Shown: positions 1-64,000 of the stretch, in pieces
How the letters are laid out: every line of letters begins with the position of its first letter
Position numbering within the stretch: position 1 is the stretch's first letter
NCBI GenBank assembly: GCA_024640405.1
Contig: JAHEFB010000022.1
Coordinates: 1-64,000, forward strand
Length of the DNA: 64,000 nucleotides
Direction: 5' to 3'
From: Alphaproteobacteria bacterium
GTDB taxonomy: Bacteria > Pseudomonadota > Alphaproteobacteria > Rhizobiales > Aestuariivirgaceae
Position numbers and translations under genes: made by a program
Notes under the pieces: model-generated
What the model saw: only the letters and a program-made list of their open reading frames with translations
Databases searched by the model: none
What the model was told of the DNA's origin: nothing

Positions 1-46
1 CAATCCGCTCCCATTGCGCATCGGAAAACCAAAACAAATCAGACAT
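1..46 (-). CDS. IS5 family transposase, N-terminal 15 residues only
   Basis: Reading leftwards from ATG at 46, the frame gives MSDLFWFSDAQWERI, which closely resembles the N-terminus of the IS5-family transposases common in alphaproteobacteria (MSDLFWLSDEQ...). A consensus Shine-Dalgarno (AGGAGGG) lies 6-7 bases upstream. The rest of the gene, including all catalytic DDE residues, is beyond position 1, so it cannot be told whether the transposase is intact. Confidence 0.6.
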   Translation of the reverse strand, partial: MSDLFWFSDAQWERI

Positions 47-119
47 TTGCAACCCTCCTGAAAAGAGGATTGAATCAACACAATACTGATTTGGGAATCC
101 GTTTATTGGGTCCGGACCC
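1..119 (-). mobile_element. End of an IS5-like insertion sequence (partial)
   Basis: The window opens inside an insertion sequence transcribed leftwards. The sequence shows a transposase start with a strong ribosome site (AGGAGGG) at about 53-59, then about 50 bases of leader, then the perfect palindrome GGGTCCGGACCC at 108-119, immediately followed by CTAG. IS5-group elements commonly have GG-rich terminal repeats and duplicate short CTAG/YTAR-like targets, so 119 is taken as the probable outer end. The other end and the target duplication lie outside the window, so the boundary is inferred. Confidence 0.55.
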
Positions 120-471
120 TAGTTAACGTTAAAGATTCACCATTATGGATTTAAGGCATTGTTGTTAAACAATTTTTTCTCGAATTGGTTGTGAAAATAA
201 CTGCAGATGTGCATATTTGCTAAGCGTTCTGGTAGGTCGGGCGTATTGCACTGGCTGACCAAGAAACTTGATGGTCTCAGAACTGTTTGACTGGTTCCGC
301 CCTGGTGGATTTCACGATGTCAGTACTGTGCAGACATGGACATTTGCACACAGTCCACGCTGTCCGTGCACTGTCACAGATCAGGTTCACATCCGGAAAC
401 CAACTTCTGGAGCGACATGGCCTCTATTGATTCCATAAAGTTGCTCAAGCACGATGGCAAACCATACTGAT
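120..471. other. Intergenic, no gene seen
   Basis: These 352 bases between the IS end and the end of the ABC exporter gene hold no open frame with a plausible start and codon pattern. The part next to the IS (about 120-230) is AT-rich, with three TTAA tetramers, but none has the TTAA-N7-TTAA spacing of a CtrA site. No terminator for the exporter gene is evident. Confidence 0.5.
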
Positions 472-2337
472 CTAGTCGCTGAACTGAAGTTTGGCGAGCC
501 GGGCATAAAGGCCCCCCTTCTTCAGCAGTTGCGCGTGGCTGCCCTGTGCGACTACAGAACCTTTGTCCAGCACAATGATGCGGTCAGCATTGCGTACCGT
601 CGCGAGCCGATGCGCAATAACCAGCGTCGTGCGATGTTGCATTAGGTCCTCAAAAGCAGCCTGCACATATTGTTCACTTTCCGCGTCCAGCGCACTGGTC
701 GCCTCATCCAGCAACAACAGCGGCGAATCGCGCAGCACAGCCCGGGCAATCGCAATCCGCTGACGCTGACCACCTGACAGCGTCACACCGCGCTCTCCGA
801 CCTGGGTCGCAAATCCGCCTGTCAATCTGTCGGCAAACTCGTCAACCCGCGCCAGTTTTGCAGCATCCATGACTTCGCTATCAGTCGCGCCCGGTCTGGA
901 AAAACGGATATTGTCCAGCACACTGGCAGAAAAAATGACGGTGTCTTGCGGCACTAACGCTATTGACGCCCGCAGTTCGGCCAACGACAAATCGCCAATA
1001 TCTACACCGTCGAACCTGACCAGGCCTGATTGCGGATCATAAAACCGCAATATCAGCGCAAACAGCGTGGACTTGCCGGCGCCGGATGGCCCGACGATGG
1101 CCACGGTCTCGCCGGGCTTGACCGAAAAACTCAAGCCATTCAGCACTTGATCGTCCGGCCGTGACGGATAACTGAAACTGACCTTGTCGAATCTCACCGC
1201 ACCACGCGCTGGCGACGCCAGGGAAACAGGGCTTTCCGGCTCACGGATATCGCGCTCGGTATCGAGTAGTTCCGACAATCGTTCCGCTGCGCCGGCCGCC
1301 AGTTGAAGCTCACCCCAAACTTCCGACAACGATCCCATGGCGCCTGCGGCAAACGCCGCATATAGCAGAAACTGTCCCAGGGTGCCGGGAGACATTGCAC
1401 CGGAAAGCACTTCCTGAGCGCCATACCACAAGATGCCGATTATCGCACCAAAGGCCAGAAATATGATGGCTGCCGTCAGGAATGCCCGGCCCTTGGCCCG
1501 TGCGGCTGCAGCATCAAATGCCTGCTGTGTCGCGGAATTGAACGTTTTGGCAATGCGAGGTTCCTGGCCGAATGCCTGCACCGCCTGTACGGAATAAAGC
1601 GATTCCTGGGCCAGGGCGGCAGACGCAGCAAGTGTATCCTGGGCGCGGCGCGAAAGCTTGCGCACCTTTCGTCCAAAAAACACCATTGGCAGAACGATCA
1701 GGGGGATAACCAGGAGAACCATGCCGGACAGTTTCAGGCTGGTGGCAATCAGCATCGCAATTGCGCCAACCAGCATAACCAGGTTTCGCAATGCCACGGA
1801 AACGGTCGACCCGAATACGTTCTTGACCTGCGTCGTGTCAGCGGTCAGGCGTGCAAGAACTTCGCCCGACTGGGCCGTATCATAGAAGGAAGGCGACAAA
1901 TCCAGCAGGTGGGAGAATACCCTGTCACGCAGGTCCGCCACGACCCGTTCACCGATCCAGGTAACGCAATAATAGCGTCCCGCCGATGAAATGGCCAAAA
2001 CGGCAACCACAAGCAGCATGACCGAGAAATACTGATCAACGAATCCGGCGTTCTCACCTGAAAAGCCATTATCGATTACCCGGCGAACAGCGACCGGGAC
2101 GACAAGTGTTGATGCCGCCGCCATGATCAGGAATACAAATGCAAATCCAATCTGCAACCGATACTGAAACAAGTACGGCAGCAAACGGGACAAGGGCTTG
2201 AGACTTGAGGCTTTCGCCCGCCTGCCCGGCTCGTCAGCCTCTATTGCCGGACCGGCTTCGGCAGAGTGGGGTGCATCAGCACGTGTTGGAGCACTGTGTG
2301 GCTCTGCCCGCCCGGTATCAGCTGTCAACGTATTCAA
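472..2337 (-). CDS. ABC exporter, fused permease/ATPase (MsbA/ABCB type)
   Basis: A 621-residue half-transporter of the ABCB/MsbA family. After a hydrophilic N-terminal tail of about 50 residues come six membrane segments (about 60-330) and a nucleotide-binding domain with Walker A GPSGAGKST (416-424), signature LSGGQ (520-524) and Walker B LLLLDEAT (about 541-548). The family works as homodimers in the inner membrane, exporting lipids, lipid A precursors, drugs or peptides; the substrate is not visible from sequence. Length is normal once the tail is discounted. It is divergent from rpmE and followed downstream by the IS5-like element, so any genes that once followed it may have been displaced. 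Family is certain, substrate unknown. Confidence 0.92.
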   Translation of the reverse strand: MNTLTADTGRAEPHSAPTRADAPHSAEAGPAIEADEPGRRAKASSLKPLSRLLPYLFQYRLQIGFAFVFLIMAAASTLVVPVAVRRVIDNGFSGENAGFVDQYFSVMLLVVAVLAISSAGRYYCVTWIGERVVADLRDRVFSHLLDLSPSFYDTAQSGEVLARLTADTTQVKNVFGSTVSVALRNLVMLVGAIAMLIATSLKLSGMVLLVIPLIVLPMVFFGRKVRKLSRRAQDTLAASAALAQESLYSVQAVQAFGQEPRIAKTFNSATQQAFDAAAARAKGRAFLTAAIIFLAFGAIIGILWYGAQEVLSGAMSPGTLGQFLLYAAFAAGAMGSLSEVWGELQLAAGAAERLSELLDTERDIREPESPVSLASPARGAVRFDKVSFSYPSRPDDQVLNGLSFSVKPGETVAIVGPSGAGKSTLFALILRFYDPQSGLVRFDGVDIGDLSLAELRASIALVPQDTVIFSASVLDNIRFSRPGATDSEVMDAAKLARVDEFADRLTGGFATQVGERGVTLSGGQRQRIAIARAVLRDSPLLLLDEATSALDAESEQYVQAAFEDLMQHRTTLVIAHRLATVRNADRIIVLDKGSVVAQGSHAQLLKKGGLYARLAKLQFSD

Positions 2338-2586
2338 TCCTCAATAGCGCATCTTTACCGACAACGTTTGCCATGCCAGACCCCGCACGGCAAGCGCGAG
2401 ATTGCGTGGCCTTGTGCCACAACCCTGTGTTTGGGCTATCAGGTTTCAAACACCGCTTTACCGGCAATGGTTGCGCTGACGGCGTTGCTCATGTATAGAC
2501 CACGCCGGATTTCAGTTTTTCTCCAGGTCGCAGCCAATTTCGGATTTGCCGATTGGGCACGCTGGTTTGTTTGAAAGATACCTTCG

Positions 2587-2808
2587 ATGAAAAAAGACAT
2601 ACACCCTGACTATCACATGATCACAGTGACCAACACTGATGGCTCATCTTTCCAGACCCGTTCGACCTGGGGCAAGGAGGGTGAAAACCTTCAGTTGGAT
2701 ATCGATCCTGCCACCCATCCCGCCTGGACCGGTGGCAACCAGAACCTGGTTGACCGCGGTGGCCGGGTTAGCCGCTTCAACGAAAAATTCGGTTTTCTGA
2801 AAAAATAA
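2587..2808 (+). CDS. rpmE: 50S ribosomal protein L31
   Basis: A 73-residue L31 protein of the large ribosomal subunit. It begins [10 protein letters not shown] and contains the family pattern TRSTWGKEG, with HPAWTGG and a C-terminal [12 protein letters not shown]. The four zinc-binding cysteines of the C+ form are absent, so this is the zinc-independent (C-) type, as in many alphaproteobacteria. It is monocistronic, with an upstream region of about 250 bases shared with the divergent ABC exporter and a strong terminator 29 bases downstream. Confidence 0.97.
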
Positions 2809-2837
2809 TCTGCCTGCCGGTTCAGGCAACCGATTGA

Positions 2838-2868
2838 AAAGGCCCGGCTGCCATGCAGCCGGGCCTTT
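2838..2868 (+). terminator. Rho-independent terminator of rpmE
   Basis: The 10-bp perfect stem GGCCCGGCTG/CAGCCGGGCC has a CCATG loop. AAA precedes it and TTT follows it, so it can serve both rpmE (plus) and rcdA (minus, ending at 2892). Confidence 0.85.
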
Positions 2869-2891
2869 GTAATTCAGCGTCATAAATCGCG

Positions 2892-3425
2892 TTAGCTACG
2901 GCGTGCGTTAAATGCCTTTTGCAACTGGTCAAGATGTGAATTGACCTCATTCGCGGCTTCACCGCTCAACAGCGTGTCATCCCGCTCCGCAATCATCACG
3001 TCCAGCGTCACGATACGCTCATGCAGCCGCAAGGATCTGCTGACAAGGCTCTTGAGGGCGTCCGGAAGTTTTTCGGCTCCTGCCAGTGGCTGCCCTTCCC
3101 CAATCTCATCGAGTGAGATACGGCTCTTTTCATGGTCTGCATCGTCCCGGGTGATTTCACCGGAACTCACCGCACGCTGCAACAGCAGCCAGGAAGCAAG
3201 TTGCATCAACCGCGTTGTCAGGCGCATGGACTGGCTTGCATAGGTCACTGATCCCTGCTTGTCGAGTGCACGAACATCCTCTCTGCCCGGGCCATCCAGA
3301 TAGTTCGCTGTTTCTTCAATCAGGCTCATGCCTTCCTGAAAAACTTCCTGAAACTGTTTGGATGCGGTAAATCGGGAAAGGAAATCGACAGGCATGACGC
3401 GCTCGGAACTACCACCAGTGATCAT
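2892..3425 (-). CDS. rcdA: DUF1465 family protein, RcdA-like regulator of CtrA degradation
   Basis: A 177-residue, mostly helical cytoplasmic protein of the DUF1465 family. In Caulobacter the family member RcdA is an adaptor that helps deliver CtrA and other substrates to ClpXP during the cell cycle. Family-like features are the N-terminal FLSRFTASKQFQEVFQEGM, the central helix with RLTTRLMQLASWLLLQRAV, and a C-terminal helix ending in EVNSHLDQLQKAFNARRS. The start at 3425 follows GAGG at a spacing of about 10; a longer upstream reading gives an implausible Trp-rich extension. A strong minus-strand terminator and a possible 39-codon ORF lie immediately upstream. Function is inferred from the Caulobacter homologue. 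Confidence 0.85.
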   Translation of the reverse strand: MITGGSSERVMPVDFLSRFTASKQFQEVFQEGMSLIEETANYLDGPGREDVRALDKQGSVTYASQSMRLTTRLMQLASWLLLQRAVSSGEITRDDADHEKSRISLDEIGEGQPLAGAEKLPDALKSLVSRSLRLHERIVTLDVMIAERDDTLLSGEAANEVNSHLDQLQKAFNARRS

Positions 3426-3444
3426 AAAACAAACCTCAAAAACT

Positions 3445-3564
3445 CTAGGGCTCAAAAAAGCCGGAGATCTTCGATGCACCAATATGAACCACGAAGGCCA
3501 GCCTGACCACCACTGAAGCAAGTCCAATGCCAAAAAAAAGAGCCACGAACTTGTCGCGGCTCAT
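3445..3564 (-). CDS. Possible 39-residue membrane peptide upstream of rcdA
   Basis: An ATG at 3564 opens a 39-codon frame starting MSRDKFVALFFGIGL, with a hydrophobic stretch (about residues 6-27) and ending GFFEP. It stops 20 bases before the rcdA start, so it could be a leader or a small membrane protein. Against it: there is no Shine-Dalgarno, and its first codons coincide with a perfect terminator hairpin. I recognise no family. It may be a chance frame. Confidence 0.25.
   Translation of the reverse strand: MSRDKFVALFFGIGLASVVVRLAFVVHIGASKISGFFEP
3532..3562 (-). terminator. Rho-independent terminator upstream of rcdA
   Basis: On the minus strand, GAGCCGCGA pairs with TCGTGGCTC (one G-T wobble) across the loop CAAGT, followed by eight T (3539-3532). 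It lies about 210 bases beyond the DUF1192 gene and about 105 bases before rcdA, so it either ends the DUF1192 transcript or attenuates rcdA. A second hairpin, GAGTGG-TTTT-CCACTC, lies just upstream at about 3573-3596. Confidence 0.75.
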
Positions 3565-3775
3565 AAAGTCTAACAGGGAGGCGTCAAACAGAGTGGAAAA
3601 CCACTCAGGTAATCCCTAAGGACTACGTTAATGAATATGCACCACAGGTCCTTACCAAAAGGTTAACATGATTCATTTTGATCAATATTGAATCAATTCA
3701 TTCAGGTTACTGGATAGATAACCGATTCAGTTCAGTGACTTAACCATGACCGGGAAATCAGGCTGCGGAGCACCC
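3565..3775. other. AT-rich spacer between DUF1192 and the rcdA leader
   Basis: No gene is visible. The stretch 3620-3730 is strongly AT-rich with several ATTGA/TCAAT repeats (for example around 3676-3705) and is the likely promoter region of rcdA. I could not pick out a single confident -35/-10 pair. Confidence 0.4.
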
Positions 3776-3961
3776 CTAAAGCTTGAAAAACGAATCTGCG
3801 GTTACTTTCGAGGACTGTTTGCCCTCAATTTCTGTTTTGAGGCGCACTATCTCATCCTCAAATTCCACCACACGTTCCCGCAATTCTTCAACAGACAGCT
3901 CCGACAGGTCCTCGCCAACGGCCGGGCCCGGCTTTTTCGGTTTGATGATTTCTTCATCCAT
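3776..3961 (-). CDS. DUF1192 family small coiled-coil protein
   Basis: A 61-residue protein starting MDEEIIKPKKP, with the family core LSVEELRERVVEFEDEI and VRLKTEIEGK, then a Ser/Lys tail. The middle is a single predicted amphipathic helix or coiled coil; there is no membrane segment. DUF1192 is a short conserved alphaproteobacterial family of unknown function. The start at 3961 has GGAGG at a spacing of about 8; a longer frame reaching 4063 lacks family similarity at its N-terminus. It is divergent from the quinone oxidoreductase gene, and the same head-to-head pairing is common in related genomes as far as I recall. Confidence 0.85.
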   Translation of the reverse strand: MDEEIIKPKKPGPAVGEDLSELSVEELRERVVEFEDEIVRLKTEIEGKQSSKVTADSFFKL

Positions 3962-4064
3962 GGCAATGACCTCCGCTTGCAACCGACCGATTGCATCACT
4001 ACTAGTTGCCCCATAATGCCTATCTGGCGAATTCCTGACAACCTTTGCATATGAGGCGCGCACT

Positions 4065-5063
4065 GTGACCAGTATTCCACCTTCAATGACTGCGATTGCA
4101 ATTACTCAGCCAGGCGGTCCCGACGTACTCAAACCGGTCACCATGCCAACTCCCTCGCCGGAAACCGGTGAAGTGCTGATCAAGGTAGAAGCCGCCGGGG
4201 TAAACCGGCCGGACGTCCTGCAGCGAAAGGGAGCTTATCCGCCCCCTCCGGGTGCCTCGGAAATCCCCGGGCTTGAGATCGCTGGCAAAGTTGTGGCCCT
4301 GGGCGAAAACGCGTCACAGTGGCAGATCGGAGACAAGGTCTGCGCGCTGGTGGCAGGTGGTGGATATGCGCAATACTGTGTGGTGCACGAATCCAATGCA
4401 TTGCCGGTTCCAGCCGGTCTCACAATGGCGGAAGCCGCCGGTGTGCCGGAAACATTCTTCACGGTATGGACCAATGTGTTTGAACGCGGAGCTCTCAAAC
4501 CGGGCGAGAGCCTGCTTGTGCATGGCGGCTCATCCGGAATTGGAACAACGGCCATCCAGATTGCGTCCCAACTTGGTTCAACTGTCTACACAACAGCAGG
4601 CTCCGCCGACAAATGCGCCGCTTGTGAAAACCTCGGCGCCACCCGCGCCATCAACTATCGCGAGGAAGACTTCGTGGAAGTGTTGAAACTGGAGACGGGC
4701 AAGAAGGGCATAGACGTCACACTGGATATGGTCGGCGGCGACTACATTCAGCGTAACATCAAGGTAGCGGCAAGAGATGGTCGCATCGTCAACATTGCCT
4801 ACCTCAATGGGTCAAAGGCGGAAGTGGACTTCATGATGGTCATGCTGAAGCGCCTGACACTGACCGGTTCCACGCTGCGCATTCGCCCCACTGCAGACAA
4901 GGCGGCAATTGCCGGCGCGTTGAGAAAAACCGTCTGGCCACTGATCAAGGCCGGCAAGGTCAAACCGCAACTGTTCAAGACCTTTCCGCTGCAACAAGCC
5001 GACAAGGCCCATGAACTCATGGAGAGTTCTGCACATATCGGCAAGATCGTGCTGCAAGTCTGA
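4065..5063 (+). CDS. NAD(P)H:quinone oxidoreductase, zinc-free MDR superfamily
   Basis: A 332-residue medium-chain dehydrogenase/reductase of the quinone oxidoreductase (QOR, PIG3-like) group, which reduces quinones or other enones with NAD(P)H in the cytoplasm. It shows the N-terminal MTAIAITQPGGPDVLKP, the substrate-domain motif GVNRPDVLQRKG, and the Rossmann signature HGGSSGIGTTAIQIA (about residues 153-167). No structural or catalytic zinc cysteine cluster is present. I chose GTG at 4065 because GAGG sits 8 bases upstream; the in-frame ATG at 4086 matches many homologue starts but has no ribosome site. The physiological substrate is unknown. Confidence 0.9.
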   Translation: MTSIPPSMTAIAITQPGGPDVLKPVTMPTPSPETGEVLIKVEAAGVNRPDVLQRKGAYPPPPGASEIPGLEIAGKVVALGENASQWQIGDKVCALVAGGGYAQYCVVHESNALPVPAGLTMAEAAGVPETFFTVWTNVFERGALKPGESLLVHGGSSGIGTTAIQIASQLGSTVYTTAGSADKCAACENLGATRAINYREEDFVEVLKLETGKKGIDVTLDMVGGDYIQRNIKVAARDGRIVNIAYLNGSKAEVDFMMVMLKRLTLTGSTLRIRPTADKAAIAGALRKTVWPLIKAGKVKPQLFKTFPLQQADKAHELMESSAHIGKIVLQV

Positions 5064-5176
5064 CCTCACTCCGCATCATGGCAAATAGGCTGGCTTCTCG
5101 CTGAACCGGTGTTAAGCTGCCCGCTTCGGGCTCGCTTGCCCGCAAATTGTCCGGTCATTATCAAGGAGAGGTTTCT

Positions 5177-5992
5177 ATGTGTGATGCATGTATTATTGAA
5201 AGCGTAAAGGCGCAGATGCTGTCGCGACGCGCACTGTTCCAAACCGCTGCTGCAGGTGTTGCCGCTGCTGCAGTCACGGCACCCCTGTCTTCACCCTCCC
5301 TGGCGGCCGGGCATGAAAAGGTCGAGGACATGACACATGAATTGTACGAGGATTTCCCGACTTACTTCGGAGCGCCGGGATTTGCCAAGCAACAGAAATT
5401 CAATTTCAAGGAAAACGGCTTCAACCTGTTTGAGCTGACAATAAATGAGCACACCGGCACCCATATGGATGCGCCGCTTCATTTTTCGTCAGATGGTCAG
5501 TCGGTTGCCGAAGTTCCCGTCGCCAATCTGATCTGCCCGCTTTGCGTTATCGACGTAAAGGCAAAGGCAGCAGACAACGCCGACTACCAGGTGACACCCG
5601 ATGATGTGAAGGCATGGACTGACGCCAATGGTCCGGTTCCCGACAAGGCCTGCATTGCAATGAATTCCGGCTGGGCGGCCCATGTCGGTACTGACAAGTT
5701 CCGAAATGCAGACGGCGAAAAGAAAATGCATTTCCCCGGATTCCACATCGAAGCCACCAAAATGTTGCTGGAAACCGGCGCCGTCGGCATGGCTGTAGAT
5801 ACACTGTCGCTCGATTACGGGCTGTCTGGCGACTTCGTCACTCATTATGCCTGGTTGCCGACAAACCGCTGGGGCATTGAAAACCTTGCCAATCTGGATG
5901 CTGTACCTGCCAAGGGCGCAACACTGGTTGTTGGCGCACCAAAGCATCGCGGCGGCACCGGCGGCCCTTCCCGTGTCTTCGCAATGGTCTAG
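5177..5992 (+). CDS. Cyclase family protein (kynurenine formamidase-like), Tat-exported
   Basis: A 271-residue member of the Cyclase (PF04199) metal-dependent hydrolase family. The N-terminus carries a twin-arginine signal (SRRALFQTAAAGVAAAAV, about residues 16-33) ending near SLAAG, so the enzyme is probably periplasmic. The metal-site motif appears as EHTGTHMDAPLHF (about residues 94-106). The closing HRGGTGGPSRVFA matches the family C-terminus. The start at 5177 follows AAGGAGAGG. A cysteine pair near the N-terminus (MCDACIIE) precedes the signal and is unusual. The RraA-family gene follows 54 bases later, after a perfect hairpin, and is probably cotranscribed. The true substrate (amide, lactone or other) is not determinable. 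Confidence 0.88.
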   Translation: MCDACIIESVKAQMLSRRALFQTAAAGVAAAAVTAPLSSPSLAAGHEKVEDMTHELYEDFPTYFGAPGFAKQQKFNFKENGFNLFELTINEHTGTHMDAPLHFSSDGQSVAEVPVANLICPLCVIDVKAKAADNADYQVTPDDVKAWTDANGPVPDKACIAMNSGWAAHVGTDKFRNADGEKKMHFPGFHIEATKMLLETGAVGMAVDTLSLDYGLSGDFVTHYAWLPTNRWGIENLANLDAVPAKGATLVVGAPKHRGGTGGPSRVFAMV

Positions 5993-6001
5993 GTTCATCG
6001 G

Positions 6002-6028
6002 ATCACCCCGGCGTTTCGCCGGGGTGAT
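6002..6028 (+). other. Perfect hairpin between the cyclase and rraA-like genes
   Basis: An 11-bp perfect inverted repeat ATCACCCCGGC/GCCGGGGTGAT with loop GTTTC begins 10 bases after the cyclase stop. No T-run follows on either strand, so it is more likely an mRNA 3'-end stabiliser or processing site within an operon than a true terminator. The next ribosome site (AAGGTGG) begins 7 bases after it. Confidence 0.6.
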
Positions 6029-6046
6029 AGTCTCAAGGTGGAATTC

Positions 6047-6700
6047 ATGAACGATCTTCTGGACCAGCTCCGCGCGCTCGAAACGTCGATGCTCGCGGAC
6101 ATGAACAAGCAGATTCGCGCAATGGATACCGGCATCCGACGGATCAATCCAGGGCGCAAGCTGGTGGGCAGGGCGCGCACGGCATCCTGCCGCAACGATT
6201 TCCTGACCGTAATGCGGGTGCTGGCGGACGCGGAACCAGGTGACGTGCTGGTGATCGACGGACGCGGCGGCCACCTGGCGCTGGCCGGCGAAATGTTTGC
6301 CATGGAGGCTCATCGCAAGCAGCTCGGCGGCATCATCGTGGATGGCATGGTGCGTGATTCCGGCGCCATGCAGGACATTGACCTGCCTGTCTACGCCCGC
6401 GCGGTTCATCCGGTAGCAGGCACAATACAGAATATCGGAGAGATTCAGACGGTCATTTCGTGTGGCGGCACAACCGTCGCGCCCGGCGATATCGTTTTTG
6501 CCGATGCAGACGGAGTTGTCTGCGGTACCGAGGAAGAATTATCAGTTCTGGTACCGGGTGCTCAAGACCTGATGGCCAATGAAATGAAAGCTTTCGCTTC
6601 ATTCAAGCAAGGTACCGCCCTTATGGACATGCTGAACTTCGAAGACCATTACGCAAAGCGTGTTGCCGGTGAAGACAGCGACTTGTCCTACATTCTGTGA
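6047..6700 (+). CDS. RraA family protein (HMG/oxaloacetate-aldolase-like fold)
   Basis: A 217-residue protein of the RraA / dimethylmenaquinone methyltransferase-like family. Members include class II 4-hydroxy-4-methyl-2-oxoglutarate aldolases, oxaloacetate decarboxylases and the RNase E inhibitor RraA. The family core is clear: PGDVLVIDGRGG (about 68-79), LALAGEMFAMEAHRKQLGGIIVDGMVRD (about 81-108) with the conserved glycine/arginine/aspartate triad of the aldolases, and VAPGDIVFADADGVV (about 145-159). The usual GNLA is GHLALAGE here. ATG at 6047 follows AAGGTGG; a GTG three codons earlier is less likely. Pairing with an exported cyclase suggests a small-molecule catabolic role rather than RNase regulation. 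Confidence 0.85.
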   Translation: MNDLLDQLRALETSMLADMNKQIRAMDTGIRRINPGRKLVGRARTASCRNDFLTVMRVLADAEPGDVLVIDGRGGHLALAGEMFAMEAHRKQLGGIIVDGMVRDSGAMQDIDLPVYARAVHPVAGTIQNIGEIQTVISCGGTTVAPGDIVFADADGVVCGTEEELSVLVPGAQDLMANEMKAFASFKQGTALMDMLNFEDHYAKRVAGEDSDLSYIL

Positions 6701-6819
6701 CCGTACAAAATCAGTAATTGCGTAAAATCCTTATCGCCTCTATATACCAGTTATTCCCATTCAGCACCGATCCCACTGGATCAGCAGAGCCGCCACTAAG
6801 GTTCTGGAGGAGAGAGCCC

Positions 6820-7602
6820 ATGTCCGACACACCGTTAATGCCGAAAGCCACCGCCGTCTGGCTGGTTGACAACACCGCGCTGACGTTCAGCCAGATTGGT
6901 GAGTTCTGCAAACTGCACACCCTTGAAGTCAAGGGCATTGCAGACGGCGAGGTTGCTGTCGGCATCAAGGGAATGGATCCGATTGCCGCCAACCAGATTA
7001 CCCGTGACGAAATTGAAGCCGGCGAGAAAGATTCCAGCCACAAGCTTCAGCTGGCCAAATCAAAAATCGTGGTGCCTGTTGCAGCCAAGCGCAAGGGCCC
7101 GAAGTATACGCCCGTCTCCCGTCGCCAGGATCGCCCGGACGCAATCAGCTGGTTGCTGCGCTATCATCCCGAGCTGGCAGACAGCCAGGTCATGAAGCTA
7201 GTCGGCACCACCAAGACGACCATCAATGCCATCCGTGACCGCACCCACTGGAACAGCCAGAACCTGAAACCGGTTGACCCGGTGACACTGGGGCTGTGCT
7301 CACAGCTTGAACTGGACCTCGCAGTGCGCAAGGCAGCCAAACGCGTCGAAAAGGCCGGTGGAACGCTGCCAAATCGCGTTCTGATGCCGGCGGAGGAAAC
7401 AGTGCCGCCGCCATATGCAATAGCCGACGCACCGGCGGAACAACCGGCTGAAGATGCCGGTGCACCGGATGCCGATGAGGCCTTCAAGGACTTCAAACCG
7501 GAAGAAGCCGAACCGGTTGTTGAAGAAGAAGCCGATGTCGATGCAGATTCAGTCTTTGCAAAGCTGAAAGACCTGAAAACGGAAGCCCCTTCTGAGGAAT
7601 AG
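6820..7602 (+). CDS. trcR: DUF1013 family, TrcR-like cell-cycle transcriptional regulator
   Basis: A 260-residue DUF1013 protein. In Caulobacter and relatives this family (TrcR, GcrA-linked) associates with transcription and is nearly universal in alphaproteobacteria. The conserved N-terminal block MPKATAVWLVDNTALTFSQI (about 7-26) with GEFCKLHTLEVKGIADGEV follows a GGAGG ribosome site. A second conserved block, RQDRPDAISWLLRYHPEL, and a helix-turn-helix-like segment LVGTTKTTINAIRDRTHW follow at about 106-146. The C-terminal 70 residues are an acidic Ala/Glu/Pro-rich tail that looks disordered. Upstream, a 119-base gap separates it from the RraA-like gene and probably carries its own promoter. 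The role is from family knowledge. Confidence 0.88.
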   Translation: MSDTPLMPKATAVWLVDNTALTFSQIGEFCKLHTLEVKGIADGEVAVGIKGMDPIAANQITRDEIEAGEKDSSHKLQLAKSKIVVPVAAKRKGPKYTPVSRRQDRPDAISWLLRYHPELADSQVMKLVGTTKTTINAIRDRTHWNSQNLKPVDPVTLGLCSQLELDLAVRKAAKRVEKAGGTLPNRVLMPAEETVPPPYAIADAPAEQPAEDAGAPDADEAFKDFKPEEAEPVVEEEADVDADSVFAKLKDLKTEAPSEE

Positions 7603-7628
7603 GCGGAACTACTGGCATCGCTTGTAAT

Positions 7629-7690
7629 CCCCGGGTGCGTTGCCGGGGGTAGAGAGTTAGCCCTGGTACGGAGCTCAATCGGTGAGCTCC
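7629..7690. terminator. Two terminator-like hairpins between convergent genes
   Basis: The first hairpin is CCCCGG/CCGGGG (7629-7634, 7643-7648). The second is GGAGCTCA/TGAGCTCC (7670-7677, 7683-7690) with loop ATCGG, followed by CTTTCC. They lie between the trcR stop and the end of the leftward DMT transporter gene and probably end one or both transcripts. The T-runs are weak. Confidence 0.5.
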
Positions 7691-7739
7691 CTTTCCAGCC
7701 CCGCTTTATTGCTAAAACACATTCCGCTAGAAGCTGGCT

Positions 7740-8702
7740 TCAGCCCCGCAATACCGGCTCTTGAACCAAAGACTTCTTGCGCACCATTGCCTCCCGGTAG
7801 AATACATAAAGACCAGACAGGGCAATCATCAAGATGCCGATAATATTCATTTTGTCAGGCAAATCACCCCAAACGATGAAGCCCAGCAGCACCGCAAACG
7901 GCAACCCGGCATACTCGTATGAAGCCACAGTTCGAACCTGCGCGATGCGATAGGCATGTGACAGCAAATAGCCCCCGATACCGACCAGAACGCCACAGGC
8001 AGACATCATGGCGAAGCCGAAAGCGTCAGGCAGTTTCCAGGCTCTGAACAGAAAATCCAGCGTGACGTTATCTCCGCTGGACATCCAGCCTGAGCCAAAC
8101 ACGATGCCGAAGCCAAGCGAGAAAACGATAAAGCAGACCTGCACGTAAAATGCCATTACCGAGGCGTTTTCTATGGCACCCAGCTTGCGGGCCAAAATCT
8201 GGATTGACGCATAACAGACCGCCCCCAGCAGAGGCAGTAATCCAACCAGCCTTATGGCATCGGTCCCCGGTCGAAGCATGATCACTACGCCGACCAGGCC
8301 GATCAGCACCGCGAGCCATCGCCGGGCACCAATTTTTTCGCCCAAAAATGGAATCGCCATCAACGTTATGATCAGGGGAGCGGAGAAGAATATTGCTGCT
8401 GCATCTCCAAGCGGCATGGATGCCAGGCCGAGAAAATACGCCATGTTGGCACAGATCAACAGTATTCCCCGCGCCAGATGGGTACCGGGACGGCTGGATC
8501 TCAGTTGCTGAAATCCACCCTCCATTTTGAGAAAAACGCAAGTCAGCAAGATGGCGAACACCGAACGCACAAATCCGATCTCGTGCAGCGGATAGGTTCC
8601 GGACACCAGCTTGATTATCATGTCCTGTATGCCCAGGGCAAAGGTGCCGCCGAGCACACACAAGATACCGATCAGGTTGCTGTCGCTGCCTCGTTCAGTC
8701 AT
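7740..8702 (-). CDS. DMT superfamily (EamA) inner-membrane transporter
   Basis: A 320-residue protein with about ten hydrophobic segments arranged as two EamA repeats of five, the classic drug/metabolite transporter layout. The first repeat starts IGILCVLGGTFALGIQDMIIK and contains the conserved loop FVRSVFAILL. Such proteins export amino acids, purines, metabolites or drugs; substrate cannot be assigned. It ends in a basic tail (MVRKKSLVQEPVLRG). It converges with trcR. Upstream lies an AT-rich region with an inverted repeat that may hold its promoter. Confidence 0.88.
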   Translation of the reverse strand: MTERGSDSNLIGILCVLGGTFALGIQDMIIKLVSGTYPLHEIGFVRSVFAILLTCVFLKMEGGFQQLRSSRPGTHLARGILLICANMAYFLGLASMPLGDAAAIFFSAPLIITLMAIPFLGEKIGARRWLAVLIGLVGVVIMLRPGTDAIRLVGLLPLLGAVCYASIQILARKLGAIENASVMAFYVQVCFIVFSLGFGIVFGSGWMSSGDNVTLDFLFRAWKLPDAFGFAMMSACGVLVGIGGYLLSHAYRIAQVRTVASYEYAGLPFAVLLGFIVWGDLPDKMNIIGILMIALSGLYVFYREAMVRKKSLVQEPVLRG

Positions 8703-8750
8703 TCGGAGATGGTCGCCTGCGAAAAATGTCAGACCGTCATTCTACTGTCT

Positions 8751-8785
8751 ATTGTATTAACGAAGCTGAAATTTACAGATACAAT
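8751..8785. promoter_or_regulatory. Inverted repeat upstream of the DMT transporter
   Basis: ATTGTAT (8751-8757) and ATACAAT (8779-8785) form 7-bp arms 21 bases apart in the 137-base gap between the DinB gene and the DMT transporter start. This could be an operator or part of overlapping promoter elements. It may also be chance in AT-rich DNA. Confidence 0.25.
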
Positions 8786-8839
8786 TTCGCAGCCCGAAAG
8801 TCGCAGAATTCTGCAATTTATACGTGTATTTTCGCTGTT

Positions 8840-9343
8840 CTACACCTTCAGGTAGAACAGGTCCGTATCACCTGGCACAACGCCGGCAGCCGTCAGCATG
8901 GCGTGAACCTGGCCCCTGTGATGGGTTTGATGGTTGAAAAAATGCATTACCAGAAAACCGGCCGGTTTGGTTACTTCGCGCTGCGCCGCACCGGACAACC
9001 AGGTGATGTCATTTGCCAGCCATGCTGCATCCAGATTTTCCGCCCAATTCACAATAATGTCGTCCGTCGCGGCCCGCTGTCGCTTCAATTCACTCCAGTC
9101 ACATATCATCGAGGACGACGCTTGAATTGCCGAAACGGCGGGCTGGGGGCTTCCGGAAAACCGGTGCATCCAGATTTGATCACCCCACAGAAGATGGCTC
9201 AATGTACCATGGATGGAGCCGAAAAATGCCGCACGGTCCAGTTGGCGTGTGCCATCGTTCAGCGCGTCTGCCGCGTCAAGGATCGAGCGGTTCTGCCACA
9301 CGTTGTAACGCGCCATTATGCAAATATAATCCGGCGTTATCAA
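8840..9343 (-). CDS. DinB family protein
   Basis: A 167-residue four-helix-bundle protein of the DinB/YfiT-like metalloenzyme family. It shows the family start ITPDYICIMARYNVWQNRS, a first metal-binding His in GTLSHLLWGDQIWM and the closing pair in FNHQTHHRGQVHAML. Many family members are thiol-dependent transferases or hydrolases; DinB itself is damage-inducible, but this gene's role is unknown. The start is TTG at 9343, overlapping the prpE stop as TTGA. The N-terminus matches homologues from this codon, whereas the next ATG (9316) would delete nine conserved residues. It is translationally coupled to prpE. Confidence 0.85.
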   Translation of the reverse strand: MITPDYICIMARYNVWQNRSILDAADALNDGTRQLDRAAFFGSIHGTLSHLLWGDQIWMHRFSGSPQPAVSAIQASSSMICDWSELKRQRAATDDIIVNWAENLDAAWLANDITWLSGAAQREVTKPAGFLVMHFFNHQTHHRGQVHAMLTAAGVVPGDTDLFYLKV

Positions 9344-11244
9344 AGGCTTCCGACACCCCTGGCAGTCATGGCCTGTGTCAGTTCATCAAGAATTGCTGGG
9401 TCGTCAATCGTCGCAGGCATCTTCCAGTCAGTCCCGTCAGCAATTGACCTGACGGTTGCCCTCAGGATTTTTCCGGAACGGGTTTTGGGCAGCCGCGCCA
9501 CAACGATCACCGTTCGCAGTGCTGCGACTGCACCGATCTTCTCGCGCACCAGCCGGACGCACCCGCTTTCGATTTCATCGGGCGTCTTGCTGACCCCGGA
9601 TTTAAGCACCACAAAACCGACTGGCAACTGGCCTTTGAGTTTATCTGCGACACCGACAACCGCACATTCTGCAACATCAGGGTGTGACGCGAGCACTTCT
9701 TCCATGCCGCCCGTGGACAGCCTGTGACCTGCCACGTTGATGATGTCGTCGGTACGCGCCATGATGTACAAATAACCGTCTTCATCCATGTATCCCGCAT
9801 CGGATGTCTCGTAATATCCCGGAAACGCCGCCAGATAGCTGTCGTGGAACCTTTCATGAGCGTTCCACAGGGTTGGCAGGCATGACGGCGGCAGCGGCAG
9901 TTTTACGCAAACCGCGCCCAACTCGCCACGCGCCAGTTCATGACCGCCATCATCCAGCACCTGGATGTCGTAGCCCGGCATAGGGACCGCCGGCGACCCC
10001 AGCTTCACCGGCAAGGTGCCCAGCCCCACAGGATTACCCGCAATCGTCCAGCCGGTTTCGGTCTGCCACCAATGGTCTATCACCGGCACCTGCAAGACCT
10101 GTTGCGCCCATTCGATTGTGTCCGGATCTGCCCGTTCACCGGCAAGAAACAGTGTGCGGAAATGCGACAGATCGTATTTTTCAATGAATTTTCCCTCCGG
10201 ATCTTCCTTCTTGATCGCCCGGAAGGCCGTCGGCGCGGTAAACAGACAAACCGCCTTGTGTTCGGCGATTACCCGCCAGAATGTTCCGGCATCCGGTGTG
10301 CCGACCGGTTTTCCTTCAAACAGGATTGTCGTACTGCCATGCAGCAATGGTGCATAGACAATATAGGAATGGCCGACCACCCAGCCAACATCCGACGCCG
10401 CCCAGAAAACTTCACCCGGTTTCACGCCATACATCGCCGACATGGACCATTTCAGCGCCACCATGTGCCCGCCATTGTCGCGAACAACCCCTTTCGGCTG
10501 ACCGGTCGTACCGGAGGTATATAGGATGTACAGCGGATCGGTTGCCTTCACCGGCACACAATCGGCTTTGCGGCCTGCTGCCCGCACCGCATCAACTTCT
10601 ATCTGCCAGTCATGATCATACCCGTCCTTCATATCCGCGACAGCCTGCTCGCGCTGCAGTACAATCGTGCCAACAGGTTTGGACTTAGCCAGTGCGATCG
10701 CTTCATCTAGCAGGGGCTTGTAGGCAATCACCCTGCCCGGCTCAATACCACACGAACTTGATACTATAATCTTTGGAGCGGCGTCGTTGATACGAGTAGC
10801 GAGCTCTGCGGCTGCAAATCCGCCAAATACGACCGAATGTATAGCTCCGATACGAGCGCATGCCAGCATGGCAATGGCAGCCTCCGGCACCATCGGCATG
10901 TAGATTATGACCCGATCACCTCGAGCAGCGCCCTTGTCGGACAGAACCTGCGCGAAACTCGCCACTTCATCCTGCAACTGCGCATAGCTGTAGGTTCGCT
11001 TCGCACCGGTTATCGGTGAATCGTAAATAATGGCCGCTTGTTCGCCGCGCCCCGCCTCGACATGGCGGTCCACGCAGTTCCAGCAGGTGTTGCACTCCGC
11101 ACCAACGAACCAGCGGTCCATTCCGTCAACCCTGGCGAATACCTTGTCCCAGGGCTTGCTCCAGTCGATTTCAGCTGCGACATCCCCCCAAAACCTCTCC
11201 GGATCTGACTTCCAGGCTGCGTAAACGTCGTGATAACGGGTCAT
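9340..11244 (-). CDS. prpE: Propionyl-CoA synthetase (AMP-forming, PrpE type)
   Basis: A 634-residue adenylate-forming acyl-CoA synthetase. It has the Acs/PrpE N-terminal domain (YHDVYAAWKSDPERFW, WFVGAECNTCWNCVDRHVE), the AMP-binding P-loop LYTSGTTGQPKGVV, the DHWWQTETGW motif, TSDAGYMDEDGYLYIMARTDD, and the C-terminal catalytic-lysine motif KTRSGKILR. The short N-terminal linker and the overall length fit PrpE better than AcsA (about 650). It converts propionate (and less well acetate) to the CoA ester in the cytoplasm. The start at 11244 is chosen by homology; an upstream extension to 11313 has no family match. DinB is coupled downstream. Confidence 0.88.
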   Translation of the reverse strand: MTRYHDVYAAWKSDPERFWGDVAAEIDWSKPWDKVFARVDGMDRWFVGAECNTCWNCVDRHVEAGRGEQAAIIYDSPITGAKRTYSYAQLQDEVASFAQVLSDKGAARGDRVIIYMPMVPEAAIAMLACARIGAIHSVVFGGFAAAELATRINDAAPKIIVSSSCGIEPGRVIAYKPLLDEAIALAKSKPVGTIVLQREQAVADMKDGYDHDWQIEVDAVRAAGRKADCVPVKATDPLYILYTSGTTGQPKGVVRDNGGHMVALKWSMSAMYGVKPGEVFWAASDVGWVVGHSYIVYAPLLHGSTTILFEGKPVGTPDAGTFWRVIAEHKAVCLFTAPTAFRAIKKEDPEGKFIEKYDLSHFRTLFLAGERADPDTIEWAQQVLQVPVIDHWWQTETGWTIAGNPVGLGTLPVKLGSPAVPMPGYDIQVLDDGGHELARGELGAVCVKLPLPPSCLPTLWNAHERFHDSYLAAFPGYYETSDAGYMDEDGYLYIMARTDDIINVAGHRLSTGGMEEVLASHPDVAECAVVGVADKLKGQLPVGFVVLKSGVSKTPDEIESGCVRLVREKIGAVAALRTVIVVARLPKTRSGKILRATVRSIADGTDWKMPATIDDPAILDELTQAMTARGVGSL

Positions 11245-12026
11245 TTCCTGTTCATTCCCCTGCATTTCATGGTTCAATTTTGGGCATTGTGGCGAAACTC
11301 GAACCCGTTGCAAGCCAGTAAAAAGACGTAGCCCCTTCGTACACCACCAAAAACCGCACTGTTTGGCGCTTTTGCAGCGATTATTCGCCCTGATGAGCGA
11401 CCTCTACGGTGCTGTGGAGGATGAACAGCGGGCATAGGCAGGGCTGAACAGCATGAGAATGATCGTTTTTCAGCGCTCCAAACATCTGCATGACGCGAAT
11501 TCGCCACCCCACGAGACAAAAAATCAACGGCCGGTTTCAGTTTGCCGGTTGCCGGACCTCCAGTCCCGGCACCTCGTTATAACCCGCCCACGAAGCCCCC
11601 CACGGCCTGCATGACAGGCACCAAATGCGGAAGGATCAACCCTTGGATCATAGTCGCGCCGAACAACGCCTGCACGCCCGGTCCTGACTTCATGGCGGTG
11701 GCACCCGGCATGCTGGCGGCTGCGGTCTGCGCGTGCGCTTACACAAACTGCCGCCGATCTATTGCGCTTTGAGCCTGCCTGCCAGGGTACTGTGAAAGTT
11801 GCTGCAGGCAATTTGCACACACCTGCCGGTCACCCCGCATCGGCATGGTTTCGCCCCTTGCGCCAACCAGGGCTTCCGATCGACAACGCTGCAAGGGTCG
11901 CCGAACCGCTGGTACTTCCAGTCATCCGGCTGCGCGGCATCAGGTTGAATTGCACACCCGTCTGCTACAGGTTAGACAATCTCGACAACAGACACGCTCA
12001 AGCCCCCCTGCAGGACGCAACCATCC
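11245..12026. other. 782-base intergenic region, possibly a decayed gene
   Basis: This lies between the divergent prpE and acyl-CoA synthetase genes. It has coding-like GC content, but every frame is short or lacks a recognisable product. The only coherent piece is a short hydrophobic minus-strand frame at 11577-11711 (listed separately). Promoters of both flanking genes must lie here, but I cannot point to them. Confidence 0.4.
11577..11711 (-). CDS. Possible 44-residue hydrophobic ORF or gene remnant
   Basis: An ATG at 11711 opens a frame beginning MPGATAMKSGPGVQALFG, continuing with a hydrophobic helix (MIQGLILPHLVPVMQAV) and ending in GGFVGGL. It is coherent but lacks a ribosome site, and the in-frame sequence upstream is closed by a TAA. 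It may be the 3' remnant of a decayed gene. No family recognised. Confidence 0.2.
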   Translation of the reverse strand: MPGATAMKSGPGVQALFGATMIQGLILPHLVPVMQAVGGFVGGL

Positions 12027-13655
12027 ATGACCAACTCGTATCAAATCGGACTTGCCAAAACCGAAGCCAACTATCAGCCACTGACCCCGATCACCTTTCT
12101 GGCCCGCAGCGCCAGGGTTTATCCGGATCATGTCGCCATCGTGCACGGCAATCAACGCACCAGCTACAGGCGATTTTATGCACGCTCCCGCAAGCTGGCT
12201 TCCGCACTTTCCGCACATGGCGTGTCCACCGGTGACACTGTCTCAGTCATGCTGGCCAACACCCCGCCCATGCTGGAAGCACACTACGGCGTGCCGATGT
12301 GCGGCGCTGTATTGAACACTATGAACACCCGCCTCGACGCCAGGATCATAGCCTTCACCCTGGATCATGCGGAGACGAAAGTCCTTATCGTGGACAGGGA
12401 ATATTCCACCCTCGTCGCCGAAGCCCTCACCATGATGGAAGGCAAGCAACCTTTCATCATCGACTATGACGACAAGGAGTATCCCCAGTCGGGCCCGTTG
12501 ATCGGCGACATTGAATATGAAAATTTCATCGCTGCCGGAGACGAAAGCTACGCCTGGAAAATACCGGATGACGAGTGGGATGCCATCTCGCTCAACTACA
12601 CATCGGGGACCACCGGCAATCCCAAGGGCGTTGTCTATCATCATCGCGGTGCCTACCTTCTGGGCCAGGGCAATGCCATCACCGCTTCCATGGCCAAGCA
12701 TCCCGTCTACCTGTGGACGCTGCCAATGTTCCACTGCAACGGCTGGTGTTTCCCCTGGACCATGTCGGTCATCGGCGGCACCCACATATGTTTGAGACAG
12801 GTGCGGGCGAAGGCAATTTGGGATGCTCTTGCAGACCACCGCGTCACCCATCTGTGCGGCGCGCCCATCGTGATGTCGACCATTCTGGGCGCACCCGAAC
12901 AAGACAAGCGCGACCTCGATCATGTCGTAGAATTCTTCACCGCCGCTGCTCCGCCACCGGAAGCGACACTGGCCGCCATGGCCGACGCCGGCTTCAATGT
13001 GACCCATCTCTACGGCCTGACCGAAAGCTACGGGCCGGCTGTCGTCAACGACTGGTCGGCCGCGTGGGACGAACTGCCGGCTGCCGAACGCGCAGCGAAG
13101 AAAGCCCGCCAGGGAGTCCCCTATGCAGCACTCGACGACCTGACTGTCATGGACCCTGAAACCATGACCCGCGTGCCTGCCGATGGCGAGACCATGGGCG
13201 AAGTCATGATGCGCGGCAACGTGGTCATGAAGGGGTACCTGAAAAACCAGGCGGCCTCCGATGACGCCTTCCGCGGCGGCTGGTTCCACACCGGTGATCT
13301 TGGTGTGTTGCACGCAGACGGATATATCCAGCTCAAGGACAGATCCAAGGACATCATCATTTCCGGCGGTGAAAACATTTCCTCTATCGAGGTTGAAGAC
13401 ACGCTGTACAAACACCCCGCTGTTTCGGCATGTGCGGTGGTTGCCAAGGCCGACGACAAGTGGGGTGAAACACCTTGCGCGTTCATCGAGCTGAAGCCCG
13501 GTCAATCAGTTACCAGCGAAGACATCATCGAGTTCTGCCGGCAGAACATGGCGCGGTTCAAAGTGCCACGGCACGTGGTCTTTACCGAACTGCCAAAGAC
13601 ATCGACCGGCAAGATTCAGAAGTTCAAACTGCGTGACATGACCGCCGATGCATAA
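12027..13655 (+). CDS. Acyl-CoA synthetase (AMP-binding; DmdB/PRK08162-like)
   Basis: A 542-residue ligase of the ANL superfamily. Its layout fits the acyl-CoA synthetases that include medium-chain and 3-methylmercaptopropionyl-CoA ligases (DmdB). It shows the P-loop LNYTSGTTGNPKGVVYHHRG, the motif LPMFHCNGWCFPW typical of this subgroup, HLYGLTESYGP, the GWFHTGDLG hinge region with KDRSKDIIISGGENISS, and the C-terminal PKTSTGKIQKFKLR with the catalytic lysine. The start ATG at 12027 matches homologues (MTNSYQIGLAKTEANYQPLTP). It is divergent from prpE across 782 bases. The exact acyl substrate is unknown; a role in DMSP-derived methylmercaptopropionate use is possible but not shown. Confidence 0.88.
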   Translation: MTNSYQIGLAKTEANYQPLTPITFLARSARVYPDHVAIVHGNQRTSYRRFYARSRKLASALSAHGVSTGDTVSVMLANTPPMLEAHYGVPMCGAVLNTMNTRLDARIIAFTLDHAETKVLIVDREYSTLVAEALTMMEGKQPFIIDYDDKEYPQSGPLIGDIEYENFIAAGDESYAWKIPDDEWDAISLNYTSGTTGNPKGVVYHHRGAYLLGQGNAITASMAKHPVYLWTLPMFHCNGWCFPWTMSVIGGTHICLRQVRAKAIWDALADHRVTHLCGAPIVMSTILGAPEQDKRDLDHVVEFFTAAAPPPEATLAAMADAGFNVTHLYGLTESYGPAVVNDWSAAWDELPAAERAAKKARQGVPYAALDDLTVMDPETMTRVPADGETMGEVMMRGNVVMKGYLKNQAASDDAFRGGWFHTGDLGVLHADGYIQLKDRSKDIIISGGENISSIEVEDTLYKHPAVSACAVVAKADDKWGETPCAFIELKPGQSVTSEDIIEFCRQNMARFKVPRHVVFTELPKTSTGKIQKFKLRDMTADA

Positions 13656-13785
13656 TGTGGCAGCCGCTGATTTCAGATATCGGCATGTGATTATAAATCA
13701 TGTGCCATATATCATATAAATCTTCAAATTCAGCAATTAATGGAACTCCAGACACTACATGGGTTCCGCATTGGGTTCCATGTTC

Positions 13786-14988
13786 TCAGAACTCGGTTCG
13801 GGTACCGGTTATCTGCCGCACCTGCTCGGCCCAGCCGTTCAGAAGGCGGCGCTTCTCATCCATCTCGGCGGCCAGCTGGTAGATGCCCCTCACACCCCCG
13901 GCCGTACCGGATCGCACATTCAGCACACGGTCCAGCAACTCCGGCGGCGCGCCGAGGCGCACCATTCCAACAGCCGCCGTCCGGCGCAGGTCGCGAAGCT
14001 GCCACCCCTCCACCCCGGACAGTTTGCGCGACTTTGAAACAGCATTCGAATAGCCCGTCACCGGTGTGGTCGCGCGCGGCCCTGCCGGAAACACCAGGCC
14101 GCTTTTTGAGCGTGGCAAAGCCGCCAGCAGTTCAAGCGCAAAATCCGACAACGGCAACTCATGCGTGTGTCCGCCATGACTGCGGGCACCGGGAGGAGAC
14201 CACACCCTTGACTGGAACTGAATGTCTTCAAGACGCATGGACGCCATGTCACTGCGGCTCTGGCCGGTCAGCAAAAGCAGCTTGAACAGGGCCCCGAACG
14301 GCCAGCCCTGAAGAGACCATGCAGACCATAATTTTGCGATCTCGGCATCGCTCAGGAATCGTTCCCTCGCGGTCTCGCGATGCGGTGCCGACACCCCCCT
14401 GCCCGGGTTCGCCTGCACCAGGTCAACCTCGCACCCCCAGGCAAACATTTTCCGGATCAGCGCCAGCAACCGGTTGGCTGCGTACGGGTGACCGCGTGCC
14501 GCCACGGTCTCTACAATCTCGATGACATCGCGACGCGCGATGCCGGACGCAGCCCGCCTGCCCCATGCCGGAATGATCTCGCGCCTGATCATGCCTTCGT
14601 CGGCCGGCCAGCTCTTCTTGTTCCGGCGCGCGTGTCGTTCAAGGTAGCTTTTGGCAAGGTGATCAACCGTGACCGCACCGCCGGTTACGGCTGTACGTTG
14701 CCGGGCCGGATCCTGTCCCTCGGCTATTTGCTTCAGCGCCTGGGTCGCCGCTTCGCGCGCCAGCTTCAACGGCAGGGCCGGCCAGTCACCCAGCGACAGG
14801 CGCTTGCGCTTGCCGCCGGTGCGATACATGATCTGCCAGCTTCGATGACCGGTGCTGGTGAGCCGCAATCCGAAACCCGGCTGGGCCTTGTCCCAGTAAT
14901 CGACGCGATCCTTCGTGGGAGGTTGCAGCCTGGCTATTCCGGCTTCGGTAATTTTTATGATCGGCAATTGTTCACACCTGACTGACAT
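13786..14988 (-). CDS. Tyrosine recombinase (phage-type integrase) with altered catalytic residues
   Basis: A 400-residue protein with the usual integrase layout: an N-terminal DUF4102-like DNA-binding domain (WDKAQPGFGLRLTSTGHRSW), a core-binding SAM-like domain (about 105-190) and a C-terminal catalytic domain. Compared with the usual motifs, box I reads TGQSRSDM (usually TGQRRSE), box II reads LRDLRRT (usually PHDLRRT, so the histidine is Arg), and the later VLNH is VLNV; the final GIY tyrosine is kept. The frame is full length without stops. No att-like repeat, tRNA or phage cargo was seen beside it, so it looks like a stranded or domesticated integrase. Family certain, activity doubtful. 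Confidence 0.85.
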   Translation of the reverse strand: MSVRCEQLPIIKITEAGIARLQPPTKDRVDYWDKAQPGFGLRLTSTGHRSWQIMYRTGGKRKRLSLGDWPALPLKLAREAATQALKQIAEGQDPARQRTAVTGGAVTVDHLAKSYLERHARRNKKSWPADEGMIRREIIPAWGRRAASGIARRDVIEIVETVAARGHPYAANRLLALIRKMFAWGCEVDLVQANPGRGVSAPHRETARERFLSDAEIAKLWSAWSLQGWPFGALFKLLLLTGQSRSDMASMRLEDIQFQSRVWSPPGARSHGGHTHELPLSDFALELLAALPRSKSGLVFPAGPRATTPVTGYSNAVSKSRKLSGVEGWQLRDLRRTAAVGMVRLGAPPELLDRVLNVRSGTAGGVRGIYQLAAEMDEKRRLLNGWAEQVRQITGTRTEF

Positions 14989-15441
14989 CTACCACGCGCC
15001 CCGCTGACAACCATTATAGATGTCTTTGCGCGAGTCGTGACTTTGCCCGACCGGAATGATTGTGGTTGTGAAGCTCGAAATGATCGCCGCGCCCTGATGT
15101 GCATCCATCCGGGATGCTCGGTGACAAGCCGCCTGTATCACCGTTCAGCCTGGCCAGCACTTCTGGCCGTGATGCCATTTTCCATCGAACAGGGTTTATT
15201 TTTCATGAAGGCATTTTGGCCGATAAAATTCACGCCGCCGTGACCCGCGTTCACGCATGGCGTGATCGTCCATGTGCAATTCTTCACATGACGGCGTTTA
15301 AGTGGCCTTCCTGCAACGGTTTATTTGTTGAACACCCTGTGTAGCGACTTGATTGGATTTAGCTCACCGCCAGCGTCATCTTGTGTCCAACAAACGCAGC
15401 CAACGAAAAACAGCCGCTGCACAACAACAAGGACAAGAACA
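14989..15441. other. 453-base intergenic region, no gene
   Basis: This lies between the integrase start and the small secreted protein. No convincing coding frame, tRNA or direct repeat of the integrase end was found. The last 130 bases (purine- and AC-rich, ending in a run of CAACAA) are the probable leader of the downstream gene. Confidence 0.4.
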
Positions 15442-15675
15442 ATGAAAAATGTTGCTATCACTCTCGCCGCCCTGACCATCTTCGCCGCCCCGGCTCTGGC
15501 AGACACCATTCACACGGATGGCCCGATCAAATCTGTTTCCGTGGCCTCCAACCTCGACGCCAAGCAGGACTTCGGCGCAACAATTACCCCGGTTCGCTCC
15601 AACGCCGGCAAGAAGACCAATTTCGGCGGCGGGCATGTTTTCCAGCCGCATGACTTCCGCGGTGGCGGTCGCTAG
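15442..15675 (+). CDS. Small secreted protein of unknown function
   Basis: A 77-residue protein with a clear Sec signal peptide (MKNVAITLAALTIFAAPALA, cleavage after residue 20). The mature peptide of about 57 residues is rich in Gly, Lys, Asn and Thr and ends GGGHVFQPHDFRGGGR. There are no cysteines and no recognised domain. AAGGAC lies 7-8 bases upstream of the ATG; an in-frame extension to 15325 looks non-coding. A terminator follows 72 bases downstream, so it is probably transcribed alone. Probably periplasmic; function unknown. Confidence 0.7.
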   Translation: MKNVAITLAALTIFAAPALADTIHTDGPIKSVSVASNLDAKQDFGATITPVRSNAGKKTNFGGGHVFQPHDFRGGGR

Positions 15676-15746
15676 GACCGTCAATCACAAATACGCCCGG
15701 TCAGTAACAGACGTCCCCCTCAACGTTAGCGAGACCCCGGCAAGAC

Positions 15747-15779
15747 AAACGGCTCCGGATTCCCCTTCCGGGGCCGTTT
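15747..15779 (+). terminator. Rho-independent terminator of the small secreted protein gene
   Basis: A 12-bp stem AAACGGCTCCGG/CCGGGGCCGTTT (one G-T wobble) encloses loop ATTCCCCTT and is followed by TACAAATT. A and T flanks on both sides would let it act in both directions. Confidence 0.8.
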
Positions 15780-16095
15780 TACAAATTCCGCACGAACTCC
15801 CGGCATCCCATACAAAAAGGGCTCGCAGCGATTGCTCGCGCGAACCCTTCGTGAGACATGCCGTTCAGGGCAAATCCGGGAATACCGGAATAACCGGTTT
15901 CCCAACAGCAAACATCAAACCCTGGAGATTGCTCCAATGCGAGACGCCCGTGTCCAGATTACCCTAACTGCAGTTCTGATCTCACTCGACATCGGATCAC
16001 CTCCTTTCGATTGTTAATGACACCCATCAGCGTATCAGGTGTTCGCAAACCGTCAATCGCCAATTGTCTTCACTACAAGGGTCATGACCCTGGCT
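15780..16095. other. 316-base gap with a tiny ORF
   Basis: The gap lies between the terminator and the end of the leftward FAD oxidoreductase gene. Apart from the 25-codon minus-strand frame with a perfect Shine-Dalgarno (listed separately), I see no gene, tRNA or repeat. Confidence 0.4.
15915..15992 (-). CDS. 25-codon ORF with a perfect extended Shine-Dalgarno
   Basis: ATG at 15992 opens a frame of 25 codons (MSSEIRTAVRVIWTRASRIG..., ending AISRV), basic and without a recognisable domain. It is preceded, at optimal spacing, by a 15-base match (15994-16008) exactly complementary to the 3' end of 16S rRNA. It lies about 100 bases downstream of the FAD oxidoreductase stop on the same strand. 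A ribosome site this strong rarely arises by chance, but the peptide is too short to judge. Confidence 0.35.
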   Translation of the reverse strand: MSSEIRTAVRVIWTRASRIGAISRV

Positions 16096-17157
16096 TCAGT
16101 TGAACCGGCTGGGCCGGAACGGTTCCAGCATTTTCTCAGGCTCACCGGTTGCAATCTCGTGTGCGACAAGCCGCCCGACCAGCGGGCCAAGCGTAACGCC
16201 TGAGTGCATGACGGCAACGTACACGTCGCTGCCCAGCCTGCCGATGGCGGGATAGCTGTCCACAGGCATTGGCCGCACTCCGTATCGCACCTTTTCGATC
16301 TTCAGCCCTGGCGCTGCATTGGGCAGGCGCTGCTTCATCCGCTCAAGCATCCTCTGCGCCACATCCTCCAGCTCCCCGTCTCCAACGGCACCTGAATAAA
16401 GGTTGCCGCAAATCGCGCGCCCATCCGGCAATTGCTTGAAGTGAACATCAGGAGACCAGATTGTGTGTTGCAGCCGAAAAGGCAGCTCATTTGTCTCTAT
16501 CAGGACACCGGGTTCATTGTTCATCGGCAGTTTGCCGCCACATTTGTCCGCCAGCTCGCCGGTCATGACACCTGCTGCAATGATCACGTCATCCACCGGA
16601 ATTCGCCCCGCCGCCCCGATTACGACATGTCCGGTTCCGCTTCGCTCGATGGCAGATACCGGCGCGCCCGCCAGTATCGTGGCGCCGGCATCCTGGGCAG
16701 CCCGCAGCAGCAGGCGGGTAACGGAGCCTGCCTCCATTGTTCCCTCGCGCTCCATCAACAGGGCTTTTGGCGGCAGATCCGCGAGTTCCGGCTCAAGGGT
16801 ACGCAATTCATCGCGGCTCACCAGCTTCACCGGATGACCAAACCGGCCAAGTTCTTCGGCAAGTTCATCAAGCTTGCCTTCGCGTGCTTCCCAGTTGAGC
16901 GAGCCGGTCCACTGGATTTCCAGCGCACCGTTGAATTCAGCGTCCAGTTCACGATGCGCCTGAATTGCAGCCAGCCGCATCTCATAATAGTCCTTGCGGG
17001 ACACAAAACTGGCATTTATCCAGCCCATCGAGCGTGAAGACGCGCCACAGGCAGGTTCATATGCCTCAAACACCGACACCCTGCACCCCGCGATCGCCAG
17101 TTCACGCGCAATGGATGCGCCAATAATGCCTGCCCCGATGATTGCAATATGCTTCAA
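16096..17157 (-). CDS. FAD-dependent oxidoreductase, D-amino-acid dehydrogenase/glycine oxidase (DAO) family
   Basis: A 353-residue DAO-family flavoprotein. The dinucleotide-binding motif IIGAGIIGASIARELAIAG (about 5-23) followed by VSVFEA, the segment ASSRSMGWINASF (about 39-51), and the C-terminal GVTLGPLVGRLVAHEI (where flavin and substrate sit) are clear. Family members oxidise amines such as glycine, sarcosine or D-amino acids and feed electrons to oxygen or the respiratory chain. It seems monocistronic, with the ribosome site GGAGG just upstream of ATG 17157. The specific amine is unknown. Confidence 0.88.
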   Translation of the reverse strand: MKHIAIIGAGIIGASIARELAIAGCRVSVFEAYEPACGASSRSMGWINASFVSRKDYYEMRLAAIQAHRELDAEFNGALEIQWTGSLNWEAREGKLDELAEELGRFGHPVKLVSRDELRTLEPELADLPPKALLMEREGTMEAGSVTRLLLRAAQDAGATILAGAPVSAIERSGTGHVVIGAAGRIPVDDVIIAAGVMTGELADKCGGKLPMNNEPGVLIETNELPFRLQHTIWSPDVHFKQLPDGRAICGNLYSGAVGDGELEDVAQRMLERMKQRLPNAAPGLKIEKVRYGVRPMPVDSYPAIGRLGSDVYVAVMHSGVTLGPLVGRLVAHEIATGEPEKMLEPFRPSRFN

Positions 17158-17184
17158 GCTGAACCTCCGTCAAACTGCCCGAAA

Positions 17185-17220
17185 AAGGGGCCGCGCGAAC
17201 ATTGTCCCGCGCGACCCCTT
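17185..17220 (-). terminator. Terminator downstream of the leftward DUF465 gene
   Basis: On the minus strand AAGGGGTCGCGCG pairs with CGCGCGGCCCCTT (13 bp, one G-T wobble) and is followed by TTTC. It lies between the DUF465 stop at 17270 and the FAD oxidoreductase start at 17157, separating the two. Confidence 0.8.
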
Positions 17221-17269
17221 GTAGCTCAACCCTGCCTGCTGCGGCAGGGAACCTTTTGACTTTACATTT

Positions 17270-17449
17270 TCAACTCTCGCTCATTTCGCCTTCAATACGC
17301 TGCATTTCATCTTTGAGTTGAAGTTTGCGGCGTTTTATTCGGGCTATTTCCACACTGTCTACCGAAGGATGCTGCAAGGCGTTGTCCAATTGATGCTCCA
17401 ACTCCTGATGCTTTGCGCTCAACTCCGACAGATGTGACTGAAGAGACAT
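17270..17449 (-). CDS. DUF465 (YdcH) family small protein
   Basis: A 59-residue, highly charged helical-hairpin protein: MSLQSHLSELSAKHQELEHQ, then the family core IARIKRRKLQLKDEMQRIE. DUF465/YdcH proteins are short cytoplasmic coiled coils of unknown function, often present in several copies per alphaproteobacterial genome. ATG at 17449 follows GGAGG. It is divergent from another 59-residue DUF465 paralogue at 17666 with about 216 bases between the starts. Confidence 0.88.
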   Translation of the reverse strand: MSLQSHLSELSAKHQELEHQLDNALQHPSVDSVEIARIKRRKLQLKDEMQRIEGEMSES

Positions 17450-17665
17450 GTTTAACCTCCTGCATGATGTGAAACGGACATCGAAAGTGTGACACGCAGA
17501 ATGCGCCAAGTCGATGCGTTTTATGATGAGTATGACCGAATAATTGCTAAGCTGCACAAACAGACCTTGCCAAACCGGCCCAAAAACCGGAAAAATGCAA
17601 GCCTTACGAGGTCAGGGAAAGGAATGTAGTTTCACATGACGGAAAGGCCGGGGAAGGAAAATTTG

Positions 17666-17845
17666 ATGGCCTTGCTGAACACCTTGAAGCAACGCCATCG
17701 CGATCTGGATGTTGCAATTGATTCGCTTGTTGCGACCGGTAGTGCCGATCAGTTGCAGTTGCGCAGGCTCAAAAAGGAAAAACTCGCCTTAAAGGACCGC
17801 ATCGCGAAAATTGAGGATGATTCCCTGCCCGACATTATCGCCTGA
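17666..17845 (+). CDS. DUF465 (YdcH) family small protein, second copy
   Basis: A 59-residue paralogue of the leftward DUF465 gene: MALLNTLKQRHRDLDVAIDS, then LRRLKKEKLALKDRIAKIED. The start at 17666 is preferred because GGGGAAGGA lies 6-13 bases upstream and the length then matches the family; an ATG at 17636 adds ten residues without similarity. Function unknown; the charged two-helix shape suggests dimer formation. It is followed by the purEK promoter. Confidence 0.85.
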   Translation: MALLNTLKQRHRDLDVAIDSLVATGSADQLQLRRLKKEKLALKDRIAKIEDDSLPDIIA

Positions 17846-17912
17846 CTGCGTCCGAAGCACTCCTCAAACGCGCAAAAGCATCGTAATTGGACTGAAAACC
17901 ATACAAAGAACA

Positions 17913-17940
17913 TTGCGCTGGCAAGCGTTATTCATATAAT
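17913..17940 (+). promoter_or_regulatory. Probable sigma-70 promoter of purEK
   Basis: TTGCGC (17913-17918) and a perfect TATAAT (17935-17940) are separated by 16 bases and lie about 70 bases upstream of the purE start. No PurR-like palindrome was recognised. Confidence 0.5.
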
Positions 17941-18008
17941 CGCGCGCTTTCCCGGATTCCGGCAGACACATCCTGTCACACGCCGGATCAAAGCGAAGGC
18001 ACCATTTC

Positions 18009-18515
18009 ATGGCAAACTCCGACACATGTGACGTCGCCATCATCATGGGCAGTCAGTCCGACTGGCCGATCATGAAGAACGCTGCTGATACGCTTGCAGC
18101 GCTGGGTATTTCCCATCAGACACGTATTGTTTCGGCTCATCGCACGCCTGATCGTTTGTATGAGTTTGCCAAAGGCGCACGTGATCAGGGTTTCAAGATC
18201 ATCATCGCCGGCGCAGGCGGCGCGGCACACCTGCCAGGCATGACGGCCAGTCTGTCCCCATTGCCGGTTTTTGGCGTACCGATACAGAGCAAGGCGCTAC
18301 AGGGTGTGGATTCACTGCACTCAATCGTTCAGATGCCTGCAGGCATCCCTGTTGGCACACTGGCAATTGGCAAACCCGGTGCTGTAAATGCAGCCCTTCT
18401 TGCTGCAGCGGTGCTCGCTTTGAGCGATCCGGATATCTCGGCAAGGCTCGATGACTGGCGTGCTGCACAAACCGAAGCGGTTGCATCAGCACCGGCTGAA
18501 GTTGATCAGCCGTGA
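18009..18515 (+). CDS. purE: N5-carboxyaminoimidazole ribonucleotide mutase (PurE class I)
   Basis: A 168-residue PurE that moves the carboxylate of N5-CAIR to give CAIR in de novo purine synthesis. The motifs [10 protein letters not shown] (about 11-20), [15 protein letters not shown] with the catalytic His (about 40-54), and [14 protein letters not shown] (about 65-78) are all present. The C-terminus carries an Ala-rich tail. It overlaps purK at the stop codon (TGATG), so the two are translationally coupled and form the usual purEK operon. Confidence 0.97.
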
Positions 18516-19600
18516 TGATTGAACCGCTTCGCCGCGGAAGCGTTATCGGAATTTTGGGCGGCGGACAGCTTGGCCGCATGCTGGCCCTGGCGGCAGCCCG
18601 GCTCGGTTTCAAAACCCATGTCTATTCGCCTGCAGGTGACAATCCGGCATTCGCGGTCTGCCATTCTCACACCCAGGCCGACTTTGGCGATCAATCGTCG
18701 CTGCAAGCCTTCGCCGGAGCTTGCGATGCGGTAACCTACGAATGGGAAAATGTGCCGGTCGACATCTGCGATCTCATCGAGACCGTTTGCCCGGTCCGTC
18801 CCGGCCCCGACGTATTGCGAATCTCACAGGACCGCATCGCGGAGAAAACCTTTATCTCCGGCCTCGGAATTCCGGTACCTGATTTTCATCCCGCAGGGTC
18901 TTTGAGCGAGCTTGAAGAAGCTGCTGCCCGGATCGGACGCCCCGGAGTGCTGAAAACCCGGCGCTTCGGGTATGACGGAAAGGGACAGACCGGCATCAAG
19001 GACGCAACTGTGCTGGCTGACGCCTGGAATGCAGTTGGCGGGCAACCGGCCATTCTGGAAGCATTTGTGCCATTCGACAGGGAAGTATCGGTCATTGCCG
19101 CGCGCGGGATTGATGGCACCATTGCAACCTATGACATTCCGCAGAACCTTCATGAAAATGGTATCTTGCGATCATCAACAGTGCCGGCGCTGCTCAAGCC
19201 CCGAACCGCCGGAAGGGCCCGTGAAATTGCATCTACGCTGTTGGAATCATTGAACTATGTAGGGGTTATGACAGTAGAGTTGTTTGTATCCACGAGGGGC
19301 GGAGTGGAAAGCCTGATGGTGAACGAGATCGCTCCCAGGGTTCACAACTCCGGTCACTGGACCGAAGCTGCCTGCCATGTTTCCCAGTTTGAACAGCACA
19401 TTCGGGCAGTCGCCGGATGGCCGCTTGGTGACACCCGCAGAACGTCAGATTGTGTAATGGAAAATTTGCTCGGCGATGAAATATTCGCTTGCCCGGAGCT
19501 TGCCCGCCTGCCCGGTGCGGTGGTCCATGACTATGGCAAGGCACAGAGCCGCGAGGGGCGCAAAATGGGCCATGTCACGCGCCTTAAACTGAGAAAATAG
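18515..19600 (+). CDS. purK: N5-carboxyaminoimidazole ribonucleotide synthase (ATP-grasp)
   Basis: A 361-residue ATP-grasp enzyme that carboxylates AIR with ATP and bicarbonate to give N5-CAIR. The N-terminal motif IGILGGGQLGRMLALAA, the central KTRRFGYDGKGQ, the ATP-grasp segment VEAFVPFDREVSVI-like (ILEAFVPFDREVSVIAARG) and the metal-ligand motif NEIAPRVHNSGHWT are all seen. The start is ATG 18515, overlapping the purE stop; a GTG one codon earlier is also possible. It acts directly before purE in the pathway. Confidence 0.96.
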   Translation: MIEPLRRGSVIGILGGGQLGRMLALAAARLGFKTHVYSPAGDNPAFAVCHSHTQADFGDQSSLQAFAGACDAVTYEWENVPVDICDLIETVCPVRPGPDVLRISQDRIAEKTFISGLGIPVPDFHPAGSLSELEEAAARIGRPGVLKTRRFGYDGKGQTGIKDATVLADAWNAVGGQPAILEAFVPFDREVSVIAARGIDGTIATYDIPQNLHENGILRSSTVPALLKPRTAGRAREIASTLLESLNYVGVMTVELFVSTRGGVESLMVNEIAPRVHNSGHWTEAACHVSQFEQHIRAVAGWPLGDTRRTSDCVMENLLGDEIFACPELARLPGAVVHDYGKAQSREGRKMGHVTRLKLRK

Positions 19601-19787
19601 CGCCGGTTTGCTGATAATCTGGTGTGTTTTGCACTCGACAGCAGGCTCGTGTTCTGGTACTCACACCACCAATCGGGTCAGGCTATCGCTTGACCTGCTG
19701 TTATTCTTTGTTTTTGGCCTTGGCCTCCAAACATGCCTGACAGCATTTGATCTGAACAGTATTAACGCCAACACGGGGTAATTGCCT

Positions 19788-20015
19788 GTGCATGTAATTG
19801 TACGCGACAACAATGTAGACCAGGCGCTCAAAGCGCTTAAGAAGAAGATGCAGCGTGAAGGCATCTTCCGTGAAATGAAGCTGCGCGGTCACTTCGAAAA
19901 ACCTTCAGAAAAGAAAGCCCGTGAAAAGGCTGAGGCCATTCGCCGGTCCCGCAAGCTGGCCCGCAAGCGCGCGCTGCGCGAAGGTGGCGTTGTCGCGGGT
20001 CGTCGCGGCAAATAA
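19788..20015 (+). CDS. rpsU: 30S ribosomal protein S21
   Basis: A 75-residue basic S21: [20 protein letters not shown], then [20 protein letters not shown] and a Lys/Arg-rich tail. GTG at 19788 is preferred because it matches the normal N-terminus (MQVLVRDNN in relatives) and leaves 9 bases from GGGG; a TTG two codons earlier (19782) is in frame but lies too close to that site. A terminator follows at 20049. It is transcribed alone. Confidence 0.95.
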
Positions 20016-20048
20016 TTTCCTGCCGGGGTATTTCCCACTATTTGACGG

Positions 20049-20081
20049 AGCCTGCTCGACTATGGTCGGCGCGGGCTTTTT
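20049..20081 (+). terminator. Rho-independent terminator of rpsU
   Basis: AGCCTGC-TCGAC pairs with GTCGGCGCGGGCT (one bulge and one wobble) across loop TATG, followed by TTTTT. Confidence 0.8.
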
Positions 20082-20177
20082 CGTGTCTGCTGCAGGCTAT
20101 GCGCGACGGAGAAATCATGCTGTTGGAGCGTTCACCCCGATACCCGGGCAATCGACACGTTGCGTGGCGTCGTGCCC

Positions 20178-20396
20178 TTATTGACCACCGCGATTTGCGA
20201 CCCGGGGATACAGTTCCTTGATGACGCTGCTGGCAGTCTTTTCGAATGCACACGGCAAAAACCCGTGAACCATTGCAGCAAGGCCGGCACCTATCAGCTT
20301 CAAGCCAAACCGGGATGCGAACATGAAATGTTCGGGATAGCTTTCACCGACACTGGCGGGATGATCAAACAATGCGGCGTCCAGGGCGCGTTTCAT
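20178..20396 (-). CDS. DUF6356 family small membrane protein
   Basis: A 72-residue protein with the family pattern ASVGESYPEHFMFASRFGLK followed by a hydrophobic segment (LIGAGLAAMVHGFLPCAF, about residues 34-51) and a short tail. One membrane helix is likely. Function unknown. Its ATG overlaps the stop of a 32-codon frame upstream (ATGA), suggesting a two-cistron message. Confidence 0.7.
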   Translation of the reverse strand: MKRALDAALFDHPASVGESYPEHFMFASRFGLKLIGAGLAAMVHGFLPCAFEKTASSVIKELYPRVANRGGQ

Positions 20397-20491
20397 GGTG
20401 CTGTTTCCTCGTTTTCTTCAATTCTGCAGACAAGATAGCCGCAATCGCATCGAAAGGGCTCCCAATTTTCAATCAAATACCTTATATTCAT
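20393..20491 (-). CDS. Possible 32-residue ORF coupled to DUF6356
   Basis: ATG at 20491 (GGTGGGA about 9 bases upstream) gives MNIRYLIENWEPFRCDCGYL followed by a short acidic tail. It contains a CxC pair and overlaps the DUF6356 start by four bases. It lies in the promoter gap of the divergent Lrp-type regulator. No family recognised; the ATGA overlap is the main support. Confidence 0.35.
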   Translation of the reverse strand: MNIRYLIENWEPFRCDCGYLVCRIEENEETAP

Positions 20492-20528
20492 GGGATAACG
20501 TCCCACCAATCCGAAGTGTACGACACCC

Positions 20529-20987
20529 ATGGACCAGATTGATAGAAAAATTCTCACACTCATCCAGCATGACGCCGGCCTGTCACTCAACGACATGGCA
20601 GAACAGGTTCACCTGTCACGCAATGCCTGCTGGAACCGCGTAAAGCAGATGGAAGACAAGGGCATTATCCGCTCCCGGGTTACACTACTGAACCCTGACA
20701 AGCTCAACCTCGATCTGACCGTGTTCATTTCTGTGCGCACCAACAACCACACAAGTGCCTGGCTCGAGCGATTTCACGCCGCGGTGCGCACCTTGCCGGA
20801 AATCATCGGCATTTACCGCACAACCGGTGATGTGGATTATTTGCTGCAGGCAGTTGTGCCGAGCATGAAGGCCTATGATGCGCTGTATCAGCGGCTTATT
20901 TCAAAGGTCGAACTGAACGATGTATCGTCCAGCTTCGTCATGGAGGAAATCAAGCGCACGACAGTACTGCCACTGCATTATGCTTGA
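20529..20987 (+). CDS. Lrp/AsnC family transcriptional regulator
   Basis: A 152-residue regulator: N-terminal winged helix (MDQIDRKILTLIQHDAGLSL, then MAEQVHLSRNACWNRVKQME, about 1-50) and C-terminal RAM ligand-binding domain (RTLPEIIGIYRTTGDVDYLL, about 86-105). Such proteins form octamers or dimers and sense amino acids. The genes it controls are unknown; the nearest divergent target would be the short DUF6356 message. The following hydrolase gene is convergent. Confidence 0.93.
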   Translation: MDQIDRKILTLIQHDAGLSLNDMAEQVHLSRNACWNRVKQMEDKGIIRSRVTLLNPDKLNLDLTVFISVRTNNHTSAWLERFHAAVRTLPEIIGIYRTTGDVDYLLQAVVPSMKAYDALYQRLISKVELNDVSSSFVMEEIKRTTVLPLHYA

Positions 20988-20993
20988 AGTTCA

Positions 20994-21833
20994 TCACTTT
21001 GGCGCAGCACCATTCGCCTTCAGAAATGCCTTGATGGCGCCCCAACTGACGTGCGTGAGCGGATCGATGTGATCACCGCCAGGCATCTCCAGAAAGTCTT
21101 TGGGGCCCGTGAAAGCGTCATGCAGGCGCTTGCCCTGCTGAAACGGGATAATTCTGTCTGCGGTGCCGTGGAACACGAACACCGGCGCCGTAACCCTTGG
21201 CGCAAAATCGATGGACCGGTACTGATCCTTCATCAGCAACCCGACCGGCAGGAACCAGTATCGTATTCGTGCCACGTCTGCAGCTGAGGTGAAAGGTGCT
21301 TCCAGGATTACAGCCAGTGGCGAGGTTTCCGGGTCTGCTGCCAACTGGGTTGCAATTCCGGAGCCGAGCGACTCTCCGAACAATATGATACGCGACCGTG
21401 ATACCCCCCGCTGCAGCAACAGTTTCACGGCGGCTCGCCCGTCCTCGACGAGACCCTTCTCAGTCAAACTTCCTGTAGACCCTCCGTAGCCGCGCCAGCT
21501 CAATGCAAGCACGCCAAAACCCTCATCACGAAACAATCTGAAACGTTCTGCCCGGTCACCAAGCGTGCCGGCATTGCCATGCATGTACACAATCACCGGC
21601 GAACCGGCTTGCGGTGGCAATGCCAGCCAGGAGACCAGCGTCTCGCCGTCATCGGTCTCGATTGACGCCGCAACGAAATTATCAAGTCCGAATTTGGCCG
21701 GATCCTCGAACCCTGTCCTGGCACTGTGCTGCGGAAAATACTGAAAATTCCGCTGCGCCACATACATGAATCCCGCGATCGCGAGGTATATGGCGGCAGG
21801 TAGAATTACAAAACTGATCATGATTTTCTTCAT
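20994..21833 (-). CDS. Alpha/beta hydrolase (BEM46/YfhR-like), membrane-anchored
   Basis: A 279-residue serine hydrolase with an N-terminal membrane segment (ISFVILPAAIYLAIAGFMYV, about 5-24) acting as anchor, followed by QRNFQYFP, the oxyanion segment VIVYMHGNAGTLGDR, the nucleophile elbow LFGESLGSG, and the catalytic Asp and His in FHGTADRIIP and GGDHIDP. The BEM46/YfhR family has unknown substrates. Start at 21833; a longer frame adds 17 unrelated residues. It lies after the pnt operon terminator and is probably separately transcribed. Confidence 0.88.
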   Translation of the reverse strand: MKKIMISFVILPAAIYLAIAGFMYVAQRNFQYFPQHSARTGFEDPAKFGLDNFVAASIETDDGETLVSWLALPPQAGSPVIVYMHGNAGTLGDRAERFRLFRDEGFGVLALSWRGYGGSTGSLTEKGLVEDGRAAVKLLLQRGVSRSRIILFGESLGSGIATQLAADPETSPLAVILEAPFTSAADVARIRYWFLPVGLLMKDQYRSIDFAPRVTAPVFVFHGTADRIIPFQQGKRLHDAFTGPKDFLEMPGGDHIDPLTHVSWGAIKAFLKANGAAPK

Positions 21834-21852
21834 ACGGTCTGATCTAGAAAGC

Positions 21853-21881
21853 AAAAACCGGTGGCACAAGACCACCGGTTT
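21853..21881 (-). terminator. Terminator of the pnt operon
   Basis: On the minus strand AAACCGGTGG pairs perfectly with CCACCGGTTT (10 bp, loop TCTTGTG), followed by TTT. It is 33 bases after the pntB stop. Confidence 0.85.
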
Positions 21882-21913
21882 CAACTGTCAATCAGTCGTG
21901 CTGCCGGGCCACA

Positions 21914-23323
21914 TCAGTCCATCGCCTTGACGATACCTTCAACCATTTTCTTGGCGTCGCCCAGTAACATCAGTGTGTTGTCGCGATAGAACAGTGAATT
22001 GTCGATACCGGCATACCCCGACGCCAGTGAGCGCTTGGAGAACATGACCGTTCCGGCATTCCACACTTCCAGCACCGGCATTCCGAATATCGGCGATTGC
22101 GGATCCTCTTTTGCGGCAGGATTGGTCACGTCGTTTGCACCGATCACGTAGGCAATGTCCGTATTGGCGAATTCCGAGTTGATGTCTTCCAGCTCGAACA
22201 CTTCGTCGTAGGGTACATTGGCTTCAGCCAGCAGCACATTCATGTGGCCGGGCATCCGACCCGCAACCGGGTGAATGGCATATTTGACCGTTACGCCTGC
22301 AGCCTTCAATTCATCCGCCATCTCGCGCAAGGCGTGCTGCGCCTGCGCGACGGCCATGCCGTAGCCCGGCACAATGATCACCGACGATGCATTCTTCAAC
22401 ATGAAGCCGGCATCTTCCGCCGAACCCTGTTTGACGGGCTTCACTTCACCGTCGGCACCCGCCGCCGGTCCGGCAGTCTCGCCGCCAAACCCGCCAAGGA
22501 TCACCGAGATGAAGGAGCGATTCATACCCTTGCACATGATGTAGGACAATATCGCACCCGACGAACCGACCAGCGCACCGGTGATGATCAGAGCGGTATT
22601 GCCCAGTGTGAAGCCAATACCGGCGGCTGCCCAGCCGGAGTAGGAGTTCAGCATCGACACAACCACCGGCATGTCCGCGCCACCGATCGGGATGATGATC
22701 AGGACACCAAACACCAGCGACAGAACAACGATCAGCCAGAAAGCGGTTGCCGACTGGGAGGCCATGAACCAGATGATGGAGATGACGATTGCCGCAAACA
22801 GGCCGATATTGATCAGGTGCCGCATCGGCAGCATGATCGGTGCGCCCGACACGCGGCCTGACAACTTGCCAAACGCAATGACCGACCCGGTAAAGGTTAT
22901 GGCGCCAATGCCTGCGCCCAGCGCCATTTCCAGCAGTGAAGCCGCCTTGATATGACCTGAAGCGTCGGCAATATTGAAGGCTTCCGGCGAGTAAAGTGCC
23001 GCAGCAGCCACAAACACCGCCGCCATGCCAACCAAGGAATGGAAAGCTGCCACCAGTTCGGGCATTGCCGTCATCGGAATATTCTTGGCAGTGTAAGCGC
23101 CGATGCCGCCGCCAATGGCGATTGCAAGTATGATCAGTATCCAGGCCGTCGCAGAGCCGACACCCATCAGCAACAGTGTGGTCACCACCGCAACGGCCAT
23201 GCCGATCATGCCGAACCGGTTGCCTTGTCTTGATGACTCAGGATGTGAAAGGCCGCGCAGTGCCAGAATGAACAGGACGCCTGAAACGAGATAGAGAAGG
23301 GCAGCGAGGTTGGCTGACATCAC
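21914..23323 (-). CDS. pntB: NAD(P) transhydrogenase beta subunit
   Basis: A 469-residue integral membrane protein. About nine hydrophobic segments occupy residues 1-265, and a soluble NADP(H)-binding domain III follows ([20 protein letters not shown], about 315-334, and [15 protein letters not shown] further on). With PntAA and PntAB it forms the proton-driven transhydrogenase that makes NADPH from NADH. It overlaps pntAB by 4 bases (ATGA). Length and motifs are normal. Confidence 0.96.
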
Positions 23324-23790
23324 TTGGCTTCCTTCTTTTTATACATGGCCAGCATTCGCTGGGTGACCAAAAAGCCACCGAATATGTTCACACTGGCAAA
23401 AATCAACGCAATGAAGCCGAATATCATGGCCGCCGTTGAGCCGGATGCGATCGCACCTGCCCCGACCGCCAGCAGAGCGCCGACTACAATCACCGATGAA
23501 ATCGCATTGGTGACCGACATCAGCGGCGTATGCAGCGCAGGTGTCACCTGCCACACCACATAATATCCGACAAAAATCGCCAGCACGAAGATGGCGAGGC
23601 GAAACACGAATGGATCAATTCCCGTTGCAGCACCGGCCGCAGCGCCCGCGCCTTCGGCAATCAACTGCGCCTGGTCAGCCAGTGCCTGCGCCTGCTCGGA
23701 AGCCGTTCGCGCGGAATCAGCGGCATTCTTTGCAGCTTCCGCTGCCGCTTTTGCAGCTTCCGCTGCCTCTTGTGGGGTAATTCCTGCCAT
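23320..23790 (-). CDS. pntAB: NAD(P) transhydrogenase alpha subunit part 2 (membrane)
   Basis: A 156-residue membrane subunit. The first 55 residues are an Ala-rich, charged helix (repeats such as [18 protein letters not shown]), followed by four hydrophobic segments ending in a short basic tail. The split pntAA/pntAB form is standard in alphaproteobacteria. The long Ala-rich extension is low-complexity and its role is unknown. The gene starts 4 bases after pntAA and overlaps pntB. Confidence 0.93.
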
Positions 23791-23794
23791 AGTC

Positions 23795-24925
23795 CTAGCT
23801 CCCCTTCTTTGATGTCAGAACCGGATGCACAATTTTACCGTCACGCATCAGACCGCATCCGGTGATTATTTCATCTTCCCAGTCGAGTTTCATGTCTCCT
23901 TCCGGCGACACGATCAGATCGACAAAATTCTGCAGGTTCTTGGCATAGAGCGTAGAGGCATTGCCAGCGAGTTTGCCGGGCAAATTCTCATGTCCCATGA
24001 TTGCAACGCCTTTATGATCAACAATCTCGCCCGGCTTCGAAAGCGGGCAATTGCCGCCGCGTTCCACAGCCATGTCCACAATGATGGAACCGGCTTTCAT
24101 GCTCTCGACCATCGCCTTTGTCACCAGCACCGGAGCCGGACGTCCGGGAATAAGCGCCGTCGTTATGACTATATCCTGACCCTTGATGTGGTTTGCGACC
24201 AGTTCAGCCTGCTTCTTTTTGTCTTCCGCAGACAGCTCCTTGGCATAACCACCTTCGGTAGCCGCATCTGCCATGCCCTCAACAAATACAAATTTGGCAC
24301 CCAGCGATGCGACCTGTTCGCCTGCAGCGGCCCTGACGTCTGTCGCCGACACAACGGCACCCAGACGCCGCGCTGTCGCGATGGCCTGCAGGCCCGCCAC
24401 GCCGGCGCCCATTATGAATACCCGTGCTGCCGGAACCGTCCCCGCTGCAGTCATCATCATTGGAAAGGCCCGGCTGAACTGCTCCGCAGCATCAATCACA
24501 GCCTTGTAGCCGGCAAGATTGGCCTGTGACGACAACACATCCATTGACTGGGCTCGGGTTATACGCGGCACCAGCTCCATTGAAAAAGCCGACACGCCCT
24601 GCTTTGCCATGGCGTCCAGGTTCCTGCGGTCGCCATGCGGGTCGAGCTGGGCTGCAACAATCGCACCCTTTTTGAGCGACTTTATACTCGCGTCCGGCAA
24701 GCGGCGCACGGCCAGCACAATATCGGCATCCTTCAGTACAACGGCACCCTTGGCAATTGTGGCGCCGGCTGCCTTGAATGCATCATCGGACATGAATGAA
24801 CCGGCGCCCGCGCCTTGCTCAATGCATACCGTGAGACCTTTCTTCACGTAGGCTTTCACCGCATCCGGGGACACCGCAACACGGGTTTCTCCTGCCGCCG
24901 TTTCAGAGGGGACAGCTATCTTCAT
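23795..24925 (-). CDS. pntAA: NAD(P) transhydrogenase alpha subunit part 1 (NAD-binding)
   Basis: A 376-residue soluble NAD(H)-binding domain I of the transhydrogenase, related to alanine dehydrogenase. It begins [20 protein letters not shown], has the Rossmann motif [21 protein letters not shown] (about 172-192), the family stretch AKFVFVEGM and the C-terminal [21 protein letters not shown]. First of three pnt genes, following the cytochrome oxidase subunit IV gene by 53 bases. Confidence 0.96.
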
Positions 24926-24978
24926 GGTTTACTCCAATCGACTTGCCGGGAACAGCGCAAGTAGGCCTTGTGGACGTG

Positions 24979-25281
24979 TCAGGAAACCAGCATCGCAGCA
25001 AACAACGCAAACAACGCGGCTACGGCGCCGGACAATATCCAGTTGCCTGATCCAACCCGCACATCGATGATCAGTGAAATCGCCCCGATGATCAGACCTG
25101 CAAAGCCATAGTACAGAGACCCGACAGGACCAAAGGCGAACAGGCACAAGGACGTGAGAATGATGAAGCAGGCAATGGAAAGCACCACTGAATATTTCAC
25201 AAATCCCTTATAGGTGGCCGCATGATCGGTTGTACCGGCAGGGTCAAGAGTTTCCGCAGTGAAACGGTCGTGTCCAGACAT
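24979..25281 (-). CDS. aa3-type cytochrome c oxidase subunit IV-like protein
   Basis: A 100-residue protein with an N-terminal soluble part (DHAATYKGFVKYSVVLSIAC, the family motif near residues 18-37) and about three hydrophobic segments. The family (bacterial aa3 oxidase subunit IV) is found immediately upstream of pntAA in many Rhizobiales, and the same order holds here. It is probably cotranscribed with the pnt genes. Start 25281 is supported by similarity; longer frames extend into non-coding sequence. Whether it truly associates with the oxidase in this organism is an inference. Confidence 0.8.
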   Translation of the reverse strand: MSGHDRFTAETLDPAGTTDHAATYKGFVKYSVVLSIACFIILTSLCLFAFGPVGSLYYGFAGLIIGAISLIIDVRVGSGNWILSGAVAALFALFAAMLVS

Positions 25282-25434
25282 GAATAAAAGCCCCTGAAAA
25301 GCTGAAATTGAACAATTAGAAACAGTAAACCGCCACAATACGGGCAGGCATCCCGAAAAATCAACTTGCAATAGCTCAAGCCGGTTTTCCACTGGTTTAA
25401 ACGCCGCACCTTTCGCCGGGCGTCAAACGGCGTA

Positions 25435-26829
25435 TCAGACAGCTTCTATGGCAGGCGAAACACCGGCAGCACGCAACGCATTTTCCTGCCGCTCGCCCAC
25501 GGTTTCCAGTCGATGCGATTGCAGGGCATCCTCGAACAGCCGGTGGAAATTCATTTCGGCCCGCAAATGAATAAACACCGATCCGAGGCCGATAGCCGCG
25601 CGATCCATAAACACGAATTCGCGCGGCACCCTCACAGGGCCCTTTTCCTTCAACTGCTTGTGCACGGTGAAAGCCTGCTGACGGCCGTACTGGGCTGCCG
25701 ACCCGGACCCGTCGGAAATTGACAGCACCTTGTCGGTCAGCAACGGCCCGTAGATGAAACGTGCCCAAACATTCAGGATATCGATCAATTCGCTACCGAG
25801 CCCCTTGAAACCCCATATTTCATAGGCGGATACGATCTGGTCACGATTATCAGCCTGCAGACCTCGATATAGCTGTTCAACACCCCTCACGAACGACGGT
25901 GGAAAAACCCTCACACATCCGAAATCCAGAAGGTTCAGGCCTCGCGGCGTACCGGAGTTGTCGGACCAGGCGGTGTAATTGCCCAGATGCGGATCGCCGT
26001 GAATGACGCCGTGGCTGGTGAACGGTCGCCACCATGCATCAAACATGTTTCGGCACAGCATGTTGCGAACGTCCTGAGAATCTTCCTTGAATTCAAGCAG
26101 TTTGCGGCCTTCCAGCCACTGCATGGTAATCAGCCGGCCGGTACACAAATCCTGATGCAATTCCGGGATATGAATATCGGGCCGGTCGGCCAGCACGGCC
26201 TTGTACAACCGCATGTGACCGGCTTCGCGCACATAATCGAGCTCCTCGCGCAACCGGGCACCGATCTCACCTGCGATTTCGGAAGTATCTATCGCCTTGC
26301 TGAACTGCCGGTGCAGCGCAAACAGAACCTTGAGTTGCGACAGATCCGCTTCGACAGCCGAAGCCATATCGGGATACTGCAGTTTGCAGGCCAGCGTTTC
26401 GCCTGAAAGCGATGTCGCCTTGTGCACCTGGCCGAGTGAGGCCGCAGCCGCCGCCTCACGCTCAAACGCGGCAAACTTGCCCTGCCACTCGTCACCCAGT
26501 TCTGCTGCCATGCGACGACGCACAAACGGCCAGCCCATGGCCGGTGCCTCATTCTGCAACTGGGCCAGTTCGTCAGCAAACTCGGCCGGCAACACCTCCG
26601 GAATGGTGGCAAGCAATTGCGCCACCTTCATCAGGGGGCCTTTCAGGGACCCAAGTACCTGACGAAACAGCTTTGCTTCTGCCGCCTGGCTGTTTTCCGA
26701 TGAAAACGCCCTGCCCGCCGCAACCTTCGCCGCAGCCGAACCAACACCCGTGCCAACCTTCGCATAGCGCGAAAGCCGTCCGGAAAGGGAATTGGCTTCG
26801 GTATCTTTCGGAGCCCGATCGTTACTCAC
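25435..26829 (-). CDS. ABC1/UbiB (AarF) family atypical kinase-like ATPase
   Basis: A 464-residue protein of the ABC1/AarF/UbiB family. It shows the N-terminal GTGVGSAAAKVAAGRAFSSE, the KxGQ element (here KVAQLLATIPE, with Ala for Gly), the Ala-rich loop AAAAASLGQVHKA, the catalytic HGDPHLGNYTAW and the metal motif LLDFGCVRVFP. UbiB-type proteins support quinone synthesis or other membrane-lipid processes and have ATPase activity. There is no C-terminal membrane pair as in UbiB proper, so this is likely the soluble alphaproteobacterial subgroup. The start is GTG 26829, overlapping the preceding stop as GTGA; ATG 26853 is an alternative. Third gene of a pepF operon. Confidence 0.88.
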   Translation of the reverse strand: MSNDRAPKDTEANSLSGRLSRYAKVGTGVGSAAAKVAAGRAFSSENSQAAEAKLFRQVLGSLKGPLMKVAQLLATIPEVLPAEFADELAQLQNEAPAMGWPFVRRRMAAELGDEWQGKFAAFEREAAAAASLGQVHKATSLSGETLACKLQYPDMASAVEADLSQLKVLFALHRQFSKAIDTSEIAGEIGARLREELDYVREAGHMRLYKAVLADRPDIHIPELHQDLCTGRLITMQWLEGRKLLEFKEDSQDVRNMLCRNMFDAWWRPFTSHGVIHGDPHLGNYTAWSDNSGTPRGLNLLDFGCVRVFPPSFVRGVEQLYRGLQADNRDQIVSAYEIWGFKGLGSELIDILNVWARFIYGPLLTDKVLSISDGSGSAAQYGRQQAFTVHKQLKEKGPVRVPREFVFMDRAAIGLGSVFIHLRAEMNFHRLFEDALQSHRLETVGERQENALRAAGVSPAIEAV

Positions 26830-27749
26830 TGTTCCGCCTGCCCTGCCAGGCAAGACAATTCAGCCAATACCACATCACGATGTTCGCAAATGCCCTTGTA
26901 GGCCAATTGCTGCTCATCAAGGTTCTCGATGTGAGATATCAATCGCAAGGCAATTTCCCGCCGGTCAGGGTGCGTCATAAGCAGTGAAACGGGATCAACA
27001 ACAATCTGGATTGTAAACAGAACGTCATTGCTTGCCGGTAATCGTGTGAGTGTCTGGCGTTCCGCGCGCAGCCAGGTGCCGGCAAAGAAACCATTGGCCG
27101 TATCCGTCCATCTTGTATGGGTGGAGTGTCTGAACGGATGATGCAGATCCGGTACCTCATAAATCGACCAGTTGCACCGCTGAACCGGATGACCTGCTTT
27201 CAGGTTATCGAAAATCCGGTCAATAAGACTGGCTGTGCGGGTGCCGGGCCCGAAGCCAGGAACTGGCGCATGCACTTCAGATATCGGCCTGGAAAACTTG
27301 TCTGCCAAAACCCAGGTCGACGGAAAACATACCGCTGCGGCCGCGATCCGGTATCCGGCTTCGCTTTTGCGCATGATCACCAGATCGTCCTGTACCAGCC
27401 TGCAGGCCAGTTCAAGCGGCGCATCTGAAAATTCACCAGTCTTGTATGTCAGTCCGGCAGGCACAATCGTCACCTCACCATCAGACACCTTATAGATGTC
27501 GGGATACATAGCCGGCAGATAGGCCAGCAGCAGTTCCAGCGTCTCAGCCTGCGCATCAAGTGTGCCATCTTCAGCCCGGAAAACCGCCGCACGCCGGGTT
27601 TCAAACAGCTCGGCCTTGCTGCGCACCTGATCGGCCAGATTAACGTCCGGCACGATCCAGTCTGCCGGATCGAGCGCCGACAGCCCCACCGAGAACGGCT
27701 TCGGCAAATTGCCTGGATTCAAGGCTGAATGGCGCGAAAGATCAGTCAT
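26826..27749 (-). CDS. Haem-dependent oxidative N-demethylase family (DUF3445)
   Basis: A 307-residue protein of the DUF3445 family, now called haem-dependent oxidative N-demethylase-like (related to the alpha subunit of HodM, dimethylamine oxidative demethylase). Family-like segments are the N-terminal KPFSVGLSALDPADWIVPD, VCFPSTWVLADKFSRPISEVHAPVPGF (about 136-162), and NWSIYEVPDLHHPFRH followed by LRAERQTLTRLP. The beta, gamma and delta partner genes of HodM are not in the vicinity, so an orphan role is likely. It sits 12 bases after pepF and overlaps the ABC1 kinase start by four. Confidence 0.85.
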   Translation of the reverse strand: MTDLSRHSALNPGNLPKPFSVGLSALDPADWIVPDVNLADQVRSKAELFETRRAAVFRAEDGTLDAQAETLELLLAYLPAMYPDIYKVSDGEVTIVPAGLTYKTGEFSDAPLELACRLVQDDLVIMRKSEAGYRIAAAAVCFPSTWVLADKFSRPISEVHAPVPGFGPGTRTASLIDRIFDNLKAGHPVQRCNWSIYEVPDLHHPFRHSTHTRWTDTANGFFAGTWLRAERQTLTRLPASNDVLFTIQIVVDPVSLLMTHPDRREIALRLISHIENLDEQQLAYKGICEHRDVVLAELSCLAGQAEQ

Positions 27750-27760
27750 TTGACACCATG

Positions 27761-29608
27761 TCAGGCAGTAGCTCCCATTTGCTCCAGCTCATCAATAAAG
27801 CCCTCCAGCATGCTCAAACCTTTGCCCCAGAAGTCAGGATCGGATGCATCGAGACCGAACGGCTGCAACAGCTCCGAATGATGTTTGGTGCCGCCGGCTT
27901 TCAGCATCTCGAAATACTTCTGCTGAAATCCCTCTTCTGCCTCCAGGTATCTGGCGTACAGGGAATTCACCAGGCAATCGCCAAATGCATAGGCATACAC
28001 ATAAAACGGCGAATGGATGAAATGCGGAATATAGGCCCAGAAGTTTTCGTAACCCGGGCCGAACTCGACAGCGTCACCCAGTGCCTCCTTCTGGGTTTTG
28101 ATCCAGAGTTCACCCAACTGGTCAGCTGTCAACTCGCCTTCACGGCGCGCCATATGCACTTCACGTTCGAAACAGTAGAATGCAATTTGCCGAACCACCG
28201 TGTTGAGCATGTCCTCCACCTTGCCGGCCAGCAGTATTTTTCGGGTTTTCGGGTCGGTCGTCCGGTTGAGAAGTGCACGAAAGGTGAGCATTTCGCCGAA
28301 CACCGATGCTGTTTCAGCAAGCGTCAAGGGCGTCGATGCCATCAAAGCACCCTGATCCGAGGCAAGCACCTGATGAACACCGTGGCCAAGTTCATGAGCC
28401 AGTGTCATGACATCGCGGGTTTTGCCCTGATAGTTCAACATGACATAGGGGTGCGCAGACGGCACGGTGGGGTGCGAGAATGCGCCTGATGACTTCCCCG
28501 GACGCACCGGCGCGTCAATCCAGCGTTCATCAAAGAAACGGCGCGCGATATCCGCCATCTCGGGCGCAAATCCGGCATAGGCGTCCAGCACGGTTGCCTG
28601 AGCTTCGTTCCAGCCAATTTTGCTGTCGTCCTGTTCCGGCAGGGGCGCATTGCGGTCCCAGTGCATCATCCGCTCCATGCCAAGCCACCCGGCCTTCATG
28701 GCATAATAGCGATGCGACAGTTTCGGATATGCACTGCGAACCGCTTCGACAAGTGCATCCACAACTGCACCCTCGACCCTGTTTGACAGGTGACGGCTGT
28801 CAGCTACGTCTTCAAAACCCCGCCAGCGATCGGATATTTCTTTATCCTTGGCCAGAGTGTTGGTGATTGAGGCAAAAAGGGAAATATTGGACTTGAACAC
28901 CGCGCCCAACGCTTCTGCCGCCGTCTTTCGTTTTTCGCCGTCCTTGTTCATCATCAGGTTGAGGGTTGGTTCGAGGGCCAGCTGTTCACCGTCGACCTCA
29001 AATTTCAAGGCTGCCATGGTCTCATCGAACAGACGGTTCCAGGCGCCGGCTGCCGTAACCGATTTCTCGTGGAAAAGCTGTTCCACTCGATCTTCGAGCT
29101 GAAACGGCTTTTCCTTGCGCAAATCGTCAATCCAGGGGCGATAGTGAGCCAGCTCCGCTGACGAACTCATTGCCTTTTCCAGCGCATCGCCTTCAAGCCG
29201 GTTGAACTCAAGTTCAAAAAACACCAGGCCGGTGGTCAGGGCAGTCAGCTTTTGCGACACATCGCCATAAAATTTTTGCCGCTCCGGGTCGGTCGTGTTG
29301 CCGACATAGTACAGCATCATGAATGACCCTATGCGGCCAAACAGATCCGACATGGTTTCGTATTCCCTGATGACACCGGCCAGCACGCCGCCACCATTTC
29401 CATCATCCAGGTAGCCTTGCAGCTTGCCCTGATGGCTATCCGCAAAACGACCGGCCTGCGATGCCGCCTTTTCCAGGTCCGACCTGAAATCGGCTGCTTC
29501 CGGACCGGCATATAGATCAGTCAAATTCCACTCCGGGAGATCGCCAATATCACTCTCGGCAGCATTTGCAGATGAAGATTTTTGAAAATTAACTCGCAAG
29601 GTATGCAT
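27761..29608 (-). CDS. pepF: M3 family oligoendopeptidase F
   Basis: A 615-residue zinc metallopeptidase of family M3. The active site TLAHELGHGVHQVL is at about residues 407-420; the downstream glutamate ligand lies in LAETASVFGEML (about 430-441). The C-terminal segment SHTKHHSELLQPFGLD-like (GGTKHHSELLQPFGLDASDP) and the family length match. It degrades short peptides in the cytoplasm. It is first in an apparent three-gene operon with the N-demethylase-like and ABC1 kinase genes. Confidence 0.95.
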   Translation of the reverse strand: MHTLRVNFQKSSSANAAESDIGDLPEWNLTDLYAGPEAADFRSDLEKAASQAGRFADSHQGKLQGYLDDGNGGGVLAGVIREYETMSDLFGRIGSFMMLYYVGNTTDPERQKFYGDVSQKLTALTTGLVFFELEFNRLEGDALEKAMSSSAELAHYRPWIDDLRKEKPFQLEDRVEQLFHEKSVTAAGAWNRLFDETMAALKFEVDGEQLALEPTLNLMMNKDGEKRKTAAEALGAVFKSNISLFASITNTLAKDKEISDRWRGFEDVADSRHLSNRVEGAVVDALVEAVRSAYPKLSHRYYAMKAGWLGMERMMHWDRNAPLPEQDDSKIGWNEAQATVLDAYAGFAPEMADIARRFFDERWIDAPVRPGKSSGAFSHPTVPSAHPYVMLNYQGKTRDVMTLAHELGHGVHQVLASDQGALMASTPLTLAETASVFGEMLTFRALLNRTTDPKTRKILLAGKVEDMLNTVVRQIAFYCFEREVHMARREGELTADQLGELWIKTQKEALGDAVEFGPGYENFWAYIPHFIHSPFYVYAYAFGDCLVNSLYARYLEAEEGFQQKYFEMLKAGGTKHHSELLQPFGLDASDPDFWGKGLSMLEGFIDELEQMGATA

Positions 29609-29883
29609 TTTTTCTCCGTGGGATCAGCAACCGGAACCGGCAAAACATCATGTCAACAGCACATATGACGGCTGTACAGGCCTCAAACAAGCCGAATTCA
29701 CTCCGACTTTCGCGAATTCACCTACTTGTATCAAAGTGGACCAATTTTAAGCTGCCATTTACCCCTCTGAGGCAAAGTGCGCAGGTAAAGCATTTGAAGT
29801 GAACCCGTGTGGACATACAGGCAGGCCCGTTCATTGTGAGCTTTTGACGTTGAGACGGCTGTATACCAAAAAGACGAGACAGC

Positions 29884-31410
29884 ATGGCACATAAAATTCT
29901 GATTGTTGAAGACGACCCTGCCCAGCGGCGCATCCTCGAAGAACTGGTCAAGCGTTATGGTTTCGAGACCGTGTCCGCTGACGGTGCAACCCAGGGTCTC
30001 GATATACTGGAGGCAAGCCGCTCCAAACCTGTCGATCTCATCATACTTGATCTTGTAATGCCGGAAATTGACGGGCTTGAATTCCTCGAACGCCTGTCAG
30101 CCTACCGCACGGCGGTTCCGGTGATTGTGCAAACGGCCCAGGGTTCCATTGAAACAGTCGTCAAGGCCATGCGTGCTGGGGCAGACGATTTTGTTGTCAA
30201 GCCGGTCAACCCGGAACGCCTCAAGGTTTCGATACAAAACCTTCTCAAGGTCAATGCTCTGACCGAAGAGGTAAAACGCCTCAACCAGAAGGTTTCCGGC
30301 TCAATGTCGTTCGATGACCTGATCATCGCGAGCCCTGCCATGTCCAGCGTCGTAAAGCTCGGCAAACGTGCCGCCAACTCAAACATCCCGGTTTTGATCG
30401 AAGGCGAAAGCGGCTCCGGCAAGGAAATGATCGCACGGGCGATCCAGGGGGAGAGCGAACGCGCCGGTAAACCATTTGTGGCTGTAAATTGTGGCGCGTT
30501 ACCTGAAAACCTGGTTGAAAGCATTCTGTTTGGCCATGAGAAAGGAGCCTTTACCGGCGCGGTTGGCAAACACATCGGAAAGTTCCAGGAAGCAGATGGC
30601 GGAACCCTGTTTCTGGACGAGGTGGCCGAGTTGCCGCTCGACATTCAGGTCAAGCTGCTGCGTGCCCTGCAGGAAGGTGAAATAGACCCTGTGGGTTCCC
30701 GAAAACCCGTCAAAATTGATATCAGGCTTATTTCCGCGACCAATCGAAACATGATTGAAATGGTCAAAAAGGGTCTGTTCCGCGAGGATTTGTACTATCG
30801 CCTGAATGTGTTTCCGGTCATGGCACCACCACTGCGCGAGCGCGTTGAGGATATTGCGCCGCTGGTAACACACTTTACCACCCGCTTTGCTGCCGAAGAG
30901 GGCCGCAAAGTGAAGGGAATTGATGCCAATGCCCTGGAATTGCTCAACGCCTATGCCTGGCCCGGCAATGTCCGACAGCTTGAAAACACTGTGTTTCGAG
31001 CCATTGTCATGTGTGAAAGCGATCACCTAAATATAGCAGATTTTCCGCAGATTGCCGCGCTCACTGACGGTTTTGACGTGGAAGTTCCACCGGCACCGAC
31101 ACCAGAACCGGCAACGCCTGTTGCCAGCGGAGCGGATGCCATGATTGGCGGGCAGGGTAACGTTGCCGAACAGCCCCCACTGACATCAGTGAGTTCAACC
31201 AGCATGATTGCCGATGGAGTGGCAATCGGCATCCCCGCCGTGACCGATGGCGGACACATTCGCCGGCTTGAGGAGATTGAGGCGGACATGATCCGCCTGG
31301 CGCTCAACCGGTACCGTGGACAGATGTCGGAAGTTGCCCGCAAACTGGGCATCGGACGATCAACCCTTTACCGCAAGATGCGAGAGCTTGGCCTCGAGGC
31401 CCGCGGGTAG
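29884..31410 (+). CDS. Sigma-54-dependent response regulator (NtrC family)
   Basis: A 508-residue regulator with three domains: receiver (1-120; D10/D11, phospho-acceptor D56 in LIILDLVMP, Lys in VVKPVN), AAA+ sigma-54 interaction domain (about 145-385; Walker A GESGSGKE, the sigma-54 contact GAFTGA, Walker B GGTLFLDEV) and a Fis-type DNA-binding helix pair (RYRGQMSEVARKLGIGRSTL, about 475-494). A Pro/Ala/Thr-rich linker of about 70 residues joins the last two. No sensor kinase gene lies next to it, so the partner and target genes are unknown. The start ATG 29884 aligns with the receiver. Confidence 0.93.
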   Translation: MAHKILIVEDDPAQRRILEELVKRYGFETVSADGATQGLDILEASRSKPVDLIILDLVMPEIDGLEFLERLSAYRTAVPVIVQTAQGSIETVVKAMRAGADDFVVKPVNPERLKVSIQNLLKVNALTEEVKRLNQKVSGSMSFDDLIIASPAMSSVVKLGKRAANSNIPVLIEGESGSGKEMIARAIQGESERAGKPFVAVNCGALPENLVESILFGHEKGAFTGAVGKHIGKFQEADGGTLFLDEVAELPLDIQVKLLRALQEGEIDPVGSRKPVKIDIRLISATNRNMIEMVKKGLFREDLYYRLNVFPVMAPPLRERVEDIAPLVTHFTTRFAAEEGRKVKGIDANALELLNAYAWPGNVRQLENTVFRAIVMCESDHLNIADFPQIAALTDGFDVEVPPAPTPEPATPVASGADAMIGGQGNVAEQPPLTSVSSTSMIADGVAIGIPAVTDGGHIRRLEEIEADMIRLALNRYRGQMSEVARKLGIGRSTLYRKMRELGLEARG

Positions 31411-31718
31411 ACCGGGGTCCAGATCCCGTGGCCTGTGCATAAAAACAAAGAGTCAAGTTTTTCATTATTTGAACAACAATACCAGTAATGCTTCAGATCG
31501 TGGTCAGGATTGATCAGATTGCCCCGAAAATGCACGTATTTGGTCGCAATTGACGAACAGGAGTGGGAATCAGGTTTGAATTTGCCTGCATTTGATGCCG
31601 CGTAAAGGTGGGCACGGGCGTCAATTACGGAAAAGTTATGAGCTTCCCTGGGCTGAAGTATTGCGAACAATGAAGGGCTGTGGCTTAAATCACGGTCGAT
31701 TCTCCGGAGGTTTTTGAA
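31411..31718. other. 308-base gap upstream of the L,D-transpeptidase
   Basis: No gene found. It holds the promoter of the transpeptidase gene, which has a strong GGAGG at 31705-31709. There is no clear terminator for the response regulator and no -24/-12 site I could place confidently. Confidence 0.4.
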
Positions 31719-33824
31719 ATGTTGAAGCGTTTGAGTGCTGTTCTGTTGACGTCCTGTCTGGCGTTGCCTGTCATGACCGCCTCGGTCAATGCAGAAAGCC
31801 AGGCGAGGCCGAAGAAAACCTTCAACTTCAATTCCGGTGGCAGCAGTACCCAATCGGAAAACAGCTTCTGGTCACAGCGAGCAAAACGCGCAGAGCGACG
31901 TGCAAGGAACACAGAAGAAGAGTCGTCATACAACTTCATGGACCGCACCCGCGGCTTCTTTTCACGTTCCGGTGACTTTTTTGGTCGTCAGGTGCGCTGG
32001 CGCAATTCCAGGCGCTGGCGCGATCGGATGAACTTTTCAGACGATGAGGGGCAGGTTACGGCATCGCCTGGAGAGAAGTACCATACTTACCAGGCCGGAA
32101 ATCTGGTGCCGCTGGCTGGTCGGAACCTGAAACAACCGCGGCCGAAAGGTGCCGTTTTTGCTTCCGCCTCCGGCACTGTCGTGGATGGCAATGATTATGT
32201 TGATGTCGTCAAACTGCCGAATCCGGTAGCCCAGGCCATATTCGAGGCACTCAAGCACAGTACAACCGGCATTTCACTTGCCGAGGACCAGGCTGCAGCC
32301 CTGATCGAGGCATACTCCGAACGTGAATTTGCGCCAATATGGATTGTAGACGGCAAACCGTCTGCAAACGCTCGCGCAGTTTTGAAAGTGTTGGCCAACT
32401 CCGCTCAGGAAGGTCTTGAACCGAACCTGTATCAATTATCATCGATTGAAAATGCCGGCGGTATCGACAATTTGTCGGGCGACGCTGAAAGTCTGGCGGT
32501 TTTTGAATTACAGTTGTCAGCGATGGCTTTGCGCTATTCCGCACACGCTGCAGCCGGCATGGTTACACCGAACAGGATTTCCGGTTACCACGACCTGACT
32601 CCACCGAAAATTGCAGCCAAAGATGCCGTCGCGTCACTCCTCAACCATCCCGCACCGCACGACTGGCTGATGAGCCTGCATCCGAAACTGCCTGCCTATG
32701 CGGCGATGAAAGCAGAGTTGGCCAAACTCGGTTCCAGCAACCGCGAGATTGAACAGATTGTCGTTCCGTCCGGCCCGTTGTTGAAACTGGGCGTTGACGA
32801 TGACCGTGTACCGATCCTGAGGGAACGGCTCAAACAGTTGAAATTATTAAAAAATAAGGACGAGCTGGCGCTATCGGACAATCAGGCAAGTGATGCTCCA
32901 CTGTATGGGACTGACGGATCAGTTCTGGCTGCCGACAACCCGTCGCTGACCATGAGCGAGACCGATGTTATTGCCGTCAAGGCGTTTCAAAGGAGTGTCG
33001 GTCTTAGCCCCGATGGTATCGCCGGCAGACGCACAATTGATGCTCTCAATGGCAAGAAGGCCGTAAATCGTGCCAACCAGCTTGCGCTTAACATGGAACG
33101 CCTGCGCTGGCTTCCGCGTAATCTTGGTTCGCGATACGTATTCGTGAATCAGCCCGCCTACAAGATGCAGATCATCAACAAGGGCGAAACCGAATGGTCA
33201 ACCCGCGTCATTGTTGGCAAGCCATCGAACCAGACCTACTTCTTCTCCGACCAGATGGAACGCGTGGAATTCAATCCCTACTGGGGAGTTCCGCAATCGA
33301 TCATCAAGAATGAATATTTGCACAAGGTGCAAAATAATCCCGGTTACTTTGAACAACGCGGCTATGAGGTGCTCAACAGTCGAGGCCAGCGCATCTCCGG
33401 CTGGAATGTGGATTGGTGGAATTACCGTGGTGGAATTGGCGTCCGTCAGAAACCGGGGCCCCGAAATGCATTGGGTGAAGTAAAGTTCATGTTCCCCAAC
33501 AGGCATGCCATTTATCTGCATGACACGCCTAAGCGCGCGCTGTTCGAAAAAGACAGACGCGCCTTCAGCCATGGCTGTGTACGTGTGCAAAATCCGCGCG
33601 ACCTTGCGACCCAGGTTCTTGGTTGGTCACAGGACAAGATTGCCTCGACCATAGCAGGTCGCAAGAATACGCCGGTACAACTGGCCAGGAAACTGCCTGT
33701 TCACCTGGCTTACTTCACAGCCTGGACCGATGAGGCGGGAGATTTGTCCTATTTCGAGGACGTCTACAAGCGCGACATGTACCTTGCCCGTGCGATGAAG
33801 GCAGAAAAGAATGCCCTGCGGTGA
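31719..33824 (+). CDS. L,D-transpeptidase (YcbB/LdtD-like, YkuD domain)
   Basis: A 701-residue periplasmic peptidoglycan enzyme. A signal peptide (MLKRLSAVLLTSCLALPVMT, cleavage near VNAES) is followed by a long Arg/Ser-rich region (about 30-140), a scaffold domain (about 155-320, YSEREFAPIWIVDGKPS), a peptidoglycan-binding motif (VIAVKAFQRSVGLSPDGIAG, about 420-439), and the YkuD domain with the catalytic motif in AFSHGCVRVQNP. The family forms 3-3 cross-links or anchors lipoproteins. Length is large for the family because of the basic N-terminal region. It lies close upstream of the DUF882 peptidase gene, suggesting a cell-wall pair, although about 340 bases separate them. Confidence 0.92.
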   Translation: MLKRLSAVLLTSCLALPVMTASVNAESQARPKKTFNFNSGGSSTQSENSFWSQRAKRAERRARNTEEESSYNFMDRTRGFFSRSGDFFGRQVRWRNSRRWRDRMNFSDDEGQVTASPGEKYHTYQAGNLVPLAGRNLKQPRPKGAVFASASGTVVDGNDYVDVVKLPNPVAQAIFEALKHSTTGISLAEDQAAALIEAYSEREFAPIWIVDGKPSANARAVLKVLANSAQEGLEPNLYQLSSIENAGGIDNLSGDAESLAVFELQLSAMALRYSAHAAAGMVTPNRISGYHDLTPPKIAAKDAVASLLNHPAPHDWLMSLHPKLPAYAAMKAELAKLGSSNREIEQIVVPSGPLLKLGVDDDRVPILRERLKQLKLLKNKDELALSDNQASDAPLYGTDGSVLAADNPSLTMSETDVIAVKAFQRSVGLSPDGIAGRRTIDALNGKKAVNRANQLALNMERLRWLPRNLGSRYVFVNQPAYKMQIINKGETEWSTRVIVGKPSNQTYFFSDQMERVEFNPYWGVPQSIIKNEYLHKVQNNPGYFEQRGYEVLNSRGQRISGWNVDWWNYRGGIGVRQKPGPRNALGEVKFMFPNRHAIYLHDTPKRALFEKDRRAFSHGCVRVQNPRDLATQVLGWSQDKIASTIAGRKNTPVQLARKLPVHLAYFTAWTDEAGDLSYFEDVYKRDMYLARAMKAEKNALR

Positions 33825-34167
33825 GGCAGGTTGCCTGGCAAGCAGAACAATCGATACAAAATGGTTTATGGTATTCTGCCTGAGCGCTGCTGAAATTGCG
33901 GCTGTGTCGGGCGATATCGGCGCAGGGCCGGTTTTTTCACCGTTTCGGCCATAAACCATCCCTATTCAACATAAAAACAGTAATTTTTGCAGGTGTGCTT
34001 AAGTGGGTGTTAATCAGCCTGTGCAATGATCAATTAGCTGAGTAAAAACAACGCCTAATAGCAGCCTTATTCTTGTGGTCTTTGACGAATTCGGTTACAA
34101 AGGTTTAGGAGATTCTGCTCCGAAGCAGAATCTAGGGGATGCGGGGATTACCCGTGTGATGGTGGTT
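33825..34167. other. Intergenic region and leader of the DUF882 gene
   Basis: AT-rich in the middle (33950-34070). It contains a perfect 10-bp hairpin at 34110-34133, described separately. No separate gene was found; an in-frame GTG at 34075 would extend the DUF882 protein but lacks a ribosome site. Confidence 0.4.
34110..34133 (+). promoter_or_regulatory. Perfect hairpin in the DUF882 leader
   Basis: AGATTCTGCT (34110-34119) and AGCAGAATCT (34124-34133) form a 10-bp perfect stem with loop CCGA, 34 bases before the chosen start. There is no T-run, so it is not a terminator. It may stabilise or control the mRNA, or be a protein-binding palindrome. Confidence 0.45.
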
Positions 34168-35619
34168 ATGAAGTGCAGGGTTCCTTGGACCACACTAGTT
34201 GACGGTGCGGTTTCTCAGGCCAAGCGGAAAGTTCTGACCGGTTGTTTCGCAACCACGGTCGCCTTTGGCGCGTCGGTTGCTGCCAGTGCAACAGCGTCTG
34301 CCCAAGACCGCACCCTGTCGATGTATTTCACCCACACCAAAGAAACCCTGTCGGTCACCTACAAGAGAAACGGCAAGTACGATCAGTCGGCTCTCAAGAA
34401 AATAAACTGGTTCCTGCGTGATTGGCGCCGCAACGAGCCCACCAAGATGTCATTGGAAACAATCGACCTTCTGTGGGAACTGCATGCCGATCTCGGTTCG
34501 AAAAAGCCGGTTCATATTGTTTCTGGATATCGCTCGCCTCGCACCAATGCGATGCTGAAGCGGATCGGTCGCAAGGTGGCGCGCAAATCTCAACATATGA
34601 ATGGCCGCGCAATTGATTTCTATTTCCCGGACGTTCCGGTGGAAAAGATCATGGGATCCGCCTTCGTTCGCAAGATTGGTGGCGTTGGTTACTATCCGCG
34701 TTCCGGAAAATACGGTTTCGTCCACATTGACAATGGCAGCGTCCGTCACTGGCCGCGTATGAGCGTAACACGCCAGGCCAAGATCGCCCGCAAGTACTAT
34801 AAAACTGTTGCTGCCCGAAAAGGCCGGCCCAACAATCTGCAATACGCTGCGTTCCAGCCGGCTGAGGCTCAGAGGCAGGTACCCGAAAGTACGTCCGGTC
34901 CGGTTAGTTTGATGCCGTCCAGCATGGCCGAAGCAATTGTCGCGGCTGTAGCAAAAACACCGCTGCCAACTGTGTCATTGCGCGGAGTTGTCCCGAAGCC
35001 TCGTCCAAGACCAATTGAAGTGCTCATGCTCGCTGCGGCTAATATGCAGATACAACCTGCCTCTGCGCCAGTGGAGAGGCAGAATTTCTCGGAAGACAAC
35101 ATCTCGCCTGTACGCGGCAGTCTCGGCCCGGTGACCATAGCGTCCCTGGTTTATGAAGATATGAACTCCGTCAACTCCAAAGCCAAAGGCAGTCTCAGTG
35201 CTGAAACTGCAGCCGCTGAGGGGACAGGAATTCGTCCACTCAGTGTGAGTTATGCCAACACTTCCAGTCTGAGCGACCTGTTTACCAGCACGGATGCAAT
35301 TGCCCGTCGCGACGGTGCGCCGCAACCGTTTACCCAAGACGACGAGCATGCAATTCACCCTCTCAGCAACGAGGACAAGTCCGCACTGGCCCGTTTGATC
35401 GAAGCCTTTATGCCTGGTGCCGAAAGCACCGAAGAAACCGTAACAGTCAGCAATGGCGTGAACCGGTCGGGCAAGGCTGACAGTCAGGTTGTAAACCGCT
35501 CGGGCAAGGGCAATTTCACCCCCGAAGCCGTAGGCACCCGGAAAATCTGGCAGCAAAGCGATGCGCAAAGCTCCAGAATTTTGAAAGTGGTAGAAGCACC
35601 AATAAGCTTCCGGGACTAA
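34168..35619 (+). CDS. DUF882 (YcbK/peptidase M15-like) cell-wall protein
   Basis: A 483-residue exported protein. An N-terminal signal (VLTGCFATTVAFGASVAASA, then TASAQ) precedes a DUF882/M15 domain (about 50-220) with WFLRDWRRNEPTKM, VSGYRSPRTNAML, zinc ligands in SQHMNGRAIDF and FVHIDNGSVRHW. A long Ser/Pro/Ala-rich C-terminal region (about 230-483) has low complexity. The family trims or binds peptidoglycan near L,D-transpeptidases, consistent with the neighbouring gene. Several starts are possible (34075 GTG, 34159 ATG, 34168 ATG); 34168 is chosen because the signal peptide then sits near the N-terminus. Confidence 0.85.
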   Translation: MKCRVPWTTLVDGAVSQAKRKVLTGCFATTVAFGASVAASATASAQDRTLSMYFTHTKETLSVTYKRNGKYDQSALKKINWFLRDWRRNEPTKMSLETIDLLWELHADLGSKKPVHIVSGYRSPRTNAMLKRIGRKVARKSQHMNGRAIDFYFPDVPVEKIMGSAFVRKIGGVGYYPRSGKYGFVHIDNGSVRHWPRMSVTRQAKIARKYYKTVAARKGRPNNLQYAAFQPAEAQRQVPESTSGPVSLMPSSMAEAIVAAVAKTPLPTVSLRGVVPKPRPRPIEVLMLAAANMQIQPASAPVERQNFSEDNISPVRGSLGPVTIASLVYEDMNSVNSKAKGSLSAETAAAEGTGIRPLSVSYANTSSLSDLFTSTDAIARRDGAPQPFTQDDEHAIHPLSNEDKSALARLIEAFMPGAESTEETVTVSNGVNRSGKADSQVVNRSGKGNFTPEAVGTRKIWQQSDAQSSRILKVVEAPISFRD

Positions 35620-35667
35620 AAAACTCCAATACCGTTGGGCATTGCCGCCTCGTCGTCTCGGCCTGTT

Positions 35668-36473
35668 TCAAAACTGACATTTGAAGCGCGCGCATGCTGC
35701 AAATGCATCAATCAGTTCGCGATCACAATCGCCGTCAACCGGTCCATGATAACGCCCGACCTCTGCAAGTCTTTTTTGCCAGTCTCTGGTTATTTTCGCA
35801 TCGGCAACTGAGCACATTTTTTCCCATTGCCGCAGAGCGGAATCAATCTTACCGCCATAATACATTACATCGCCAAAACTGTGCTGGACCTCCAGATCGT
35901 CCGGGAGCAGCCTGATCGCCTCTCGAATATCGCGCTCGGCCCTGACGAAATTGCCTTGCCGCAAGTAGATGTAGGCCCTTTGCTTGTAGGTACTTCCATA
36001 CTCAGGATCTATGGCTATCGCGGTAACATAGTCCTTCATTGCCGCACCGTCGTCGCCGGAAAAGGCATACGCCACGCCACGCATGACGTGAGCCTCAACA
36101 GTCGGGTTCAGCGCAATCGATTTATCAAGATCATCAGTGGCCAGTCGATTTTTTTCTGCAACTGGTACAGATACGCCCGCAGCACAAAACCAACCCAGGA
36201 CTTCGGATCGTAATCCAGCGCCCGGGTGTATTCAGCCAGCGCCGCTTCATAATCTCCGTTATCGAGATGATAACTGCCTTTCGACAAGTGCCTCGCTGCA
36301 GCATCCGGGCCAGTTGTTTGAGCGGTGCCTGAATCAGGTGGGCTGGAAACCGTGACCGCAATGAAATGCTTCGCCGGTCGCGCTTTGCCAACGTCATTGT
36401 CCGCACCCGAATTCACCCAGCCCGGTTGTATACTCGCAATAACGGCGACCATACCCAGGACTGCTGAATTCAT
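35668..36473 (-). pseudogene. TPR-repeat protein, frameshifted at an A7 run
   Basis: The sequence reads as one protein split in two frames. The first part (36473 to 36108) starts MNSAVLGMVAVIASIQPGW, with a possible signal, and includes the TPR segment GDYEAALAEYTRALDYDPKS; it then shifts after LYQLQKK. The other frame continues as NRLATDDLDKSIALNPTVEA, then GDDGAAMKDYVTAIAIDPEY and two further TPRs to a stop at 35668. The change occurs at CAG-AAA-AAA-ATC on the minus strand (A7, about 36148-36154). A -1 slip at the A run, or one extra A, restores about 267 residues. It may be a genuine pseudogene, programmed slippage, or a sequencing error. TPR proteins mediate protein contacts; the role is unknown. 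Confidence 0.75.
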
Positions 36474-36537
36474 TGGTTCGCATCCTCAGTTGTTCCGGCG
36501 ATCAAAAACCTGTCCCGACCCCGTCGAAATCGGAAAT

Positions 36538-36825
36538 TCATTCAGCAGCAGCGATGCCGTCCTGCTCTGTGCTCTCAGGCCCGATCATGCCAAGTGCGCT
36601 GAGATAAAGATCCAGGATGGCTTCTTCTTCCTGACGTTCCGTACTGTCTTTCTTTCGAAGCGTAACAACCTTCCGCATGATCTTGGTGTCAAAGCCATTG
36701 GCCTTGGCCTCGCCGTAGACCTCCTTGATATCAGCCGCAATCGCCTTCTTCTCTTCTTCAAGCCGTTCAATACGCTCGATCAGGCTTCTCAGCTGGCCCT
36801 GCGCAAAACTGGTTTTCGTTTCCAT
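36538..36825 (-). CDS. gapR: GapR family nucleoid-associated protein (DUF2312)
   Basis: A 95-residue helical protein: [20 protein letters not shown], then [20 protein letters not shown] and [11 protein letters not shown]2312/GapR of Caulobacter is a tetrameric clamp that binds overtwisted, AT-rich DNA ahead of replication and transcription forks and helps topoisomerases. Length and core motifs match. The acidic C-terminal tail is a little longer than usual. Confidence 0.92.
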
Positions 36826-36949
36826 TAGTTAAGTCCGCTCTATCTAATCTGGATCAGAATGATCCCGGTTGCATCGGGCACAAATCATGCACCTGATCGC
36901 CTCTCATTCACTGCAGCAATTCAATGGATCCTTGCGAACCCACATTGCC

Positions 36950-37246
36950 CTAATGTCCGGTATGCGACTTTGCAAACGCCTCCGCCTGTGCAGCCGTTGC
37001 CTCGGTCTGATACTTGGCTTTCCATTCCTCATATGGCATCCCGTAGACTTGCTCGCGGGCCGCTTCCTTGTCCAGCGCAATACCGGTTTCATCCGCAGCA
37101 TCTTTCAACCAGTTGGACAGGCAGTTTCGGCAAAAACCGCCCAGATTCATCAGATCAATGTTCTGAACATCCGTACGTTCCCGCAAATGTGCCACAAGGC
37201 GCCGAAATGCGGCCGCTTCCAGTTCGGTCTGGGTTTTCAGATCCAT
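36950..37246 (-). CDS. DUF1244 family protein
   Basis: A 98-residue soluble protein. It carries the family block AAAFRRLVAHLRERTDVQNI followed by DLMNLGGFCRNCLSNW (two conserved cysteines) and YGMPYEEWKAKYQ. Structures of family members show a small helical dimer; the biochemical role is unknown. The gene begins 2 bases after the N-formylglutamate amidohydrolase stop, an adjacency common in alphaproteobacteria, so the two are cotranscribed. Confidence 0.92.
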   Translation of the reverse strand: MDLKTQTELEAAAFRRLVAHLRERTDVQNIDLMNLGGFCRNCLSNWLKDAADETGIALDKEAAREQVYGMPYEEWKAKYQTEATAAQAEAFAKSHTGH

Positions 37247-37248
37247 TT

Positions 37249-38082
37249 TTACTTGTCTCCTGAAGCTCTGTTGTACGCCAGAGATTTGATCTGGTCGTTG
37301 ACAACCATATGATCAATTACATCCGCCAACCGATCAATCCATTGTGACACACCTTCAGCGTCTGAAATCAGATCCTGGCGGATTTCCAGCAATGTATGAG
37401 GCAGTCCTCGCTTTACCGCATGTGTGTTCATGCAGTCTCCCACAAGTCCACCGGCATAAGGCACATTGTCGCCGACAACCAGATTGGGATCTGCAGACAG
37501 CGCCTGAATAAACAGGTCGGAACACCGCCTGTCGTCCTCCCACAACAAACCTGCATGCCATGGACGCGCAACGCCCTTCCAGGCAGGCGTAAAGCTGTGA
37601 ACAGATATCAATACAGGCGCTACATCATCTGCAATTGCTGCATCAATTTCAGCATCGATTGCGCGATGGTAAGGTTGATAATACCGCGAAAGTCTCAAGT
37701 TCCGCTCATTGTCATCGATATCCCGGTTGCCGGGCACCACGGCTCCATCCGACAGTTGCATGATCAGTGTCGGATCATCCATGCCGCGGTTGGGGTCAAT
37801 CAGCAATCTGGAGAAACACGACAATACCGCAGGAACTCCCAGTCTTGCCGCCAGGCCGTTCACAACAGCCTCAACACCGATATCATAGGCAATATGTCGT
37901 TCGAACTCTGACGCAGGCAGCCCCAGATTGCCATAAACCTCCGGCAAAGTACTCCTGGCATGATCGCAAACCAGCAGTATTCCGCGCGTGCGATCGCCCG
38001 GCAATACATAGTGGCTGGTAAACTCGGACTGGTCTTCCGAGTCGGCTGGAGCAGTATAAGGGACTGTAGAAACGATATTCAT
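37249..38082 (-). CDS. N-formylglutamate amidohydrolase
   Basis: A 277-residue zinc enzyme of the FGase family (PF05013) that hydrolyses N-formylglutamate to formate and glutamate, the last step of one histidine-degradation route. Family-like motifs are GILLVCDHARSTLPEVYGN (metal His and Asp), SRLLIDPNRGMDDPTLI, ISVHSFTPAW and the C-terminal LPHTLLEIRQDLI. Start 38082 is chosen over a longer frame to 38190 with no similarity. No hut genes are nearby, so the substrate may be a related N-formyl amino acid. Confidence 0.9.
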   Translation of the reverse strand: MNIVSTVPYTAPADSEDQSEFTSHYVLPGDRTRGILLVCDHARSTLPEVYGNLGLPASEFERHIAYDIGVEAVVNGLAARLGVPAVLSCFSRLLIDPNRGMDDPTLIMQLSDGAVVPGNRDIDDNERNLRLSRYYQPYHRAIDAEIDAAIADDVAPVLISVHSFTPAWKGVARPWHAGLLWEDDRRCSDLFIQALSADPNLVVGDNVPYAGGLVGDCMNTHAVKRGLPHTLLEIRQDLISDAEGVSQWIDRLADVIDHMVVNDQIKSLAYNRASGDK

Positions 38083-38462
38083 GATGCGACGGACTATAGA
38101 GCATATTTCATTTATGTAGAGTCGTTTGACCGGTTTTCTGCGTTTGCTGTCAAGGCGCGGCTGCCACCCTGGCCTGTTGACCACAAGCAAGCAACAGCGC
38201 AGTTCGGCGGGCTTGGGAAACCGGCCTCCGGTGGACCAAATCGGTTCATCGGCGTTGTTGCAATGTTTGCCCGATGCCCCACATCGCGCTTCACTTTGCG
38301 CCTGGAGCGAAACAGGTTTTTGATTTTATCGAAGCCGCGCTCCAGACATTATTGCCGCATGCCTTCGTTCGCAAAACCGCTCACACTTTTGCGAGACATG
38401 CTGGAGCCGAATAAACCGATTTGATGTCATCAAACGCTTCTATCTGGGCGAAAACTGCTCTA
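38083..38462. other. 380-base gap, no gene supported
   Basis: The gap lies between the N-formylglutamate amidohydrolase start and a MITE-like repeat. Short frames on both strands have no ribosome sites or recognisable products. The promoter of the leftward operon must lie near 38085-38150. Confidence 0.4.
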
Positions 38463-38725
38463 GGTCAGGACCCACTAATCTTGTCCATTCTGCGGGAGGA
38501 TATTTTGCCTGTGACAAGGCGAAAGGTCGAAGGAAACCGCCCGGCTCTCAATACATTTCAACGCAGTCGGAGGCAAAATAGACCCCGTCCTTCGGGTTTG
38601 AAGGAAAACTCCCGCCTGAAGTCGCAAAATGCTCGAAAAGGCACAACGCCTTGTCTTGTGCTTTTTCACCATCATTCGAATGTTTTCTTTCAAACAGAAT
38701 TGCATAAGATTAGTGGGTCCTGACC
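38463..38725. mobile_element. 263-base MITE-like element with 20-bp perfect terminal inverted repeats
   Basis: GGTCAGGACCCACTAATCTT at 38463-38482 is repeated exactly, inverted, at 38706-38725. The 20-bp arms enclose about 220 bases with no transposase, only a short internal hairpin (around AAAAGGCACAA/TTGTGCTTTT). The right arm is preceded by a T-rich stretch. This is the shape of a miniature inverted-repeat transposable element mobilised in trans, and the ends resemble IS tips (GGGGTCAGGACCC...), though I cannot name the parental IS. No clear target duplication was identified. Confidence 0.65.
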
Positions 38726-38965
38726 CCAGCATGCTTGACCAGATCACAGAACACGTTGATAACATGTAGCGCGGCGTAGCGTCATGAAGCCATTGAACTG
38801 CCATTATTGCGATGGCATTTTGGCGTTGGCCAAACCGAGGTTTCGCCGTCACAATGGATTGGGCATCAGCATCAGGTTTCTTGCGCTGGTGATGTCCGGA
38901 TCGGGTTCGAATAGGGAAGGACAACGGATCGCCTCGTACGTCCGTGTCTGTGGGAAAGACTGCAT
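38726..38965. other. Gap between the MITE-like element and the DUF1036 gene
   Basis: No supported gene. A 61-codon plus-strand frame from 38784 and a long minus-strand frame that crosses the whole repeat element have no ribosome site, family motif or coherent product. The promoter of the DUF1036 gene is expected here. Confidence 0.35.
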
Positions 38966-39406
38966 ATGAAGCGTTCACTTCTTATTGCTTTGGCTGTTGC
39001 CGCACCGGCATTTTTCGCACAGCCGGCACCAGCACACGCAGATCTCAAACTGTGCAATTTAACACCCAGCCGGGTGGGCGTGGCCCTCGGCTACAAGGAC
39101 CAGCAGGGCTGGGCTTCCGAAGGCTGGTGGAACATTGCAGCCAACGCTTGCGAAACACTGCTGAAAGGCCCCCTGATAGCGCGCTGGTATTATATTTATG
39201 CTGTCGACTACGACAATGGCGGATCCTGGGGTGGCAGCGCCCAAATGTGCAGCCGTGACAAGCTGTTCACCATCCGCGGTCTGAAGAGCTGTCAGGAACG
39301 CGGTTACAAGCAGACCGGTTTCTTCGAAGTCGACACAGGTGAAAACACCGATTGGACCATTCGCCTTGAAGGTGCAAAAACCCAGCCGGCTCCTGCTACA
39401 CAATAA
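38966..39406 (+). CDS. DUF1036 family exported protein
   Basis: A 146-residue protein with a Sec signal peptide (MKRSLLIALAVAAPAFFAQP, cleavage near AHA-DLK). The DUF1036 domain follows: LKLCNLTPSRVGVALGYKDQ, WASEGWWNIAANACETLL, WYYIYAVDYDNGG and four further cysteines probably in disulfides. Function unknown; related genes often sit near pyruvate kinase in Rhizobiales, as here (31 bases upstream of pyk), so the two are likely cotranscribed. Confidence 0.9.
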   Translation: MKRSLLIALAVAAPAFFAQPAPAHADLKLCNLTPSRVGVALGYKDQQGWASEGWWNIAANACETLLKGPLIARWYYIYAVDYDNGGSWGGSAQMCSRDKLFTIRGLKSCQERGYKQTGFFEVDTGENTDWTIRLEGAKTQPAPATQ

Positions 39407-39437
39407 TAGATAACAGGAATAACGAGGCGGTGAGGAC

Positions 39438-40862
39438 TTGAGACGGCAAAGACAGGCGAAGATTGTCGCAACACTGGGGCCGGCATCCGAAACCGAAGAG
39501 ATGATCGAGAAGCTGTTTCTCGCCGGTGTGGATGTGTTCCGCATCAATATGAGCCATTCCGATCATCCCAATCTCAAGTCCCGTTTCGACATTATCCGCC
39601 GCATAGAAAAAAAACACTCTCGCCCGATTGCCGTCCTGGTTGATCTTCAGGGTCCCAAACTGCGCATCGGCACATTCGCCGAGGACGAAGTCACTATCAG
39701 TGCCGGCGACAAATACATTCTCGACATGGATGAAACGCCGGGCGACGAAAAACGCGTGCACCTTCCCCATCCGGAAATCTTTCAGGCGGTAAAACCGGGG
39801 GAACACCTGTTGCTCAACGATGGGCGTATCCGGCTGGAAATCACTGCAGCCAGTGATCGGTCCATAGAAACCCGGGTTATCTTCGGCGGCGTCCTGTCGG
39901 CTCGCAAAGGCGTCAACCTGCCTGATACGATCATTCCCCTGACGCCGTTGACCGAAAAGGATCTGGCCGACCTCGACTATGCACTGACTCTGGATATCGA
40001 CTGGGTCGCCCTGTCATTCGTGCAGCAGCCGTCCGACGTCGCCGAGGCTCGCGCCATCATCGGCGACAAGGCCGGCATCATGGTCAAGGTGGAAAAACCG
40101 TCAGCGCTGAAATCGCTGGAAGACATAATCCAGCAGAGTGATGCCATCATGGTGGCCCGCGGTGACCTTGGGGTCGAGCTGCCGCTGGAGTCGGTACCCG
40201 GCTGGCAAAAACACATGGTGCGCGCCTGTCGCCGTGCCGGCAAGCCCGTCGTCGTGGCAACCCAGATGCTGGAAAGCATGATCCAGGAACCGGTTCCAAC
40301 CCGCGCCGAGGTATCAGACGTCGCAACCGCCCTGTTTGAAGGCGCCGACGCGGTGATGCTGTCGGCAGAGTCTGCCGCCGGGCGGTGGCCCGAAAAGGCC
40401 GTTGAAACCATGGACCGGATCGCGCAGGCCATCGAGCGTGATCCGCTGTATCCCAGCATCATCAAGAATGCCCGGACCGAACCCCAGCAAACCAGCGCCG
40501 ACGCCATTTCAAACGCTGCACGTACCGTAGCCGAGACCCTCAATGTGGCAGCCATAGTCTGCTACACCGGTTCCGGTTCCACCGGCCTGCGTGTCGCACG
40601 TGAGCGCCCTGACATGCCGGTCATCGCACTTACTCCCAACATCGCCACAGGTCGCCGGCTGGCCGTTGTGTGGGGTCTGCATTGCATGCATACCGAAGAC
40701 GCCCGCGATCTGGATGACATGGTTCAACGCGCTGTGGATATTTCGCGAAACGAGCAAATCTCAAAGCCCGGAGATCATATCGTCATCACCGCCGGCGTAC
40801 CCTTGCGCACGCCGGGCAAGACAAACCTTCTCAGGGTGGCCAGGGTCACGGCGCCTGACTGA
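39438..40862 (+). CDS. pyk: Pyruvate kinase
   Basis: A 474-residue enzyme of glycolysis/Entner-Doudoroff metabolism that transfers phosphate from phosphoenolpyruvate to ADP. It begins RRQRQAKIVATLGPASETEE and contains DVFRINMSHSDH, VDLQGPKLRIG, LNDGRIRLEI, the active-site lysine segment IMVKVEKPSA, MVARGDLGVELPLESVPGWQ and PVVVATQMLESMI. The C-terminal regulatory domain ends GKTNLLRVARV. The start is TTG at 39438, with GAGG upstream; homologues start at this residue. Follows DUF1036 closely. Confidence 0.97.
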   Translation: MRRQRQAKIVATLGPASETEEMIEKLFLAGVDVFRINMSHSDHPNLKSRFDIIRRIEKKHSRPIAVLVDLQGPKLRIGTFAEDEVTISAGDKYILDMDETPGDEKRVHLPHPEIFQAVKPGEHLLLNDGRIRLEITAASDRSIETRVIFGGVLSARKGVNLPDTIIPLTPLTEKDLADLDYALTLDIDWVALSFVQQPSDVAEARAIIGDKAGIMVKVEKPSALKSLEDIIQQSDAIMVARGDLGVELPLESVPGWQKHMVRACRRAGKPVVVATQMLESMIQEPVPTRAEVSDVATALFEGADAVMLSAESAAGRWPEKAVETMDRIAQAIERDPLYPSIIKNARTEPQQTSADAISNAARTVAETLNVAAIVCYTGSGSTGLRVARERPDMPVIALTPNIATGRRLAVVWGLHCMHTEDARDLDDMVQRAVDISRNEQISKPGDHIVITAGVPLRTPGKTNLLRVARVTAPD

Positions 40863-40894
40863 GAATCCGCTGCAATCAATCGGCAAAACTGCGA

Positions 40895-41683
40895 TCAGCC
40901 GACCGGAACGTGGGCAACAATCCTCAAGGGGCCGCCGGAGCCGCCTTCAATCTTCATGGGCAGTGCAATAACGGTGCTGCCGGTCGGCGGCAGGGAGCTC
41001 ATGTCAGCTACATTTTCAAATGCCGGGACATTGTTCGTCATCAACACGACGTGGGCGGCAAAATCTTTTGACTGGCCACGATCAATCGATGGCGTGTCCA
41101 GTCCCACGGCTGCAATTTTTCGGGCGACCAGCAACGCTGCGCCATCGGCTGAGAGGCCCGGAAAATGTAATTTTGCGACAGCTTCAGGACCTCGTTCCGC
41201 CGTTCCCATATAGGCAGCACGGTCAGAGTAGAGGCCGGCACGTCCAGTGTTGAGCAGCACAATGGCGCCAGCCGGAATTGGTCCGTGCTCCGCCTCAAAT
41301 GCTTCTATGTCCGCTGCCGTTACAAGATAATCCACGTCCGCTGCTGCCTGCCGCGAAACATCAATCACAAAACCCGGCCCGATAAGTTGTTCCAGCGGCA
41401 CCTTGTCTGTTGTGTTGGCCCCTTCAGCGAAATGTATTGGCGAGTCCATATGGGTTCCGCCATGTTCCGCGGCAGAAAAATTGTAGGCCGAATAAAACCA
41501 GCCACCCTCGGTATGTCCATGAAACACCTCTGTCTTGGTGAAGGTTTCCGCCGTCGGCCAGTAAACCGATTGCTCATTGAACGGGTGGGTCAGATCCACC
41601 CACTTGCCACCTGAAATATCCTGCGCCGAGGCAGAAAAGGCGAAGCATAAAGCCCAGAATGTCAGAATTATCCGCAACAGCAT
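40895..41683 (-). CDS. Cyclase family protein, Sec-exported
   Basis: A 262-residue second Cyclase-family (PF04199) metal hydrolase in this window. A Sec signal peptide (MLLRIILTFWALCFAFSASA) is followed by WVDLTHPFNEQSVYWPTAET, the metal-site motif EHGGTHMDSPIHFAEG, VLLNTGRAGLYSDR and a C-terminal GGSGGPLRI. It is the Sec-type counterpart of the Tat-exported copy at 5177. Substrates of this family include N-formylkynurenine, isatin and arylformamides, but none can be assigned. Converges with pyk; the promoter lies in the gap up to 41820. Confidence 0.88.
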   Translation of the reverse strand: MLLRIILTFWALCFAFSASAQDISGGKWVDLTHPFNEQSVYWPTAETFTKTEVFHGHTEGGWFYSAYNFSAAEHGGTHMDSPIHFAEGANTTDKVPLEQLIGPGFVIDVSRQAAADVDYLVTAADIEAFEAEHGPIPAGAIVLLNTGRAGLYSDRAAYMGTAERGPEAVAKLHFPGLSADGAALLVARKIAAVGLDTPSIDRGQSKDFAAHVVLMTNNVPAFENVADMSSLPPTGSTVIALPMKIEGGSGGPLRIVAHVPVG

Positions 41684-41820
41684 GGCAGTTCCCCAATATG
41701 TTTGAACTTATCAATCCAGGTCCGGACAAAGGCCGTCGTTTAAAGTCCGGGCAGATTCTCTGTAGCAAGAGTATCGTCAACACTCAACGGATGCCAACAG
41801 GCAACTGGAGTAACAGCCGA

Positions 41821-42453
41821 TCAAATCTTCTGGTCGAATTCCTGCTCAAGCTCGCGAATGCGCTCATTTACGTTCTTCAATTGCGGATACACGGTGCGGG
41901 CGCGGCGCAATGCCCGCAGCGCCCGTCGCCCGTCTCCGCGCGCCTTGAATATCGCGCCCTGTCCCGAAAGAGCGCCATAGTGGCGCGGTTCAAGCGACAA
42001 CACCTGATCAATGTCTCTCAGTGAACTGGTATAATCTCCGCGCAGGTAATGCAGTGTCGCGCGCCGGTTCCAGCCCTCGGCAAAATCGGGGTTCAATTCC
42101 ACCACGGTATCCAGAATCACCAGGGCCGCGCCATAGTTTTGCTCAGTCATGGCATCGCCAGCCTGCTTCATCAGCAGATCGGCAGTCGGACTTCCGGAAC
42201 GCAGCCAAAGCGCCTGAATGGCGTTTTCCAGCAATTTCGCCGATTTTTCATCATCCGCCTGGCGCAACTGGCCAAACAGGCGATCAAGAACTTCGGAGGA
42301 ATCGGCTGAACTGTCGGGATTAAACAATCCCGGCCCCTGGCCTTGACCCGGAATCTGGTGGGCCTCACCCGCCTGCTGTGCCTGTGCTGGTCCACAGGCA
42401 GCTGCTGCAAGGACCACCGCGTACATAAATGCCTTCAACAACACCTTTATCAT
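41821..42453 (-). CDS. Periplasmic TPR-repeat protein
   Basis: A 210-residue protein with a signal peptide (MIKVLLKAFMYAVVLAAAAC, cleavage near AQAQQ or a possible lipid-attached Cys). After a Gly/Gln-rich linker come three TPR-type repeats (about 90-200), including YGAALVILDTVVELNPDFAE, then YTSSLRDIDQVLSLEPRHYG and RRALRALRRARTVYPQLKNV. Probably a periplasmic or lipid-anchored scaffold. Start 42453 is chosen because the longer frame adds 37 residues before the signal. It lies downstream of rpmJ and its terminator. Confidence 0.82.
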   Translation of the reverse strand: MIKVLLKAFMYAVVLAAAACGPAQAQQAGEAHQIPGQGQGPGLFNPDSSADSSEVLDRLFGQLRQADDEKSAKLLENAIQALWLRSGSPTADLLMKQAGDAMTEQNYGAALVILDTVVELNPDFAEGWNRRATLHYLRGDYTSSLRDIDQVLSLEPRHYGALSGQGAIFKARGDGRRALRALRRARTVYPQLKNVNERIRELEQEFDQKI

Positions 42454-42561
42454 GCCGGAAAGTCTAGCATCAGAGCAGGACAAGCAAAAGTGTATCCGAA
42501 ATTGCGTCGTTACTCGCCGCAACCTGTTGAAAAGACACTGTATTAAGCCGAAATAAGCAAA

Positions 42562-42590
42562 CAAAAACGCCGCAAAAAACTCTGCGGCGT
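42562..42590 (-). terminator. Rho-independent terminator of rpmJ
   Basis: On the minus strand ACGCCGCA pairs perfectly with TGCGGCGT (8 bp, loop GAGTTTTT) and is followed by TTTTGT. It lies about 50 bases after the rpmJ stop. Confidence 0.85.
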
Positions 42591-42640
42591 CTTCAAATTC
42601 AGGTGATGTCAGTTGCCTGACACCGGTAAACCCCGGTCAA

Positions 42641-42766
42641 TCAGCCTTGACGAGCCTTAAAGCGCGGATTCACTTTGTTGATAACATAGAGCCGGCCACG
42701 GCGGCGAACAACACGGTTTGCCCGGTGACGCTTGGCAAGCGATTTCAAGGAATTACGGATTTTCAT
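42641..42766 (-). CDS. rpmJ: 50S ribosomal protein L36
   Basis: A 41-residue protein: [20 protein letters not shown], then [20 protein letters not shown] and a final G. The cysteine-free (zinc-independent) form is normal for alphaproteobacteria. It is monocistronic, with a good promoter at 42841-42869 and a terminator at 42562-42590. It is easy to miss because of its length. Confidence 0.97.
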
Positions 42767-42840
42767 CTGACCGGTCTCTCATAATCAAAGCCGCGCGAGC
42801 AGTTTTCAAACCCGGCGCGGCCTGCGGAATAATTTGCCGG

Positions 42841-42869
42841 AACATAGTTGTGCAAATGCCATGTGTCAA
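42841..42869 (-). promoter_or_regulatory. Sigma-70 promoter of rpmJ
   Basis: On the minus strand TTGACA (42869-42864) and TATGTT (42846-42841) are 17 bases apart and lie about 75 bases upstream of the rpmJ start. Confidence 0.6.
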
Positions 42870-42946
42870 CTACTGCAAGTCCAGCGCTTGCGCCTTATAT
42901 CATACATTCCAGAAGCAAGTTTCAACCGCCCGGACAACGACCATTC

Positions 42947-43162
42947 ATGCCGTTCCTGATTCCAAGCGAGATCGCCACAACCTGGGCCGTGTTCGGTTTC
43001 GGTGTCCTGCTGGTTGTACTGATGTGCTGGCGCGAGAGCAGACCACGCAAATCGATGGAAGTGTCCATCTGGCCAACGACACCTTTCCTGCTTGGCGGTG
43101 CTTTCATCGCCATCCTGGCGGTGGTCCATCTGCTGACCCTGTACGGGATCAACCCCCGCTAG
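42947..43162 (+). CDS. Small two-helix membrane protein, unknown
   Basis: A 71-residue protein: MPFLIPSEIATTWAVFGFGV, then LLVVLMCWRESRPRK, a short loop and a second helix FLLGGAFIAILAVVHLLTLY ending GINPR. Two membrane segments (about 10-29 and 46-65) flank a basic loop. The start ATG 42947 is preferred to an upstream frame without membrane character. I recognise no family; it is probably an inner-membrane protein, lying opposite rpmJ. Confidence 0.65.
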   Translation: MPFLIPSEIATTWAVFGFGVLLVVLMCWRESRPRKSMEVSIWPTTPFLLGGAFIAILAVVHLLTLYGINPR

Positions 43163-43307
43163 GGCGGTTTAACGGATAACTCCGACTGGCCCCGGGCATC
43201 CGAACATGAACCTCAGCTTGTGATGAAGTTCACATTCGGTTCAGGTTGCCTGCACTATTGTTGTCACCATAAACAAACCAACCAAGGATCAGAAAGAGAC
43301 TAACACC

Positions 43308-43484
43308 ATGTACCGCCCACACACAAATTCCAGCTCGCCTGCAGGTTCAGCCGATGCGAATGTTGTCGGCGTACCTCAGAACTATCGTCGCCCCGGCCCG
43401 CACAGCGGTCAGGAAATCGGCCTCGGTATTTCGACCAGCGAAGTTCTCGGTGTCCTGTCTGCAATGGACCGTCTGCTGCCTTGA
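43308..43484 (+). CDS. 58-residue conserved-looking small protein
   Basis: ATG at 43308, preceded by GGATCAGAAAGAG, gives a frame of 58 codons: MYRPHTNSSSPAGSADANVV, then GVPQNYRRPGPHSGQEIGLG and ISTSEVLGVLSAMDRLLP. The N-terminal half is Ser/Pro/Gly-rich and the C-terminal half is a predicted amphipathic helix. It lies 83 bases before the flavoprotein gene. No family recognised; the ribosome site and coherent composition support it being a gene. Confidence 0.5.
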   Translation: MYRPHTNSSSPAGSADANVVGVPQNYRRPGPHSGQEIGLGISTSEVLGVLSAMDRLLP

Positions 43485-43567
43485 TCTCTGCACTGAATTC
43501 GACATTGCGATAGGCCCGAAAACAGTGTCAAACTGAGCCCTTGCAATATTAGGGGTTATTTGGAAAC

Positions 43568-44806
43568 ATGCGCGACCTGGCGTCCACCACCGATGAAAAA
43601 ACCGTAGTTGTAGGTGCCGGGCAAGCCGGGTTTTCTTTCTGCGCAAAACTGCGCGAACTGGGATATCTGGGCAGGATCAGCCTGATCGGTGACGAACCGC
43701 ACGCTCCCTATCAACGTCCCCCCTTGTCCAAGGCCTACCTGCTCGGCGACATGTCCCTGGACCGGCTGCTGCTGCGGCCTGCGGAATACTATCGCGACCA
43801 GAACATCGATCTGATCACCGGTACTCAGGTCGAGGCTATCGAGCGGGATCAACAAATCCTCTCACTGGGCAGCGGCGCGTCGGTCAGCTACGACAAACTC
43901 GTTCTTGCCACCGGTTCCAGTCCCCGCAAGTTGCCTGCCAGCCTGTCCAATGATCTCGACGGCATTTACTACATGCGTTCTGTGGCCGATGCGGACAGTA
44001 TTGCACCCGAATTTGCCCCCGGCAGGAATGCCCTGGTCGTCGGCGGCGGATACATTGGCCTGGAGGCCGCGGCTGTTGCTGCAAAACGAGGTGTAAAAGT
44101 CACCCTGATTGAGGCCGCCGACCGTATCCTGCAGCGCGTGGCCTGCAGCCAGACATCGGATTACTTCAGGAATTTGCATGGCGCCCATGGCGTCGACATT
44201 CGCGAGGGCACCGGGCTGCAGGCCTTGCACGGACAGGCCGGCCGTGTTTCATCCGCCACACTGTCCGACGGCAGCTCGCTGGACGTGGATTTCGTGATTG
44301 CCGGCATCGGTATTGTACCCAATGTGGAACTGGCCCGCGACGCCGGGCTGGAATGCGAAAACGGCATCAGCGTTGATGCCAGGTGCACAACGCCGGACCC
44401 CGCCATTATGGCCGTCGGCGACTGCGCCTGTTTCCCCTACCATGGCACGACCATTCGTCTCGAGAGCGTCTGCAACGCCATTGACCAGGCTCAGGCAGCA
44501 GCGGCTGTGGTGATGGGAGGCGACCAGCCCTATGCGGCGATGCCATGGTTCTGGTCAGACCAGTACGACACCAAGCTGCAGATTGCCGGCCTGTCGTCCG
44601 GTTTCGACACAATTGTCGTGCGCACCGGCGAAACGGAAGCGTGCTCTCACTGGTATTACCATGGAGACAGGCTGCTGGCCGTCGACGCCATGAACGACCC
44701 GCGTGCCTATATGGTGGCCAAACGGCTGATCCAGGCCGGCCAATCTCCGTCAGCACAGGCCGTGACGGACATCAACCTTGATCTCAAGGAACTGCTGAAA
44801 TCCTAA
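43568..44806 (+). CDS. FAD-dependent pyridine nucleotide oxidoreductase (ferredoxin/rhodocoxin reductase-like)
   Basis: A 412-residue flavoprotein of the family that passes electrons from NAD(P)H to a ferredoxin or rubredoxin-type partner. It has the FAD motif VVVGAGQAGFSFCAKLRELG (about 13-32), PYQRPPLSKAYLLG, LVLATGSSPRKLP, the NAD(P)H motif ALVVGGGYIGLEAAAVAAKRG (about 155-175), and the C-terminal FAD loop AVGDCACFPY. A C-terminal reductase domain follows (WFWSDQYDTKLQIAGL). Downstream is a glutathione transferase, and a 58-residue ORF precedes it. The redox partner is not next to it. Confidence 0.9.
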   Translation: MRDLASTTDEKTVVVGAGQAGFSFCAKLRELGYLGRISLIGDEPHAPYQRPPLSKAYLLGDMSLDRLLLRPAEYYRDQNIDLITGTQVEAIERDQQILSLGSGASVSYDKLVLATGSSPRKLPASLSNDLDGIYYMRSVADADSIAPEFAPGRNALVVGGGYIGLEAAAVAAKRGVKVTLIEAADRILQRVACSQTSDYFRNLHGAHGVDIREGTGLQALHGQAGRVSSATLSDGSSLDVDFVIAGIGIVPNVELARDAGLECENGISVDARCTTPDPAIMAVGDCACFPYHGTTIRLESVCNAIDQAQAAAAVVMGGDQPYAAMPWFWSDQYDTKLQIAGLSSGFDTIVVRTGETEACSHWYYHGDRLLAVDAMNDPRAYMVAKRLIQAGQSPSAQAVTDINLDLKELLKS

Positions 44807-44905
44807 GTGTTCAGTCCCGTCAAGCCAGATGTGATGGATGAACCATGTCCGGTGACAGCAAAAAATGCTAACCCGGTCATCAACCGTCATTTGCCGGAGA
44901 CATCC

Positions 44906-45568
44906 ATGACGAAAATTGAGTGTTACTTTATCAGTGGCAGCCCGCCCTGCTGGAGTGTCATGCTGGCGCTTGCCGCCAAGGGTTTGTCATATGAATCGCG
45001 CAGGCTCGACAACTCCAAACGCGAGCAGAAAAGCGAAGCTTTTCTCGCAATCAATCCGCGCGGGAATGTCCCGGTCCTCGTAGAGGGTACGGTAACGGTA
45101 CGCGAGACCAACGCTATTCTGGCTTATTTGGAGACGGCTTACCCCGATCCGCCGCTGCTGGGAACCAGTCCGGCGCAGGCGGCGGAAATCTGGCAGATCG
45201 TATGCGAGGCGGGCGATCACCTGAGAACACCTATCGGCAATGCCTCCAGGCCGATTTTTCGGGGCCGGGCGGTGGAAATGGCAGATGAAATAAAGCAAGC
45301 CATTCAGCCTGTGTATCTCGAACTGGCTGCGTTTGATCGAGACCTCGCTGACCAACCCTATCTTTGCGGCAAGACCCTTACTGCTGCCGACATCGCTGTT
45401 TACCCCGCAGTAATGCAGTTGCTGCGCTGTGCAACCCGCGACGGGGCTAAGGCCCTGAACCTGCAGGTAGCACCCCTGGCTGTCCATTACCGCAACCTTG
45501 CGGCATGGGCCCGGCGAGTTGAGAAAATCCCGGGGTATGACGGCGCCTATCCACCTCATTGGCGATGA
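44906..45568 (+). CDS. Glutathione S-transferase family protein
   Basis: A 220-residue GST. The N-terminal thioredoxin-like domain (MTKIECYFISGSPPCWSVML, about 1-20) contains the glutathione-site pattern NPRGNVPVLVEG and VRETNAILAYLE (about 65-76). The C-terminal helical domain follows (LTAADIAVYPAVMQLL). Start 44906 follows CCGGAGA; a frame from 44807 adds 33 unrelated residues. Substrate unknown. Follows the flavoprotein gene by 99 bases. Confidence 0.9.
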   Translation: MTKIECYFISGSPPCWSVMLALAAKGLSYESRRLDNSKREQKSEAFLAINPRGNVPVLVEGTVTVRETNAILAYLETAYPDPPLLGTSPAQAAEIWQIVCEAGDHLRTPIGNASRPIFRGRAVEMADEIKQAIQPVYLELAAFDRDLADQPYLCGKTLTAADIAVYPAVMQLLRCATRDGAKALNLQVAPLAVHYRNLAAWARRVEKIPGYDGAYPPHWR

Positions 45569-45653
45569 GGAAAGATCGGGCTATATGGGTACCCGGATCC
45601 GCCAATTATCATGTCACAGACACCCGGAGAGGGCACATCATGAAACCGGAATT

Positions 45654-46955
45654 TCAGCCATTGTCCGGGTGGCTTGACTTGCCCGCCACATAAGTCGCGG
45701 CAACAGCCCGGTCATCACCCATGGTCTGCAGCACGAACAGTTCTTCCGATAAAGTGTTCACCGTTTCCATACGCACGGCCATGGCAGCAGTGGCACGCGA
45801 ATCCATGACGATGATGTCCGCTTCGCTGCCCTCTTCAAGCGTGCCGATCTGCTGTTCAAGCTGAAGCGCACGGGCGTTACCGAGCGTCATCATGTAGAAG
45901 GATTTCAACGGATTGAGTATCTGGTTTCGCAACTGCAGGACCTTGTAGGCCTCATCCAGCGTCTTGAGCATTGAATAACTGGTGCCGCCGCCGATATCGG
46001 TGGCAACCGCCGTGCGCACCCCCTGCTCGCGCAGGCCGTCCTCGTCAAACAGCCCGCTGCCGAGGAACAGGTTTGAAGTGGGACAGAAAACCGCCACGGA
46101 GTTGCTTCGCGCCAGGGCGGCACGTTCCCGGCCGTTAAGATGGATACAGTGGCCAAACAGGCTCTTGTCGCCCAGCAGATCATACATCTGATAGACGTCC
46201 AGATAGTCCCGTGCGGACTGGTACAGTTCCAGTGTCAGTTTGATCTCGGCATCGTTTTCCGACAGATGCGTCTGAAGGTAACAGTCCGGGTGCTCGGCTT
46301 TCAGTGCCTGTGCCATCTCCAGTTGCGTCGGGGTGGAGGTGATCGCAAAACGCGGCGATATGGCGTAAAGCGCCCTGCCCCGTCCGTGCCATTTGGCAAT
46401 CAGGTCCTTGCTGTCGTCGTAGGCCGACTGTGGTGTGTCACACAGCGCATCCGGTGCGTTGCGATCCATCATCACCTTGCCGCCGATCATCCGCAGATTG
46501 CGCCGTTCTGCTTCTGAAAAATAGGCTTCGGCGGACGTCTTGTGCACCGAACAGTAGGCAACCGCCGTCGTGGTGCCGTTGCGCAGCAGGTTGTCGAAAA
46601 AGTGAGTGGCCATGCGGTCGCAGTGCGCTGCATCTGAATATTTTTGTTCCTCGACAAAGGTGTATGTATTCAGCCAGTCGAGAAGTTTCGCGCCGAATGA
46701 CCCGATGACCTGGACCTGGGGGAAATGCAGGTGGGTGTCGATAAATCCCGGCACGATCAGGTTGGGCCGGTGATCGATAATTTCCGCGTCGGAGAACTGT
46801 TTCCTGACCGCCGAAAAACTGCCGTTTTCGGCGATCAATCCACCCTTGACTGCAACCGCGCCGTCTTCTTCAAAGACATAGCTTGCTTCATCGGTGTGCG
46901 AGCGGGGTAATTTCCGGAATGAGAGCGTTCGCCCGCGCAGTATTGTCACGCTCAC
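45654..46955 (-). CDS. guaD: Guanine deaminase
   Basis: A 433-residue amidohydrolase that converts guanine to xanthine in the cytoplasm. It shows the metal motif PGFIDTHLHFPQVQVIGSF (about 70-88), the long segment LRNGTTTAVAYCSVH, TSTPTQLEMAQAL, HLSENDAEIKLT, FGHCIHLNGRE and AVATDIGGGTSYSML (metal Asp). Length fits GuaD. The start is GTG 46955, overlapping the puuD stop (GTGA), so the two are coupled. It supplies xanthine for xdhAB. Confidence 0.95.
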   Translation of the reverse strand: MSVTILRGRTLSFRKLPRSHTDEASYVFEEDGAVAVKGGLIAENGSFSAVRKQFSDAEIIDHRPNLIVPGFIDTHLHFPQVQVIGSFGAKLLDWLNTYTFVEEQKYSDAAHCDRMATHFFDNLLRNGTTTAVAYCSVHKTSAEAYFSEAERRNLRMIGGKVMMDRNAPDALCDTPQSAYDDSKDLIAKWHGRGRALYAISPRFAITSTPTQLEMAQALKAEHPDCYLQTHLSENDAEIKLTLELYQSARDYLDVYQMYDLLGDKSLFGHCIHLNGRERAALARSNSVAVFCPTSNLFLGSGLFDEDGLREQGVRTAVATDIGGGTSYSMLKTLDEAYKVLQLRNQILNPLKSFYMMTLGNARALQLEQQIGTLEEGSEADIIVMDSRATAAMAVRMETVNTLSEELFVLQTMGDDRAVAATYVAGKSSHPDNG

Positions 46956-48196
46956 GAGCTTTGCCCTTTGCCGTTAATGGCAGCCTTGTACCAGTCGATT
47001 ATACCCTGGCGTTCGGCAGCCTCCATGAATGACACATTGCCGGGCGGCATTGCGTTTGTATGGCCGGCCTGCAGGTATATCTCGCGGGCATATGTCGCGA
47101 TCTGCCCCGGCGTTTCCAGCACAACACCTTTCGGGGCATGAGCAATCCCGTCCCATGCAGGCTCCGCCGCGTGGCACATGGAACAACGCCCCATCACTGT
47201 TTCACTGACCTGTTCGAACCCCGGCGCAGATGCAAACTGCTGTTGAGCCGGGGTCATGGCAGCTTCACCGTCCTCTTCAGCCGTAGCCGCAGGAAACGAA
47301 GACAGGAACACCGCACCGGCAAACAGGGCTGCGGTCAGACCCCAGGTCCACCACAGCTTGCCGCCACCCTGGTGCATGGTATTGAAGAAGTGGCGAATGG
47401 TGACGCCCATCAGAAACACCAGGGCTGCGATCAGCCAGTTGTACGGCGTGGCGAAGGCAAGCGGGTAATGGTTCGACAGCATCAGGAAGATCACCGGCAA
47501 CGTCAGGTAGTTGTTGTGGGTTGAACGCTGCTTGGCAATGACGCCGTATTCGGGATCCGGCGTGCCGCCGGCCCTCAGCACATCAACCACCTTCTTCTGA
47601 TTGGGAATGATGATGGCAAACACGTTGGCTGTCATGATCGTGGCGGTGAAGGCGCCCAGATGCAGCAGCGCGGCACGGCCGGAGAACACCTGCGTATAGC
47701 CCCACGCCATTGCCACCAGAATGGCGAACAGCAGGACCATCAGCCCCGTGCTGTTGCGCCCCAAAGGCGACTTGCACAGCAGGTCATAGGCCACCCATCC
47801 GAACACGATCGACGCCAGCGAAATGCCGATCGCCTGCCAGGAACTCAGTTCCAGCACGGACTGGTCGATCAGGTACAGGTCGGCGCCGGCATAATAGACA
47901 ATGCACATCAGCGCAAAACCGGACAGCCAGGTCACATAGCTTTCCCATTTGAACCATGTCAGGTGTTCCGGCAGGCGTTCGGGCGCAACCAGATATTTCT
48001 GGATGTGATAGAACCCACCGCCGTGAACCTGCCATTCCTCGCCATAAGCGCCAACCGGCATGTCCGGTGCCTTGCGCAACCCCAAATCCAGCGCAATGAA
48101 ATAGAACGATGATCCGATCCAGGCGATGGCGGTGATGACATGCAGCCAGCGCGCGGCGAACGACAGCCATTCCCAAACTATCGGATATTCAAACAT
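46952..48196 (-). CDS. puuD: Urate hydroxylase PuuD (membrane, cytochrome c-linked urate oxidase)
   Basis: A 414-residue integral membrane protein that oxidises urate to 5-hydroxyisourate, passing electrons to cytochrome c. Eight or nine hydrophobic segments occupy residues 1-315. A C-terminal c-type haem site, CSMCH (about 353-357), lies in the soluble tail. Motifs such as WLHVITAIAWIGSSFYFIAL, STHNNYLTLPVIFLMLSNHY and the His pair in the central loops are typical. Start 48196 is chosen (GAGGAAAC upstream); a longer frame to 48271 adds 25 non-conserved residues. Coupled to guaD. It replaces soluble urate oxidase in this organism's purine pathway. Confidence 0.95.
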   Translation of the reverse strand: MFEYPIVWEWLSFAARWLHVITAIAWIGSSFYFIALDLGLRKAPDMPVGAYGEEWQVHGGGFYHIQKYLVAPERLPEHLTWFKWESYVTWLSGFALMCIVYYAGADLYLIDQSVLELSSWQAIGISLASIVFGWVAYDLLCKSPLGRNSTGLMVLLFAILVAMAWGYTQVFSGRAALLHLGAFTATIMTANVFAIIIPNQKKVVDVLRAGGTPDPEYGVIAKQRSTHNNYLTLPVIFLMLSNHYPLAFATPYNWLIAALVFLMGVTIRHFFNTMHQGGGKLWWTWGLTAALFAGAVFLSSFPAATAEEDGEAAMTPAQQQFASAPGFEQVSETVMGRCSMCHAAEPAWDGIAHAPKGVVLETPGQIATYAREIYLQAGHTNAMPPGNVSFMEAAERQGIIDWYKAAINGKGQSS

Positions 48197-48310
48197 CGGC
48201 AGGTTTCCTCTTGATTTGCTGACCCCAGAATGACAGACATCATTCATTATGAAAACAAGGGCTATCGCCAAACACTTTCAATATTTCATTGATAATAGTA
48301 CGCTCTGCTT

Positions 48311-49225
48311 ATGTCCTATCTGGAGAACATAAAGGTTTTCGTTCGGGTCTATGAGCTGGGCAGCCTGTCCGCCGCCGGCCGCGATCAGCGCGTGTCACCG
48401 GCCGTTGCCAGCAATCGCATTCGCGAACTGGAAAAATATCTCGGCGTGCGTCTGTTCAACCGGACCACCCGCAAGCTGACACCGACCGAACACGGCAGGG
48501 TTTTCTACGAGGGAACCCTGAAGGTGCTGGAAGCCGTGAGCGAGGCGGAAGCCGCTGTTGCCGACATTTCGGGCAATCCGAAAGGCGTTATTCACGTCAC
48601 CGCACCGCTGGGCATAGGCAAGCGCCTGATCGCGCCGCTGATCCCGGAGTTTCAGGCCACCTATCCCGATGTCCAGGTGCGCTTGCGGCTGTCTGACCGC
48701 AATGTCGATATCACCACCGAGGCCATGGATGTGGCGTTCAAGCTGGGCATCATCGAAGATTCCAACCTGCGCATGCGCGGTCTGATGCAGTGCAAGCGGG
48801 TCATATGTGCCGCGCCTGAATATGTGGAAAAACGCGGCAGCCCGTCACAACCGGAAGACCTGCTCGATGGCGGTCACAACTGCCTGCTGCTGAGATTTCC
48901 CGGCTCAAAGGAATATTTCTGGACGCTGCAGATGCCATCCGGGCCGACCCGCTTCGAAGTCAGCGGCCAGTATGACTCCGACGATGGCGATGTGCTGATC
49001 GAGTGGGCGCTGCAGGGCCACGGCATCATCAACCGGCCGGAGTTCGAGATCGTCGACCACCTGCGCTCAGGCAGGTTGGTGCCTCTGCTGCAGGACACCC
49101 CGCCGGTCGATGCCCAACTCGCCTGCCTGTACCCGCACAAACGGTTCCAGGACCCCAAGGTGCGCCTGTTCATAGAATTTGCGGCACAGCGCTGCCAGGA
49201 TCAGGTGCGCAAGCTGCTTGGGTGA
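48311..49225 (+). CDS. LysR family transcriptional regulator
   Basis: A 304-residue regulator with an N-terminal winged helix (FVRVYELGSLSAAGRDQRVS, about 10-29) and a C-terminal substrate-binding domain. It reads divergently from puuD-guaD with a 114-base gap rich in AT (48240-48300), the usual layout for a LysR regulator controlling the opposite genes. Inference: it controls purine use, with a purine metabolite as ligand; no operator was confirmed. Confidence 0.92.
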   Translation: MSYLENIKVFVRVYELGSLSAAGRDQRVSPAVASNRIRELEKYLGVRLFNRTTRKLTPTEHGRVFYEGTLKVLEAVSEAEAAVADISGNPKGVIHVTAPLGIGKRLIAPLIPEFQATYPDVQVRLRLSDRNVDITTEAMDVAFKLGIIEDSNLRMRGLMQCKRVICAAPEYVEKRGSPSQPEDLLDGGHNCLLLRFPGSKEYFWTLQMPSGPTRFEVSGQYDSDDGDVLIEWALQGHGIINRPEFEIVDHLRSGRLVPLLQDTPPVDAQLACLYPHKRFQDPKVRLFIEFAAQRCQDQVRKLLG

Positions 49226-49355
49226 GGGCCTGTCGCTCCGGCAACAGGCTGATAACGGCAATGCGGGCAAAGCCACTATGGTCCATGGGTGCTCCTGCCC
49301 CCTTTCGGGGCCCCGTATTCTCGTTGCCTCCTCTCGTCCAGTGCGCTACCCATTA

Positions 49356-52300
49356 ATGATGATCGATGTTCGAGATTGGCTAGACGAGTATGGGTTCGAG
49401 CAGTTTGCCGATTTGTTCGAAGAACACGAAATCGACGGCGATGTGCTATTCGATCTAAGCAATGATGATCTCAAAGACCTCGGCCTCTCGTTGGGCGCGC
49501 GCAAGAAACTTTTGAAGGCAATCTCGCTTGCCTCGGAGGCCAAGTGCCAACCTATTGACGAAACTCCTGCACCAGTCGCCGCCACCGGCGAGCGCCGTCA
49601 AGTTACGGTGCTGTTTGCAGATATCACAAATTTCACCACACTGTCGGAACGCATAGGCGCCGAGGCAACCCATAACCTCTTGAATCGCTATTTTGAGACC
49701 GCTGACCGTATTATCGAAGAATTTGGCGGTACGATCGACAAGCACATCGGCGACAACGTCATGGCAGTTTTCGGTGCACCAGTTGCCCATGATAATGACC
49801 CGGAGCGCGCAGTCCGCGCAGCGCTGTCGATCCACGAGGCATCTGCGGGAGTGCTGCTGCCAAGCGGAGAAGCACTTCGCCTGCACATTGGCATTGCGAG
49901 TGGCCAGGTGGTGGCTAGCGGTACCGGCAGCGACAGTCACCGAGAATACACCGTGGTTGGAGACTCGGTAAATCTCGCCGCTCGTCTGGAGGGTCTGGCC
50001 GAGCCGGGGCAAACGCTCGTGTCCGAGGAAGTGCAGCGGCGCACTTCCGGCTTGTTCATCATGACCAACCTTGACCCGCAGCACCTGAAGGGAATTGAGC
50101 AACCTGTCCCGGTGTGGCGTATTGAGAAAATTGCCGAGACCATCGATCATGGCCGCAATACGCCCTTTGTCGGCAGGCGAAGTGAGCTCGGTCAATGCCG
50201 GGCTATCATTGAAGACATCGCAGCAACCGGTGAGGGGCAAACAATCCTGCTGCGCGGTGCTGCGGGGATTGGCAAGACTCGGCTGGCAGAAGAAGTGATG
50301 ACCGCAGCTGAAGTCTTGAATTTCTCGTTGCATCGTTGCCTGGTGCTGGATTTCGGGTCACGCAAGGATCAAGGCGCAATCCCGGCGCTGGTATCGAGCC
50401 TACTGGGGTTACCGGCCTCAACTGACGTTGAGCAACGGACTCGCGCCGCCGATGACGGGCTATCAAATGGTGCCTATCCACCAAGTGATCGAGTATTCCT
50501 GAATGATCTCTTGGATTTGCCGCAATCATTGGACTTGAACCGTCTCTACAATGCGATGGACGACAACGCCCGCCGCGCTGGCCGGCGGTCGCTGATCGCT
50601 GGTTTGGCTGCCTGGGCAAGCCGCACCGGGCCGCAATTGATTGTGGTCGAGGACTTGCACTGGGCCGACGCCCAGACGCTGGACAGCCTTGCCGCCGTCA
50701 TGATGGTGGCTATCGAGAATCCTGTAGCGCTGTTGTTTACGACCCGACCCGATGGCGACCCAATTGAGGGCGCTTGGCGCTCAGTTGGTCATGACCAGCC
50801 GGTCAGTATCATCAACCTTGGAGCGTTGCGCTCAAGTGAAGCTCGCGAGATGGCGGCAGGTTTTGCCCATGCCAACCAGGAGCGCCTGTCCGAATGCCTT
50901 GATCGTGCCGAAGGCAACCCCTTGTTTCTGGAGCAGCTACTTCAGAATGTCGCGGAGACCGCCTCCGACCTCGTCCCCGGTTCGATCCATAGTCTGGTGC
51001 TGGCACGCATGGACAGGCTCGATTTGTTGGACAAACAGGCACTCCAGGCAGCTTCGATATTTGGTCAGAATTTCACACTTGCAGGGCTGCGTGATCTGCT
51101 CGACGCACCAGGCTATAATTGTACTAACTTGTTGAAGCATCAACTTGTCCGACCCGAGGGCGAGGATTTCCTTTTTGCTCACGCACTGATACGCGACGGG
51201 GTTTACGAGTCGATCCTGACTGCGGCCAAAAACCAATTGCACCTCCAAGCAGCAGAATGGTTTATGGACACCGATCCGGCGCTTCACGCGGAACATCTAC
51301 ACATGGCCGATGACCCCCGTGCTGCCCAGGCTTACCTGCGCGCCGCCTGCTCGGAGATGACCAAGTACCGTCATCAGCAGGCAATTGCCCTTTTGGAAAA
51401 GGGGAAGTCGCTAGCGGTGGAAATATGTGACCTAGTCGAGTTAGCGATAACATTGGGTGAGGCAATGCATAATGTCGGCGATCTGGCGAATGCGCATGCA
51501 GCATTCACAGAAGCGCTGCAAGTCGCGGATAATGATACTGCTCGTTGCCGCGCCTTGCTTGGTTTGGCCGGCGGGAAACGGATTACCGATGATCTGGACG
51601 GGGCACTGGCTGACCTCGACTCAGCTGAGGCAGCAGCCCGCAAAATGGGTCTCGCGGGTGAGCAGTCCCGCGTCCATAACTTGCGGGGCAACATTGCGTT
51701 CCCACGTGCCGACACCGAGACATGCCTGCGCGAACATGGCGCTGCGCTGGACTTTGCGCGAAAATCAGGATCAGCTGAACTGGAGGCTACTGCTCTGGGT
51801 GGATTGGCGGATGCAGAGTATTTGCGGGGCCGCTTTCGCACTGCCTCAGATCGATTTGCCGAATGCGTTGAAATCAGCCGCGAGCACGGCTTTGGTCGAA
51901 TTCACGTAGCCAATCTGCCGATGTTGTCATTCACTTTGAAGTGGTGTGGTGAGGTTGAAAGGGCGCTGGACCTTGGGCTTGAAGCCATTGAATTGGCGCA
52001 ACGTGTTGGACATGGCCGTGGCGAGTTGATCGGTCGCAATGCCGCCTTCGAGTGCTGCCGGTTTCAAGGACAGATTGGCCCTGCCCGTGAACATGCGGAA
52101 CGGGGACTCGCGCTCGTTCAGCAATTGGGTGCTGAAAGGTTTGAGCCGATGATATTGTTGTATTTCGCCGAGCTCGAACATATTCAAGGCAATCAGGCTG
52201 CGGCACTGGCAACCGCACGCAAGGCACTGGAAGGTTGCCGCAAGACCGGAATGGCCTTTGTTGGGCCAAAAATCCTGGGTGGTATTGCTCTTGTGACCGA

Positions 52301-52658
52301 CGACAATACAGAGCGGCACGAAGCTTGTGCCGAGGCCGAAGCCCTTCTGTCGGAAGGCTCGGTCAGTCACAATTACACATATTTCAGACTTTTCGCTATC
52401 GATGCCTGCTTGCAGGCGGGCGAGTATGACGAGGCGGAACGTCATGCTGATGTGCTGGCGACATTCAACCCACAAGAGAAGCTTGGCTTGGTGGAATTTG
52501 CCGCAAACCGTGGGCGGGCATTGGCACGTGTTGGGCGTGGAGAAAAATCCACCGAACTAATTACCGAAATCGATCGACTGATTGGTACGGGCGAGCAGAT
52601 GTTACTGACGCTCAAGGTCGCGGATCTGCACCGGGCTCGGTCTGTATTGCTGGCTTAG
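49356..52658 (+). CDS. SAM domain / class III cyclase / AAA-type ATPase / TPR signalling protein
   Basis: An 1100-residue cytoplasmic protein. Order: SAM domain (about 1-65, IDVRDWLDEYGFEQFADLFE), class III nucleotidyl cyclase domain (about 80-250), ATPase with Walker A GAAGIGKT (about 305) and Walker B-like LIVVEDLHWADAQTLD (about 428-443), then TPR-like repeats (about 640-1090). The cyclase keeps the metal aspartates (FADI, GDNVMAVFG), the substrate Lys (DKHIGD) and the Asn/Arg pair in VVGDSVNLAARLE, so it looks active. Start at 49356 or 49359; a longer frame to 49179 overlaps the LysR gene. Such proteins are widespread in rhizobia, often in several copies. Its position inside a purine-catabolism region is unusual. 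Confidence 0.9.
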   Translation: MMIDVRDWLDEYGFEQFADLFEEHEIDGDVLFDLSNDDLKDLGLSLGARKKLLKAISLASEAKCQPIDETPAPVAATGERRQVTVLFADITNFTTLSERIGAEATHNLLNRYFETADRIIEEFGGTIDKHIGDNVMAVFGAPVAHDNDPERAVRAALSIHEASAGVLLPSGEALRLHIGIASGQVVASGTGSDSHREYTVVGDSVNLAARLEGLAEPGQTLVSEEVQRRTSGLFIMTNLDPQHLKGIEQPVPVWRIEKIAETIDHGRNTPFVGRRSELGQCRAIIEDIAATGEGQTILLRGAAGIGKTRLAEEVMTAAEVLNFSLHRCLVLDFGSRKDQGAIPALVSSLLGLPASTDVEQRTRAADDGLSNGAYPPSDRVFLNDLLDLPQSLDLNRLYNAMDDNARRAGRRSLIAGLAAWASRTGPQLIVVEDLHWADAQTLDSLAAVMMVAIENPVALLFTTRPDGDPIEGAWRSVGHDQPVSIINLGALRSSEAREMAAGFAHANQERLSECLDRAEGNPLFLEQLLQNVAETASDLVPGSIHSLVLARMDRLDLLDKQALQAASIFGQNFTLAGLRDLLDAPGYNCTNLLKHQLVRPEGEDFLFAHALIRDGVYESILTAAKNQLHLQAAEWFMDTDPALHAEHLHMADDPRAAQAYLRAACSEMTKYRHQQAIALLEKGKSLAVEICDLVELAITLGEAMHNVGDLANAHAAFTEALQVADNDTARCRALLGLAGGKRITDDLDGALADLDSAEAAARKMGLAGEQSRVHNLRGNIAFPRADTETCLREHGAALDFARKSGSAELEATALGGLADAEYLRGRFRTASDRFAECVEISREHGFGRIHVANLPMLSFTLKWCGEVERALDLGLEAIELAQRVGHGRGELIGRNAAFECCRFQGQIGPAREHAERGLALVQQLGAERFEPMILLYFAELEHIQGNQAAALATARKALEGCRKTGMAFVGPKILGGIALVTDDNTERHEACAEAEALLSEGSVSHNYTYFRLFAIDACLQAGEYDEAERHADVLATFNPQEKLGLVEFAANRGRALARVGRGEKSTELITEIDRLIGTGEQMLLTLKVADLHRARSVLLA

Positions 52659-52971
52659 CGATATTTCCGGAATTGGCACAAAGTTGCCATTTGCCGATGC
52701 TGAACGAAGTCCCTAAAGGGGCTCAAAGCAACTGTTGAGCATCGGAAAATCCAGCGAATCCTGACCCTGGAATCCTATGGATGCTGATTCGGTTTGTTGT
52801 CCGGTTTTCCGTCCTGGCTGGAAGGACATAGACCTCGCCGGACCGAGAGAACTGACTTAGCGCCATCCAACCCATCCATTCGAGCGTACCGGCTCGTCGG
52901 AATCGAATGATAGAAAAGCCGGACCAGTTGCCTGGTCCGGTTTGTGTCTTTGTTCGCTGATACAGAAAGCG
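52659..52971. other. 313-base gap with a composite hairpin
   Basis: No gene seen. It holds CCGATGCTGAAC (52694-52705) and GTTGAGCATCGG (52734-52745), 11 of 12 bases complementary, with an inner stem AGTCCC/GGGGCT (52708-52723). The outer hairpin may end the cyclase transcript or be a remnant of a mobile end. The minus-strand operon terminator at 52914-52940 is also in this gap. Confidence 0.45.
52914..52940 (-). terminator. Terminator of the xdh/BMP operon
   Basis: On the minus strand CCGGACCAG (52940-52932) pairs perfectly with CTGGTCCGG (52927-52919), loop GCAA, followed by CTTTTCTA. It lies 32 bases after the BMP gene stop. Confidence 0.88.
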
Positions 52972-54045
52972 TCAGCTCTGCACGCCTTCCACGTACCAGT
53001 CCATCTTGTGCAGGTCGCCGTCGCCCAGCACGCCTTCAGCCAGCCGTTCCTTGCCGGTATTGTCGTTGATCGGTCCGGTAAACGGATTGCCGCTGCCGTC
53101 GATGATACCGGCACGCGTGGCTTCAGCCGCGGCCTGGACATCGGCTGGAATGACATCATTGTAGGGTGACATTTCCAGCACGCCCTCCTTGAAGCCCCAC
53201 CAGGTATCACCGGCCTGCCAGTTGCCGTCGAGCATTTGCTGAATGCGCGCTTCGTAGTAACGGCCCCAGCGGTTGACGATGGCCGTCAGGTGGGCTTTCG
53301 GTGCAAAATTGGACATGTCCCATGCCTGTCCGAAAGCCATCAACCCGCGCTGTTCACAGGTCTGCAGCGCTGCCGGTGAATCGGTGTGCTGCGCAATCAC
53401 GTCAGCGCCCTGGTCGATCAGCGCCTTGGCGGCGTCTGCCTCCTTGGCCGGATCGTACCAGCTTGAAACCCATAAGACCTTGGTTTCGAACTTCGGGTTC
53501 ACCTTGCGTGCAGCCAGCGTGAAGGCGTTGATGCCCATGACCACTTCGGGGATCGGGAACGAGGCAATGTATCCGGCAACCCCTGACTTCGACATGTGAC
53601 CGGCAATGGTTCCGCACACCGCGCGTCCCTCATAGAACCGCGCATTGTAAGTCGACATGTTTTTCGCGCGCTGATATCCGGTTGCATGTTCGAATTTGAC
53701 GTTCTTGAACCGCTTGGCCACTTTCAGTGTCGGGTTCATGTATCCGAACGAAGTCGTAAAGACCAGTTGGTTGCCTTCCTCTGCCAGACGCCGGATGACG
53801 CGCTCCGAATCCGGCCCCTCGGCCACGTTTTCAACAATTGTGGTCTGAACCTTGTCGCCAAATTTCTTGATCACATCCTGCCGGCCCTGCTCGTGGGCAT
53901 AGGTCCAGCCGTGATCGCCAATCGGCCCGAGGTAGACAAAGGCTATTTTCAGCGGATCGGCAGCATATGCGGATGATCCGATTATCGGCAGCGCGCCGGC
54001 TGCCGCGGTAGTCTTGAGTACTGTACGTCTTGTAAGCGTTTTCAT
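52972..54045 (-). CDS. BMP family ABC transporter substrate-binding protein
   Basis: A 357-residue periplasmic binding protein of the BMP/PnrA family (purine nucleoside or nucleobase binding). The twin-arginine signal TRRTVLKTTAAAGALPIIGS (about 5-24) is followed by LKIAFVYLGPIGDHGWTYAH, SFGYMNPTLKVAKRF and YEARIQQMLDGNW. It delivers ligand to the permeases encoded just upstream. The operon context with xanthine dehydrogenase suggests a purine or nucleoside ligand; this is inference. Confidence 0.92.
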   Translation of the reverse strand: MKTLTRRTVLKTTAAAGALPIIGSSAYAADPLKIAFVYLGPIGDHGWTYAHEQGRQDVIKKFGDKVQTTIVENVAEGPDSERVIRRLAEEGNQLVFTTSFGYMNPTLKVAKRFKNVKFEHATGYQRAKNMSTYNARFYEGRAVCGTIAGHMSKSGVAGYIASFPIPEVVMGINAFTLAARKVNPKFETKVLWVSSWYDPAKEADAAKALIDQGADVIAQHTDSPAALQTCEQRGLMAFGQAWDMSNFAPKAHLTAIVNRWGRYYEARIQQMLDGNWQAGDTWWGFKEGVLEMSPYNDVIPADVQAAAEATRAGIIDGSGNPFTGPINDNTGKERLAEGVLGDGDLHKMDWYVEGVQS

Positions 54046-54069
54046 GGTTTCTCCTCCCGAAGATGGTTT

Positions 54070-54993
54070 TTACGAACTTGGCTTGAATGGTTTGCCAAGG
54101 CAGGCAGGCGCGAGTGACATTCCGGTCTTTCGCGCAGAAATAGCCGCCAGCACTGCGATGGTGGCAAGATATGGCATTGCAGCCAGAAACTCCGGTGCAA
54201 CAAGCGAGAACCCGGCGGCCTTCGCATGCAGTTCCAGCGTCATGACCGCGCCAAACAGATAGGCGCCCAGCAACAGGCGTACGGGCCTCCAGCCGGCAAA
54301 CACCACCAGGGCAAGCGCAATCCAGCCGCGTCCCGCAGTGAGTTGTTCCGCCCACATGGGCGTCAGCACCAGCGAATAGAAGCACCCGGCAATGCCCGCC
54401 ATGGCGCCACCGAACAGCACCGCCATATAGCGAACGCCGATAACCGAATACCCGATCGAGTGGGCCGACAGGTCGGATTCTCCAACAGCCCGCAATATCA
54501 GTCCGGCCCTGGTTCGGCTCAGAAACCAGCCGACCGCAGCTACAAGCGCCAACGACAGATACACCAGCGGACTGTAGCCGAAGATCACCCGCAGCGTCGG
54601 ATGTTCGGACAGTGAAGCAGGAAACACCGATCCGAATACATCAACCGTCTGGCCGACATACCCTTCACCTGCCAGAGCCGACAGGCCTATGCCGAATATG
54701 GTAAGGGCCAGCCCGGTCGCCACCTGATTGGCGGTCAGCGTCAATGTCAGGAATCCGAACAGACCTGCAGAAGCAGCAGATGCAATCATGGCTGCGATCA
54801 CACCCAGCGGCGCAGATCCGGTGGTTGCCGTAACAGCGAAGCCGGTAACAGCGCCGATCAGCATCATGCCTTCAACGCCAAGGTTCAAGACACCGCTTTT
54901 CTCCACCACCAGTTCACCCAGCGCAGCCAGCAGGATCGGTGTTGCAGCGCCAACGATTGTCATCAGGATTGGAATAAGAAGGGAATAGGTCAT
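54070..54993 (-). CDS. ABC transporter permease (BPD_transp_2, nucleoside type)
   Basis: A 307-residue membrane protein with eight or so hydrophobic segments and the family motif SGVLNLGVEGMMLIGAVTGF (about 33-52). It pairs with the second permease. It overlaps that gene by four bases and precedes the BMP gene by 24. Confidence 0.92.
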   Translation of the reverse strand: MTYSLLIPILMTIVGAATPILLAALGELVVEKSGVLNLGVEGMMLIGAVTGFAVTATTGSAPLGVIAAMIASAASAGLFGFLTLTLTANQVATGLALTIFGIGLSALAGEGYVGQTVDVFGSVFPASLSEHPTLRVIFGYSPLVYLSLALVAAVGWFLSRTRAGLILRAVGESDLSAHSIGYSVIGVRYMAVLFGGAMAGIAGCFYSLVLTPMWAEQLTAGRGWIALALVVFAGWRPVRLLLGAYLFGAVMTLELHAKAAGFSLVAPEFLAAMPYLATIAVLAAISARKTGMSLAPACLGKPFKPSS

Positions 54994-56072
54994 GCCACAT
55001 CTCCTGCTTTGGCCGGTGAGGCCAGTTTGATGCGATACTTCACCAGAACATCCGTGGCCAGCAGGAAGAACAGCATCATCGCCTGGAACACACCGGTCGC
55101 CGCACCGGGCAGGCCGATTGACGATTGTGCCAGTTCACCGCCCACATAGGTTACCGCCAGTATGATGCCCGCCAGCACAATTCCGATGGGGTGAAGCCGG
55201 CCCAGAAAGGCAACGATAATCGCGGTGAAGCCGTATCCGGTCGGAAACTGCGGCACCATCTGGCCGAACGGTCCGGCCGCTTCAAGAATACCAGCAAACC
55301 CTGCCAGGCCGCCGCCGGCCAGAAGGGCTGCCCAGATGGTCTTCTTGGAGTTGAACCCGCCATAGCGCGCTGCAGCCGGAGCGGCCCCGACAACCCGTAT
55401 CTGAAACCCGAACACCGACCGCGTCATGACGAACCAGGCCGCGATTGCCACAACAAATGCCAGCGGCACACCCAGATGGACCACCGTATTGGTCAGGACC
55501 GTCGGCAGGATCTGGTCATCAGTGAACAGGCGTGTCTGCGGGAAGTTGAAGCCGTCGGGATCTTTCCAGGGTCCCCGCATGAGATAATACAGAACCTGTA
55601 TCGCGACATAGGTCAGCATCAGGCTCGACAGGATCTCGTTGACATTGAACCTGGTTTTCAAAAATGCGGGAATTCCGGCATATGCTGCCCCTCCCGCGAC
55701 GCCGGCAATGCACATCAGCGGCAAAATCCACCAGCCTGTCATTCCCCATGTGGCCAGCGCCACACCGGTACCGGCCAGACCGCCCATGACATACTGGCCT
55801 TCCGCCCCGATGTTCCAGACATTGGCCTTGAATCCGATTGCCAGACCCACTCCGATCAGGATCAATGGGGCAGCCTTGACGCCCAGGTCCTGCCATTTGT
55901 AGGTGTCCAGAAGCGGATCGAGAAAAATCTTCCGCACGGCACCCAGCCCGTCATGGCCGATCAGCGTGAAAATGATCGCACCGGCCACCATCGTCGCAAC
56001 CACGGCCAGAACCGGCGTCAGGTACAGCATTGCCTTGCTCGGTTCCTTGCGTTTTTCCAATTCAATGAACAT
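54990..56072 (-). CDS. ABC transporter permease (BPD_transp_2, nucleoside type)
   Basis: A 360-residue membrane protein with about nine hydrophobic segments and the motif KANVWNIGAEGQYVMGGLAG (about 83-102). The N-terminus is a short basic cytosolic tail (MFIELEKRKEPSK). It overlaps the ATPase gene by 11 bases and the second permease by four, implying translational coupling in one importer. Confidence 0.92.
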   Translation of the reverse strand: MFIELEKRKEPSKAMLYLTPVLAVVATMVAGAIIFTLIGHDGLGAVRKIFLDPLLDTYKWQDLGVKAAPLILIGVGLAIGFKANVWNIGAEGQYVMGGLAGTGVALATWGMTGWWILPLMCIAGVAGGAAYAGIPAFLKTRFNVNEILSSLMLTYVAIQVLYYLMRGPWKDPDGFNFPQTRLFTDDQILPTVLTNTVVHLGVPLAFVVAIAAWFVMTRSVFGFQIRVVGAAPAAARYGGFNSKKTIWAALLAGGGLAGFAGILEAAGPFGQMVPQFPTGYGFTAIIVAFLGRLHPIGIVLAGIILAVTYVGGELAQSSIGLPGAATGVFQAMMLFFLLATDVLVKYRIKLASPAKAGDVA

Positions 56073-57621
56073 GGACTGCCTCCGTCATTTCCGCTGTTGC
56101 GAACGGGTCACCGTGGACACCGCCCATCAGCAGACCGATCTCATCGATGGACGCTTCACCGACATTCAGTGTCTTGGACATCCGCCCCTCATTGATCACC
56201 GCCATACGGTCGGAAATCGCCAGAAGCTCGTCCAGATCCTGCGAAATCACCACGATCGCCGAGCCGTTTTCAGCCAGATCGACCAGTGCCTGATGAATGG
56301 CGGCAGCCGCACCGGCATCAACCCCCCAGGTCGGCTGCGAAACGATGAGCACTTCGGGGTCCTGCAGTATCTCGCGTCCCATGATGAATTTCTGCAGGTT
56401 GCCGCCTGAAAGCGAACCGGCAAGCGAGCCCGGGCCGGTTGTCTTGACTGCAAAGTCATCGATCACCTTGCTTGTGTAGGCCGTGGCCACGCCGCCTTTC
56501 AAGATGCCGCTGCTGGCCATGCCCATTCTCTCGCGAGCCGTCAGAATGGCATTGTCGGTCAGGCTGAAATCAACCACCGCGCCATGGCCGTTGCGTTCTT
56601 CGGGCACCGCACACAAACCCAGATTTCGTCTTCCCACGGCGTCCATTGCGGCGATCGGCTGGCCGTCCAGCAGTATGGCGTTGGCATTTGATGACGGCTG
56701 CTCTCCACTCAGCGCCAGCAACAGCTCGTTCTGTCCGTTGCCTGCAACGCCGGCAATGCCAAATATCTCTCCGGCACGCACCTTGAAGCAGATATCGTCC
56801 AGCGCCACGCCGAAATCACCTTCACCGGGAACCGTCAAACCATCGGCGACAAACCGGTCCGCGCCGAATTCACGGGTCTTGGCCTTGCTGATCTGCTTCA
56901 GATTGCCGCCAATCATCATCTCCGCCATGGACTTCGGCGTTTCCTCGCGCGGGTCACATTCACCCACAACCTTGCCACCTCGAAGAATGGTCGCGGCTTC
57001 GCACAGATCCCTGATTTCATGCAGCTTGTGCGAGATATACAGGATCGAGCAACCTGTTTTGGACAGTTTGCGCAGCGTCTCGAACAATTGCCCCACTTCC
57101 TGTGGCGTCAACACGGACGTCGGCTCATCCATGATCAGAAGGCGCGGTTCCAGCAGCAGGGCGCGCACGATTTCTATCCGCTGACGCTCTCCGACACTCA
57201 ACGTGCTGACTATGCGATGCGGTTCCAGCTTGAGGTCATAGGCGTGCAGCACTTCGCGGATTTTCTCTTCCAGGCTGGCCTGTGAATACGAACCGTCCAT
57301 ACCAAGTGCGATATTTTCCAGCACCGTCATCGCCTCGAACAGCGAGAAATGCTGGAACACCATGCCGACGCCCATTTTCCGGGCGGCTTTCGGATTGGCA
57401 ACCATCACGGGTTCATCGTCCCAGATGATTTCACCGGCATCCGGTTGCATGATCCCGTAAATCATCTTCACCAGTGTCGACTTTCCGGCGCCGTTTTCGC
57501 CCAGCAAGGCGTGGATTTCTCCAGGCTTGACCTTGAAACTAACCGCGTCATTCGCCAGCACACCGGGGAAAGCCTTGGTGATGCCTTTGAGTTCGATACG
57601 ATGTTGCACACTGTCACTCAT
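56062..57621 (-). CDS. ABC transporter ATP-binding protein, two domains (BMP-type importer)
   Basis: A 519-residue double-ATPase subunit. The first domain has Walker A GENGAGKS (about 39-46), signature LSVGERQRIEI and Walker B LLIMDEPTS. The second has the altered P-loop GVAGNGQNELL typical of RbsA/YufO-like proteins and signature LSGGNLQKFIMGREI. It powers the importer made by the two permeases. Overlaps xdhC at its start by 4 bases (ATGA), so it is translated together with the xanthine dehydrogenase genes. Confidence 0.94.
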   Translation of the reverse strand: MSDSVQHRIELKGITKAFPGVLANDAVSFKVKPGEIHALLGENGAGKSTLVKMIYGIMQPDAGEIIWDDEPVMVANPKAARKMGVGMVFQHFSLFEAMTVLENIALGMDGSYSQASLEEKIREVLHAYDLKLEPHRIVSTLSVGERQRIEIVRALLLEPRLLIMDEPTSVLTPQEVGQLFETLRKLSKTGCSILYISHKLHEIRDLCEAATILRGGKVVGECDPREETPKSMAEMMIGGNLKQISKAKTREFGADRFVADGLTVPGEGDFGVALDDICFKVRAGEIFGIAGVAGNGQNELLLALSGEQPSSNANAILLDGQPIAAMDAVGRRNLGLCAVPEERNGHGAVVDFSLTDNAILTARERMGMASSGILKGGVATAYTSKVIDDFAVKTTGPGSLAGSLSGGNLQKFIMGREILQDPEVLIVSQPTWGVDAGAAAAIHQALVDLAENGSAIVVISQDLDELLAISDRMAVINEGRMSKTLNVGEASIDEIGLLMGGVHGDPFATAEMTEAVHVH

Positions 57622-58484
57622 GTATCACCTCCCACTATTTTCAGTTGCGCCGATGTCTCCACACCGGTCCCGGCGCTCGATGCCGACAAGTGCTGTAGCA
57701 GTTCTGCAGCAACCAGAGCTGCAATGACTTCAGGCCGCTTGTCGCTTACTCCAACCCCGCCAATTGGACACACCAGCCGGTCAACACTATTTGTGTCACC
57801 GCTATCGCGCCTCATCCAGCTTCGGAAGGACGCCAGTTTGGTCTTCGATCCGATCATGCCGACATAACCGGCATCGCTTCGCCCCAGCGCTTCCCTGGCA
57901 ATCAGGAAGTCCAGCGAATGTTCATGGGTCAGAATGACATAGGCGCTGCCCGGTTCTGCCGTGCGGACGACCGCTTCAGGAACCGCGACCAGCCTGGTCT
58001 CAACCCCCGGCGGCGCATCCTGCAGTTCCTCGTCGCGGGTATCGACAAGGACGGGTTGCATAGGCAACAGGCCAAGCGCCTCGCACAAGGCATTGCCGAC
58101 GTGCCCTGCCCCGAACACATAGATATGCGGCAGCGCCTTGAATTCTGCGTCCAGGCGCGCCGCGATCCGGTCAATTTCTGCTTCGGCCAGCGGTTGCAGC
58201 GAAACAACGACTGAGCCGCCGCAGCATTGCCCGATCTCGGGCCCCAGCGGAATTTTCATGTGCTCGGTGTCCCGGCTGCCTGACAGCATCAGATCCCGGG
58301 CCCGGTCTATCGCCAGTTTTTCCAGTTGACCGCCACCGATCGTACGGAATACCCGTTGCGGCGACACCAGCATCCAGGCGCCGGCATCTCGCGGGGCTGA
58401 CCCTGAGGCGGTATCTACATTCACCAGCACGAACGGCCCGCCCCGGCGGGCAAACAACCACACGTCATGTCGATAGCGATACAT
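57618..58484 (-). CDS. xdhC: Xanthine dehydrogenase accessory protein XdhC
   Basis: A 288-residue protein that binds the molybdenum cofactor, aids its sulfuration and inserts it into XdhB. It shows the N-terminal VLVNVDTASGSAPRDAGAWM, IGGGQLEKLAIDRAR, a Rossmann-type HIYVFGAGHVGNALCEALGL (about 138-157) and the C-terminal GYVGMIGSKTKLASFRSWM. It starts 3 bases after xdhB and overlaps the ABC ATPase gene. Confidence 0.95.
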   Translation of the reverse strand: MYRYRHDVWLFARRGGPFVLVNVDTASGSAPRDAGAWMLVSPQRVFRTIGGGQLEKLAIDRARDLMLSGSRDTEHMKIPLGPEIGQCCGGSVVVSLQPLAEAEIDRIAARLDAEFKALPHIYVFGAGHVGNALCEALGLLPMQPVLVDTRDEELQDAPPGVETRLVAVPEAVVRTAEPGSAYVILTHEHSLDFLIAREALGRSDAGYVGMIGSKTKLASFRSWMRRDSGDTNSVDRLVCPIGGVGVSDKRPEVIAALVAAELLQHLSASSAGTGVETSAQLKIVGGDT

Positions 58485-58487
58485 GGT

Positions 58488-60812
58488 TCAGGCCCCTCCA
58501 GCTTCGGCAGACAATCGTTCAAACGCCAGCAAGACCTGTTCAGGCGTTGCCGGAGTATCCAGTTTCGGACACACCCGGTAATCAGCGGCTGACGCTACTG
58601 CCATCGACAGGGCCTCGAGCACCGAGATTGCCAGCATCAAGGGGGGTTCGCCCACCGCCTTGGACCGACGGATGGTCATCTCGTGGTTCTCCGACCAGTC
58701 CGCCAGAGCCACGTTGAAAATGCGCGGACGATCGGACGCCAGGGGAATTTTATAGGTCGACGGAGCATGGGTCCGCAGACGCCCTTCGCCATCCCACCAT
58801 AATTCTTCTGTCGTCAGCCAACCCATTCCCTGCACAAAGCCGCCTTCGATCTGGCCAATATCGAGCGCCGGATTGAGCGAGCGGCCCGCATCATGAAGAA
58901 CATCGACCCTGTCCACCTGATATTCGCCGGTCAGTGTGTCGATGCTGACTTGCGACACTGCCGCACCATAGGCAAAATAGTAAAACGGACGGCCTGTCCC
59001 GGCTTCCCGGTCCCAGTGAATATCCGGCGTCTTGTAAAAACCTGCCGCCGACAACTGCATGCGCGCCATATAGGCTGACTGGATGAAGTCGGGAAACGGA
59101 ATGCGCTGATTGCCCACCAGCACCATGTTGGGTTCAAACACCACCTGGTCCGGTGTGACACCGTAGGTTTCACAGGCAAATTCGACCAGCCTGACCTTGA
59201 TTTGTTGGGCAGCATTGGCGGCCGCCATCCCGTTGAGGTCCGACCCGGAAGACGCAGCCGTCGCCGACGTGTTCGGCACCTTGCCGGTATGCGTGGCAGT
59301 GATTTTCACATGCTTGAGATCGATCTGGAACTCGTCCGCCAGAACCTGGGCGACCTTGGTGTTCAGGCCCTGCCCCATCTCGGTTCCGCCATGGTTCAGA
59401 TGAACCGAACCGTCGGTATAGACATGTACCAGCGCACCTGCCTGGTTGTACCAGGTAGCGGTAAAGGAGATGCCGAACTTGACCGGTGTCAGGGCAATTC
59501 CCTTGCGGATAACCTTGTTGCCGGCATTGAAGGCCAGCACCGCCTTGCGCCGGGCGGCATAGTCGCTGGAGGTCTCCAGCTCCGCCACCAGTTTTGCAAT
59601 GATATTGTCGTCCACCCGCTGATGATACGGCGTCACATTGCGCCCTTCACCACCATAGAAATTCGCCTTGCGGACCTCCAGCGGATCCTTGCCGAGCGCA
59701 TAGGCAATTTCCTCGATCATGCGTTCACCGCCCACCATGCCCTGCGGGCCGCCGAAACCGCGAAATGCCGTATTGGATACCGTGTTGGTTTTCAGCGGTT
59801 GCGATTGCAGCAGTACATTGTCGAAATAATAGCAGTTGTCGGTGTGAAACAGCGCCCGGTCGGTCACCGGACCTGACAGATCCGCCGAGTTGCCGCATCG
59901 GGCGGCAAAATTGGCACTGACGCCGGAAATCACGCCTGCATCATCAAAGCCGACATCATACTCGACAAGAAAATCATGCCGTTTGCCGGTTGCGATCATG
60001 TCATCGTCCCGGTCAGGTCTGATTTTGACAGCCCGGTTGTACTTCTTGGCCGCCACCGCAGCTACGGCGGCAAACAGGTTGCCCTGGGTTTCCTTGCCGC
60101 CAAACGCACCACCCATGCGGCGGATATTCACCGTAACCGCATTGGACGGCACGCCCAGGACGTGGGCAACCATGTGTTGAACTTCGCTGGGATGCTGGGT
60201 CGAGGAAAACACCGTCACTTCGTCGTCCTCGCCGGGAATTGCCAGCGCAATGTGTCCTTCAAGATAGAAATGATCCTGCCCGCCTACCCGCATCTCGCCC
60301 CTGATACGCCGCGGTGCCGCTGCAAGCGCCTTGGCAGCATCACCGCGTTTCAGGGTCAGCGCTTCGGTCACCAGCGGATAGCCGGCCGCCCGTGCATCAG
60401 CCACATCGGTGAAATGCGGTTTCGCTGTGTATTCTACCTTTGCCAACGCGGCAGCATTGCGTGCTGCAGCCCTGGTTTCCGCCACGACTGCGAATATCGG
60501 TTGCCCGTGAAATTCCACTGAATGTGCAAACACCGGATCATCGTGTTTGCCGGTTGGGCTGACATCGTTGTGGCCGGGAATATCGTCGCTGGTCAGCACG
60601 CCAACTACACCCGGTGCAGCCTGTACAGCCGACAGGTCCATGCTCTTGATATCGCCATGGGCAATCGAGGACAGGCCGAGATAGGCGTGTATCAGGCCTT
60701 CGGGGGCAGCCATGTCGTCGATGTAACCGGCACTGCCAGTGACATGCTTGTGCGCAGAATCGTGCCGCTGGTCCACGTGCACTCCGCCATCGATTTTTAC
60801 TTGCTGTGTCAT
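58488..60812 (-). CDS. xdhB: Xanthine dehydrogenase, molybdopterin-binding subunit
   Basis: A 774-residue molybdenum subunit that oxidises hypoxanthine to xanthine and xanthine to urate. It has the N-terminal KHVTGSAGYIDDMAAPEG, GQDHFYLEGHIALAIPGED (cofactor Gln region), RMGGAFGGKETQ, AFRGFGGPQGM (substrate Arg), NHGGTEMGQGLNTKVAQVLA and the C-terminal KAVGEPPLMLAISV with the catalytic Glu in GEPP. Start 60812 follows xdhA by seven bases; an extension to 60875 overlaps xdhA and has no similarity. Confidence 0.97.
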   Translation of the reverse strand: MTQQVKIDGGVHVDQRHDSAHKHVTGSAGYIDDMAAPEGLIHAYLGLSSIAHGDIKSMDLSAVQAAPGVVGVLTSDDIPGHNDVSPTGKHDDPVFAHSVEFHGQPIFAVVAETRAAARNAAALAKVEYTAKPHFTDVADARAAGYPLVTEALTLKRGDAAKALAAAPRRIRGEMRVGGQDHFYLEGHIALAIPGEDDEVTVFSSTQHPSEVQHMVAHVLGVPSNAVTVNIRRMGGAFGGKETQGNLFAAVAAVAAKKYNRAVKIRPDRDDDMIATGKRHDFLVEYDVGFDDAGVISGVSANFAARCGNSADLSGPVTDRALFHTDNCYYFDNVLLQSQPLKTNTVSNTAFRGFGGPQGMVGGERMIEEIAYALGKDPLEVRKANFYGGEGRNVTPYHQRVDDNIIAKLVAELETSSDYAARRKAVLAFNAGNKVIRKGIALTPVKFGISFTATWYNQAGALVHVYTDGSVHLNHGGTEMGQGLNTKVAQVLADEFQIDLKHVKITATHTGKVPNTSATAASSGSDLNGMAAANAAQQIKVRLVEFACETYGVTPDQVVFEPNMVLVGNQRIPFPDFIQSAYMARMQLSAAGFYKTPDIHWDREAGTGRPFYYFAYGAAVSQVSIDTLTGEYQVDRVDVLHDAGRSLNPALDIGQIEGGFVQGMGWLTTEELWWDGEGRLRTHAPSTYKIPLASDRPRIFNVALADWSENHEMTIRRSKAVGEPPLMLAISVLEALSMAVASAADYRVCPKLDTPATPEQVLLAFERLSAEAGGA

Positions 60813-60819
60813 GATTGTT

Positions 60820-62292
60820 TCAGGCCACCGCTTCACGTACCAGCACACTGTTTTCGTGTGGCTGTGTTGTTTCAAGGAAGAACCGCATCAGCAGTTTGCG
60901 CGCCACCAGTGCCCGGTATTCTGCCGATGCCCGCCAATCGCCGATCGGCGAGAAGTCCTCGGCAAAACCTGCTTCAGCCGATGCAATGGTTTGAGCAGTC
61001 CATGGTTTGCCGACAAGCAGGCTTTCCACGCTGCCTGCTCGCTTGGGAGTGGCTGCCATGCCGCCATAGGCAATGACCGCCTCGGTTACCTTGCCGTCTT
61101 CGACCCGGATGCGAAAGCCAGCAGCGACCGCGGAAATGTCTTCGTCACGGCGTTTCGTCACCTTGTAGGCAGCGAATTCGCAACCTTCGGCCAGATGCGG
61201 AATATGCAACGATTCCACAAAATCGCCTGCCTGCCGGTCCTGCTTGCCGTAGTCGATGAAAAATTCCTCGACCGGCAGCGTGCGTCTTTCGTCCCCGTTG
61301 CGAAGTGTCAGCGTGGCGCCCAGTGCGATGAGCACCGGCGGCGTATCCCCGATCGGCGAGCCGTTGGCGACATTTCCGCCAACCGTGCCCATATTGCGCA
61401 CCTGTTCGCCGCCAATGCGGTTCCAGTAACCGGCCATCTGCGGAAAATGCTGCGCCACGGCATCCTGAAACTCGGTATAGGTCACACAGGCGCCAATCGT
61501 GTGACCTGTAGCTGTTTCGCTGATCTGGTGCAGTTCATCGAGATGACAAATGAAGATCGCCGGAGCAATCGGCCGCATCATCTTGGTCACCCACAACCCG
61601 ACATCGGTTGCACCGGCTACAATCACCGAGTCCGGATTGGCGGCACGCAACTCTGCGAGATCATCCACCGAACCTGGCACAAAGAACTTTTCGGAAGCAG
61701 TCCCCATCTCGACACGCGCACCATCAGCCAGCCCTTTCAGGGTTGCCGTTACAGTTTCGCGTTCACGGATAATCACGTCGTCTGCCTGACCGCCTGCGGA
61801 AGCCGCCGCAAGGCCGGCCCTGACAATGGCTTCATAACCTGTGCACCGGCACAGGTTGCCCTGCAGCGACGTCTCAATGTCAGCGTTTGTGGGGTTGGGA
61901 TTGGACATCCACAACGAATACAGGGACATCACGATACCCGGCGTGCAAAACCCGCACTGGCTGCCGTGCATGTCAACCATGGCCTGCTGCACGGGATGCA
62001 GCGAACCGTCTTTTCGGCGCAAATGCTCGATCGTCACCACGTGGCATGCATCCAGAGAACCGACAAAACGGATACAGGCGTTGACGGTCTCATACACCAG
62101 GTTACCGCCGGCCAACCGGCCCACCAGTACCGTGCACGCGCCGCAATCACCCTCGGCACAACCTTCCTTGCTGCCGCACAGGCGCTGTTCGAGACGCAGG
62201 AAATCCAGCAGGGTGTCGGTAGCCGCCACCTTGTCCAGTTCGACCTTGTGATCGTTCAGCAGGAAACGGATGGTTTTGCGTGTTTGGGTCAT
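60820..62292 (-). CDS. xdhA: Xanthine dehydrogenase, FeS/FAD small subunit
   Basis: A 490-residue subunit. The N-terminal 2Fe-2S domain has CGSKEGCAEGDCGACTV (about 39-55), the second cluster motif is in GSQCGFCTPGIVMSLYSLW and LCRCTGYEAIVRA, and the FAD domain follows (about 190-370, SVIVAGATDVGLWVTKMMRP). It passes electrons from the molybdenum site in XdhB to NAD+. Second gene of the operon, 5 bases after uraH. Confidence 0.97.
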   Translation of the reverse strand: MTQTRKTIRFLLNDHKVELDKVAATDTLLDFLRLEQRLCGSKEGCAEGDCGACTVLVGRLAGGNLVYETVNACIRFVGSLDACHVVTIEHLRRKDGSLHPVQQAMVDMHGSQCGFCTPGIVMSLYSLWMSNPNPTNADIETSLQGNLCRCTGYEAIVRAGLAAASAGGQADDVIIRERETVTATLKGLADGARVEMGTASEKFFVPGSVDDLAELRAANPDSVIVAGATDVGLWVTKMMRPIAPAIFICHLDELHQISETATGHTIGACVTYTEFQDAVAQHFPQMAGYWNRIGGEQVRNMGTVGGNVANGSPIGDTPPVLIALGATLTLRNGDERRTLPVEEFFIDYGKQDRQAGDFVESLHIPHLAEGCEFAAYKVTKRRDEDISAVAAGFRIRVEDGKVTEAVIAYGGMAATPKRAGSVESLLVGKPWTAQTIASAEAGFAEDFSPIGDWRASAEYRALVARKLLMRFFLETTQPHENSVLVREAVA

Positions 62293-62297
62293 GTCTT

Positions 62298-62660
62298 TCA
62301 GCTTCCCCGGTACGTTGCATAGCTGAACGGTGAAACCAGCAGCGGCACGTGATAATGGGCCGACGGATCATCGACGCCGAAACGCACCGGCACCTGATCC
62401 AGAAAAGCCACCGCGGCGCCGGTGTCGAGATAGTCTCCCACATGGAACACCAGTTCATAGACGCCTGTCTTCATCTCGTCACCCGAGACCAGAGGGCTGT
62501 CACAACGCCCGTCGTCGTTGGTCGAAATTGACTTGATGATCTCGCGCCCGGAACCGTCCAGGCGATAGAAGTCGATCTTCAGCCCGGCAGCCGGTTTTCC
62601 ACTGGCAGTGTCCAGCACATGGGTTGTAATACGTCCGGCGGTCTTGGCGGCATCCATCAT
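62298..62660 (-). CDS. uraH: Hydroxyisourate hydrolase (transthyretin-like)
   Basis: A 120-residue HIU hydrolase that converts 5-hydroxyisourate, the product of PuuD, to OHCU. The N-terminal [19 protein letters not shown] (about 11-29) and the closing SYATYRGS, the catalytic C-terminal tetrapeptide, are intact, with [12 protein letters not shown] between. GGAGG lies 4-5 bases upstream of the ATG pair at 62660/62657. It is the first gene of the minus-strand purine operon. Confidence 0.97.
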
Positions 62661-62836
62661 GTTTCCTCCTGCCCCTTTATCGGCAGGGGCTAATCACCGA
62701 CTATCAGCCCATTGCAGCCGGAACGGAAGTGTTGCAGGCATATATCTCTTTCAAGAAAATATTGAAAATGCGCGCGATTGCTTTCCTGTACAACTGTAAT
62801 CACTTGTGATGTCGAGGCGACCCGGGAGTCCGATAA
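62661..62836. promoter_or_regulatory. Divergent promoter region between uraH and the allantoinase fusion gene
   Basis: The 176 bases must hold both promoters. It contains the inverted repeat CCTGCC/GGCAGG (about 62669-62688) close to the uraH start and an AT-rich block at 62738-62772 with a near-palindrome around TATCTCTTTCAAGAAAATAT. A shared regulator, perhaps the LysR protein, could act here; this is inference. Confidence 0.4.
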
Positions 62837-64000
62837 ATGGCCTATGACCGCGATATGCTTGGCTATGGAGCCACACCACCGGCAGTTGAGTGGCCGGGCA
62901 ATGCTGCCATCGCCATACAGATTGTGATGAATTACGAAGAAGGCGGCGAAAACTGTATCGCTCACGGTGATGCGGCATCCGAGGCGTTTCTGTCCGAGAT
63001 AGTTGGCGGCACGCCCTGGGAGGGCATGCGCCACTGGAACATGGAATCCATTTACGAATATGGCGCCAGGGCCGGTTTCTGGCGGCTGCACCGGCTGTTC
63101 ACCAGCAGCGCCATACCCGTCACGGTCTATGGCGTAGCCACCGCCCTTGCCCGTTCGCCTGAACAGGTTGCAGCCATGCAGGCCGCTGATTGGGAAATCG
63201 CCAGTCACGGCCTGAAGTGGATCGACTACAAGGATTTCTCGCGAGACGAAGAACAGGCCCATCTGGACGAAACAATCCGGATGCACGGCGCTGTAACCGG
63301 TGAACGCCCGCGCGGCTGGTACACAGGGCGCTGCTCCACCAACACCGTTGACCTGGTAACCGAGGAAGGCGGCTTCGATTATGTGTCCGACAGTTATGCT
63401 GACGACCTGCCCTACTGGCGCCGTCATGCCGGGCGCGATCAACTGGTCATTCCCTATACGCTGGACGCCAATGACATGCGCTTTGCCACACCGCAGGGGT
63501 TCAACTCCGGCGACCAGTTTTTCGCCTACCTGAAAGACAGCTTCGATGTGCTGTATGCCGAGGGTCAGGCAGGTTCGCCCAAAATGATGAATGTGGGACT
63601 GCATTGCCGGCTGGTGGGCCGGCCGGGCCGGATGGCGGCACTCAAGCGGTTCATAAACTATGCCCAAAGCCACGACAGGGTATGGTTCGCCAGGCGCATC
63701 GAGATTGCCGACCACTGGCGCAAGCACCATCCGCCTCCTGAACCTTCCGGGCAACCGCATCTCATGGATGAGAGGGAGTTTGTCGCTGCCTACGGCAGCG
63801 TGTTTGAACATTCACCGTGGATTGCGGAACGCGCGCACAAGGCGGACATCGGACCGGCAAACAACACCGCTGTAGGCCTGCACGCGGCCTTGCGCACCCA
63901 GTTCCGCCTGGCCAGCCGGACAGAACGGCTGGATGTATTAAAGGCTCATCCCGACCTTGCCGGCAAACTGGCCGCAGCCAAACGGCTGACGGCAGAATCC
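62837..64000 (+). CDS. puuE: Bifunctional allantoinase (PuuE) / OHCU decarboxylase (UraD), 3' end outside window
   Basis: At least 388 residues. Residues 1 to about 305 are a polysaccharide-deacetylase-fold allantoinase of the PuuE type: AIAIQIVMNYEEGGENC, WEIASHGLKWIDYKDFSRDE, GWYTGRCSTNTVDLV and SPKMMNVGLHCRLVGRPGRM. After a Pro-rich linker the frame continues, without a stop, into a second domain starting MDEREFVAAYGSVFEHSPWI (residue 310), with LKAHPDLAGKLAAAK, the mark of OHCU decarboxylase. The gene would turn OHCU into S-allantoin and then allantoate. Start ATG 62837; no stop before the window end. Fusions of these two enzymes are known in some bacteria. Divergent from uraH. Confidence 0.94.
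   Translation, partial: MAYDRDMLGYGATPPAVEWPGNAAIAIQIVMNYEEGGENCIAHGDAASEAFLSEIVGGTPWEGMRHWNMESIYEYGARAGFWRLHRLFTSSAIPVTVYGVATALARSPEQVAAMQAADWEIASHGLKWIDYKDFSRDEEQAHLDETIRMHGAVTGERPRGWYTGRCSTNTVDLVTEEGGFDYVSDSYADDLPYWRRHAGRDQLVIPYTLDANDMRFATPQGFNSGDQFFAYLKDSFDVLYAEGQAGSPKMMNVGLHCRLVGRPGRMAALKRFINYAQSHDRVWFARRIEIADHWRKHHPPPEPSGQPHLMDEREFVAAYGSVFEHSPWIAERAHKADIGPANNTAVGLHAALRTQFRLASRTERLDVLKAHPDLAGKLAAAKRLTAES

Follow-up and report, generated by a model that had tools for sequence, protein, structure and literature searches.

The window, a stretch of 64,000 nucleotides representing contig C70 of a 4.37-Mb genome in 108 contigs, carries on its minus strand a split TPR gene made of two overlapping reading frames, 36473-36108 and 36150-35668, which were confirmed by the ORF list and by translation (Table 1). 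The start frame contains a hydrophobic N-terminus, a first TPR and the AAA-AAA codons, followed by 15 out-of-frame residues and a TGA stop. The -1 frame encodes the remaining TPRs and a cysteine-containing C-terminus. Since this -1 frame is free of stops over 160 codons, whereas the same stretch read in its two remaining frames is interrupted 7 and 11 times within 159 codons, its openness is not a matter of chance. In the Pfam comparison, the -1 frame piece matches TPR_2 at 53.3 bits (cut-off 27) and stands above the Pfam TPR cut-offs; the upstream piece, taken alone, gives weak TPR matches that all fall below them. The upstream frame aligns with the orthologue in the related genome G004 as far as a run of seven A residues, the A7 run, at which the two frames join.

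A GapR-like gene lies upstream of the split gene and a convergent DUF882/Peptidase_M15_2 gene downstream, and both serve as synteny markers. The downstream neighbour also has an NCBIfam MepK match of 175.3 bits, just under the cut-off of 185.

Table 1. Coordinates of the split TPR gene, its junction and its neighbours in the window.
Feature	Coordinates	Strand	Evidence
TPR gene, start frame, 121 aa	36108..36473	-	ORF listing, translation, alignment to G004 orthologue
TPR gene, remainder in the -1 frame, stop included	35668..36150	-	Translation, Pfam TPR, orthologues 75%/73% identical
A7 run, junction of the two frames, codon phase CAG AAA AAA ATC	36149..36155	-	Sequence; one-base gap relative to both orthologues
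GAGG eight bases before an in-frame ATG (first base 36084), possible internal start	36084..36096	-	Sequence, alignment
GapR-like gene, upstream neighbour, synteny marker	36538..36825	-	Pfam GapR_DNA-bd; NCBIfam
DUF882/Peptidase_M15_2 gene, downstream convergent neighbour, synteny marker	34075..35619	+	Pfam

The TPR gene is present in three of the six genomes of the genus, namely that of the window, G004 and G001; the other three yield only weak TPR matches, with E values of 4.5e-7 or worse. In both relatives the orthologue is a single open frame, of 278 codons from stop to stop (268 aa from the ATG) in G004 and of 272 codons (267 aa) in G001, and it sits between the same GapR-like and DUF882 genes as in the window. 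The two orthologues are 75% and 73% identical to the -1 frame piece across all of its 160 residues, and the G004 protein matches Pfam TPR_2 at 81.4 bits.

In the three-way DNA alignment of the window, G004 and G001, one base is missing from the window at the A7 run: each orthologue is one base longer between the conserved CAG/CAA and CTGGCC that flank the break, and the run itself is absent from both. This upholds the main claim made earlier for this DNA, a TPR gene interrupted by a single-base shift, and the alignment indicates that the two ORFs belong to one frameshifted TPR gene. Neither of the two orthologues aligned ends in a stop at this position with the downstream part missing, the pattern that had been named as one that would speak against this reading. 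Two details do need correction. The run had been placed at 36148-36154, and it actually occupies 36155..36149, one base away; the slip phase had been given as A-AAA-AAA, and the frame-0 codons at the run are CAG and then AAA-AAA-A(TC).

In wider searches, homologues were found in 7 of 69 genomes of the family (E <= 1e-12) and in 9 of 397 genomes of the order (E <= 1e-15), the window's own genome being included in both counts, while an alignment-based scan of a named genome collection gave one locus, probably the G001 copy again. Ten distant homologues were read for the extent of their frame, the alignment of the junction covering G004 and G001 only, and in nine of them the same open frame extends at least 100 residues ahead of the matched part. 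The copy in genome G162 (locus L074) differs: its frame begins only 41 residues ahead of that part, inspection by eye showed no TPR in this portion, and the copy is therefore truncated or broken elsewhere. It is a 163-codon ORF on the reverse strand, a distant homologue with the C-terminal part only, and its C-terminal domain contains a GS-repeat, GSGSGSGSG, apparently a small tandem expansion. In the family, the C-terminus (window 35671-36150, C-terminal third) follows a conserved three-cysteine form, W..RL...G.Y.G.VDG.CD....AF..CA...C.F, which distant homologues have as well. Its G.Y.G..DG part, which we take to be reminiscent of peptidoglycan-binding motifs, gave no Pfam match in the family search.

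The interval between the DUF882 and GapR-like genes, 35620-36537 in the window, is a variable gene position in the genus. In G003 the two flanking genes are about 130 bp apart, without a TPR gene between them, and in G002 the interval is occupied by two different ORFs (464 and 335 aa) whose sequences resemble cytochrome bd subunits. For G005, in which the GapR-like neighbour was not found, no inference is made about the locus. Given the absence of the TPR gene at the G003 locus and the presence of other ORFs at the G002 locus, the gene can be regarded as accessory and dispensable in the genus.

Over almost the whole of its independent history, the piece after the break has evolved as a coding sequence. 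For its 160 codons, dN/dS is 0.074 between the window and G004 and 0.092 between the window and G001, as compared with 0.075 between G004 and G001; these are Nei-Gojobori-type estimates and only approximate, because pS, at 0.70-0.71, places dS close to saturation. Evolution of this kind implies that the break is young, is absent from the cell, or is bypassed. Of the 1440 single substitutions in the piece, 58 create a stop, and in simulation about 0.2 neutral changes per site are needed before the probability of finding no stop drops to 0.05; "recent" is therefore a loose term here, 5% of neutral copies being stop-free even at 0.2 changes per site. Within that latitude, the low dN/dS and the lack of a second stop in 160 codons fit a young break.

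We propose that the TPR frame was broken, in this lineage only, when the sequence changed in length by one base at the A7 run or beside it, replication slippage in the recent past being the most likely cause. Initiation at the normal start would then yield a 121-aa product ending inside the second TPR, so that the full-length protein would not be made. The pattern is that of a recent pseudogene, with intact orthologues in relatives and a disruption private to one lineage among the genomes examined. The TPR gene is thus probably a young allele, and we infer that it is null. A real, recent one-base indel, found in this genome and in no other examined, has in our estimation about an even chance; its presence in the cell, as opposed to the assembly alone, is an inference. 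A recent mutation nevertheless seems a little likelier than a sequence error.

This last is the strongest rival. It holds that the cell carries an intact gene and that the contig lost one base in the homopolymer, and we consider it a serious possibility, at somewhat less than even probability. In its favor, the break coincides with a homopolymer, the sequence that follows is as constrained as the intact copies, and the assembly, in 108 contigs, has 93.72% completeness, 4.45% contamination and a 100-N run in contig C1. Moreover, passages of PMC3711429 give the expectation that unclustered frameshifts with BLASTp support are mainly sequencing errors, which counts against a real mutation in a case that is homologous and unclustered. 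The GeneTack class of singleton frameshifted genes, described there as hypothetical pseudogenes or errors, is alike in being a homology-confirmed frameshift that is not in relatives and has no conserved motif; as far as those passages go, it shows no difference from the TPR gene in the features testable here.

The error reading has to be set against how the rest of the assembly behaves. A total of 299,214 bases of the genome (the window, C34, 100 kb of C21, and C3) were surveyed against 440,000 bases of G004. An orthologue-like match in the surveyed bases was found for 225 of 419 mechanical G004 ORFs, and a frame change was signalled in eight distinct ORFs (nine rows), the TPR gene being one of them. 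On inspection by eye we judged seven of the eight to be artefactual, arising from mechanical ORF or start extension or from antisense ORFs, which leaves the TPR gene as the only one truly broken. The comparison was also run in reverse as a control: of 279 ORFs from the window's own genome, 233 had a match in G004; there were six candidates, and the three inspected were artefacts. Since the ORF lists are mechanical, the counts of 225 and 233 include some false ORFs. With just one true break among 225 comparable ORFs, the assembly is not broadly indel-ridden, and we reject the notion of a frameshift-ridden assembly. For a bacterial genome, one true indel in 225 genes is nothing unusual.

Homopolymers elsewhere in the assembly also speak against the error reading. 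Among 18 runs of at least 7 in the 299 kb, ten lie within a single tblastn alignment without a shift, two of these resting on weak ORF matches (64-66% identity). Four are at an alignment edge, among them the A7 run of the TPR gene, which is the sole one of the four examined individually, and four are outside matches. Nor are A/T runs of 7 depleted in this genome: there are 23 in 379 kb, versus 8 in 440 kb of G004, while runs of length 8 number two in each.

If the mutation is real, the 7-A allele may be tolerated as leaky instead of dead, with low-level slippage at AAA-AAA (A_AAA) or a restart at an internal ATG supplying some full-length or C-terminal protein, though we think this very unlikely. 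Recoding, programmed or tolerated, in which -1 ribosomal slippage or RNA polymerase slippage would yield some full-length protein, is also very unlikely. The low dN/dS downstream of the break agrees with it, and the frame-0 tetramer at the second AAA codon, A_AAA, is a Z_ZZN motif in the terms used in passages of PMC4066793. However, the slippery heptamer as defined in that paper is X_XXZ_ZZN, whereas the frame-0 heptamer here is G_AAA_AAA, so that no such heptamer stands in the correct phase and only the tetramer fits. The site is not conserved, as G004 and G001, the two orthologues aligned at it, lack the run and have a single frame each. By eye, no SD-like GAGG, GGAG or AGGA is seen as a stimulator in the 20 bases upstream of the run. 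In the 87 nt from the run onward, the RNA is no more structured than its shuffles (z 0.08, 103 of 200 shuffles folding as well), a result that concerns local folding and not distant or pseudoknotted stimulators; the hairpin just downstream of the slip site that the preliminary description had suggested seeking is thus not seen beyond chance. Rfam gave 0 matches within 33000-39000 at gathering thresholds, and a promoter scan, which is not informative, found none.

The length of the run bears on transcriptional slippage. According to PMC6260861, the bacterial (E. coli) RNA polymerase slips only on runs of 7 T or longer, and A runs have to be longer still; judged by this E. coli requirement, the 7 A present in the mRNA sense fall short. 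Selection against slippage is, in passages of PMC1088944, evident at run length nine in a large proportion of genomes. One close parallel is tssM1 of Citrobacter rodentium, which is likewise interrupted after a poly-A run with the remainder of the protein in another frame. In the account given in passages of PMC4256274, tssM1 is rescued by transcriptional slippage with about 20% frameshifting; its run has 11 A, in contrast to 7 A here, and the rescue was shown by Western blot and mass spectrometry. The A_AAA_AAG-type heptamers described in passages of PMC4066793 share with the TPR site the lysine AAA codons at the shift and the need for a -1 shift, but the TPR site is in the wrong phase, its motif is not conserved, and no stimulator was found. 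Codon phase, conservation, structure and the length of the run accordingly lead us to reject both programmed -1 frameshifting and RNA polymerase slippage. Of the four options offered at the outset for this break, two agree with the evidence, a recent pseudogene and a sequence error, whereas programmed -1 frameshifting and transcriptional slippage are unsupported. The split of the TPR gene is not evidence of programmed recoding.

A split gene with coupled translation, in which the ORF 36084-35668 would restart at its internal ATG and give a separate 138-aa protein, is very unlikely. The ATG begins 23 bases past the TGA of the first ORF and has GAGG eight bases ahead of it, but the methionine it specifies lies within a TPR and is shared by both orthologues, in each of which GAAG stands in place of the GAGG; the product, moreover, would be without the N-terminal hydrophobic segment. 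Reversible on-off switching (phase variation) by change of run length is the least probable of all, as, despite the homopolymer at the break, the run is missing from the orthologues and, at seven bases, is short by the standard of contingency runs.

The case thus comes down to a frameshifted accessory gene of an ordinary sort or to an error of one base in the consensus. Its chief importance is to annotators: both ORFs ought to be entered as a single frameshifted TPR gene, neither as two small proteins nor as a case of recoding. Leaky expression at a 7-A site without stimulators would, if shown, have some modest bearing on the way in which young pseudogenes decay.

Two repeat families were noticed in G004. 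An element of about 105 bp (L049:18500-18605) has more than 30 further matches across G004 and constitutes a short interspersed repeat family; one of its matches, at G004:C1:1887421-1887526, is just upstream of the GapR-like gene. The second family (L046:11602-11796) has dozens of matches in G004 and is tandem in places.
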